Shown piece after piece: positions 1 through 35,698 of a stretch of DNA of 35,698 nucleotides; the stretch's first letter is position 1; every line of letters starts with the position of its first letter. The notes beneath the pieces were generated by a model. It searched no databases, was not told the DNA's origin, and saw only the letters and a list, made by a program, of their open reading frames with translations. The stretch is from a virus, in IMG/VR virus record IMGVR_UViG_3300035670_009334, positions 1 through 35,698 of that record; one strand, 5' to 3'. Both the position numbers and the translations under genes were made by a program.

Positions 1-1687
1 CAGACCAGTAAATTAAAAACGCTCCACCAGCTAATCTATACTGCGGCTTTCCGTTGGTAATGCCATCAATAGCATACGTCCCTCTGTGTTCGAGTTGAGC
101 GCCACTAGCCACTAGTAATGTGTCTGGAGGCACATATGGAGTAGCATTCACTCCAATACTATAAGGTCCTTCACCTAAAGCATTAAGAGCAGCAATACTG
201 ATGGTGTAAGCCACTCCGTTTGTCAAACCAATAAGAGTATAAGAAGTATTACCAGTTTGAGTATACACGATAGATGTGCCACTGTCACTAGAATAGCGTA
301 TTATATAACTATCAATAGGTAGTCCTCCATTGTCTGATGGGGCGCTCCAAAATAACGATATTTGACCATTAGAGGGGTAACCAGATAGGTTCGTTATATT
401 TCCGGGAGTAGAATAAGGAGTGGCAGAAAAGCTCTGGCTATAATTTCCGATTCCTGCTCCATTAATAGCTGCTATGCGTATAGTATACAACACTCCATTG
501 TTTAAATTTTGTAATAATATTGAGGATTCTCCTGTGGTTATAATTGATGCTGTACCTCCTGACGGGATATATTCGACGATGTAGCCAGCGATATCAGTAT
601 TATCATCTATAGACCATGAGACCATTAATGATCTATTACCTGCTATTGTAACCGCTACATTATTAGGAGTATTGGTTGGGGGTTGAGCCGGAATAGCTTC
701 TTGGATCACGGGTTCCTGTATAATAACTAGATCAGTATTCCAATTGGTTTCTTTTATTGTATCAACAGATTGTAAGGACTCTATTTGATTAAATAATTGA
801 GTTTTATAAGCAGATAGGCTATTAATATGTTTAGAATATCCAACAGTTATAGATTTTAATTGATCATTAGTAAAATTAGTTGTATCAATAATAGGTAAAT
901 GCAGTTTAACTGGACTTGTGTCTATGGTCGTTGATGTATTTCCGCTTAATTGTGTTTGAAAAGTAAATGTAACACCACAAACCCATGGACCTCCGTCATT
1001 ATATGTTCCGGCCGCAAAAGTTCGTTCATATACCGTAAATGATGGGGGTGTCTGTGCAAAAGATGATATTCTGACACCATTAATGGCTAAACCATCATCA
1101 CAGCCCCCTTCGCAAGTTACTGTTGCGGGTAGTGCTATCTCGTCTGGAACTCTGATAGTTTGTATGCTAATGGGCACTATTCCTACTGGCACATTATTGT
1201 ATTCTGGTCCAGCACTATATGATGCGGTGGCGGTACCTGTGTATATAGGGGCTACTAAGAGTGGCTCTTGTGCTTTAATAGTGGTTGATATTGACAATAA
1301 GTCTAATTGATTATCTATAGAAAGACTGGTCGATATTGGAGTAGAGTCTACAGATACAGTATAGTTATTTGAAATAGCATTATTATAATCAGATAAAATA
1401 TCAAATTTTTTTTGTTCTTTTAGCTGTTCTAAATTATCAGTATTCAAAGGCGTATTGCCGTTCTCTCTCCAAATTTCATAACATCTCCATGCAGTAATAA
1501 TATCTTCCTCGCTGTCAGGATCACAAGGAAGAATTGTATCTAAATTATTTCCGAATACCAATAAATGCTTGTCTCCGGTTTCTTTGTCTATGCGATAAAC
1601 AGGATCATGCTCTCCAGAAGATGATACATACATATAAGTATATTTATCTTGACATAAATTCATTAAATTTATATAGTCACAACCCAT
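1..1687 (-). CDS. Fibronectin type III-repeat tail/adhesin protein (partial, C-terminus off the window)
   Basis: An open frame runs from ATG at 1687 leftward off the window edge, giving at least 562 residues. AGGA lies just upstream (TAAACAGGACATCATATAATG), and the gene begins 15 bases after the stop of the upstream gene, so the two are probably cotranscribed. The first 330 or so residues match no family I recognise; they include a CEGGC pair near residue 195. From about residue 332 there are at least two complete fibronectin III domains (ITNLSGYPSNGQISLFWSAP, SDNGGLPIDSYIIRYSSD) and the start of another module. Such repeats are common surface-exposed spacers on phage tail fibres and baseplates and bind carbohydrate weakly. 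The similarity to the neighbouring 1222-aa protein suggests related parts of one host-recognition apparatus. The exact role is inferred. Confidence 0.8.
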   Translation of the reverse strand, partial: MGCDYINLMNLCQDKYTYMYVSSSGEHDPVYRIDKETGDKHLLVFGNNLDTILPCDPDSEEDIITAWRCYEIWRENGNTPLNTDNLEQLKEQKKFDILSDYNNAISNNYTVSVDSTPISTSLSIDNQLDLLSISTTIKAQEPLLVAPIYTGTATASYSAGPEYNNVPVGIVPISIQTIRVPDEIALPATVTCEGGCDDGLAINGVRISSFAQTPPSFTVYERTFAAGTYNDGGPWVCGVTFTFQTQLSGNTSTTIDTSPVKLHLPIIDTTNFTNDQLKSITVGYSKHINSLSAYKTQLFNQIESLQSVDTIKETNWNTDLVIIQEPVIQEAIPAQPPTNTPNNVAVTIAGNRSLMVSWSIDDNTDIAGYIVEYIPSGGTASIITTGESSILLQNLNNGVLYTIRIAAINGAGIGNYSQSFSATPYSTPGNITNLSGYPSNGQISLFWSAPSDNGGLPIDSYIIRYSSDSGTSIVYTQTGNTSYTLIGLTNGVAYTISIAALNALGEGPYSIGVNATPYVPPDTLLVASGAQLEHRGTYAIDGITNGKPQYRLAGGAFLIYWS

Positions 1688-1702
1688 TATATGATGTCCT
1701 GT

Positions 1703-4700
1703 TTATTCGAAATTTAGAATACCTACAGCTAAACGCTTACCAAAATTAGCTGTTGTATATGGTATATATATTCTAATATATCGACAATACACTGGATAAT
1801 CTCCTAATTTGTATGAATAAATACTACGAGTATTAGGAACAGATAAAGAGGTTGCGGTAATCCAGTTTGTATCATCAGTACTATATTGTAGTAGTGCTCC
1901 GTTAAGACTATTAACAGCTAGGGTTTCTGTTAAAATAGTTTTAGAATTATTATACCCAGTAAAATCTGTAGGTATATAAATACCGGGTAGTGGAGTGGCA
2001 TAATGCACAGTACTGACATATACGCCAGGAGCAGGGAAAGTGGCTTTGATCCATAGTCCATCGTCTGATGGCTTCCTAGCGTTGGAATATCTGAGATAAG
2101 AACCGTAGAATCTGGTCACTGCTGTTTTATACATCTCTAATGAAACCCAAATATTATTTTGATTTTGTCTATTGTCATTGTCCATATATGTCGCATTGGA
2201 ATATCCACGAAAATAATCCCAACTTTGTGATCTATGAACGGAACTATCAGTAATAGGAGTGGGAACAGACAATGTCCATCCTCCGGTTTTAGGTTTAACC
2301 AGATTAGTAGGAGTAAAGTATAGTGTTTTAGCCGCGCTGCTATAAGTTCGATTTTTAGCTGAAATCGAGACATAGTGTCTAGTGCCTGGTACCAGTCCAT
2401 TAATAGTGATAGTATTTTGATTTGTATTACTATATTCTATAGATGTTAAATTATATAACAAACGATATCCAAGATACCTATCGTAATTATGTACTCTTAC
2501 ATTATAAGTTTTGTATAAATCATTTGTCTCCCCTCCCCAATTTGTTGGGTCGGACCATGTTATTGTTCCTATGCCTGACCCAATATGCGAAATACTCTCT
2601 GCATAAGTCATATTGGTCACACTAGCAGGAGCTGCCAAATAGAGGTCTCTAAATATTAACTTGGTCCAGTCTGAGCTGCCTATAGTATTATTCGCTCTGA
2701 TGGCTGCTACAATTCCTGAATTATAAGCAATAGGTAAAGAAATATATTGATTGGTTTGAGATGAAGATAATGTTACATAATTAGACTGACTAAGATTAAA
2801 ATGTGTAGCAGCTGTAGTACCGGATGTAGTGGATAGTAAACCAGTGGTATATCCTAGCGTATAACTAGTAATAGGCGAACCTCCGTTATTCAGAGATCCT
2901 CTGAAATACAGTCTAAGACCAGTTGCAGAAGGCCTGTCTAAGACCACAATTACAGGCACAGAAGGACTAGTAGAAGGAGCTTTGGGTATAGCTGTTACAA
3001 TATTACTATAGGGACTGGTACCGCTAGGAGTGATGGAACGTATTCTAAAATAGTAAGACGTATTATTTACTAAATTTGTACTATAATATTGTTGTTCATC
3101 TAAAGAAATAGGAATATTAACAGATGAAAGAGCGGTGTTGAAGGTAGTGCTGGTGCTTCTATCTATAGCAAAGCCGGTGACTGAAATCCCACTTGAAATA
3201 GACGATGCCTGCCATTTTAAATAAACAGAAGCGTTCCCTGGTGTAGCAGACAAATTTACAGGCGCGGGTGGCAATCCTTTGTTTAATAAGATACTAGTAC
3301 CATAAGCGCCTGACCCTACGGCGTTTACAGACAATGCTCTAACATAAAATCCTGGTGTGGTGGATACAGCACTTACAGGAATAGAATATATCCTATTAGA
3401 AGCAGAGCTGGTCGTATTAAAATTAATAATATCTTGTGTAAATCCAGAATTGGTAGACAGCTGAATATTGTAGTTAAGGACAGGAGACCCTCCATCTGTA
3501 CGAGGTTCTTGAAAAGACACATTAATTAATGTTGGGTCAGACCAAGAAGCTGTTAGATTTTGTGGTGGCTGAGCGGTGGTGGGTGGCTGGTTAGGAGTGG
3601 CGAAAACACTAGAAGACCATAAACTAGAACCTATACTATTAACAGCTGCTATTCTAAAGTACCTGATCAAACTATTTGGTAGTCCAGCAATTGTAGTTGA
3701 CGATGTTAAGCCAACATTAGCTACAGAAGCAGTAGTAAATCCACTAGTAGAGCTATGATTAATAATATAACCACTAATAGGAGATCCTCCATTATTCACA
3801 GGATTAGACCAAGACAATATTACTCCGCTATTGATAGCCGTGGTAGATAAACTAATAGGAGCCGAGGGAGCTGTTCGTTGTAAAAATATGATATCAGAGT
3901 AGTTTCCTGTACCCAATGCATTAATAGCTGCAACTCTAAAATAATAATTATTACTGTTTGGCGAATTGGTTAATGTGATATTAGTAGTAGGAGATACAGA
4001 TATGTCTGTAGAAAAAGATATAGGATTTTGAGTAAAGTCTGGTGTGGTAGATCGTTGTATATTATAGTGCAAAACAGGGGAGCCTCCATCGCCGGAAGGA
4101 GCGCTCCAGGATATATAATGATTATTAGCTCCCCAAGAAGCTGTTACATTAGATGGTGCGAGAGGGGGCTCTGTGTCTGGACCGGATATATATATACTAG
4201 ATAATGGACTAAGACCAAAACTATTTTCTGCTTGTATGGTATAATAGTAAGTTACATAATCTAATACTCCACTAATCACTCCAGAATTAGTTGGTGTGGT
4301 AAGAGAATTTGTGAGGTGTAAAGGATTGTCTCCGTATTTTACTATATAAGATGTAATTGCAAGACCATTGTCGTTAGGCTCTGTCCATGTTATAGTCATG
4401 GTGTCGTTGTTAGTGTCTCGAATACTCTGCGCGTTGGAAACTTGATTTGGGACAGAACCGAAACCTATTTCGCCGTCTATAGTAAGACTAGTATTAATAG
4501 AAACACTATTACTAGTAGCGTTTCCTTTAATTTTTAATGATTGTTTATTACTACTTAATAAAGTAGATAAATTATTAATACCTTTATAGTTTTGACTGTC
4601 AAAACCAATAAATGGATTAGTTGTTCTCATTTCTGTGACTAACGGTATTGTAGTGCCGAATGGTTGACCGTTTTGTGCCCCAGATTCCAAATCAACCTCT

Positions 4701-5371
4701 ATTTTTTGGTAATACCTTTGACATTTTCTCAGTTCGTCTATGTATAAACTATCGTCGTAATTAGTAGGTACAGTACCCAGTTCTAGTTTAACTTGTGTAA
4801 TATCACAAACACTATTATCTAATAAATCATTAGACAGGGGTTTAAACTGTACTGCTATAGTCTGAGCTGTGTCTGGGACATCAAAAACCACATCAAATCT
4901 AGACCAAGATGAAGATAGAGAGCATTGAACAATAGAAGATTCTAGTTCTGTCGCCCCAATAATATTATCTATAGCTTCATCGGATACTATAACCGATGCT
5001 TGCAGAGTAGTGTTCCAATTATTGTTTTGTCCTTTATAGGATTCTGGTATCTTGGCATAAAAACTTAGAATAACAGTTTTACCTCGAACAAAAACTACAT
5101 TATTAGTTTCTATAATTTGTTTAAGTAAAAATGATGAATTATTTTTCGTAGTAGCAGCTCTTAAAGCAAAACTACTATTACGTAAATTAACAGCATTGAT
5201 TTTGCTAAAAGATACTGATCCCAATACCACACCCACCCACCTATCTGCATTATAACCAGTGCTCGTGTGTAGAGGTCCTCTCTGCCAAATATTAAAATTA
5301 CCATTGATAATCAAATTAGGATTACCACTAATATTTTGAACTTTTTTGGCGTTATTAAAAATTTTAGACAT
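1703..5371 (-). CDS. Large tail fibre protein with seven or so fibronectin III repeats
   Basis: 1222 aa. AAGGT sits upstream of ATG at 5371, 10 bases after the preceding stop. Residues 1-210 begin NLIINGNFNIWQRG, a pattern I associate with carbohydrate-binding N-terminal domains of phage fibre proteins, with a jelly-roll-like run following. Residues about 310-1010 carry about seven fibronectin III domains, each recognisable by the W/SAP..DGGSPV..YNIQ strand pattern and a Y..R..A.N..G motif. The last 190 residues look like a discoidin/galactose-binding-like domain (SQSWDYFRGYSN, CRYIRIYIPY). This is probably a host-surface adhesin in the distal tail, working with the next Fn3 gene downstream. 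The domain types are read from sequence; receptor and location are inference. Confidence 0.82.
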   Translation of the reverse strand: MSKIFNNAKKVQNISGNPNLIINGNFNIWQRGPLHTSTGYNADRWVGVVLGSVSFSKINAVNLRNSSFALRAATTKNNSSFLLKQIIETNNVVFVRGKTVILSFYAKIPESYKGQNNNWNTTLQASVIVSDEAIDNIIGATELESSIVQCSLSSSWSRFDVVFDVPDTAQTIAVQFKPLSNDLLDNSVCDITQVKLELGTVPTNYDDSLYIDELRKCQRYYQKIEVDLESGAQNGQPFGTTIPLVTEMRTTNPFIGFDSQNYKGINNLSTLLSSNKQSLKIKGNATSNSVSINTSLTIDGEIGFGSVPNQVSNAQSIRDTNNDTMTITWTEPNDNGLAITSYIVKYGDNPLHLTNSLTTPTNSGVISGVLDYVTYYYTIQAENSFGLSPLSSIYISGPDTEPPLAPSNVTASWGANNHYISWSAPSGDGGSPVLHYNIQRSTTPDFTQNPISFSTDISVSPTTNITLTNSPNSNNYYFRVAAINALGTGNYSDIIFLQRTAPSAPISLSTTAINSGVILSWSNPVNNGGSPISGYIINHSSTSGFTTASVANVGLTSSTTIAGLPNSLIRYFRIAAVNSIGSSLWSSSVFATPNQPPTTAQPPQNLTASWSDPTLINVSFQEPRTDGGSPVLNYNIQLSTNSGFTQDIINFNTTSSASNRIYSIPVSAVSTTPGFYVRALSVNAVGSGAYGTSILLNKGLPPAPVNLSATPGNASVYLKWQASSISSGISVTGFAIDRSTSTTFNTALSSVNIPISLDEQQYYSTNLVNNTSYYFRIRSITPSGTSPYSNIVTAIPKAPSTSPSVPVIVVLDRPSATGLRLYFRGSLNNGGSPITSYTLGYTTGLLSTTSGTTAATHFNLSQSNYVTLSSSQTNQYISLPIAYNSGIVAAIRANNTIGSSDWTKLIFRDLYLAAPASVTNMTYAESISHIGSGIGTITWSDPTNWGGETNDLYKTYNVRVHNYDRYLGYRLLYNLTSIEYSNTNQNTITINGLVPGTRHYVSISAKNRTYSSAAKTLYFTPTNLVKPKTGGWTLSVPTPITDSSVHRSQSWDYFRGYSNATYMDNDNRQNQNNIWVSLEMYKTAVTRFYGSYLRYSNARKPSDDGLWIKATFPAPGVYVSTVHYATPLPGIYIPTDFTGYNNSKTILTETLAVNSLNGALLQYSTDDTNWITATSLSVPNTRSIYSYKLGDYPVYCRYIRIYIPYTTANFGKRLAVGILNFE

Positions 5372-5381
5372 ATTTAGTACC

Positions 5382-5696
5382 TTAAGATGCTGAAACTATA
5401 TTATTTTCTACTCCAATTTTACCAACATATGCTAAAAGAGCAGACATAGCAGTTTGTAAGTCAGCGTCTTCTGTTGATTTAGCAAGCATATTTTCTACTC
5501 TAATCCACTGACCATTTCCGGGTTCTAGTTCAGCTACTCCATCAAACATGCCATATTTATGTAGTTTTACTTCGCCTGTAGCATCTCCATTTGGATCTGG
5601 CGCACGAATAACTATTTCTTCTACCCAAATTCTATCATATGTTTTAGCTGGAATAACTGTTGGTTCTACTGCGTTTAGTATTGGTAAATCTGCCAT
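5382..5696 (-). CDS. Small tail-associated protein of unknown function
   Basis: 104 aa with a strong ribosome-binding site (AAGGAGAATATC before ATG at 5696). Mostly beta-predicted sequence: a central segment (RIWVEEIVIRAPDPNGDATG) and a C-terminal alanine-rich helix (DADLQTAMSALLAYVGKIG). There are no membrane segments or catalytic motifs. It lies between the DUF4376-like chaperone and the Fn3 giant in an unbroken operon, so a small structural or assembly role in the tail tip is likely. I do not recognise its family. Confidence 0.75.
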   Translation of the reverse strand: MADLPILNAVEPTVIPAKTYDRIWVEEIVIRAPDPNGDATGEVKLHKYGMFDGVAELEPGNGQWIRVENMLAKSTEDADLQTAMSALLAYVGKIGVENNIVSAS

Positions 5697-5706
5697 GATA
5701 TTCTCC

Positions 5707-6393
5707 TTATAAATTATTAAGTTCTTCTATAGTGGTTGCATTTTTAATTGCTTTGCGTTTTGCTGCATCTTGAGAGCTTAGTGTTGCCCTAGCTTGGCCA
5801 TATTGTAGCATTAACATTGTCAAATCTTGAAGATTAGATTCGTGAGATTCGCCATCAGTATCTATAACGAATACTGGATCGGTTATTCCCATGGATGCTG
5901 CTTCTTTGGCTAACAAAAAGTTAGCACTAAGTAAAGATACGTCTTCTGACGATATTCCAAGCTTCCATCCGTATGGAGTTGTCCAGCCCTGTTTTACAGT
6001 TTCTTGCCACTCATTTTCTACTTGTCTGAGCTTGGCTGTTTTCATTAAATCTAAATCTGGAACTTGTTGCCAAACCAAATATTCATACTTAATGATATAT
6101 CCCTCTTGTGGTTCTGGAGGAATTTCTTTGGTGTATCCTGTTGGAACATTAATAGGATCTTCGTTAAAGAATTCTTCTCTAGTTTCTATGTTATAATATG
6201 TTCCTATTTTATTATCATAAATTAGCCATTGGTTATCTTTAAAAACTTGTATTTCAGTAGGTGCGCAATTACGAGGAACAGTGTCGGTAGCGTGTGCCGG
6301 GATTAAATATACTCCCGGTTCTAACGGAGACTCATCGGCTTGTGATAATCCGGTATAATATTTATATGTTGGATGATAGTGATAGATAGTCAT
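5707..6393 (-). CDS. Tail fibre assembly-type protein with DUF4376-like C-terminus
   Basis: 228 aa, started by AAGGAACTATT before ATG at 6393. The C-terminal half (about residues 120-228) resembles the DUF4376 module found in tail-fibre assembly/chaperone proteins: a long helix (KLRQVENEWQETVKQGWTTP), a strand pair around YGWKLGISSEDV, then helices with MGITDPVFVIDTDGESH and a terminal AAKRKAIKNATTIEELNNL. The N-terminal half is proline- and tyrosine-rich with a 'YHYHPTYKYYTG' start. It follows the tail-collar gene directly, the usual place for a fibre chaperone, so it may help fold or trimerise one of the neighbouring fibres. DUF4376 assignment is from pattern memory. Confidence 0.75.
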   Translation of the reverse strand: MTIYHYHPTYKYYTGLSQADESPLEPGVYLIPAHATDTVPRNCAPTEIQVFKDNQWLIYDNKIGTYYNIETREEFFNEDPINVPTGYTKEIPPEPQEGYIIKYEYLVWQQVPDLDLMKTAKLRQVENEWQETVKQGWTTPYGWKLGISSEDVSLLSANFLLAKEAASMGITDPVFVIDTDGESHESNLQDLTMLMLQYGQARATLSSQDAAKRKAIKNATTIEELNNL

Positions 6394-6402
6394 AATAGTT
6401 CC

Positions 6403-6900
6403 TTAGTATTTGATACAGGCTAGTAATGCTATATTGCGCGGTCTAACTTCAGAATCATCCCAAGCAGTTCCAAGATGCGCCGAAGGATTTGCCCAATAGC
6501 CCGTAAACAGTCTACCTGTGTAAGTTGGATATAATGTTTTTCCCATGTATGCATTATCATGAACATAGCCTGTGCTAGAATTTTGTCCTGTGTTCGTTTG
6601 CCAAAAACCTTTCCAGTCCTGATTTTGTGATGAGTTGGCAGATCTGCCACTATCTGTACCTTTGCCGTCATCCCAGCATCTTACGAACTCGCCCCTAAGA
6701 TCTGGCAGATTAAATGTTGTTGACCCATCACCAGAACCAAATGTTGTGCCTATAACAGCGAATAAATCGGAGTATGTTGAACGAGATATTGCGGCCCCAT
6801 TGGCTTTTAAGTATCCGTCTGGTGGAGATGAGAGCGGAAAATAAACTACACATCCTACAAGATATTTTGCTAACGTTGCGTTTTCGTATGTTTTTGTCAT
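6403..6900 (-). CDS. Phage tail collar domain protein
   Basis: 165 aa. Residues about 17-75 show the tail-collar signature: PPDGYLKANGAAISRSTYSD, LFAVIGTTFGSGDGSTTFNL, then PDLRGEFVRCWDDGKG. The C-terminus ends in EVRPRNIALLACIKY, the classical closing motif of collar fibres (RPRN...L..IK). The start is set by GAGGT ahead of ATG at 6900, and ATG overlaps the TGA of the glycine-rich gene in an ATGA junction, so translation is probably coupled. Collar domains form the trimeric knob of short tail fibres and contact host surface sugars. Family assignment is secure; the receptor is unknown. Confidence 0.93.
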   Translation of the reverse strand: MTKTYENATLAKYLVGCVVYFPLSSPPDGYLKANGAAISRSTYSDLFAVIGTTFGSGDGSTTFNLPDLRGEFVRCWDDGKGTDSGRSANSSQNQDWKGFWQTNTGQNSSTGYVHDNAYMGKTLYPTYTGRLFTGYWANPSAHLGTAWDDSEVRPRNIALLACIKY

Positions 6901-7739
6901 TTTAAGTACCTCACTATTACTATGCCGCTACCCCCTGAGCCTCCTGTACCACCAAATCTACCAGCACCACCACCACCGCCGCCAGTATTAGCAGTACCGT
7001 TTGTGCCATTCCCGGTAGACCCCCAAAATCCGGCACCTCCACCACCAACCCCTCCAGCACCAGCATTAGCGTCTCTGGCTCCCCCACCACCACCAGCATA
7101 CCAAACAGATGATCCTGTAATGCTACTCTGATAACCTGTTCCACCAGCACCACCAACACTAAGATTGCCTTGTCCTCCAGCGCCGCCTCTACCTCCGCCG
7201 CCTCCTCCTCCTGCTACTTGACCAGCAACACTAGCCCATACACCTTGTCCTCCGTTATTTCCCTGACCGGCTGTACCAGCTCCTCCATTTTTGGTTTGAA
7301 AAGAACCCTGAGATCCTCCTCCAGAACCTCCAGCACCACCAAATCCAAGAGCAACAGAACCGCCCCATCCTCCTTGGCCGCCACCAATGGCAGTGAAACC
7401 AAAAGCAGTAGAATTTTGACCAACATTATCAGACGCTCCTCCATTGCCAACCACAATACTATAGCTACCAGCAGATGTTAGTGTTATAGAACCTACCAAC
7501 AAGCCTCCAGCACCACCACCACCAGAACCTTCTCTACAGCCAGTATTTGTACCTCTACCACCACCGCCACCACCAGCAACAATCAAATATTCAATTTCTC
7601 CACTACCAAGAGACACCAAAGTAAATGTATCGCTAGAGGTGAATTTATGTACAATATAGTCCCCGATGTCTGTAACAATTCCGCCTAATCCTTTAATTTT
7701 GGAGCTATTTGACAAAAATAATTTACTTGTTGAAAACAT
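6897..7739 (-). CDS. Glycine-rich tail fibre/tip protein
   Basis: 280 aa. After a 60-residue N-terminus (DYIVHKFTSSDTFTLVSLGS) comes EYLIVAGGGGGG and about 200 residues dominated by Gly runs (GGGGAGGLLVG, GGAGGSGGGS, GGGGGGGRGGAGGQG), closing with GGSGGSGIVIVRYLK. This is the glycine-rich domain of phage tail proteins, which in other phages folds as a bundle of polyglycine II helices at the tip of an adhesin and contacts the receptor. It starts two bases after the stop of the 1821-aa fibre with no clear ribosome-binding site, so it is probably translated by re-initiation. The opposite strand is proline-rich and shows spurious open frames. Confidence 0.88.
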   Translation of the reverse strand: MFSTSKLFLSNSSKIKGLGGIVTDIGDYIVHKFTSSDTFTLVSLGSGEIEYLIVAGGGGGGRGTNTGCREGSGGGGAGGLLVGSITLTSAGSYSIVVGNGGASDNVGQNSTAFGFTAIGGGQGGWGGSVALGFGGAGGSGGGSQGSFQTKNGGAGTAGQGNNGGQGVWASVAGQVAGGGGGGGRGGAGGQGNLSVGGAGGTGYQSSITGSSVWYAGGGGGARDANAGAGGVGGGGAGFWGSTGNGTNGTANTGGGGGGAGRFGGTGGSGGSGIVIVRYLK

Positions 7740-7741
7740 AA

Positions 7742-10700
7742 TTATACACTATAGTTTTGAGATATATTACCGTACCAGTTTGTGCCATCAGACACAAATG
7801 TTAAAATGTCTAGTTTGGATGCTGTTGTTGTTATCGTTGGGGCAGAGTCGTTTGGCCACTTAACGCCAGTAAATGTTGATGTGAAACTTCCTGTTCCTGT
7901 TTTAAGTAACAAAGTAAAACTACGTCCAGCTTCTACAGATGGCATAGTGAAAGTGCAGTTGTCAGTAAGAGTAACAGTTTGTAATGTTCCACTAGTAATA
8001 TCAATAGTTTTAGATGTGCTACTATTACCACCATTAACAAATCCCTCTTTGTATTTAGCAACAATAAGGTCGCCTTCTACTATTAGGTCTGATCCGTTAC
8101 CAATAGTGAGGTTGCCCGTCATTGTATCTCCAGTTTTTTGTAAATTACTACTAGCAACTACTGCACCGTAAGCAATGTAATCTACAATATCTCCGCTAGA
8201 TGCTGGTGATGTTAGGGTGAAAGATGTTCCATTGGTGGCAGTAAAGTCTGTTCCATCTATAAGTTTAACACCGTTTAAGAAGACCGCTAATCCACCAGCA
8301 GTATACCCATTTGTAACATTAAATACAGATTGAGAATTTGTAGCGGTTACAGAACCAAGAGTAGTGTTTCCTACGGCAGATGTAGAGGCATTAAGGGCCA
8401 CATATTCAACAACATCTCCACTAGTAGCAACGTTTGTTAATGTAAATGATGTTCCGTTAGTTGCGGTATAATCTGTACCGCTAAGTAACTTAATACCATT
8501 ATAATAAACGTCTAAAGTTCCAACATTATAGCCACCATCCACATTAAATGTTCCAGTGCTTTGTGTAAGATCAAACGAGCCTCTAGTTAAATTATTAGAA
8601 CCAGCACTTGACCAACTAACAACTCCAGAACCATTTGTAACTAATGTTTGACCGGATGTTCCGTCTGCTGTTGGGAACGTATAACCACTAACCCAATTGC
8701 CCTGTGCTGTTGTTCTTAATTTTATACTTAATTGATCTATATTTGTATGATTTAGAAGTTCTATGGGTCTACGAGGTAATGGTATGCTGCCGCTACCTAA
8801 AGTAACAACATCATTAGCATATAAGCTACCACGAACATCTAATTTGGCTTGTGGAACAAGTATGCCTATTCCGACTCTGTCTGAGCTAGCATCAACAGAT
8901 ACTAGATTTTCATCAGTATCTCCCTCGACCCTAAAATCAAAATTACCACCAGACTCATTAAATACAACATTACCACTATCTACTGTTAGTATAGATGTAG
9001 GCGAATTGGTTCCTATGCCAACATTACCAGCTCTTTGGATAACCATTCTAACGGGGTCGCCCGCAGTAGCATCATCACGAATAATCAAATCACCAACAGT
9101 CAAATCAATAAAATTACCAACCCCATTATGATACATTTCCCAGTCATCAGCATCTCCAAATCTTAAAATATCATTATCTGCCAAGTCAATAGCGGCTCTA
9201 ACATTCAGCGTAGAAGTTACAGTCAGTGTTGAATCTACAGTCAAATTAGTAAACTGTCCATTATTCCACGTAAGAGCAGCAGTTCCTACAGCTCCAGTAT
9301 TATCAGTAGCTGGTACTAAATTACCGCTAGCTCGTATTTCTCCGTTAACGTGTAATTTACTGGCTGGCGAGCTAGTTCCTATACCAATTCTATCTCCGCT
9401 AGCTTGTACAAACAATAGGTTTGCGTCGTTGTCTCCTTCGACTCTAAAATTATAATTGTTACCAAGGTCATTAAATACTACATTTCCGCCCTCAACATTT
9501 AATCTAGCAGTAGGAACGCCCGTACCTATACCAATATCTCCCAAATAATCAGTCAGACTATTAGTATATCCCAAATAATCTCCGTCAGTAATAATAAAAC
9601 CACTAACTGTACCAGGCATTATTTGTCCAATATTTGGAACTCTCATGAAACTATCAAATTTAACACCACCACTAACGTGTAAGTTTGCTGATGGGATGAT
9701 AGTACCTATACCAACATTACCATCTCCGTGAATAGACATTACAACATCAGCAGAAGTTTTGTGAGCATTGTTATATAGCGAATGAAAATCAATATTAACA
9801 GTATTTCCATCATATCTTGCTCCTATAGCGGCAACAACATTAGCGTTATCTCTCCACGTATAAGATAAATATTTATTTTGGTAAGAACTACCCCAGCTAG
9901 AATTTCGTAATAAACTCATACCAATCAAATCTGTAGTCGCGTTTGCTGGCTGTATTGTTAACTTATCTAGTGGAGTATTGGTCCCGATACCGACATCATC
10001 AGCACTAGCATCTACAAACAATAAATTTTGATCGGTGTCACCTTCGACTCTAAAGTCTGAATTTAATCCGGATTCATTAAAAGTAACATTGCCAGCAGTA
10101 TCAATATATAATCTTTCAACCCCGTTAGTAAGAGTACGAAAGTTTATAGCACCTGACGCACCTATATTGAAGCTGGAGGAAGAAACTCCTAAGCCAGCAT
10201 ATGCTCCTGTTTCGTCGTATAGTCTCAAGTAACCCAAAACACCAACACTAGAATCTAATGGTTTGCCAGGATAATCCCACCTCATTGATCCCTCTATGGT
10301 TGTGTCTCCTACTATATGTAGCTTAGAGGCTGGACTAGAAGTACCGATACCTATATTGGTACCATTGTCATAAATACTACTATAGGCTAGGTCGTCTAAA
10401 GTAACGACCATATTAGTAAACCATGCTGTTTCTCCAGTTCCAAGATAGTTCATCAACCAGCCCATTTTGATTTTGGCTGTTCCCGGAGGAAACTTAGTCT
10501 GAACATTGGTTCCACTATAGTCAACACCTTCCATTACCCCGGTATATGTTGTCCATGTAGTATTCAATAAAGTATTTGAAAGTACATTATATTTAAAAGA
10601 ACTACCAGAAGAACCATTGCTTAAATATGTTCCAGAAGGCACCGTGCCTCCAGCCCAAGGAACTCTTAATGTAATAGTATTATTAACAAAATTTATTGAT

Positions 10701-13207
10701 CCAGGATCCCAGGCATTGGTTGTCCAATTTCTAGAATATGTAGATGGAGGATACTGGTAGCCAAAACTGTTGGTATAGTTCCATAAAATAATAGACCTTA
10801 AATAAGTATTGACTCCAGCAGTACCACTATTATCCCAGTTAGCAGCACTTGTGAGATAAAGCACAGTGTCTCCATTATTTAGTGGAGCAGCGAGCGTTGT
10901 TAAAGTATTTGCTCTATACATATGATGCTGAGCTGAAATAGCCTGATTGTCTACATCATAGGCTACTGTCATCATAAAATATCTACCAAGACCGTTAAGA
11001 GACTTAGCATCTGCTGTCATCTTGTATCTTTTTTCGGCTAATACAGGCATGAATTCGTCTGTGTATATGGTGCCGGGACCAATAAATCTAAAAGAACCCG
11101 GGGAACTATTAGCTTGAGATCCGTCAAAAACAAAAGAACTAAAATTAGTATTATCTCCAAGAAGAGCAGTACCATTAGTTAGTAAATTTTGTCCTCTAGA
11201 AGCTATGTATGTTTTTGTAGTTCTGTCTGATAAGTCTGTTGTTAAGTTGGTAATTTTATTTTGTGATAGTGTTGGTATGTCTGATTCTATTAGGTCCGCG
11301 CCGGCTGTAACAAGTCCTTTTGAGTCGTAGGCGATTTTAGTTTTGGTGGCGCCGGTAATGGTAGAATTGGAGCTAACTTTATTATTGATTTGTGTTTGAA
11401 TATTACTGCTCGCATTATCTAAATAGCTTAATTCTGTACTAGTAATATCACTAATGACAACCTTACCACTGTCGTTAGACATCAATACTCTGCTGGCTGT
11501 TAAATTATTCGATGTAATTGTACTAGCTGCTCCAGTAATAGCTGATTGGTAACCAACAATAGCATGGTTGCCCCAACCATATGCTGTATTCCAGTTACTA
11601 CTATTTCCGCCAGATGCTTTTATCACACCACTAACATCTAATTTTGCTGATGGAGAAACTGTGCCTATACCGACATTACCATCAGTATTTACAACAACAT
11701 TTTGTTCGTATGTATTAGATGAACTAGCTCCCAAAATAACAGGACCCGCATAATTGTATATACTAAGAGCATTAGCTCCACCATAAGATGTTGTCGCTGA
11801 ACCATTGTGTTGAATAAAAGAGTATTTATTGTTATTATTATTGAATCCTATATATCCATATAGACCAGAGTTGTTATGTTTAATATCTAGCGAAGCGGAA
11901 GATGACAAAGATTGTATTTGAGCAGAGGTTTGGGCGCTACTTTGTACATGTAGTGTAGTGGTTGGTGCAATTGTTCCTATGCCCACACGGCTACCATTAT
12001 CATAGATAATACCAGTACTAATAATATTATTACCTACCCACTTGGTAACATATCCTAACGACCCTGTTCCTTCTATTAAATTACCAGCATTAATATCTGC
12101 CCAAACAACGTTACCGGCACCATCTGTTTGTAGTACTTGATCGGCAAAACCATCAATAGTAGGAAAAACAAATGAATTATTAACAGATAATACTGTAAAG
12201 TTACCGCTAGGACTAGAAATAGGTCCAGTAAAATTAGCTCCCGATAAGTTTGCTTTATTTGCTAAGCCACTAGTGACTGTAGCACTAAAATTGGCATCAT
12301 TTCCTAGGGCAGTAGCCAGTTCCTGTAAGGTGTCTAATGTTTCTGGAGCAGAATTAACTAGGTTGCTGATTTCTGTACGAACAAAACTTGTGCTGGCGAT
12401 TTGATTGTTGTTTGTTCCGCTGGGCGCTGTAGGAACTAAGGGCGTTCCTGTAAATAGGGGACTGGTGTTAAAAACCAATAATCCTGTGCCGGTTTCATCG
12501 TTTATAACCGAAGCCAGTTGCGACGAAGATGTTATTCCGAATTGGTTCAATGTTCCTGTAATAGGAGCATATATACTATCCACTAGTCCACTAACACTAC
12601 TATTAAAATCAGTTATGCTTGAGGACGTGTGGGTATGCCCAACTATACTATAGTCGCCTGTTGGCTGTTTATTATTTAATTCTGTTTGTAAATTTTGTAT
12701 ATCACTAATTGAATGATTATGACCAACAACAGAATAATTACCGGTTGGCTGTAATCCTGTAGCACTTATAGTAAGCGTATTAAGTTCTTCCTGGTAATTT
12801 AGATCAATATATGAACCAGCTTGTAACAGGTTACCCACACGGGTGTCTACTTGTTCTCCTGTTAATCCAAAAGTACCGGTAACACTAATAGTAAATTCAC
12901 CATTATTATTGATAACGTCAATACCACTACCAGCTTCAAGATTGGTTACCGTTAACAAGCCACTAACTGTTTCACTAAAATTTGTAATGTCATCAACAAT
13001 ATGAGCATGGCCACTTATACTAATACCTGTGCCGTTAATTGATAAAGACGAAAAATCTCCGCTGGAACTTGGTAGCCAAGCTCCACTAGAAACAGAGTAT
13101 CTTAAAAACTGACCATCAGCAAGACCCAACAGATTGACATCGCTATTGTCGTCAATAGATCCTGTAATATTGTCTAGTTTTTGTATGTTAGTATAGTTTT
13201 TTGACAT
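7742..13207 (-). CDS. Giant tail fibre protein with GIGT repeats and paired DVYYNGIKL modules
   Basis: 1821 aa. The N-terminal third is a repetitive fibre shaft with coiled stretches (NLQTELNNKQPTGDYS). About nine copies of a G[IV]GT..P...L.V.G repeat lie between residues 405 and 1450 (e.g. NVGIGTVSPSAKLDVSG), as in long fibres that often end in S74 chaperone domains; no such chaperone is seen here. Around residues 670-940 the repeats are interrupted by an unrelated domain starting RGQNLLTNGTALLGDN, probably carbohydrate-binding. Three units carry FNESG..DFRVEGDTD.NL. Two modules with DVYYNGIKLLSGTDY and VFLNGVKLIDGTDF lie near residues 1566 and 1642. The last 100 residues are paralogous to the end of the 544-aa fibre. 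Host-binding function is inferred. Confidence 0.88.
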   Translation of the reverse strand: MSKNYTNIQKLDNITGSIDDNSDVNLLGLADGQFLRYSVSSGAWLPSSSGDFSSLSINGTGISISGHAHIVDDITNFSETVSGLLTVTNLEAGSGIDVINNNGEFTISVTGTFGLTGEQVDTRVGNLLQAGSYIDLNYQEELNTLTISATGLQPTGNYSVVGHNHSISDIQNLQTELNNKQPTGDYSIVGHTHTSSSITDFNSSVSGLVDSIYAPITGTLNQFGITSSSQLASVINDETGTGLLVFNTSPLFTGTPLVPTAPSGTNNNQIASTSFVRTEISNLVNSAPETLDTLQELATALGNDANFSATVTSGLANKANLSGANFTGPISSPSGNFTVLSVNNSFVFPTIDGFADQVLQTDGAGNVVWADINAGNLIEGTGSLGYVTKWVGNNIISTGIIYDNGSRVGIGTIAPTTTLHVQSSAQTSAQIQSLSSSASLDIKHNNSGLYGYIGFNNNNNKYSFIQHNGSATTSYGGANALSIYNYAGPVILGASSSNTYEQNVVVNTDGNVGIGTVSPSAKLDVSGVIKASGGNSSNWNTAYGWGNHAIVGYQSAITGAASTITSNNLTASRVLMSNDSGKVVISDITSTELSYLDNASSNIQTQINNKVSSNSTITGATKTKIAYDSKGLVTAGADLIESDIPTLSQNKITNLTTDLSDRTTKTYIASRGQNLLTNGTALLGDNTNFSSFVFDGSQANSSPGSFRFIGPGTIYTDEFMPVLAEKRYKMTADAKSLNGLGRYFMMTVAYDVDNQAISAQHHMYRANTLTTLAAPLNNGDTVLYLTSAANWDNSGTAGVNTYLRSIILWNYTNSFGYQYPPSTYSRNWTTNAWDPGSINFVNNTITLRVPWAGGTVPSGTYLSNGSSGSSFKYNVLSNTLLNTTWTTYTGVMEGVDYSGTNVQTKFPPGTAKIKMGWLMNYLGTGETAWFTNMVVTLDDLAYSSIYDNGTNIGIGTSSPASKLHIVGDTTIEGSMRWDYPGKPLDSSVGVLGYLRLYDETGAYAGLGVSSSSFNIGASGAINFRTLTNGVERLYIDTAGNVTFNESGLNSDFRVEGDTDQNLLFVDASADDVGIGTNTPLDKLTIQPANATTDLIGMSLLRNSSWGSSYQNKYLSYTWRDNANVVAAIGARYDGNTVNIDFHSLYNNAHKTSADVVMSIHGDGNVGIGTIIPSANLHVSGGVKFDSFMRVPNIGQIMPGTVSGFIITDGDYLGYTNSLTDYLGDIGIGTGVPTARLNVEGGNVVFNDLGNNYNFRVEGDNDANLLFVQASGDRIGIGTSSPASKLHVNGEIRASGNLVPATDNTGAVGTAALTWNNGQFTNLTVDSTLTVTSTLNVRAAIDLADNDILRFGDADDWEMYHNGVGNFIDLTVGDLIIRDDATAGDPVRMVIQRAGNVGIGTNSPTSILTVDSGNVVFNESGGNFDFRVEGDTDENLVSVDASSDRVGIGILVPQAKLDVRGSLYANDVVTLGSGSIPLPRRPIELLNHTNIDQLSIKLRTTAQGNWVSGYTFPTADGTSGQTLVTNGSGVVSWSSAGSNNLTRGSFDLTQSTGTFNVDGGYNVGTLDVYYNGIKLLSGTDYTATNGTSFTLTNVATSGDVVEYVALNASTSAVGNTTLGSVTATNSQSVFNVTNGYTAGGLAVFLNGVKLIDGTDFTATNGTSFTLTSPASSGDIVDYIAYGAVVASSNLQKTGDTMTGNLTIGNGSDLIVEGDLIVAKYKEGFVNGGNSSTSKTIDITSGTLQTVTLTDNCTFTMPSVEAGRSFTLLLKTGTGSFTSTFTGVKWPNDSAPTITTTASKLDILTFVSDGTNWYGNISQNYSV

Positions 13208-13248
13208 TAAATATTGGTTCCTATCAATTTAATAATACACCTTGTTGT

Positions 13249-14883
13249 TTAACCATAATTTTGACCATATGAACCATACCAATAAGTACCATCGCTAATA
13301 AAAGTTAAAATATCAACCTTAGACGCAGAAGTAGTAATAGTAGGAGGGGTAGAGTTGTACCATAAAATACCACTAAAAGATGCAGAAAAATTACCTGCAC
13401 CAGTATTTAAAAATAGCTTAAAATTTTGACCAGTTGATACTGGTGGCATAATAAATGTACAATTATTGGTCAGCGTATAAACTTGAATAGCTCCGTCGTC
13501 TAAGCTAATAGTTTGAGAAGCTCCACTATTACCATTGTTGTGAAGTTTTTCTGATATAGAAGAAACAACTATATCTCCATCAATACGACAATCTCCTACA
13601 ACATGCAGCTTACCAGACGGTGATGATGTTCCTATTCCTATATTAGAACCGTTATCGTATATTGAACCACTAGTTAGTGTTGTGCTATCGATCCATCTAG
13701 CCACCAAATTACCAGAACCGGAACCATTAATAGACTGAATAAAATTACTGCCAGAATATCCTGCTATCCATTCTACTATATCTCCACTCACCGCCGTACT
13801 ATCTAATGTAAAAGAGGATCCTCCATTGGCTGTATAATCATCATTTATTAAAAGTTTAAAACCATTGTAATATACATCTAGGTTGCCAGAAGAATAAGTG
13901 CCACCAATATCAAAAGTATTTTTAGATACAGAAACAATTTCATAGCCTTTAATTGATTGACTTCCAGCCCCACTAATTTCCAATATATCTCCGCTTAAAG
14001 CAACTGACACAGAACCGACACCCGTGATATTTAAATATGGGATGACAGCAGATCCTGTTACAGACACCTCTGTTGCTGAAGAGCTAGAACCAACACCACT
14101 AACTGTTGACCAAATAAGATTACCTGAGCCATCTGTTTTTAGATACTGGTTTGGAGAACCGTCTGTATTAGGCAAAGCGTAAGTGTTATTTATAATCAAG
14201 CCATCAAAACGTCCTGTTCCAGCAACATCGAGTTTATATTGAGGACTAGATAGTCCTATGCCAATATTTTGACCGTTATCATATATAATACCACTAGTAA
14301 GAGTATTAGACGAATCCCATTTGGACAAATAATTAATTGATCCGCTACCGATATTAGTTATAGGAGAATATGAGTTACTACCGGCGTATCCAGCTATCCA
14401 CTCTATAGTGTCTCCGCTAATTGCAGTATTATTTAAAATAAAACTAGAACCACCGTTAGCTATATAATCATCATTAATTAATAGTTTTATACCGTTTTGG
14501 TAAACGTCTAGTGAGCCGGAAACATAGTTTTGCCCAAGCTCAAAAACGTTTTTGCTGTCTGATAATACCTCATATCCTCTAACAGATAAAACAGCATTAT
14601 TAGCATCAGATCCACTAATTTTAATATCGGTACCATCTAATACAATAGAAACTGATCCTAGTCCTAAAAAATTAGCAGCATTAAGCTGAGCAGAACCGGT
14701 AACAAAAATGGGTGTTCCTCTACCTAGTTCAACTAGTCCAGACCAAGGAGTGACTCCATCTCCTATCTTAAAAAGATTTTCAGATGTATCATATCCTGGT
14801 TCGCCACTGGCCAGCACAGGATTGGTCTCTAACCACTCGCTACTGGGCCCTCGTCTAAATTGTATGGTCGTATTAGCTGGCAT
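13249..14883 (-). CDS. Tail fibre with Mtd-like N-terminal domain
   Basis: 544 aa. Residues 1-53 (TIQFRRGPSSEWLETNPVLA, GEPGYDTSENLFKIGDGVTP) match the N-terminal domain of the Bordetella phage major tropism determinant and relatives, which attaches a fibre to the tail. Two ~215-residue halves follow, each with DVY.NG[IF]KLLINDDY (near 124 and 339) and a GIG.SSP..KL.V.G repeat (near 209 and 414), so the gene looks internally duplicated. The last 80 residues (TLTNNCTFIMPPVSTG, ILTFISDGTYWYG) are paralogous to the end of the 1821-aa fibre. No C-type lectin fold is seen. A promoter precedes it in the 145-base gap. Probable role: adhesin or fibre base. Confidence 0.87.
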   Translation of the reverse strand: MPANTTIQFRRGPSSEWLETNPVLASGEPGYDTSENLFKIGDGVTPWSGLVELGRGTPIFVTGSAQLNAANFLGLGSVSIVLDGTDIKISGSDANNAVLSVRGYEVLSDSKNVFELGQNYVSGSLDVYQNGIKLLINDDYIANGGSSFILNNTAISGDTIEWIAGYAGSNSYSPITNIGSGSINYLSKWDSSNTLTSGIIYDNGQNIGIGLSSPQYKLDVAGTGRFDGLIINNTYALPNTDGSPNQYLKTDGSGNLIWSTVSGVGSSSSATEVSVTGSAVIPYLNITGVGSVSVALSGDILEISGAGSQSIKGYEIVSVSKNTFDIGGTYSSGNLDVYYNGFKLLINDDYTANGGSSFTLDSTAVSGDIVEWIAGYSGSNFIQSINGSGSGNLVARWIDSTTLTSGSIYDNGSNIGIGTSSPSGKLHVVGDCRIDGDIVVSSISEKLHNNGNSGASQTISLDDGAIQVYTLTNNCTFIMPPVSTGQNFKLFLNTGAGNFSASFSGILWYNSTPPTITTSASKVDILTFISDGTYWYGSYGQNYG

Positions 14884-14927
14884 TGTATATCTTTGCTTAA
14901 GGGGCTTACGTCAAAACTTACTAATAG

Positions 14928-14955
14928 ATTATATATTATCCCTTTCGTTTGTTAA
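14928..14955 (-). promoter_or_regulatory. Sigma-70-type promoter ahead of the 544-aa fibre gene
   Basis: On the minus strand TTAACA (14955-14950) is followed after 16 bases by a perfect TATAAT (14933-14928). It lies 45 bases upstream of ATG at 14883 in a 145-base gap, one of the few sizeable gaps in the structural operon, and could boost the downstream fibre genes independently. Confidence 0.5.
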
Positions 14956-15003
14956 TGAGGTTTTGCGCCCTATAAACAAATAATGCAAATGCGAATGAGG
15001 TTT
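14954..15003. repeat. Direct repeat AATGAGGTTT, two copies
   Basis: AATGAGGTTT occurs at 14954-14963 and again at 14994-15003, exactly 40 bp apart, just upstream of (and touching the -35 of) the promoter for the 544-aa fibre gene. The position suggests a regulator-binding pair, but two 10-mers in AT-rich DNA are weak evidence. Confidence 0.35.
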
Positions 15004-15028
15004 AGTTGTGTAGTTTAGCAACATAAGC

Positions 15029-16780
15029 TTATGGAGTTCCTCCATCAACAAAAGATATTACTATGTTTTGAGTACCGTCAAAACTAGTCCCATTGATAGT
15101 CCTTGATGTTTGTAGTTTAGTAGCACTACTAGCGTTACCGGTTAATTCTCCATATAAATTAGTACTAGCAAAACTAGCAACCCCAGTTATTGCTGTAACA
15201 GTATCTCCAAGAGCAACGGAAACATCTCCGATAGTAATGCTATCATTAACTAATTGAGCATTGTCAACACCACTGGTTTTGATACTAATCAAACCGTTAG
15301 TGGCGGAAAAATCATCGCTATCAAATTGAGCAACGCCCTTTTGGGATGTTGAGGCATCTTGTATTGAACTAGTGATAACACCAGAAACTCTACCGTATGC
15401 ATCTCTACCAACAGTTTGCACAAACGATAGTCCTACAGCACCGGTAGAATCTGTTTGTGTTACTGTATCTAGATCTATGCTATCAGCATTAACAACAATT
15501 CGACCTGTTGTACCAACAGCATCTATGGTATTACCATTTTTAATTAAACCACCACCAGCTGTAATTTGACCAGCGCCGCTAAATTGAGCAAACGACAGGT
15601 TTGTTGTTCCCAGAACTATAGTGTCATTAGTGGTTAAAACCCATCCACTATCAGCATGTGTGTCGCCTTCACTAACAAATGTGAACATACCAGAAGTAAC
15701 TTCAACATCAGAATCCGCATCGCTAGCTCTGCTCCAAGAAGTTTCAGAAACGACATATATACCGTTTTCACTAGCTGTACTTTGATCCTTGACTAATACT
15801 CTATCTCCAGCAACAACAGAAACATTATCAATAGTTTGTGTTCCGCTTAGAGTGATATTAGTTGTAGTAGCAACTCTTACACTTTGTTTGACGTCTAATC
15901 CGCTTCGAGCAGCGTCTACGTAGGCTTTAGTTGCCGCATCACTATCAGCAGTAGGTGTTGCTAAGTTGGTAATTTTATTGTTATTTAGAGAAACATCAGC
16001 TGTTGGCGCTGACATTTGATCAAGACGATTAGTTCTAACCTGAGTATCAAAATCATTAATATTACTAGCAACTAAACCACTACCAGACACAGTCAAGTCC
16101 CCAGTAATAGTAACTATGCCACTAAGAGAAGGACTATCAGAAAAGACCAATTGACCAGAGCCGGTTTCGTCTGTAACCAATGCTCGCAAATTACTACTTG
16201 TAGCGTTTAGTAAAAAGTTTTCTGCTTCTGTAGTTAAATCGGTAATATCCGCTAATTGAATAGACGGATCGCTCAAAGACAGGGTGGTATATCCAGTATC
16301 GTCATCATAACTAACACTAATGCCACTAACACCTATTAGATATGTTCCTATGGCGTCTTGTACTTCTTCTGTTCCTAGTGTGCTATTAATAGTTAGGGTA
16401 TTAGCATTATCATCATAACTAAGAGATATATTAGTGCCAGCTTGTAATAGATTAGATACTCTATCATCAACTCCTTCAGCGAAATCGGTAATATCGGCTA
16501 CTTGTATAGTAGGATCACACAAACTAATCGTAATTGATGATCCGTTATCGCCGGGGGTTAAACAAATACCACTACCAGCAAGAAAACCGGTGGGTACAAC
16601 AGCAGCATATGGTAATGACGCCCATGGTGTAGATCCGTCTCCAATTTTAAATCTACGAGTATCTGTTTCGTAGCCCATTTCTCCTTGATAAAGAATGCCT
16701 TCTCCTAATACCTGATCATCCGAAGCATTCCATTGAGCCAATGTTCCTCTACGAACCTGAATTAATGTTTGTACAGCCAT
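15029..16780 (-). CDS. Tail fibre with Mtd-like N-terminal domain and phage fibre shaft
   Basis: 583 aa. Residues 1-58 (LIQVRRGTLAQWNAS, GEMGYETDTRRFKIGDGSTP) form the same Mtd-type N-terminal attachment domain as the next gene. Then come beta-rich shaft repeats (GISVSYDDDTGYTTLSLSDP) and a region common in tail fibres: NKITNLATPTADSDAATKAY, VDAARSGLDVKQSVRVATTT, DRVLVKDQSTASENGIYVV. The C-terminus (SRTINGTSFDGTQNIVI) is a frequent fibre ending. The start at 16780 is supported by AAAGGGTAAGAAACC ahead of ATG. Just upstream lies a tetranucleotide repeat. It is the first of four consecutive large adhesin genes, possibly the proximal part of the fibre. Assembly order is inference. Confidence 0.87.
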   Translation of the reverse strand: MAVQTLIQVRRGTLAQWNASDDQVLGEGILYQGEMGYETDTRRFKIGDGSTPWASLPYAAVVPTGFLAGSGICLTPGDNGSSITISLCDPTIQVADITDFAEGVDDRVSNLLQAGTNISLSYDDNANTLTINSTLGTEEVQDAIGTYLIGVSGISVSYDDDTGYTTLSLSDPSIQLADITDLTTEAENFLLNATSSNLRALVTDETGSGQLVFSDSPSLSGIVTITGDLTVSGSGLVASNINDFDTQVRTNRLDQMSAPTADVSLNNNKITNLATPTADSDAATKAYVDAARSGLDVKQSVRVATTTNITLSGTQTIDNVSVVAGDRVLVKDQSTASENGIYVVSETSWSRASDADSDVEVTSGMFTFVSEGDTHADSGWVLTTNDTIVLGTTNLSFAQFSGAGQITAGGGLIKNGNTIDAVGTTGRIVVNADSIDLDTVTQTDSTGAVGLSFVQTVGRDAYGRVSGVITSSIQDASTSQKGVAQFDSDDFSATNGLISIKTSGVDNAQLVNDSITIGDVSVALGDTVTAITGVASFASTNLYGELTGNASSATKLQTSRTINGTSFDGTQNIVISFVDGGTP

Positions 16781-16796
16781 GGTTTCTTACCCTTTA

Positions 16797-16816
16797 TGTT
16801 TGTTTGTTTGTTTGTT
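16797..16816. repeat. Tetranucleotide tandem repeat (TGTT)5 upstream of a fibre gene
   Basis: Five perfect TGTT units lie in the leader of the 583-aa fibre gene, ending three bases before its AAAGGG ribosome-binding site (minus-strand sense AACA repeats). Such tracts can change length by slippage and so alter leader length or structure. Five units is a modest tract. Confidence 0.7.
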
Positions 16817-16828
16817 TTCTGTGACGTT

Positions 16829-17092
16829 TTATGGAGAACCACAATCAAAATTATAACTGTCCAAATATTCATTCAAGCCATCAATTCTTGTTACTGATAA
16901 ATTTCCAACAATTTTTGACATTGGAATGTCATCTGGTAAATCTGATGCTAGAATTTTTTCTGTATTTACAATTTCCAAATTAAATGCGTTAAATTTTTCT
17001 ATTTCAATATTATTAACAATAGAACCAAATGATGTCTCAACTTCCAAAATATTTATAGAAGGCTCAAGAATGTCTATGATGAAATTACTCAT
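16829..17092 (-). CDS. Small tail protein of unknown function
   Basis: 87 aa, with ATG overlapping the TGA of the upstream 134-aa gene (ATGA junction at 17089-17092), so probably translationally coupled. The N-terminal half is beta-like with alternating hydrophobics (IIDILEPSINILEVETSFG). The C-terminal half (DDIPMSKIVGNLSVTRIDGL) recalls the linker segments that hold fibre trimers in register. Its position directly before the fibre cluster suggests an adaptor between baseplate and fibre. I do not recognise a named family. Confidence 0.75.
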   Translation of the reverse strand: MSNFIIDILEPSINILEVETSFGSIVNNIEIEKFNAFNLEIVNTEKILASDLPDDIPMSKIVGNLSVTRIDGLNEYLDSYNFDCGSP

Positions 17093-17493
17093 AAATCACA
17101 GTCCAATAATTGTGAAGATTGGCTAAAGCGCTTGGCTATATTTACTGTACCAAAAAGTATTCTTGTAGTAAATTTACCTCCTCCAGCATACAAATCATCA
17201 GGACTTTGTAACTCAAGATCATATTTTGCGCTACTAAAAGTAAATGAATTAGTTGTATTGGCCGGAATCATAAGTGTTAGTTTGCCCGCTGGGGCGTCAA
17301 TGCTAAATTGATATACACTATAATCGATATTATTGGAACTGAACACCTGAGTAGTATTCGAATTGGTTTTCCAGACTAACCTGGCACACCAATTAGTTAA
17401 ATTAACTGGAATACCATTTTGGTCTTTATATATTAAGGAAATCTTAAAAGAAGACCCTTGTTCAATTGTAAAGTCGTATTGAGCTGCTGCCAT
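17089..17493 (-). CDS. Baseplate/fibre-adaptor-like beta-domain protein
   Basis: 134 aa. The pattern DFTIEQGSSFKISLIYKDQN, then PVNLTNWCARLVWK, a FSIDAPAGKLTLMIPANTT segment and KYDLELQSPDD ending in a GTVNIA strand resembles the small immunoglobulin-like domain found at the N-terminus of phage baseplate and tail-adaptor proteins (LTG..ar...R, G.itL..T, YDlel). It is the first gene after the terminator that ends the capsid genes, opening the tail-fibre segment. Function by resemblance only. Confidence 0.75.
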   Translation of the reverse strand: MAAAQYDFTIEQGSSFKISLIYKDQNGIPVNLTNWCARLVWKTNSNTTQVFSSNNIDYSVYQFSIDAPAGKLTLMIPANTTNSFTFSSAKYDLELQSPDDLYAGGGKFTTRILFGTVNIAKRFSQSSQLLDCDL

Positions 17494-17536
17494 AATAATG
17501 TTACCCGTGTGAAGGCTTTATTAGTAAAATACACCT

Positions 17537-17570
17537 AAAAAAAAAGCTGGCGCGAACGCCAGCTCTTTTA
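17537..17570 (-). terminator. Intrinsic terminator after the capsid gene
   Basis: Perfect 8-bp stem AGCTGGCG / CGCCAGCT (17545-17552 and 17557-17564) with a four-base loop, read TTCG on the minus strand, followed on that strand by nine T residues. It sits about 20 bases beyond the capsid stop codon and separates the highly expressed head genes from the tail-fibre genes. Confidence 0.92.
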
Positions 17571-17590
17571 TTAACAACAGGCAATAAACA

Positions 17591-18604
17591 TTATAGCGAG
17601 CCCAAAAGCACTCTACGGTTGTCTAGAACAGCAAAGCCTTGCTCGGCCCAACCATAGAAACCGGCTCTCTTTTGACGATGAAGTGTTTCATCTTCAAAAA
17701 TCTGCACTTCTTCGCGAACTGGCATAATAAAGCTGTCTCTCTTGCGGAGATCAAGACCAACAACAATTTCTGCATCGCCAGAAGGTAGCGAGCCACTAAG
17801 GACATCTGTATAGAATTTTTGATATTCTTGTCCTTCACCAAGTTCATCTCGGTCATGAAGGTTAACACCAAACACTCTATTGATAGCACCATCAGCAGCG
17901 GTATAAATCTCACGACGAGTTACTTCGTCAACCTGATCGATACCCCAGTTGCGAATGTCTTCCATAGCTTCTGGAGAAACATATAGGTCGGTAAGCATAC
18001 CTCTGTTATTACTAGCACTATTACCACCACCATTTCGACGCATAACAGTCTTGAGAAGACTGACAAGTCTCTTGGTGAACTGGCCAGCACCAGCATCGCT
18101 ATCATAAACAACAATGTTACGATCTGTACCGGCAGCTAATAGTGTGTGCCAGCCATCATCGTTCATTTTCTTAACAAAAGAGGCTTCTAAAACCTCCATA
18201 GCTCTACCTACAACATCCCAACGAGCATCACGAGCATACTTAAGTAGATAGTCAATCGATGCTCCGATGTCATAGGTTGGAACCATGACATAATCGCCTT
18301 CGATATGACGCTCTGGAATATATCCGTGATTAGGAATGGTATAGGCCACAAAGTCTTTCTCTGTGCCTGGAGCAAGAAAATCGAGTGGAAATTCTGGAGT
18401 AGCACTTTGAGCAAGACGAACTGGCTCGAAAATGTTATCCAAAATATCCCCATTTAGGATACCTTGACGCAACGGAAGCTCTAGGGCTTTGGCAAACTCG
18501 GCGTTGGCCGCTAAGGAAGTCTCCCGGTGCTGAGAACCAGAACGGATCAAAAGATCTGTTAGTTCTGGTGTTGGTTGAAAAGCTTTTGTTTTAACTGCTG
18601 ACAT
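17591..18604 (-). CDS. Major capsid protein (HK97 fold type)
   Basis: 337 aa from ATG at 18604, chosen because AGGGAGAATAAAAAC precedes it, the same signal used by the gene before it; the frame is open up to 18637 but that start lacks a ribosome-binding site and overlaps the previous stop. The long alpha/beta sequence carries an N-arm (ELTDLLIRSGSQHRETSLA), a spine-helix-like region (DYLLKYARDARWDVVGRAME, VLEASFVKKMND) and a C-terminal domain with TDLYVSPEAMEDIRNWGID and EEVQIFEDETLHRQKRAGFY, typical of HK97-type capsid proteins. Neighbours (protease, scaffold, decoration protein upstream; strong terminator downstream) confirm it. It forms the icosahedral shell. Confidence 0.9.
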   Translation of the reverse strand: MSAVKTKAFQPTPELTDLLIRSGSQHRETSLAANAEFAKALELPLRQGILNGDILDNIFEPVRLAQSATPEFPLDFLAPGTEKDFVAYTIPNHGYIPERHIEGDYVMVPTYDIGASIDYLLKYARDARWDVVGRAMEVLEASFVKKMNDDGWHTLLAAGTDRNIVVYDSDAGAGQFTKRLVSLLKTVMRRNGGGNSASNNRGMLTDLYVSPEAMEDIRNWGIDQVDEVTRREIYTAADGAINRVFGVNLHDRDELGEGQEYQKFYTDVLSGSLPSGDAEIVVGLDLRKRDSFIMPVREEVQIFEDETLHRQKRAGFYGWAEQGFAVLDNRRVLLGSL

Positions 18605-18633
18605 GTTTTTATTCTCCCTTGTTATTTTTTGAA

Positions 18634-19086
18634 TCAAAGATTGACTGATACCTTAGCGAAACCATCAGAGTCTACTGAACTCAAGAATGTACCAACCTTT
18701 ACGGAGTCGGTACTGGATGTGCCAATAAGACCACTTGCTCCAACATAGGCGTCAACACCAGCAGTTGGACTAATACCGGGAACCAACATGTCTGTTGTTA
18801 CCTGGCCTTGACGAAGAAGGGTGACCTTGCCACCTACCTGTACTTCATCTCTGTGCCAGTTGATATGTTGTCTGGTTAGGTCTAGATCAACAACATCATT
18901 GAGCAGCACACCGACGGGCTTTGCTCCACTAACGCTAGCAGCATAGCCAACAACAGCACTAGCATCATCCATGGCAACGCCAGCACCGCCAGTGACAACA
19001 GAAGCTACGCCGCCTCTGGTTGCAGTTGTGTTCATGAAGAACGAAATATCTGTCATCAATTCGATACGATCTGGTTTAAGAGCCAT
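18634..19086 (-). CDS. Putative capsid decoration/head-stabilising protein
   Basis: 150 aa, begun by AAGGGAGAATAACAC ahead of ATG at 19086, nearly identical to the capsid gene's ribosome-binding site and consistent with high expression. Rich in Gly, Ala and Val with beta-strand alternation (GGVASVVTGGAGVAMDDASA, KVTLLRQGQVTTDMLVPG). It sits between scaffold and capsid genes, where lambda-like phages place the decoration protein. There is no enzymatic motif. An alternative would be a minor head protein. The role is inferred from position, size and signals. Confidence 0.7.
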   Translation of the reverse strand: MALKPDRIELMTDISFFMNTTATRGGVASVVTGGAGVAMDDASAVVGYAASVSGAKPVGVLLNDVVDLDLTRQHINWHRDEVQVGGKVTLLRQGQVTTDMLVPGISPTAGVDAYVGASGLIGTSSTDSVKVGTFLSSVDSDGFAKVSVNL

Positions 19087-19089
19087 GTG

Positions 19090-19785
19090 TTATTCTCCCT
19101 TATTAGTATTTTTATTGAGTCTAGCACTTACAAATTCAACTAATTCTGCTCTAACATTCGATACAGAATGATCGGCAATATCATCACCAACACCTAGATC
19201 AACGCTGTGCTCAGCTTCTACCTGTTCTAGGACCTCAACATCATCTTCTGAAGCCTTTTTCTTCATCATCATAGCTTCTTCTTCGTCTTTTTTGGCTTTC
19301 TTGCTGTTCATTGCAGCAAAAACACCCGTCATAGCATCAAAAGAAGTATCATCTAGGCTTTCAAATTGGTCTAAAGTAGCAGCGGCAGTATCGTTATCTA
19401 AGCCTGCCTCTAATAGAGCAGCCATTCTTTTCATTTTTTTCTCTTTCTTGGCCATCTCTTCTTCTTTCATCTTATATCCGGCCAAAACTTCGTTCACATC
19501 TTCGAGCTGCTTTCTGAGTTCGGCAATCTCGGCTTCTTTCTCTGCGACAGCAGCTTCATGACTAGCTAAAGCTTCGTCAATTTCTGCTTTCATTTTTTTC
19601 ATCTCTTCTTCTTTCATTTTCATTTCTTCTTCTTTGGTCTTCACAGCAGCTTCCAGAACGGTATTGTCTTCTTTGATCTGGTCGGCAGCAGCGTAAGCTT
19701 CTTTTACTGAATCAGCGCAACTAGCTGTAACGGTGTCTAGTTTGGTTGTCAATTCAGCTACCTGTTTTTCTAAATCTAAACTCAT
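19090..19785 (-). CDS. Nested scaffold protein from internal in-frame start
   Basis: 231 aa, in frame with the C-terminal part of the 504-aa protease-scaffold gene, starting MSLDLEKQVAELTTKLDTV. The start is supported by GGAGA eight bases before ATG, matching the GGAGAATA signals of the adjacent decoration and capsid genes. The product is almost entirely helical and highly charged, with a heptad-like coiled coil and a C-terminal globular acidic tail. Lambda C/Nu3 and similar phages use the same nesting to make excess scaffold over protease. Expression from this start is inference, but the signal is as good as those of its neighbours. Confidence 0.75.
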   Translation of the reverse strand: MSLDLEKQVAELTTKLDTVTASCADSVKEAYAAADQIKEDNTVLEAAVKTKEEEMKMKEEEMKKMKAEIDEALASHEAAVAEKEAEIAELRKQLEDVNEVLAGYKMKEEEMAKKEKKMKRMAALLEAGLDNDTAAATLDQFESLDDTSFDAMTGVFAAMNSKKAKKDEEEAMMMKKKASEDDVEVLEQVEAEHSVDLGVGDDIADHSVSNVRAELVEFVSARLNKNTNKGE

Positions 19786-20604
19786 AGTTATATTCTCCGC
19801 ATTGGATGTGAACTTATTTGATATTACACCTGATTTTGTTAAATCGTCGTTTTTTTCGTTCAATATTTTATTTATTGTGTCTTTCGTAAATATAATACTA
19901 TCTGGATTAGCGGGTTTGTCAACAAAGCCTTTACCAGAAAATGTTATATTTCTGAGCACTCTACCAATTTTATAGTTTTCATGTTCGCCAGAGCCGCCGT
20001 ATGCTCTCAAAAATTTAGTCAGATATGCAGTACTATTATTTCTACTCAAAACCTTATATTCTCCGGTCTGTTTATTAATTAGACCATAATCAAAGCCCTG
20101 AAAATAACACTCCATGCTAACATACTTCTCTCCGGCTTCGATTTCTTCTATAAGTTTCTCGGCACGAGATTTTAGATCGGGACTAGTAAATGCTCTATAG
20201 ATAACCGATCCTGTTAAAATATGAAATTTTTCTGGAATATCAGCAATAGAAGTATTTTCAGGAATGGGTAGTCCTTGTTCGTCTATGGGCCAGTTAGATG
20301 TGATATGTCCTATAATTAAATTTTCGTCGTGCTCAAGATTAGTCGGTTTATCTTCGGGAGTTTTTCTAGCCTCCCAAACCTCAGCCTTATCAAAAATATC
20401 GTCATTTTTATTCCATGACGAGCTTACTAAAATAGATTGAACATAATAAAGATCACTATCATTAATAGAAGCAGAGCTTTTAACAGTGATATTTTTACTA
20501 TCGTCTGGGTCACATTTACAGGCCAAAGACGCGTATGCTATGCTCGCAGAAGCCTTGATTTGCTCTTCTAAGCCGTCTGAAATTTCTGTATCAAATATTT
20601 CCAT
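19090..20604 (-). CDS. Prohead protease-scaffold fusion protein
   Basis: 504 aa, AAGG upstream of ATG at 20604. Residues about 50-240 look like a herpes/HK97-type prohead maturation protease: KPTNLEHDENLIIGHI with candidate His92, EKYVSMECYFQGFDYG with candidate Ser163, and RNITFSGKGFVDKPANPDSI near 220-236, the closing strand typical of these enzymes. Residues 274-504 are a charged coiled coil (KEEEMKMKEEEMKKMKAEID and Met/Lys runs) followed by an acidic tail, typical of scaffold. An internal ATG at codon 274 with its own ribosome-binding site allows separate scaffold synthesis. The protease would cleave scaffold during head maturation. Catalytic residue assignment is tentative. Confidence 0.87.
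   Translation of the reverse strand: MEIFDTEISDGLEEQIKASASIAYASLACKCDPDDSKNITVKSSASINDSDLYYVQSILVSSSWNKNDDIFDKAEVWEARKTPEDKPTNLEHDENLIIGHITSNWPIDEQGLPIPENTSIADIPEKFHILTGSVIYRAFTSPDLKSRAEKLIEEIEAGEKYVSMECYFQGFDYGLINKQTGEYKVLSRNNSTAYLTKFLRAYGGSGEHENYKIGRVLRNITFSGKGFVDKPANPDSIIFTKDTINKILNEKNDDLTKSGVISNKFTSNAENITMSLDLEKQVAELTTKLDTVTASCADSVKEAYAAADQIKEDNTVLEAAVKTKEEEMKMKEEEMKKMKAEIDEALASHEAAVAEKEAEIAELRKQLEDVNEVLAGYKMKEEEMAKKEKKMKRMAALLEAGLDNDTAAATLDQFESLDDTSFDAMTGVFAAMNSKKAKKDEEEAMMMKKKASEDDVEVLEQVEAEHSVDLGVGDDIADHSVSNVRAELVEFVSARLNKNTNKGE
19786..19798 (-). promoter_or_regulatory. Internal ribosome-binding site for the nested scaffold
   Basis: GGAGA (19798-19794, minus strand) with an 8-base spacer before ATG at 19785, inside the protease-scaffold reading frame. 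It matches the GGAGAATA(A) signals before the starts at 19086, 18604, 5696 and 28169. Confidence 0.75.
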
Positions 20605-20625
20605 ATAAAAACCTTATGTTATATT

Positions 20626-22788
20626 TTAGGAATACAAATAACTATAAAATGACGCCTTTGCTTGTTTTTGGTCATCTACAGATAGATCTTTACCTAGTGT
20701 GCTAGATAGCTGTCTTAACCATACACTATATGACGATATTAGTTCATTATTTACATTATTAATCTGGGACAAAATACTATTATTATCTATTATGCAGAAA
20801 GGTTCTAGGTTTAAGAATATTCCCGTTTTGAGATTTTCGAGTTCCTTCGTTTGCTCGCTAGATAGACTTCGTAAGTTTTTCTTGTTATAAAATTCTAACA
20901 TGGTTGGGTTTATTATATCGCTAATTTTATCTTGTGCTTCTGCCGCCCAAAGCAATAGGGCCGCCCCGGATTGGGGTTGAAAGGTTTTTGTTTTGCGTTT
21001 GCTAGTGTCGTTTGATAATTTGGGACGACCTTGCTGGGGTACACCGGGCAAAGATTCTGGCGAATCATTTGCCTTTTTATTAGGTATAGGAGGTTGCTTC
21101 ATTTCGAGTGCTGATTTTTCCCCTGATTTCTTTTTGTCTAGTTCCAATCCAACCTGACTAGGACTAACAATACCGCTTTGTAAAGCTATCTTTTTAAGAG
21201 CATTTTCTGGAGCTGGGTCGTGCCATGGTCCGGCTTTTTGTACCATTCGGTTTCCTTCTCTGTCTCTGTTTTCCCTATTTAATCTAGATTTTTCCATATC
21301 TGGATCAAAACCAAAACGAGTTTGTAATAGTTCATCGCTAATAAGATTTCTGTCTGATAACTGCACTAATAGTGCTTTTTCTGTGTCTTCATTACTAAGG
21401 TCCATTCTATCAAATTCAATTTTAGCTGGATATCTAAAACCCATTGCTTTCTGTACCAATGCTATTTCTTTTTCCCAAAATTCTACCAATAAGTCTCTGC
21501 CGTATTGTAATCTTTGAGTAAGGGTTTTGAGAGAAATGAAGTTGTTGGTTGTTCCAGCTGCTCCAAACGTACCAGTTAAAGTCGGAGGAATACCTAGTCC
21601 TGCATATATGCTATTCATATGCGGAACATATTTGCTTTCTCCTAAAAATTGATGAACACTTGTTTTGGATTCTAGTAACTCTATGTCTGGACCCCAAACC
21701 AAATCCATTGTACCACCACCCACATTATTTCCTAGGATTTGTGCTAACTTAGATGCAGCTGCTTTTGTGGGGGCTATTTTGTGTTCTAGACTACCTAGCT
21801 TAAAAATACGAATATTGGATATGGCTCCGTCCAAAGCTGCCATATCTGCTAATTTTAACTTTTCTATCACGGTAATATCGTCCATAATAGAATAAATCAT
21901 CGGAAAGGCCCAGCTTTGCCAATCGTCTTTCTTGTAATGAAATACCTGTACTTTGTCTGGATCTAGCGGGTAAGGCTTTTTAGTTTTCGCTGCTTCTATA
22001 ATGGCTTCTGGTAAATTTGCAACAATATTTTGCTCTTGAATAGTTTTAGGAGAGTTAATAGTTTTACGTAAATTAGCTGGTAAAATCAATTCATAGGTTT
22101 TGTTCTGTACAAAAGAAGACAAAGAACCTGCAGATACTTCTACATAAAAAGGATCGATAAAAGTATATTTCCATGGAATTTCTCTTTTTTCTAATATCAT
22201 ATCCTCAGTATTCAAAATTTGTAAATCGGGAGAAGCTGAGGTCTTATATAGTCGATCAGTAGCTTTTAATGATAGCTTGCCAGTTTGTCTATTAACAACA
22301 ACATTTCCTGTTTTGTATAAATTATTAAGAAATCTTTCGCTACGATCTTTACCCTTGATCTTTTTAAACCAATGTCTATAAAATCTTTCTATCCTTTTAT
22401 TTTTGTGAACAATACGAATACCCTGACTAGCAAAATCGCCCATCAAATCTATAACGTTTTTTACAAGACCGACTCTCTGATAAATATCTTCTGCTTTTTT
22501 AATAATGATCTTAATATTGGTAGGAACAGCTTCATCCGGCCTAAAGAAATCGTAGTCTCTTCTGGTTAAACCGGGTCGCCCACCAGTATTAGTATCAAGA
22601 TTGGAGTAGTCTAGTCCGTAACGACGCAAAGCTGATGTGTGTTCTATGGCCGTATATTCCGACATAGATTCAGAAGAAGTCTTAAGGGCTTCCTTCTTGC
22701 TTTCTAGATCGTCCCCCCACGTTACATATGCTTCTTCATTAATGGTCGAGGCGTCTGGGATATTATTACGAGAAGGTTTTTTAGCCAT
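20626..22788 (-). CDS. Portal protein
   Basis: 720 aa. The core shows a portal layout: a charged N-terminal region with TRRDYDFFRPDEAVPTNIK, helices around IYQRVGLVKNVIDLMGDFAS, a wing region with KVQVFHYKKDDWQSWAFPMI, then the clip/stem region KYVPHMNSIYAGLGIPPTLT, NNFISLKTLTQRLQYGRDLL and EFWEKEIALVQKAMGF. A basic/proline-rich tail follows (about 550-610). It lies directly after large terminase and before the prohead protease, the canonical order. The portal forms the dodecameric ring at the capsid vertex and docks terminase. No sharp ribosome-binding site is visible before ATG at 22788. The C-terminal 110 residues after the proline-rich stretch are an extension beyond the portal core. Confidence 0.87.
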   Translation of the reverse strand: MAKKPSRNNIPDASTINEEAYVTWGDDLESKKEALKTSSESMSEYTAIEHTSALRRYGLDYSNLDTNTGGRPGLTRRDYDFFRPDEAVPTNIKIIIKKAEDIYQRVGLVKNVIDLMGDFASQGIRIVHKNKRIERFYRHWFKKIKGKDRSERFLNNLYKTGNVVVNRQTGKLSLKATDRLYKTSASPDLQILNTEDMILEKREIPWKYTFIDPFYVEVSAGSLSSFVQNKTYELILPANLRKTINSPKTIQEQNIVANLPEAIIEAAKTKKPYPLDPDKVQVFHYKKDDWQSWAFPMIYSIMDDITVIEKLKLADMAALDGAISNIRIFKLGSLEHKIAPTKAAASKLAQILGNNVGGGTMDLVWGPDIELLESKTSVHQFLGESKYVPHMNSIYAGLGIPPTLTGTFGAAGTTNNFISLKTLTQRLQYGRDLLVEFWEKEIALVQKAMGFRYPAKIEFDRMDLSNEDTEKALLVQLSDRNLISDELLQTRFGFDPDMEKSRLNRENRDREGNRMVQKAGPWHDPAPENALKKIALQSGIVSPSQVGLELDKKKSGEKSALEMKQPPIPNKKANDSPESLPGVPQQGRPKLSNDTSKRKTKTFQPQSGAALLLWAAEAQDKISDIINPTMLEFYNKKNLRSLSSEQTKELENLKTGIFLNLEPFCIIDNNSILSQINNVNNELISSYSVWLRQLSSTLGKDLSVDDQKQAKASFYSYLYS

Positions 22789-22843
22789 ATTATTTAATAC
22801 TAATGCGATGTAACTGTAATAGAATTAATGATTTAATACACAA

Positions 22844-24877
22844 CTATCTATAAATTCCCGTGTAAAAATCATCATTTGCGTTCTTGGTGAACCATTCTGG
22901 TCCTTTGTACATATCTCCGTTATGATTAACCATAGTCACGCGGTTACCGCCAATAATATCATAATCTATTGGCTGAAGTTGTCTATTTATTTGTCTTGCT
23001 AGCATATTGGCTATAACAAGAGCACTATATCTATCCTTTCGAAGTCTGCCCTTTTTACCGTTTGGCATCTTTACTTCCGGAGTATCCCATCGATCTCTTG
23101 CTCCATGACCACTACTAGTTTGACTCATTACAATAGTGGTTAATTCATTTTTAAGCTCTTCTATCTCTAAAATACATTCACTTAAACTATCATAAATAGG
23201 ATTAAGGTTGCTATCTAAAATATCTTTTCCTTCTTGATCTAGAGCTAGTCCCAATGTGAGTTGATCGAATCTAGGAAACAAAAGAACTTTATCTTCAAAG
23301 TCTTTTCTTAATCCGTGATTTGCTTGACTAGTCCAATCGGCACGAGCAAACTGTATCAAATCGATAATGTGTAGTCCTGGCTGAGCATCAGTATCTTTGG
23401 GTTTATTGTAATCTATAGAAGGCCATATTAAAATCTCTCCATCTTGTAACTTAGATGGATCGTGTAAAGCTTCTTCGATAGCTACTCCTCCTCCCTGAGC
23501 ATCCATTCCAATTTTTATAGGAGGAAAAGCTTTCATAAGATTTCTAATTTTTCTAGCACAAAAACCATAAAAGTCGTGCTCTCCAATTAATCCTGTTTTT
23601 TGTCGTTCTTTAAAATTGTTACGATTTGTTGTCCAACAATATACTATTCTGGTATGATCAGGATGTACTTCTAATACAACTATGCTAAAGTTATCTTGTT
23701 CACTAGCAGGGTCGATTCCATAAACATACTGATACGAAGAGTTGCCAGAAGTTACAGCATCAAACAGAATAGGTTTTTCATTAATGACTATAGGATTTTT
23801 ATCGTCTACTACGCAGCTTTCTATTAAACTTCTTTTAAAGAAGCCATCGCTATCAGCAGTAAAACAAGCAGCATATTCCATGTTATATATGCCGGTATGG
23901 ATAGTGGCTTTAGCTCGTGCTACTTGTTTATCATCCATAAAACCTTTTGGAATTAATTCATAAGGAATACGAATAATACTATAGTCTTTCCAATTAAAAT
24001 TAGATGGTACTTCTCCTTTAAAGATTTCTTCTAATTTGTGAATGTCTCCACGGCTTTCGATAATAGCTTTATATCTTCTCCAATAACTTGCAAAATGCTT
24101 AAATGCATAGTCTGCTGTACCAGAAATAATAGCTTGGTTACCCATTTTGTCGTTGAGTGCTTCTAATTCCTGGTTCCATAGTCCTGCTTCGCTCATAGCT
24201 GCTCGTCTAGCTTGTTCTTTAACGTTTTGTATTGGACTAGCCGATACTGCGGCGAAGCCCGAGACTACTGTTTCGTAAATGTCCGGACTAATAGAAGCAA
24301 ATTCGTCCGCTATAATAATGTGTGCTCTTAAACCTCTAATCTTAGAGCCGTCGCCCATAGGAACAGCAATTGTCCAACTGTCTCCTAGTCTTATAGTGCA
24401 TCGGTCTACGTCGCGTCGTGGACCATCATCATTTCCACTAAAAATGCTGCGTAAAATCGGACTATTACGCCAAATAGTTTCCATATATTCGAAGATAATT
24501 TTACTCTGTCTAAAAGCTGAACCAACCACTACTATTTTAGTTCCAGGATAAAATGTGCATCTTAAAATAGAATATAAAGCTAATAGGAAACTTTTACCCC
24601 AACCACGACTAGCAATGTACATAGGAAATGGTCTGTTCCAGAATTCCTGCAAAATTACTATCTGCATAGGATGCAGTTCTATATTAAATAGTAATTTACA
24701 AGTAGAACCAATATATTGAGGATTTCTTAATAGTCGTATAAGATGCAGATCGGGATTTTCTATTTCGTCTTTGGATCGATGAATCATGGGATTGTCAGGA
24801 ATAATGATCTTAGATAGATCACCAAGCCCTAGCCATGCATCATCAAATATCTTGTTTTGGCTGTCCGTGAAATTCAT
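22844..24877 (-). CDS. terL: Terminase large subunit
   Basis: 677 aa. ATPase: Walker A-like SRGWGKS at residues 90-96, a hydrophobic strand and DE at 191-192 in HIIIADEFAS (Walker B with catalytic Glu), and a coupling-type segment near ISGTADY (251-257). Nuclease: YGIDPASEQDNFS with Asp389 and IGMDAQGG with Asp459, the expected RNase H-like acidic residues; a third acid probably lies near DRYSALVIANMLA. It packages phage DNA into the prohead with the portal (next gene) and the small subunit (upstream). The reading frame overlaps the preceding nuclease gene by 35 bases. This is the most secure call in the window. Confidence 0.96.
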   Translation of the reverse strand: MNFTDSQNKIFDDAWLGLGDLSKIIIPDNPMIHRSKDEIENPDLHLIRLLRNPQYIGSTCKLLFNIELHPMQIVILQEFWNRPFPMYIASRGWGKSFLLALYSILRCTFYPGTKIVVVGSAFRQSKIIFEYMETIWRNSPILRSIFSGNDDGPRRDVDRCTIRLGDSWTIAVPMGDGSKIRGLRAHIIIADEFASISPDIYETVVSGFAAVSASPIQNVKEQARRAAMSEAGLWNQELEALNDKMGNQAIISGTADYAFKHFASYWRRYKAIIESRGDIHKLEEIFKGEVPSNFNWKDYSIIRIPYELIPKGFMDDKQVARAKATIHTGIYNMEYAACFTADSDGFFKRSLIESCVVDDKNPIVINEKPILFDAVTSGNSSYQYVYGIDPASEQDNFSIVVLEVHPDHTRIVYCWTTNRNNFKERQKTGLIGEHDFYGFCARKIRNLMKAFPPIKIGMDAQGGGVAIEEALHDPSKLQDGEILIWPSIDYNKPKDTDAQPGLHIIDLIQFARADWTSQANHGLRKDFEDKVLLFPRFDQLTLGLALDQEGKDILDSNLNPIYDSLSECILEIEELKNELTTIVMSQTSSGHGARDRWDTPEVKMPNGKKGRLRKDRYSALVIANMLARQINRQLQPIDYDIIGGNRVTMVNHNGDMYKGPEWFTKNANDDFYTGIYR

Positions 24878-25322
24878 AAACTTTTCTCATGATGGATAAA
24901 GCCATACGTTCTGCGCTAGACGGAGATCCGCAAAATAAAACTTTTATGTTGTGTAATAATTGCAATTCTATTAAATGTTTCAGAATAAACTTAGGAGTAA
25001 TTTTAAGCTTGTCCCACATTTTCTTTGGAACATTGGATCCTACAGGATATGCTAAAACATCATCTAGATCAAATTCTAATAATAAAAACGCATATTTAAA
25101 AGTATCCATTCTTGCCACAACATCTTTAAAACGTGACTCTGTAATGTTATTAGCAACTTCACTCACGCTCTTTTTGCGCTCGATGCACAAAATGTCTTCC
25201 AGTCCTTTGAGAGAATAATCGCCCGTATCTAATTTAGACACAGACTTAACCATGTTTTCAAATTCCCATGGTTGTTGTTCGCGAGTATCTACTATAATAT
25301 GAAAATTACTGAAGTCTATCAT
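24843..25322 (-). CDS. ERCC4/XPF-type nuclease
   Basis: 159 aa. It shows the ERCC4 nuclease core: IIVDTREQQPWEF (Asp12), KLDTGDYSLKG (Gly34-Asp35) and CIERKK (Glu48-Arg49-Lys50), the GD...ERK catalytic pattern, then TESRFKDVVARM and LLLEFD. A C-terminal helical region may bind DNA. XPF-type nucleases cut branched or flapped DNA; in a phage this may resolve forks or junctions before packaging. It overlaps terminase by 35 bases and the HNH gene by 17, so all three are probably coupled in translation. Family assignment is strong; substrate unknown. Confidence 0.88.
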   Translation of the reverse strand: MIDFSNFHIIVDTREQQPWEFENMVKSVSKLDTGDYSLKGLEDILCIERKKSVSEVANNITESRFKDVVARMDTFKYAFLLLEFDLDDVLAYPVGSNVPKKMWDKLKITPKFILKHLIELQLLHNIKVLFCGSPSSAERMALSIMRKVYEFHGQPKQDI

Positions 25323-25575
25323 TAGCTAGTATTCTAAAAAAAGTGGATTCGTAAATTTCTTCCATGCCCGTAATCATCTTGTGGTGTTGTTTACATAGTG
25401 TTATACCGTTATTAACATCAAATCTTAACCCCGGATAATGTGCCCAGGTTTTAATATGATGCGCATTTAGTTTGGTTTTGTTATTACAATGTGGCCATCT
25501 GCAAGTATGGTTGTCTCGTTTGTAAACTTGCTTTCTCCATGCTTTGTATTGAGGATCATCATAGTTTCTGAACAT
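25306..25575 (-). CDS. HNH endonuclease
   Basis: 89 aa. It is a compact HNH fold: zinc-type Cys25 and Cys30 (CRWPHC), the first His pair in LNAHHI (39-40), Asn56 in VNNGITLC, and Cys61 with His64/65 in CKQHH. HNH proteins beside terminase are required for cos-type or specific genome cleavage in several phages and interact with the large subunit. It overlaps both the downstream ERCC4 nuclease and the upstream dehydratase by 17 bases. A homing nuclease is less likely given its tight operon position and small size. Confidence 0.9.
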   Translation of the reverse strand: MFRNYDDPQYKAWRKQVYKRDNHTCRWPHCNNKTKLNAHHIKTWAHYPGLRFDVNNGITLCKQHHKMITGMEEIYESTFFRILANDRLQ

Positions 25576-26539
25576 CGTGTTGCACCATTTCTATTACCAA
25601 ATCATTAAACGAGATTTGTGGTGTCCAATTAAGAGCTGTACGTGCTCGTGTAGAATCGCCGCATAAATAATCAACTTCTGCTGGTCTAAAAAGTTCAGGA
25701 TCAATATATATTAAGTTATCAGGATCTAAGTTGGCTATTTTAAAAGCAATATCTACAAACTCTTGTACACTATGAGTTTCTCCTGATGAAATAACAAAAT
25801 CAGTCGGAGTTGGTTGTTGAAGCATTAGCCACATTGCATAAACATAGTCTTTAGCATGGCCCCAATCTCTGTATGACGCTAAATTACCTAGTTTTAAACG
25901 ATCTGATGTGCGCTTATTAATATAGTCGCCAATCCATTTGGTAATTTTACGAGTAACAAAATTTTCTCCGCGTCGTGGACTTTCGTGATTAAACAAAATA
26001 CCAGAGCAACAAAATAGATTATAACTACTACGATAAATTTCTATCATATGATGTGCTGCTAATTTAGCTATACCATAAGGACTTTGGGGTAGCATAGGTG
26101 TATCTTCGTTTTGATATTTTTTACCATTATCACTATGAGAATAGTTTCGCCCAAACATTTCGCTGGTGCTAGCCTGATATAATTTAGCAGAAGGATTGCA
26201 CTGTCTGATGGCTTCTAAAATATTGATTAATCCAACGGTATTAATTTCAAAAGTTGTAGACGGTTGCTTGAAGCTGGTTCCAACATGACTTTGTGCAGCT
26301 AGGTTGTAGATTTCATGGGGGCGAAAGCGGTCAATAGTATGTCTTATTCCTGAGGGATCTGTAAGGTCGAATTCTTCTAAAATAAATTGGGGGGTTTTTA
26401 TTAGGTGATTAATTCTGGTAAAATTATTAACGCTGCTTCTCCTGTGGCATCCTATTACTGTATAGCCTTTATTAAGTAGTAGGTCTGCTAAATATGATCC
26501 GTCTTGTCCTGTGACCCCTGTTATAAGAGCTGTGGGCAT
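25559..26539 (-). CDS. gmd: GDP-mannose 4,6-dehydratase
   Basis: 326 aa, close to full family length. The NAD(P)-binding motif TGVTGQDGSYL is at 7-17; catalytic candidates are Thr125 and Glu127 in ASTSEMFG, and Tyr155/Lys159 in SPYGIAK. LFNHESPRRGENFVTRKIT and the DWGHAKDYVYAMWLMLQ block are characteristic of GMD, as opposed to other sugar-nucleotide dehydratases. It converts GDP-D-mannose to GDP-4-keto-6-deoxymannose, the precursor of GDP-fucose, GDP-rhamnose and perosamine. Its ribosome-binding site GAGGAATAA overlaps the stop of the upstream gene, and its end overlaps the HNH gene. It is a host-derived metabolic gene fully integrated into the packaging operon; its role, perhaps altering host surface glycans, is inferred. 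Confidence 0.95.
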   Translation of the reverse strand: MPTALITGVTGQDGSYLADLLLNKGYTVIGCHRRSSVNNFTRINHLIKTPQFILEEFDLTDPSGIRHTIDRFRPHEIYNLAAQSHVGTSFKQPSTTFEINTVGLINILEAIRQCNPSAKLYQASTSEMFGRNYSHSDNGKKYQNEDTPMLPQSPYGIAKLAAHHMIEIYRSSYNLFCCSGILFNHESPRRGENFVTRKITKWIGDYINKRTSDRLKLGNLASYRDWGHAKDYVYAMWLMLQQPTPTDFVISSGETHSVQEFVDIAFKIANLDPDNLIYIDPELFRPAEVDYLCGDSTRARTALNWTPQISFNDLVIEMVQHDVQKL

Positions 26540-26541
26540 AT

Positions 26542-27372
26542 TTATTCCTCTGGGTGATTTAGTATAGATTCTGGAGTTAGTAATGGACTGTCTACTGTTT
26601 GATCAGCATAGTTGTGGTATTCTGAAAGTTTTTGTTTGGTCTGTTTGGTAGCCAAAGCTAATATTTCCATTTCTTTGCCTTCTTTCTCTCGTATAGCTTC
26701 GTCTTCAAGCATTCGAATCAAACCTATCCAGCTACTCTTGCCGTCTTCTATTCGTTTAATTCTTTGTTCGCGAGTTGCCTTAAGATCTTTACTAATTTTT
26801 TGCTGTTCATTAAGTAATTTGGTATATTCATTAGTATAATTAGCGATACTGTTGCGCGTGAAACTAAGCTGTGTTTCGAGATTGGCCAGTTTTGGAATAT
26901 CTCGTTGATCTTCGGGTTTAGCATATTCTTGGTCTACTTGTTGTTGTAATTTGTCAATTTCAGCAATATGCCTTTTGCGTTCTTTCATACTTCTATTAAT
27001 AAGAATATCGATGGTAATAAATTGTTTAATTTGTAATTCTTCTGCAGGAAGAACATCCTCTCTAAACTGTTTTATCAAACTAATCCATGTATCTTCAAAG
27101 TAGTCTAATTCTCCCGTGCTTTTATCAAATTGTCTTTCTATCTCTAGCCAAAAGGTTTTGGTCTTAAGTTTTTGTCGTAACATTTTGTCATTTTCAAAAT
27201 TGTCCGACGAAATGTCGATTTTGGATTCTCGAACATATCTTTCTATAGGCTCGGGGTTTCTATTTAAATGTAGGGCGATATCATCAATAGACATGCTATT
27301 AATGTTTTGTCGGATAAAGCTTTCTTCTTCTAAAGAGAGCTGACCTCTTTTTTTGGGCGCTTTACGATTCAT
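26542..27372 (-). CDS. Probable terminase small subunit
   Basis: 276 aa. The N-terminus has a helix-turn-helix-like segment (LSLEEESFIRQNINSMSIDD, IALHLNRNPEPIERYVRESK); the middle is long coiled coil (KERKRHIAEIDKLQQQVDQE, NSIANYTNEYTKLLNEQQK). A DNA-binding N-terminus plus a helical oligomerisation core and a position upstream of the large subunit fit a small terminase subunit, which recognises the genome for packaging. Three inserted genes separate it from the large subunit. It overlaps the sigma-factor gene by 11 bases. Identification rests on architecture and context; it could be another DNA-binding structural protein. Confidence 0.6.
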   Translation of the reverse strand: MNRKAPKKRGQLSLEEESFIRQNINSMSIDDIALHLNRNPEPIERYVRESKIDISSDNFENDKMLRQKLKTKTFWLEIERQFDKSTGELDYFEDTWISLIKQFREDVLPAEELQIKQFITIDILINRSMKERKRHIAEIDKLQQQVDQEYAKPEDQRDIPKLANLETQLSFTRNSIANYTNEYTKLLNEQQKISKDLKATREQRIKRIEDGKSSWIGLIRMLEDEAIREKEGKEMEILALATKQTKQKLSEYHNYADQTVDSPLLTPESILNHPEE

Positions 27373-28045
27373 AATAATTATGTTTTTGTAATATCTCTGT
27401 TATAATTGAGCATAATTTATTAAGGTCTGTTTTGTAAACCTTGTCGCCGTACTTTAATTTAAGATAGGTTTCTCTGTGTTGTGCAGGGATTTCCTTATCT
27501 AAAATGTCTATGATTTGTTGGTCGGCTAAACTAGACAAGATATTATCATCAAAAGATATACTGGCCGAAGCATCTTTAACTTCTTCCATGCCAATAGGTT
27601 TCATAATATTCTTTTTGTTGTTGTTACGATTACTCCAAGAAGAATATTCTTCACACTCACTTTTGTCTGTAAATTCTAAACATTGGCTGGAAGACTTTTT
27701 GCAGTGAGGGTCATATAGGGGGCATGTGAGACATGGTTTATCTGGGCGTTGATAATTATCTCGTTTGTAATTAAAAAGACGATTACGCACGTGGGTCCAT
27801 AAGAAATTTTCTAATGGTCTGGTATTATCGTACTTTTCTAAGCCCTCTAAAGCAAAAATAGCTGCTTGTTGTTTCATGTCCTCATAAGAATGATATCCAA
27901 ATTTAAATTTGTGGCCAAGTCTTTTGCTAATATTTTCTAAAACAATGAGGAACTCTTCTTCGGAAACTCCGTTTGGTAGCTGGCTATTCTGCTTCTTTTT
28001 CTTCTTGGGGCGTATTGCTTTCTTGGTTTTGGTTGGTTTCTTCAT
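27362..28045 (-). CDS. Phage sigma-70-family RNA polymerase factor
   Basis: 227 aa. After a Lys-rich N-terminus, residues 42-100 look like sigma region 2: LGHKFKFGYHSYEDMKQQAA, FALEGLEKYDNTRPLENFLW, HVRNRLFNYKRDNYQR. A Cys cluster follows (Cys105, 108, 115, 122, a C-x2-C-x6-C-x6-C spacing), a possible zinc site. The C-terminus (AQHRETYLKLKYGDKVYKTD, LNKLCSIITEILQKH) could be a reduced region 4. This resembles T4 gp55-like late sigma factors, which redirect host polymerase to phage late promoters. It is near the start of the structural operon. Start at 28045 lacks a good ribosome-binding site and overlaps the 61-aa gene by 62 bases, suggesting coupling. Confidence 0.78.
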   Translation of the reverse strand: MKKPTKTKKAIRPKKKKKQNSQLPNGVSEEEFLIVLENISKRLGHKFKFGYHSYEDMKQQAAIFALEGLEKYDNTRPLENFLWTHVRNRLFNYKRDNYQRPDKPCLTCPLYDPHCKKSSSQCLEFTDKSECEEYSSWSNRNNNKKNIMKPIGMEEVKDASASISFDDNILSSLADQQIIDILDKEIPAQHRETYLKLKYGDKVYKTDLNKLCSIITEILQKHNYYES

Positions 28046-28169
28046 ATAATAATTCAGCTATACTTTTTCCTTGGGGCATAGAAAGATCGTTGGCTACACT
28101 AGTATCTACTCCTGAAGACTTTACGACAAGTACAGAATCGACAGGACGAAAATTATTGAAATTAGTCAT
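27984..28169 (-). CDS. Small leader protein of the structural operon
   Basis: 61 aa from ATG at 28169, preceded by AAGGAGAATAA, the best ribosome-binding site in the operon. The sequence begins MTNFNNFRPVDSVLVVKSSG and ends in a Gln/Glu-rich tail (ESNTPQEEKEAE). There is no recognisable domain and no membrane segment. The last 62 bases overlap the sigma-factor gene in another frame, so it may couple translation of that gene, which has no clear site of its own. Family unknown. Confidence 0.7.
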   Translation of the reverse strand: MTNFNNFRPVDSVLVVKSSGVDTSVANDLSMPQGKSIAELLYEETNQNQESNTPQEEKEAE

Positions 28170-28178
28170 TTATTCTCC

Positions 28179-28209
28179 TTGCGCAAAACTTGCCAATACA
28201 TACTATAAT
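28179..28209 (+). promoter_or_regulatory. Probable rightward promoter with overlapping -10
   Basis: TATAAT on the plus strand (28204-28209) overlaps the minus-strand TATTAT base for base. The best -35 candidate is TTGCGC (28179-28184) with a 19-base spacer, so this side is weaker. It would drive the AT-hook gene starting at 28253. Confidence 0.45.
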
Positions 28210-28232
28210 AGAGTTCTTACACATTTTGTCAA
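28205..28232 (-). promoter_or_regulatory. Promoter of the leftward structural operon
   Basis: Minus-strand TTGACA (28232-28227) is followed after 16 bases by TATTAT (28210-28205). Transcription would begin near 28198, about 29 bases before the strong ribosome-binding site and ATG of the 61-aa gene. It is the only strong minus-strand promoter I found ahead of the packaging genes. Confidence 0.75.
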
Positions 28233-28252
28233 CTTTAACTAGGAAAACAATT

Positions 28253-28495
28253 ATGGCAAATTATAAAAAATGGTCAAGTACAGAAGCCGAATTCATCCAG
28301 AACAATCATAATATTTTGTGTGATGAGGTTTTGGCCGATAAATTAAGTAATATGACAGGAGAAAAGATTACTACAGCTATGGTTCGAAGACAGCGACGCA
28401 AGTTGGCATTAAAGAAGCCAAGAGGCAGACCTCGAAAGAATCAGAGTATTACTACTACAAATGAACAAAACCCTAGTTCGATGTTGTTGTCATAA
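28253..28495 (+). CDS. Small DNA-binding protein with AT-hook
   Basis: 80 aa from ATG at 28253 (AGGAAAACAATT upstream); the frame is open for 21 more codons but this start has the ribosome-binding site. Residues 5-55 (KKWSSTEAEFIQNNHNILCD, EVLADKLSNMTGEKITTAMV) look like a helix-turn-helix of the kind seen at the start of the probable small terminase here. It is followed by KLALKKPRGRPRKNQS, whose RGRPRK core is an AT-hook that binds the minor groove of AT-rich DNA. Transcribed divergently from the structural operon, it may regulate the shared promoter region. Function is inferred. Confidence 0.78.
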   Translation: MANYKKWSSTEAEFIQNNHNILCDEVLADKLSNMTGEKITTAMVRRQRRKLALKKPRGRPRKNQSITTTNEQNPSSMLLS

Positions 28496-28516
28496 GATAA
28501 GAAAGGATTTTTATTT

Positions 28517-28768
28517 ATGAAAAGTATCTTGTTGTGTTTGATTATGTATTTGGGTGTTCAAAGTTCACTATTAGCACAAACGGTATGGGTGCCGGTATAT
28601 CAGCCCCAACCAGCAGTAGTGCAATTACCTCCTCCTGTGGTGGTTATGCAGAAGGAGCTTGTTCCTGTTTACTATTTTAATCCGTATGTACATTATGGGT
28701 GGACTCCGTGCTGGAGACGGTGGTGGTGTCCTCAGCCACAGTATCAGTGGGTATATGTTCCATATTGA
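28517..28768 (+). CDS. Small secreted Pro/Tyr/Trp-rich protein
   Basis: 83 aa with AAAGGA ahead of ATG at 28517. The first 21 residues are a signal peptide (MKSILLCLIMYLGVQSSLLA, cleavage probably after LLAQ or LLA). The mature part is rich in Pro, Tyr, Trp and Val (VWVPVYQPQPAVVQLPPPVV, WRRWWCPQPQYQWVYVPY) with two Cys that could pair. I associate such low-complexity exported proteins with planctomycete-like genomes, a weak host clue. It may be a host-derived accessory (moron) gene acting at the cell envelope. It ends at a good terminator and follows the AT-hook gene closely. Confidence 0.72.
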   Translation: MKSILLCLIMYLGVQSSLLAQTVWVPVYQPQPAVVQLPPPVVVMQKELVPVYYFNPYVHYGWTPCWRRWWCPQPQYQWVYVPY

Positions 28769-28797
28769 TTGAATTATAAATTGTGAGGATAAGTTTT

Positions 28798-28834
28798 AAA
28801 AGGCTGCTGGGTAATTCCGGCGGCCTTTTTGTTT
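28798..28834 (+). terminator. Intrinsic terminator after the secreted-protein gene
   Basis: Stem AGGCTGCTGG / CCGGCGGCCT (28801-28810 and 28817-28826, two G-U pairs in RNA) with loop GTAATT, preceded by A residues and followed by TTTTGTTT. It ends the short rightward unit and isolates it from the small-gene array. Confidence 0.88.
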
Positions 28835-29007
28835 ATAGGGCCTCGATTCTTAGCGACACGAAACAAACTATGATGGCCTAACTTAATAGTTTAGGTAATA
28901 CATATACTTATATGGGTCCATACTGTGTGTAAACCCCGGCCGGTTTTTTGAGACACAATCTCAATATCCTTTGAAAACAAAAAAACCCCCTATGGTATGG
29001 TGTTGAT
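28835..29007. other. Gene-free stretch before the first 80-bp element
   Basis: No convincing gene. It holds an imperfect inverted repeat CCTAACTTAATAGTTTAGG (28875-28893) and a short AAACC...GGTTT hairpin followed by T residues (28931-28949) that could act as a weak second terminator. Nothing else stands out. Confidence 0.4.
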
Positions 29008-29087
29008 ATAAAATGTTGATATATAAGGAGTTATGTAAAAAATGCAGGCGAAAATTTGACCTAACTCCTTTACTGACAACAACTTAC
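29008..29087 (+). repeat. 80-bp bipartite element, copy 1
   Basis: Two 27-bp imperfect inverted-repeat units begin at 29008 and 29061, exactly 53 bp apart. Unit 1 is the most degenerate (left arm ATAAAATGTT, right arm AAGGAGTTAT); unit 2 has arms CTAACTCCTT and AACAACTTAC. The 26-bp spacer ends in AAAATTTGAC. It stands upstream of the first sigma-54-like promoter. Confidence 0.85.
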
Positions 29088-29120
29088 GTTCAGTTTGCCT
29101 GAGCAAGTGCTGTGCCATTT

Positions 29121-29160
29121 GCAAAATGCAACACTTTTTGCAAAATGCAATGCAAAATGC
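29121..29160 (+). promoter_or_regulatory. Three GCAAAATGC sites (putative activator sites), block A
   Basis: Identical 9-mers GCAAAATGC at 29121-29129, 29140-29148 and 29152-29160, some extended to the palindrome TTGCAAAATGCAA. They lie about 105-140 bp upstream of the predicted start site of the sigma-54-like promoter, the usual distance for an enhancer-binding activator. Confidence 0.65.
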
Positions 29161-29234
29161 TACAGTAACGGTTTTGTAAAATATACAATCGCAAAAAATG
29201 CCTATACGTATTGCTCAAAAAATATTTTTCCGAA

Positions 29235-29250
29235 TGGCACGGTATGTGCA
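29235..29250 (+). promoter_or_regulatory. Sigma-54-like promoter A
   Basis: TGGCACGGTATGTGCA: GG (29236-29237) and GC (29248-29249) are separated by the canonical 10 bp of -24/-12 promoters. It is preceded by AAAAAATATTTTTCC and followed by a purine-rich leader to ATG at 29284. It is one of three closely similar promoters in this array. Confidence 0.65.
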
Positions 29251-29283
29251 TTTATATATGGTAAGAAAGAAAGAGGAAAGAAA

Positions 29284-29481
29284 ATGAAAACTTCGAATAC
29301 CTATCGTCGCCATACCCAAGTGTTCATGGGTTGGCAGATCAGTTTCCTAAGCAATGGACAGGTGTACAACGGAAAGTTAGATACTCGCTATCGTTCATGG
29401 GTTGATGCTCAACTTCGCGTTCAGCGTCAATATCCTGATGCTACCGAAATCAGCATCGTGAAGATCATGTCGGAAGACTGA
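29284..29481 (+). CDS. Small paralogous protein, array family 1
   Basis: 65 aa from ATG at 29284, placed there because the purine leader (GAAAGAAAGAGGAAAGAAA) directly precedes it; the longer open frame runs through the promoter and activator sites. HTQVFMGWQISFLSNGQVYN is followed by a helix (RSWVDAQLRVQRQYPDATE). It is clearly related to the 71-aa protein at 32013 (HIFMGWEVSF, YVQSRYPNAT) and shares the W...G...YP layout with the one at 30256. Probably a small alpha/beta domain; function unknown. Confidence 0.75.
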   Translation: MKTSNTYRRHTQVFMGWQISFLSNGQVYNGKLDTRYRSWVDAQLRVQRQYPDATEISIVKIMSED

Positions 29482-29498
29482 TCGCCCGATAGGGGGGA

Positions 29499-29526
29499 TT
29501 GACAAATAAAGTTTTTTTGGTAGACT
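29499..29526 (+). promoter_or_regulatory. Sigma-70-type promoter (TTGACA-16-TAGACT)
   Basis: TTGACA 29499-29504, spacer of 16 bases, TAGACT 29521-29526, then a polypurine leader to the gene at 29555. A CCC/GGG mini-hairpin lies just upstream (29485-29494). Confidence 0.8.
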
Positions 29527-29554
29527 GAAAGAAGAAAGAAAGAGAGAGTTGATT

Positions 29555-29770
29555 ATGTTGAAGAAGTTTGTGAATGCTAAGGCTCAGATTTGGGGTTACG
29601 AGGCTTCGGCTTGTACGATTGTTTACGAGGTTTCAACGGGTAAGTTTTTCGCTGAATGTGAATCTACTCTTGCTCGTCGTCGTTTAACCGATTCAAACTA
29701 TGAAGAAGTGTTGAACGATATGTTTTACGATTACTGCTGTGAAAATGCAGACTACATGGGAGTTTCATGA
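29555..29770 (+). CDS. Small protein of unknown function
   Basis: 71 aa from ATG at 29555; a TTG two codons earlier (29549) is possible but the ATG sits better after the GAAAGAGAGAG leader. Sequence MLKKFVNAKAQIWGYEASAC, then strands (TIVYEVSTGKFFAECEST), a basic LARRR and an acidic helix (NYEEVLNDMFYDYCCENADY). Four Cys are present but not in a zinc pattern. Its stop overlaps the next start (ATGA). No family recognised. Confidence 0.72.
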   Translation: MLKKFVNAKAQIWGYEASACTIVYEVSTGKFFAECESTLARRRLTDSNYEEVLNDMFYDYCCENADYMGVS

Positions 29771-29919
29771 TGACGATTCAAGTACAAAATACGATTCGCC
29801 GCCTAGTTGCTCACCACGGGTATAGTGCTACATTTGTACAGGATATGGGAGAGGGTATAAGTTTGTACAGTATCGGTGGCATGTACTACCGCATTAGGGG
29901 GGATGGTACGATTCTCTGA
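29767..29919 (+). CDS. Small protein, translationally coupled
   Basis: 50 aa (MMTIQVQNTIRRLVAHHGYS ... YYRIRGDGTIL). ATG at 29767 overlaps the preceding TGA, so coupling supplies the start. The pattern of an N-terminal amphipathic helix followed by three beta strands (ATFVQDMG, SLYSIGG, YYRIRGDG) looks like a compact real fold. Ends just before the second 80-bp element. Unknown function. Confidence 0.6.
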   Translation: MMTIQVQNTIRRLVAHHGYSATFVQDMGEGISLYSIGGMYYRIRGDGTIL

Positions 29920-29928
29920 AAGATTGAC

Positions 29929-30008
29929 GTAAACCCTTGTGACATAAGGAGTTACGACAAAAATTCGCCCGCAAATTTGACGTAAGTGCTTGCTACATAA
30001 GGAGTTAC
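29929..30008 (+). repeat. 80-bp bipartite element, copy 2
   Basis: Units at 29929-29955 (arms GTAAACCCTT / AAGGAGTTAC) and 29982-30008 (GTAAGTGCTT / AAGGAGTTAC), starts 53 bp apart. Spacer ends GCAAATTTGAC, nearly the same as in copy 3. It separates the genes ending at 29919 from the promoter at 30205. Confidence 0.92.
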
Positions 30009-30075
30009 AGCTAATCCGCTCGTTTAGCAAACGCTGTGCCAAAAGAGCACCACAAGATATAGTGGTTGAACTGTT

Positions 30076-30136
30076 GCAAAATGCTACAAAAGCGTCTATA
30101 TATAGGTTGCAAAATGCAAAAACTGTAGCAAAATGC
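30076..30136 (+). promoter_or_regulatory. Three GCAAAATGC sites, block B
   Basis: GCAAAATGC at 30076-30084, 30109-30117 and 30128-30136, flanked by TT..TA or TA..TG so that they extend as inverted repeats. They lie about 99-150 bp upstream of the start site predicted for promoter B, as in block A. Confidence 0.65.
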
Positions 30137-30204
30137 TGCACCTACCAATGGGGGGTGATACTCAAAAATGCCTTGTTTTGTAGGCTCAAAAATATTTTTG
30201 GGTT

Positions 30205-30220
30205 TGGCACGACAAGTGCA
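30205..30220 (+). promoter_or_regulatory. Sigma-54-like promoter B
   Basis: TGGCACGACAAGTGCA with GG (30206-30207) and GC (30218-30219) 10 bp apart; preceded by AAAAATATTTTTGGGTT and followed by TTATATAG and the leader GGTAGAAAGAAAGAG. Confidence 0.65.
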
Positions 30221-30255
30221 TTATATAGTAGGTAGAAAGAAAGAGAGTGTTAGAT

Positions 30256-30471
30256 ATGCAAAAGAGTGTTTCAGTCAACGATTTCATCGGTAGCCTTCCC
30301 CGGATTCGCAGCCGTCGAATCTGGCATGTGATCATCGACGGTGTGATCGTACAGGGTGTTTCCGCTAAGGATAACCGCAAGGCTACGGCCGAAGCGTATA
30401 TCGCAAGCAAGTATCCTGGACAAGCGTTCACCCTGAAGTTTCACGAATGGCGTATGGGTGCCCCCCGATAG
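30256..30471 (+). CDS. Small paralogous protein, array family 1 (divergent member)
   Basis: 71 aa from ATG at 30256; a GTG at 30247 is in frame but the ATG is preferred. Sequence MQKSVSVNDFIGSLPRIRSR, RIWHVIIDGVIVQGVSAKDN, then a helix and YPGQAFTLKF. The W..I..G....G......A...I..KYP layout parallels the proteins at 29284 and 32013, suggesting a shared small fold. Its TAG stop lies in the loop of a CCCC/GGGG hairpin directly before the next promoter. Unknown function. Confidence 0.72.
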   Translation: MQKSVSVNDFIGSLPRIRSRRIWHVIIDGVIVQGVSAKDNRKATAEAYIASKYPGQAFTLKFHEWRMGAPR

Positions 30472-30477
30472 TGGGGC

Positions 30478-30505
30478 TTGACGCGGCGGGATTTTTTACT
30501 AGACT
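30478..30505 (+). promoter_or_regulatory. Sigma-70-type promoter (TTGACG-16-TAGACT)
   Basis: TTGACG 30478-30483, 16 bases, TAGACT 30500-30505, directly after the GGGG arm of the stop-codon hairpin; leader GAAAGAAAGAAAGAGAGAG to ATG at 30529. Confidence 0.78.
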
Positions 30506-30528
30506 GAAAGAAAGAAAGAGAGAGAAAA

Positions 30529-30702
30529 ATGAGTTGCCCTGATCCCCTTCACGATTATGCCGATTACGAAATGAACGTTCTGTATATGAGCGATTGTTGT
30601 GGAGCATATATGAGCGATGAGCATATCTGCTACGAAATCTGCCCCGATTGTCGTGAACACTGCGAAGTGTTGACTGAGGAATATGCAGTATCCCCCAACT
30701 GA
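30529..30702 (+). CDS. Cys-rich small zinc-finger-like protein
   Basis: 57 aa (MSCPDPLHDYADYEMNVLYM ... EEYAVSPN). SDCCGAYMSDEHICYEICPD with CREHCE gives a CC...C...C..C...C arrangement, a zinc-ribbon-like pattern I know from small phage proteins (CCGA...CP.C.EHCE). The start follows a purine leader and a TTGACG promoter; the TGA stop lies inside a CCCC/GGGG hairpin. It probably binds zinc and may touch nucleic acid or protein. Function unknown. Confidence 0.75.
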   Translation: MSCPDPLHDYADYEMNVLYMSDCCGAYMSDEHICYEICPDCREHCEVLTEEYAVSPN

Positions 30703-30707
30703 GGGGA

Positions 30708-30735
30708 TTGGCGACACAAGATTTTTTGCTAGAAT
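30708..30735 (+). promoter_or_regulatory. Sigma-70-type promoter (TTGGCG-16-TAGAAT)
   Basis: TTGGCG 30708-30713, 16 bases, TAGAAT 30730-30735; preceded two bases earlier by the GGGG of the stop hairpin and followed by ACGAAAGAAAGAGAG before ATG at 30768. Confidence 0.7.
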
Positions 30736-30767
30736 ACAACCAACACGAAAGAAAGAGAGAAAAGAAA

Positions 30768-31085
30768 ATGAAGTTTGAAATCATTGAAAATGCAAAGCGT
30801 CAAGCGTTCCTGTGCTTCAAGGGTATCGCCATTCCACACCAGCCATCCCTCGCAAGCGGGGTCTATGGCCCGATTCGTAGCGAAAAGGTTTTGAAGTTCA
30901 ATCGTAAGGCTATGCGTACACTGGCCAAGCGTACACTAGAAAAAGCTGACCCCCGCCTTGTGGGGGGTGAGGATCGTATGCGGTTCAAGGTTGGCAAGCC
31001 CGGTTCTCGCGAAAGGGTGGAGGCGTTGGCTATGCAATATGCCAGCCTGTCCGAAAACGAGATGTCCCCCTTTATGGGGGATTGA
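30768..31085 (+). CDS. Small basic protein of unknown function
   Basis: 105 aa from ATG at 30768, chosen for the leader GAAAGAAAGAGAGAAAAGAAA; the frame is open upstream through the promoter. Begins MKFEIIENAKRQAFLCFKGI; the centre is Arg/Lys-rich (KFNRKAMRTLAKRTLEKADP) and helical, ending ALAMQYASLSENEMSP. A CCCCC/GGGGG palindrome occurs within the gene (30953-30970) and another (31066-31080) just before the TGA. Possibly nucleic-acid binding from charge. No family recognised. Confidence 0.75.
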   Translation: MKFEIIENAKRQAFLCFKGIAIPHQPSLASGVYGPIRSEKVLKFNRKAMRTLAKRTLEKADPRLVGGEDRMRFKVGKPGSRERVEALAMQYASLSENEMSPFMGD

Positions 31086-31119
31086 TGCTCGACCCCTCTG
31101 TGGTGGGGTGTACATTTGT

Positions 31120-31138
31120 ACCGGCTGAACCAGCCGGT
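31120..31138 (+). terminator. Stable GC hairpin, probable transcription end
   Basis: Perfect stem ACCGGCTG / CAGCCGGT (31120-31127 and 31131-31138) with a three-base loop. No T-run follows, so termination is only possible. A paralogous hairpin precedes element 4. Confidence 0.45.
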
Positions 31139-31164
31139 TGACATATGATGACAGCTAGCCAGCC

Positions 31165-31244
31165 GTAAACCCTTGCTGCGTAAGGACTTACGACGAATTT
31201 TCGCCCGCAAATTTGACGTAACTCCTTTGATACCAACAACTTAC
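31165..31244 (+). repeat. 80-bp bipartite element, copy 3
   Basis: Units at 31165-31191 (arms GTAAACCCTT / AAGGACTTAC) and 31218-31244 (GTAACTCCTT / AACAACTTAC), starts 53 bp apart, with an AT-rich spacer ending GCAAATTTGAC. It lies in a 405-base gene-free gap that also holds the activator-like sites and promoter C. Confidence 0.92.
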
Positions 31245-31296
31245 GACGAGTGCATTGTGGTGCCTGATTTTTAGGCACACTATATATGGGGGTGGT

Positions 31297-31368
31297 GCAT
31301 TATGCTACACTTTGCAGTTTTAGGCCGAGATACGCGACGCAAAATGATACACTGCTGTAGCGTTTTGC
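31297..31368 (+). promoter_or_regulatory. Three GCAAAATGC-like sites, block C
   Basis: Variants of the same 9-mer: GCATTATGC at 31297-31305, GCAAAATGA at 31339-31347 and GCGTTTTGC at 31360-31368 (GTAGCAAAACGCTA when read on the other strand). They lie about 105-170 bp upstream of the start site predicted for promoter C. Less conserved than in blocks A and B. Confidence 0.5.
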
Positions 31369-31443
31369 TACGCTCAAAAACTAGGCACAAAAAGTAGCAT
31401 AGCGTTTTTCCCGTGAAAATCGCACAAAAAATATTTTTCGGTT

Positions 31444-31459
31444 TGGCACGGCGATTGCA
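31444..31459 (+). promoter_or_regulatory. Sigma-54-like promoter C (exact consensus)
   Basis: TGGCACGGCGATTGCA agrees with the published -24/-12 consensus TGGCACG-N4-TTGCW at every position, with GG (31445-31446) and GC (31457-31458) 10 bp apart. It is preceded by AAAAAATATTTTTCGG and followed by TTATATAGAGG and the polypurine leader of the gene at 31491. Confidence 0.7.
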
Positions 31460-31490
31460 TTATATAGAGGTAAGAAAGAGAGAGTGAAAA

Positions 31491-31688
31491 ATGAAGATTG
31501 GTGATATCGTCAATGTGGTCTATGCAACCGGTGAGATTTTCGAAGGTACGGTTGAGAATATTCGGAACATTCCGGGTAAGGGTATTCTGTTGCTCATCAA
31601 TGATGAGGCGGTAGGATACCGATCAGTCTACGCTAACAAGTGTGGTCACATAGTCTACCGGTCACCGGGAGCAGTCACCCCTGATTGA
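31491..31688 (+). CDS. Small beta-rich protein
   Basis: 65 aa (MKIGDIVNVVYATGEIFEGT, then VENIRNIPGKGILLLINDEA and GYRSVYANKCGHIVY). The strand pattern and GD-V....G....G.V motif suggest a small SH3-like barrel as in KOW or Tudor folds; this is a structural guess. The leader AAGAAAGAGAGAGTGAAAA precedes ATG at 31491. The TGA stop lies in the loop of an ACCCC/GGGGT hairpin fused to the next promoter. Confidence 0.72.
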   Translation: MKIGDIVNVVYATGEIFEGTVENIRNIPGKGILLLINDEAVGYRSVYANKCGHIVYRSPGAVTPD

Positions 31689-31693
31689 GGGGG

Positions 31694-31722
31694 TTGACAC
31701 GGCGGGAAAAGTTTAGTAGAGT
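31694..31722 (+). promoter_or_regulatory. Sigma-70-type promoter (TTGACA-17-TAGAGT)
   Basis: TTGACA 31694-31699, 17 bases, TAGAGT 31717-31722; the -35 begins directly at the end of the GGGGG arm of the stop hairpin. Confidence 0.78.
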
Positions 31723-31746
31723 AACGGAAGAAAGAGAGAAAGAAAA

Positions 31747-32001
31747 ATGAGAAAGCCTCCTAAGACTAGCACGATTCTGAAAAGCATCAATCGGTATGCC
31801 TACATTGCCGGTTTCACCTACCACCCCCAAACGGATGGTACTATACGTTTGTTCGATATCAAAGCAAACTACTACGTTTTTCGTGGGTCGCGTCAACGTG
31901 CGGCACAGTTTGTAGTCGATGAGTTGTGGATGAAGTATCATCGTGAACACCCGTATGAGGGTGAGTTAGTCAAGAGTATGTTTCCTGTGGTTGTTGAGTG
32001 A
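31747..32001 (+). CDS. Small protein of unknown function
   Basis: 84 aa. Begins MRKPPKTSTILKSINRYAYI, then strands (AGFTYHPQTDGTIRLFDIKA, NYYVFRGS) and a helix (QRAAQFVVDELWMKYHREHP) with an acidic end. The layout of strands, then a helix with A...V...W, is loosely like the family-1 proteins but I cannot show homology. The leader GGAAGAAAGAGAGAAAGAAAA precedes ATG at 31747. It is followed by a close paralogue-family gene at 32013. Confidence 0.72.
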   Translation: MRKPPKTSTILKSINRYAYIAGFTYHPQTDGTIRLFDIKANYYVFRGSRQRAAQFVVDELWMKYHREHPYEGELVKSMFPVVVE

Positions 32002-32012
32002 AAGAGAGAAAG

Positions 32013-32228
32013 ATGATGAGAAGTATCCCCTTTGATTATGATTCGTACAAAAATCGCCATGAGCATATTTTCATGGGTTGGGAAGTGTCATTCACAATGG
32101 ATGGTAAGCGTTGGGAAATGAGACTAGGCACAAAGCGTCAAACAAAAATGGACGCTACACTGTACGTACAGTCACGCTATCCTAACGCCACTAACATTCG
32201 TTGTGGTAAGATTATTTGTGAAGTCTGA
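32013..32228 (+). CDS. Small paralogous protein, array family 1
   Basis: 71 aa from ATG at 32013 (a second ATG follows at once); GTG at 31998 is in frame but lies in the purine leader. MMRSIPFDYDSYKNRHEHIF, MGWEVSFTMDGKRWEMRLGT and DATLYVQSRYPNATNI align with the 65-aa protein at 29284 over most of its length, so the two are duplicates across array blocks. Predicted small alpha/beta fold; function unknown. Confidence 0.75.
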   Translation: MMRSIPFDYDSYKNRHEHIFMGWEVSFTMDGKRWEMRLGTKRQTKMDATLYVQSRYPNATNIRCGKIICEV

Positions 32229-32245
32229 AGAAAGAGAGACAGAGA

Positions 32246-32434
32246 ATGAACGGTTATTACGCTCCAGCGTTTGAGGATATGCAAACCATCACGATTCAAA
32301 TGACACTACGTCAAGCACAGATCGAACTAGATCACGCCGATGGTGCTACTCGTGAAGTTTTGTGTGAGGTGATTCGTGGTGCTGCTCGTGAACTGTTGTT
32401 CAGGTATCAGCAGTCGATCCGCAACATACCCTAA
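32246..32434 (+). CDS. Small helical protein
   Basis: 62 aa (MNGYYAPAFEDMQTITIQMT, then LRQAQIELDHADGATREVLC and EVIRGAARELLFRYQQSIRN). Two amphipathic helices dominate. The leader GAAGAAAGAGAGACAGAGA precedes ATG at 32246, 17 bases after the previous stop. The stop TAA falls in the loop of an ATACCC/GGGTAT hairpin. No known family. Confidence 0.7.
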   Translation: MNGYYAPAFEDMQTITIQMTLRQAQIELDHADGATREVLCEVIRGAARELLFRYQQSIRNIP

Positions 32435-32453
32435 TGGTGGGGTATACGGTTGT

Positions 32454-32472
32454 ACCGGCTAAACCTGCCGGT
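32454..32472 (+). terminator. GC hairpin, possible terminator, before element 4
   Basis: ACCGGC (32454-32459) pairs with GCCGGT (32467-32472), loop TAAACCT, followed by TTATGATAG. It is the counterpart of the 31120 hairpin; both are followed within 30 bases by AGCTAG.CAGC.GTAAAC at the start of an 80-bp element. Confidence 0.4.
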
Positions 32473-32496
32473 TTATGATAGAGTCAGCTAGTCAGC

Positions 32497-32576
32497 GTAA
32501 ACCCTTGTCATATAAGGACTTAGGGCAAAATCGCGCCACCCAACTTGACGTAAGTTGTTGCAGAATAAAGGCTTAG
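32497..32576 (+). repeat. 80-bp bipartite element, copy 4
   Basis: Units at 32497-32523 (arms GTAAACCCTT / AAGGACTTAG) and 32550-32576 (GTAAGTTGTT / AAAGGCTTAG), starts 53 bp apart. The gap to the next gene (to 32653) holds no convincing promoter; ATTGGC...TATGTAGAAA-like remains resemble the promoter at 33577 but lack a -35. Confidence 0.9.
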
Positions 32577-32653
32577 GCGCTGTTTTATTTTTGTAAAGAT
32601 ATCTAGGGGATTGGCCGATAATAATGTAGAAAGATTCTCACGGAGGAAAACAG

Positions 32654-32830
32654 ATGTACAGTATCGTAATGATGATGGGTATGCTAGGATATGGGGTTGG
32701 ATATGAGGGGTATGATGATGGGAAGTGGTATTTTGGGGTATATACGCCATCTTGTGAATATGGGTATGTTGTGACGAATAGAGAGATTTATTTAGACACG
32801 ATTTTTTCTGAAAAAACTATTGACAAATAA
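32654..32830 (+). CDS. Small Gly/Tyr-rich protein
   Basis: 58 aa with a classical ribosome-binding site (GGAGGAAAACAG before ATG at 32654), unlike the purine-leader genes. MYSIVMMMGMLGYGVGYEGY, then DDGKWYFGVYTPSCEYGYVV. The N-terminus is Met-rich and moderately hydrophobic, but too Gly-rich to be a sure membrane segment. The -35 of the next promoter overlaps its last codons. Unknown function. Confidence 0.65.
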   Translation: MYSIVMMMGMLGYGVGYEGYDDGKWYFGVYTPSCEYGYVVTNREIYLDTIFSEKTIDK

Positions 32831-32847
32831 AAATTACGGAATAAAAT
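32820..32847 (+). promoter_or_regulatory. Sigma-70-type promoter (TTGACA-16-TAAAAT)
   Basis: TTGACA 32820-32825, 16 bases, TAAAAT 32842-32847; lies across the end of the preceding 58-aa gene and drives the nuclease gene at 32882. Confidence 0.8.
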
Positions 32848-32881
32848 AGCGTCATAACCAGCACCCGATAAGGACAACGTA

Positions 32882-33436
32882 ATGGCTACTGCAACAAACA
32901 TTCCGGGTTTTGTTTCTCAGCGTGATTTTCAGAAAGCAGACAAGGACTATCTGAAAAACGAGCGTCAGAATGGTAAGTTTTCTGATCCGGTGTCTATAGA
33001 GTTCATGGCAGCCGGTGGGGAGAAGGGACGCAAAGGGGAATATCTGGTAAAGCAACAGTTTGAGAAACTGGGCTATAAAGTTCAGATTTTGAATGGATAT
33101 GACCATGCGGATCTTAGGGTGAAGATTGGAGATGAGTGGAAGTATGTTGAGGTAAAAACAGCAGCACAAGGTGGAGTTAGTGATAACTTTTGTTTCAACA
33201 ATATCAAAACCAGCAATTTCGATATTTTAGCATTAGTTATGGTTGGTTATGATTATACAAGCATTGTCATTGGCGGCAAATCTGCTAAAAGATTCATAAA
33301 TGTTTATGGTACACTAACCGATAGGGGCGAAACGGTTTATTTCAATAGGTATAGGGGCCATAGGTTTTTGAAGGGAGAGGAAAGATTCTTGACTATCACT
33401 AAAGAAAATATCCAAAAAATTCTCAATGATAGTTGA
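32882..33436 (+). CDS. PD-(D/E)XK nuclease
   Basis: 184 aa, AAGGACAACGTA before ATG at 32882. Motifs fit the restriction-endonuclease-like fold: RKGEYLVKQQFEKLGYKV (Glu53), then DHADLRVKIG (Asp77) and WKYVEVKTAAQ (Glu90-x-Lys92), with a helix between. The C-terminal half (FDILALVMVGYDYTSIVIGG) completes the beta sheet. Such proteins degrade host or competing DNA, or repair and recombine phage DNA; which is not decidable here. It is the largest gene in the array and uses its own TTGACA promoter. Catalytic residues are complete. Confidence 0.85.
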   Translation: MATATNIPGFVSQRDFQKADKDYLKNERQNGKFSDPVSIEFMAAGGEKGRKGEYLVKQQFEKLGYKVQILNGYDHADLRVKIGDEWKYVEVKTAAQGGVSDNFCFNNIKTSNFDILALVMVGYDYTSIVIGGKSAKRFINVYGTLTDRGETVYFNRYRGHRFLKGEERFLTITKENIQKILNDS

Positions 33437-33442
33437 TGTGAT

Positions 33443-33522
33443 GTAAACCCTTGCTACGTAAAGACTTACGGCGAGCGAGGCGGGCCGGCCGCGACGTAAC
33501 TCCTTTGATACCAATGACTTAG
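33443..33522 (+). repeat. 80-bp bipartite element, copy 5 (GC-rich spacer)
   Basis: Units at 33443-33469 (GTAAACCCTT / AAAGACTTAC) and 33496-33522 (GTAACTCCTT / AATGACTTAG), starts 53 bp apart. The spacer is very GC-rich (GGCGAGCGAGGCGGGCCGG with a GGCCGGCC palindrome), unlike the AT-rich spacers of copies 1-3. Confidence 0.92.
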
Positions 33523-33576
33523 GAAGCATAGCAAATACTGTGCCAAAAAAATTTTTATTTTCTCTGGATTTTTTTC

Positions 33577-33604
33577 TTGACATTGACGATATAGTATGTA
33601 GAAT
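33577..33604 (+). promoter_or_regulatory. Sigma-70-type promoter (TTGACA-16-TAGAAT)
   Basis: TTGACA 33577-33582, 16 bases, TAGAAT 33599-33604, preceded by an A/T tract (AAAAAAATTTTTATTTTC) and followed by GAAAGAAAGAAAGAAAGAGG. Confidence 0.82.
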
Positions 33605-33629
33605 GAAAGAAAGAAAGAAAGAGGATAGA

Positions 33630-33830
33630 ATGAAGATTTCAGCAGAAGAGAAGAAGCGGATTATGGATCAGAATCTGAGGTTCAGCAAGAAGATTATAGA
33701 CTTGGATGATCAGTTGAAGGATGGTATGCCGTATGCTGGAATGCAGGTTATCCGTGAGCGTATCCATATGCTAGAAGATGCGATCTTCTACAATCAAGAA
33801 TACCTTGAAGGAGGAGTTGACCATGAATAA
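33630..33830 (+). CDS. Small helical protein
   Basis: 66 aa from ATG at 33630 (AGAGGATAGA upstream); the frame is open through the promoter but that cannot be translated from this transcript. MKISAEEKKRIMDQNLRFSK, then KIIDLDDQLKDG, and QVIRERIHMLEDAIFYNQEY. Two helices with heptad-like hydrophobics suggest a coiled-coil hairpin. The next gene's start overlaps its end by eight bases. Unknown function. Confidence 0.72.
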   Translation: MKISAEEKKRIMDQNLRFSKKIIDLDDQLKDGMPYAGMQVIRERIHMLEDAIFYNQEYLEGGVDHE

Positions 33831-34053
33831 CTTTCCGCGTATGATGGCTTTTTTGGGTGATATGAGACAGGAGAAAAAGATGTACGATTTTGAGGATGTA
33901 AATCTGATTCTGGCGGAGATGGCTGACGCTGGCATTGTTGAGCCGACGATTGAGCCCATCGACGAAAATGATTGCCACCCGCTCGACTGGGCTAGTGTGG
34001 TGGGCGTAGACATTTTTGATGAAGTTTATCCCGAAACCGATTTTTGTTCTTGA
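33823..34053 (+). CDS. Small acidic protein of unknown function
   Basis: 76 aa from ATG at 33823, with AAGGAGGAG about eight bases upstream, the best Shine-Dalgarno in the array. MNNFPRMMAFLGDMRQEKKM, then YDFEDVNLILAEMADAGIVE and a C-terminus DWASVVGVDIFDEVYPETDF. Acidic, helical first half. It overlaps the preceding gene; its TGA stop is embedded in the -35 hexamer of the next promoter. No family recognised. Confidence 0.72.
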   Translation: MNNFPRMMAFLGDMRQEKKMYDFEDVNLILAEMADAGIVEPTIEPIDENDCHPLDWASVVGVDIFDEVYPETDFCS

Positions 34054-34077
34054 CACCTAAAGTTTTTCTGGTAGACT
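34050..34077 (+). promoter_or_regulatory. Sigma-70-type promoter (TTGACA-16-TAGACT)
   Basis: TTGACA 34050-34055 contains the TGA stop (34051-34053) of the preceding gene; 16 bases to TAGACT 34072-34077. It drives the acidic-protein gene and the four or more genes behind it. Confidence 0.82.
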
Positions 34078-34110
34078 GTCGATATAACAAGTAACCCAAG
34101 GAGAAAGAAA

Positions 34111-34374
34111 ATGAGTCACCCCGATCCACTGTACGATGCCGACAACTCTTACGAGGACGATGAAATGTTCACCGAGCCGGATGAGAGTGATGTTCCGTTT
34201 GCGGAGTATCTGTACGACGATTACAATGATTTTTACCGTGAAGACGAGATTGAGGAAGATGATGTTTGGGATGATAGTTATGATGATAGCATGGATGGGG
34301 ATTTTGACAGTGCCATGCGTGACGCTGGATGGGGAACAGATGAGGACTACGGTTACTATGGGGAGGACTACTGA
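34111..34374 (+). CDS. Extremely acidic protein (candidate DNA mimic)
   Basis: 87 aa with AAGGAGAAAGAAA before ATG at 34111. I count 24 Asp and 11 Glu against two Arg and no Lys, net about -33, with 13 or so aromatic Tyr/Phe/Trp spaced among the acids (EYLYDDYNDFYREDEIEEDD). That profile recalls phage DNA-mimic proteins such as Ocr-type anti-restriction factors, but no homology is claimed. An alternative is a disordered charge-buffering protein. It is first in a five-gene overlapping run, its TGA overlapping the next ATG. Confidence 0.78.
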   Translation: MSHPDPLYDADNSYEDDEMFTEPDESDVPFAEYLYDDYNDFYREDEIEEDDVWDDSYDDSMDGDFDSAMRDAGWGTDEDYGYYGEDY

Positions 34375-34772
34375 TGTACTATCGTAAAATCACAACCGGA
34401 ATGATCGAATCTACGTATGACAGCTATAAAGATTGGAGCAAAAACGGCGAACTATCATATGAACTAAATAAGCATAACGAGTATATTCCTGTGTGGAGGG
34501 AAATGTCTGACAATACAAAATGCTCCGCCATAGAATATGTATATAGCAAACGAGATGAACTAGAACTTCATTCTGGACTTGTGGAATCTTGGGTACAGGC
34601 TACAGCATATTTTATGTTGTATGATTTTACAAAAATGATTGTTCCAGACGATGAGCCAGAACTAGAAATGTTTTTCGACGATCTTGACTTTATGATGGAC
34701 GAAGATATACTGAACGACTCGGATGTTCAAGAACAGATGGGTATTGGGCCTAACTTTACTGAGGGATTCTGA
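34374..34772 (+). CDS. Protein of unknown function with acidic C-terminus
   Basis: 132 aa, coupled through a TGATG junction at 34372-34376. MYYRKITTGMIESTYDSYKD, a helical middle (KCSAIEYVYSKRDELELHSG; ESWVQATAYFMLYDFTKMI) and an acidic tail (PDDEPELEMFFDDLDFMMDE). It may pair with the acidic neighbour. Codon and base use look more AT-rich than the preceding gene. No family recognised. Confidence 0.72.
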   Translation: MYYRKITTGMIESTYDSYKDWSKNGELSYELNKHNEYIPVWREMSDNTKCSAIEYVYSKRDELELHSGLVESWVQATAYFMLYDFTKMIVPDDEPELEMFFDDLDFMMDEDILNDSDVQEQMGIGPNFTEGF

Positions 34773-34969
34773 TGAGATACTACAAATGTACCGATATTGA
34801 AACTGTGGACGGCACACCGTACAATAGTTGTGTCGTGAGTGTACCAGCGATTGATCTTAGCGAAGCAGTTGACCGATATGAAAATCTAGCGGCAGTATCG
34901 GGAGCGTTGGAAAGTATCGTTGGTGAAGTGGAACGATTTAGCATGGAGGAGATTTCGTATGCCGATTGA
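34772..34969 (+). CDS. Small protein of unknown function
   Basis: 65 aa, ATG at 34772 overlapping the previous TGA. MRYYKCTDIETVDGTPYNSC, then VVSVPAIDLSEAVDRYENLA and a helix (LESIVGEVERFSMEEI). It resembles a small alpha/beta domain with N-terminal strands and a C-terminal helix. It overlaps the next gene by 11 bases. Unknown. Confidence 0.68.
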   Translation: MRYYKCTDIETVDGTPYNSCVVSVPAIDLSEAVDRYENLAAVSGALESIVGEVERFSMEEISYAD

Positions 34970-35069
34970 TATTGACTTTATCAGTGTGACGATTGGATAT
35001 GTAGTCGGGTTTATCTTTGCATGGAGTTTGTGTGATGTTATTCATGGAGAACAGAAACATGACCAGTGA
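34959..35069 (+). CDS. Tiny single-pass membrane protein
   Basis: 36 aa: MPIDIDFISVTIGYVVGFIF followed by AWSLCDVIHGEQKHDQ. Residues about 7-25 form one hydrophobic membrane helix with a short charged C-terminus. GGAGGAGATTTCGT before ATG at 34959 is a strong ribosome-binding site inside the preceding gene. Together with the next tiny gene it forms an overlapping membrane-protein pair. Confidence 0.62.
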   Translation: MPIDIDFISVTIGYVVGFIFAWSLCDVIHGEQKHDQ

Positions 35070-35130
35070 ACAAAAGATCATCAGTGCCGGATTCTTTTTC
35101 GGTATGGTGTTTGCCTACTTTATCGCTTGA
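35059..35130 (+). CDS. Tiny membrane peptide
   Basis: 23 aa: MTSEQKIISAGFFFGMVFAY then FIA. Almost the whole chain is one hydrophobic helix. ATG at 35059 overlaps the previous gene; GGAGAACAGAAAC upstream can serve as ribosome-binding site. An in-frame ATG at 35035 would add eight residues. It ends two bases before the sixth 80-bp element. Real expression is plausible but unproven. Confidence 0.45.
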   Translation: MTSEQKIISAGFFFGMVFAYFIA

Positions 35131-35131
35131 C

Positions 35132-35211
35132 CTAAACCCTTGCCGCCAAAGGAGTTATGGCGAGCGGGGCCCGCCGGCCGAGTCGTAAGTGCTTATCTGC
35201 TAATGACTTAG
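35132..35211 (+). repeat. 80-bp bipartite element, copy 6 (GC-rich spacer)
   Basis: Units at 35132-35158 (arms CTAAACCCTT / AAGGAGTTAT) and 35185-35211 (GTAAGTGCTT / AATGACTTAG), starts 53 bp apart. The spacer begins GGCGAGCGGGGCCCGCCGG, very like copy 5. AAAAAATATTTTTC follows at once (35215-35228), as before the sigma-54-like promoters, but here leads to a TTGACA promoter. Confidence 0.92.
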
Positions 35212-35240
35212 AGCAAAAAATATTTTTCTAAAGATTTCGC

Positions 35241-35268
35241 TTGACAATGCCGATCTATATGGTATCCT
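35241..35268 (+). promoter_or_regulatory. Sigma-70-type promoter (TTGACA-16-TATCCT)
   Basis: TTGACA 35241-35246, 16 bases, TATCCT 35263-35268, downstream of element 6 and its A-tract; drives the gene at 35292. Confidence 0.75.
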
Positions 35269-35291
35269 TAGGAAAACAGAGGAGAAAGAAA

Positions 35292-35537
35292 ATGCTCGAC
35301 GGATATCACAAAACGTATAAGTTTGACAACGGCTATGGTGCCAGTGTGGTTTCTAATAACTTTTCCTACGGTGGTGATCGTGGGTTTTTTGAGGTTGCGG
35401 TGCTGGATGCCGCTGGTAATATCACGTATGATACCCCCATCACGGGGGATGTGCTTGGATATCTGGATTTTGACGGCGTTGCCAAGACGCTACAAGAGAT
35501 TCAGAATCTTCCAACTTTTGCTAATGTTGACGCTTGA
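35292..35537 (+). CDS. Small protein of unknown function
   Basis: 81 aa from ATG at 35292 (GAGGAGAAAGAAA upstream); the frame stays open leftward into the promoter. MLDGYHKTYKFDNGYGASVV, then strands (FFEVAVLDAAGNITYDTPIT) and a short C-terminal helix (VAKTLQEIQNL). It looks like a beta-sheet protein of a type common among small phage hypotheticals. A CCCCC/GGGGG palindrome lies inside (35434-35448). Its TGA stop is embedded in the next -35 hexamer. Confidence 0.75.
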   Translation: MLDGYHKTYKFDNGYGASVVSNNFSYGGDRGFFEVAVLDAAGNITYDTPITGDVLGYLDFDGVAKTLQEIQNLPTFANVDA

Positions 35538-35562
35538 CAAGTGCCGATATATAGAGTAGACT
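35534..35562 (+). promoter_or_regulatory. Sigma-70-type promoter (TTGACA-17-TAGACT)
   Basis: TTGACA 35534-35539 contains the TGA stop (35535-35537) of the preceding gene; 17 bases to TAGACT 35557-35562; leader GAGAGAAAGAAAGGGAC. Confidence 0.8.
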
Positions 35563-35585
35563 TGAGAGAAAGAAAGGGACAAAAA

Positions 35586-35698
35586 ATGACATACGATGAA
35601 GCAGTGAAGATGGTTCGTGGTAAGACTAATCGGAAAGAGCGGAAGATTGGCAACAATACCTACGCCTATATCGAATATGATGACAGCGTTTCGATCTG
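35586..35698 (+). CDS. Conserved small phage/plasmid-type hypothetical protein (partial)
   Basis: At least 37 residues before the window ends, starting MTYDEAVKMVRGKTNRKERK and continuing IGNNTYAYIEYDDSVSI. The segment RKIGNNTY followed by strands resembles a widespread family of small phage and plasmid hypotheticals (KIGNNTYL...I.VRLH.T.I) of unknown function. The start follows a promoter and purine leader. The C-terminus lies beyond the window. Confidence 0.72.
   Translation, partial: MTYDEAVKMVRGKTNRKERKIGNNTYAYIEYDDSVSI

Follow-up and report, generated by a model that had tools for sequence, protein, structure and literature searches.

Promoters of the sigma-54 class cannot fire without an activated ATPase. 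Among phage promoters, the T4-type middle promoters place a MotA box upstream of an AT-rich -10. General sigma-54 promoters such as those of glnA and psp carry GG-N10-GC at -24/-12 and an enhancer 70-150 bp upstream, a distance reported for many promoters of this class (PMC3844500). In the qrr promoters of the Vibrionaceae, which use sigma-54 and LuxO, a core similar to TTGGCACG-N5-TGCATTATATA is combined with TTGCAAAATGCAA enhancers ~100 bp upstream, as in the qrr gene of Photobacterium. The published LuxO site is TTGCAW3TGCAA (PMC11443567; PMC10162802), the ChIP site of V. cholerae qrr1 is ttgcaaaatgcaa (PMC10328515) and SypG of V. fischeri uses sites overlapping those of LuxO (PMC10162802). 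Gene expression in the quorum-sensing vibriophage VP882, which is described as encoding its own receptor VqmA (PMC10426928, PMC8284805), is possibly tied to host density signals.

We analysed a 35.7 kb virus fragment (record IMGVR_UViG_3300035670_009334; 35,698 nucleotides), which we call the window. The minus strand of its left part encodes terminase, portal and tail proteins, and small plus-strand genes form an array in its right part (28-35.7 kb). Comparative sequence evidence strongly supports the presence of sigma-54-type enhancer-dependent promoters in this array. Unlike glnA and psp, these are phage-borne, are repeated in a small-gene array and always have TATATA in the melted region. 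Unlike the qrr promoters, they precede protein-coding genes with an A/G-rich leader and not a regulatory RNA, and their enhancer half-sites are looser (TAGC or TTGC). VP882 has its own receptor; here a host activator that reads an enhancer sequence would provide the link. In our search of mostly open-access literature we found no phage with such a class of sigma-54 promoters.

Predicted core promoters in the window

The initial annotation had pointed to a recurrent TGGCACG-N5-TGCATT, and the recurrence was borne out on the plus strand at 29235, 30205 and 31444, with GG and GC exactly 10 bases apart in all three cases. We refer to these sites as P1, P2 and P3. The following lines give the predicted promoters, the A/T tracts before them (also kept in relatives), the small genes assigned to them (none with a known family) and, as a contrast, the sigma-70 promoters of the array.

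29217-29229, plus strand: A/T tract AAAAAATATTTTT, between enhancer and P1
29235-29250, plus strand: P1, predicted sigma-54-type promoter (-24/-12), TGGCACGGTATGTGCA, predicted start ~29261
29284-29481, plus strand: small gene, 65 aa, assigned to P1
29499-29526, plus strand: sigma-70 promoter TTGACA-N16-TAGACT, serving a small gene nearby
30188-30199, plus strand: A/T tract AAAAATATTTTT, before P2
30205-30220, plus strand: P2, predicted sigma-54-type promoter, TGGCACGACAAGTGCA, predicted start ~30231
30256-30471, plus strand: small gene, 71 aa, assigned to P2
31426-31438, plus strand: A/T tract AAAAAATATTTTT, before P3
31444-31459, plus strand: P3, predicted sigma-54-type promoter, TGGCACGGCGATTGCA, perfect consensus, predicted start ~31470
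31491-31688, plus strand: small gene, 65 aa, assigned to P3
30478, 31694, 33577, 34050, 35241 and 35534: starts of further sigma-70 promoters of the array

As had been noted, the site at 31444 is a perfect match to TGGCACG-N4-TTGCW; those at 29235 and 30205 have one mismatch each (G for the first T of TTGC). The described surroundings were also confirmed: a tract of the type AAAAATATTTTT lies upstream of each site and an ATG follows ~30-34 bases downstream (29284, 30256, 31491). The A/G-rich leader begins near the predicted start. Allowing at most one mismatch to the 16-base TGGCACG-N4-TTGCW, we counted six sites in the window; across 40 dinucleotide shuffles the mean was 0.225 and the maximum 2. 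With three mismatches allowed, the count was at chance level (36 found, 34 expected), hence only the strong matches are informative. Most other leader-bearing genes of the array are preceded by plain sigma-70 promoters (TTGACA-N16/17-TAGACT). No Qrr RNA was detected near the array in the part of the window that was searched for RNA families, where the sole match was a chance snoRNA.

Conservation of the spacing in relatives

We scanned the 18-base core TGGCACG-N5-TGCATTATATA through 2.9 million viral contigs, where it matched 42 stretches; a second pattern added few. The same portal protein (45-100% identity) was present in 19 of 45 records that had been picked by the DNA motif alone, and the phage family is present in hundreds of metagenome contigs. 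No named phage relative was found by DNA, by the portal or by a 504 aa gene, and the terminase search returned only distant phages (Bacillus, Microcystis and others) at ~25% identity. When 51 records were searched at up to two mismatches, the sites fit the sigma-54 consensus including the A/T after GC. To test the promoter class, gene starts in relatives were gathered via the A/G-rich leader and not via the promoter motif. For the base counts on these promoters, the rule by which sites were collected did include TGG, GC and the W next to it; no such rule applied to the leader list and the test of alternative spacings.

Of the 292 leader matches, which include chance matches in coding sequence, 132 had a sigma-70 pair. 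Reading the remaining matches with TATATA just upstream by eye, we found GG-N10-GC in all but four: three of these starts had an evident sigma-70 -10 (TATAATG) next to a weak -35, and the fourth match fell in an unrelated frame. The initial annotation had named relatives with TATATA but without GG/GC as evidence against its reading; no TATATA leader promoter lacking sigma-70 hexamers had lost GG/GC. Its expectation that GG-N10-GC would be conserved in related contigs was likewise confirmed, the spacing being rigid across the leader promoters. With distances of 2-13 allowed, the spacing from TGGCA to YGCW was 7 in 29 out of 29 countable cases among 30 leader promoters of relatives, while the distance from GC to TATA slid between 1 and 8 and that from GC to the leader between 13 and 20. 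A rigid GG-GC with a sliding TATA is what a sigma-54 promoter predicts and the opposite of what a TATA-led promoter predicts. No sigma-70 -35/-10 pair accounts for the sigma-54-like genes, and a few relatives show a weak TTGGCA-N17-TATGGT overlap.

One record without a portal match (G044; loci L127 and L128) carries four perfect TGGCACG-N5-TGCATT, some of them after dyads like GTACACTTAAGTGTAC, and perhaps represents a second phage lineage with sigma-54-type promoters.

Exchange with sigma-70 promoters

The gene at 30256 is preceded by a sigma-54-like promoter in the window, as are its orthologs in L302, L309, L322 and L091; the orthologs in L050, L037, L299, L316, L361 and others have sigma-70 promoters (TTGACA or TTGCAA, then TATAAT). 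Orthologs of the gene at 31491 likewise have either promoter class, in relatives often sigma-70. Because the place held by the sigma-54-like site in some orthologs is taken by a sigma-70 promoter in others, the site fills the promoter position. This switching of some genes among relatives makes the evolution of signal gating open to direct study.

Candidate enhancer sites upstream

Upstream of each promoter we identified candidate enhancer sites, which the initial annotation had overlooked:

29119-29131, plus strand: perfect TTGCAWWWTGCAA, upstream of P1 (LuxO-site scan)
29138-29150, plus strand: perfect TTGCAWWWTGCAA, upstream of P1 (LuxO-site scan)
29150-29162, plus strand: site with two mismatches, upstream of P1
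30074-30086, plus strand: GTTGCAAAATGCTAC, one mismatch, upstream of P2
30107-30119, plus strand: perfect TTGCAWWWTGCAA, upstream of P2 (LuxO-site scan)
30126-30138, plus strand: TAGCAAAATGCTG, core at 30128, upstream of P2
31295-31307, plus strand: weaker enhancer-like site TGCATTATGCTAC, upstream of P3
31357-31371, plus strand: enhancer dyad GTAGCGTTTTGCTAC, upstream of P3

The window contains three perfect LuxO sites TTGCAW3TGCAA (upstream of P1 and P2) compared to none in 200 shuffles; the dyad of P3 is a variant. In 29 of 30 sigma-54-like promoters, between one and three copies of GCAAAATGC (or GCGTTTTGC and similar) were located 73-149 bp before the -24 element, whereas none of the 116 sigma-70 promoter regions examined in these arrays had the GCAAAATGC-type core, so the enhancer is linked exclusively to the sigma-54-like class. 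The sequences are related, thus the 30 promoters do not represent 30 independent events, although both groups were taken from the same contigs. The logo of 79 copies with at most one mismatch to the core is the dyad TGT(T/A)GCAAAATGC(T/A)ACA. A composite pattern of enhancer and promoter matched at least 120 viral stretches, while a control in which the enhancer core was reversed matched 20; a perfect dyad combined with the promoter was too strict a pattern and matched none of the viral contigs.

Likeness to qrr promoters

In the bacterial genomes scanned with the core alone, only a Photobacterium locus had the enhancer upstream among the matches listed, and these matches gave no host. Rfam assigns the Photobacterium locus to qrr; TTTGCAAAATGCAAA precedes TTGGCACGATGCCTGCATTATATA there by 95 bases. 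The composite enhancer pattern was absent from 34 genomes with the core. The composite pattern matched in 11 of 398 Pseudomonadota genomes and the control once; among ten loci examined, three were qrr genes and several others precede a conserved 77-residue protein. Since the composite pattern recovers qrr promoters, the arrangement of enhancer and core marks real sigma-54 promoters in bacteria. Three loci of non-Vibrio-looking Pseudomonadota (L428, L429, L431) show a LuxO-like enhancer and a sigma-54-like core before the 77-residue protein, which starts with M(TM)NSALL.

The initial annotation had tied expression to host nitrogen or stress state. This was not supported, as the enhancer is of a kind similar to LuxO/qrr. 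An activator other than LuxO itself could also act here, because SypG uses overlapping sites in V. fischeri and because the phage enhancer logo accepts TAGC besides TTGC half-sites.

Proposed source of RpoN and the activator

No RpoN was found in 40 virus records searched, and no match to PF00158, PF04552 or PF02954 (sigma-54 activator, RpoN, Fis-type HTH) in family records of uncertain completeness and up to 230 kb. The family loci examined had no GAFTGA-like motif in an activator context. As the sampled relatives encode neither protein, RpoN and the activator would have to come from the host. The portal protein had no match in 274, 296 and 296 bacterial genomes (samples of Gammaproteobacteria, the Vibrio order and Bacteroidota), which proves nothing about the host. 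The 230 kb relative encodes a polymerase, PhoH, ThyX and glycosyltransferases, and no photosynthesis genes were among its listed families. Actinomycetota and Cyanobacteria rarely have rpoN (PMC12316311), so hosts from these groups would argue against a sigma-54 model. A viral contig of a different kind, 339 kb long (record G017, L250), contains a sigma-54 core match as well as an 832-residue frame with the activator domain PF00158 (E 1e-11).

A second class of sites

Three strong matches on the minus strand of the window had also been overlooked:

29102-29117, minus strand: second-class sigma-54-like site TGGCACAGCACTTGCT, pointing left, away from P1
30026-30041, minus strand: second-class sigma-54-like site TGGCACAGCGTTTGCT, pointing left, with the P2 enhancer between it and P2
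33530-33545, minus strand: second-class sigma-54-like site TGGCACAGTATTTGCT, pointing left, adjoining a sigma-70 promoter

The P2 enhancer could serve both P2 and the site at 30026-30041 because it is located between them. In relatives this class has the form TTGGCAY-N4-TTTGCW and lacks TATATA; the sigma-54 spacing (TGG-N10-GC) is kept in 56 of 58 sites. The sites are often paired, either divergent (16-18 bases apart) or convergent (2-4 apart), and in L050, L048 and others they often lie beside sigma-70 promoters. Of the seven such sites in the 230 kb relative, six fall within 161-167 kb, inside the small-gene array. No genes evidently served by these sites were obvious on the minus strand of the window or in L050, L048 and others.

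Interpretation and alternative explanations

The rigid GG-N10-GC in relatives, the sliding TATATA and the upstream enhancer array support the proposed sigma-54 reading, and judged by these features P1-P3 are quite likely to belong to that promoter class. A point against is that TATATA is conserved as well, though sigma-54 promoters do not need it. TATATA could be the -10 of a sigma-70-family promoter in which a phage or host activator at TGGCACG replaces the -35, similar to the T4 middle promoters, which share the box upstream of an AT-rich -10. TATATA occurs in every promoter of the class, and a sigma-70 start would likewise fall at the beginning of the leader. However, the gap between TGGCAC and TATATA is only ~11-12 bases and variable whereas that between TGGCAC and TGC is constant, there is no -35 at 16-18 bases, and the second-class sites keep their spacing where TATATA is missing. 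We therefore regard this explanation as quite improbable. Membership in the T4 class proper was rejected, as the distance from box to -10 is not fixed (GC to TATA varies from 1 to 8) and, unlike in T4, an enhancer array lies far upstream.

An unlikely alternative, though one that would account for the divergent and convergent second-class pairs, which are unusual for promoters, is that phage repressors or replication proteins use TGGCAY-N5-TTGCW and GCAAAATGC as operators, which match sigma-54 and LuxO sites by convergence. The first-class sites are solitary at the promoter position, where they replace the sigma-70 promoters of orthologs, and their composite pattern is common to bacterial qrr promoters. 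Recognition by a phage-encoded sigma factor appears very improbable: it draws on a Sigma70_r2 match in the window (27362-28045, minus strand; E 0.0012, below Pfam's cut-off) and a Sigma70_r4 match (3e-11) in the 230 kb relative, but the conserved pattern is the sigma-54 consensus including the W after GC, sigma factors of that kind do not use an enhancer array such as accompanies these sites, and by eye no such promoter precedes the minus-strand structural genes. The weak sigma region 2 protein at 27362-28045 heads the structural gene block and is possibly a late sigma factor.

We consider it probable that P1-P3 are sigma-54 promoters that depend on their enhancers and on a LuxO-type activator of the host; taken separately, the enhancer sequences make an activator of this type plausible. 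Host RNA polymerase with RpoN, whose recognition of these sites we infer, would bind -24 (TGGCAC) and -12 (TGC) as a closed complex, and the activator ATPase would bind two or three GCAAAATGC dyads ~75-150 bp upstream, with the A/T tract probably helping the DNA to bend. Opening of the complex by the activator would then allow transcription to start ~12 bases past GC, where the A/G-rich leader of the small gene begins. The phage would in this way split one gene array into a constitutive and an activator-gated class, as plain sigma-70 promoters serve both the genes next to these and, elsewhere in the family, the orthologs of these genes. The viral genes behind these switches probably run only with a particular host regulator active, and because an activated ATPase is required, infection would respond to one specific signal of the host. 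That this signal is quorum sensing is a testable possibility and not a result. Tentatively, a widespread phage family may have adopted qrr-type promoters, so that a phosphorylated LuxO-like activator of the host would turn on a subset of small genes according to cell density without a phage-encoded sensor.

Further dyads in the array

The intergenic regions of the array also contain ten imperfect dyads GTAA-N4-TT-N7-AA-N4-TTAC, mostly as tandem pairs 53 bases apart:

29061-29087, 29929-29955, 29982-30008, 31165-31191 and 31218-31244: GTAA-TTAC dyads
32497-32523, 33443-33469, 33496-33522, 35132-35158 and 35185-35211: GTAA-TTAC dyads

RNA hairpins were rejected, as by eye the middle parts do not pair consistently; for this reason we read the dyads as DNA sites, perhaps bound by a protein. 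Similar dyads were observed near sigma-54-like cores in phages without a portal match (L094, L096, L110, L117).
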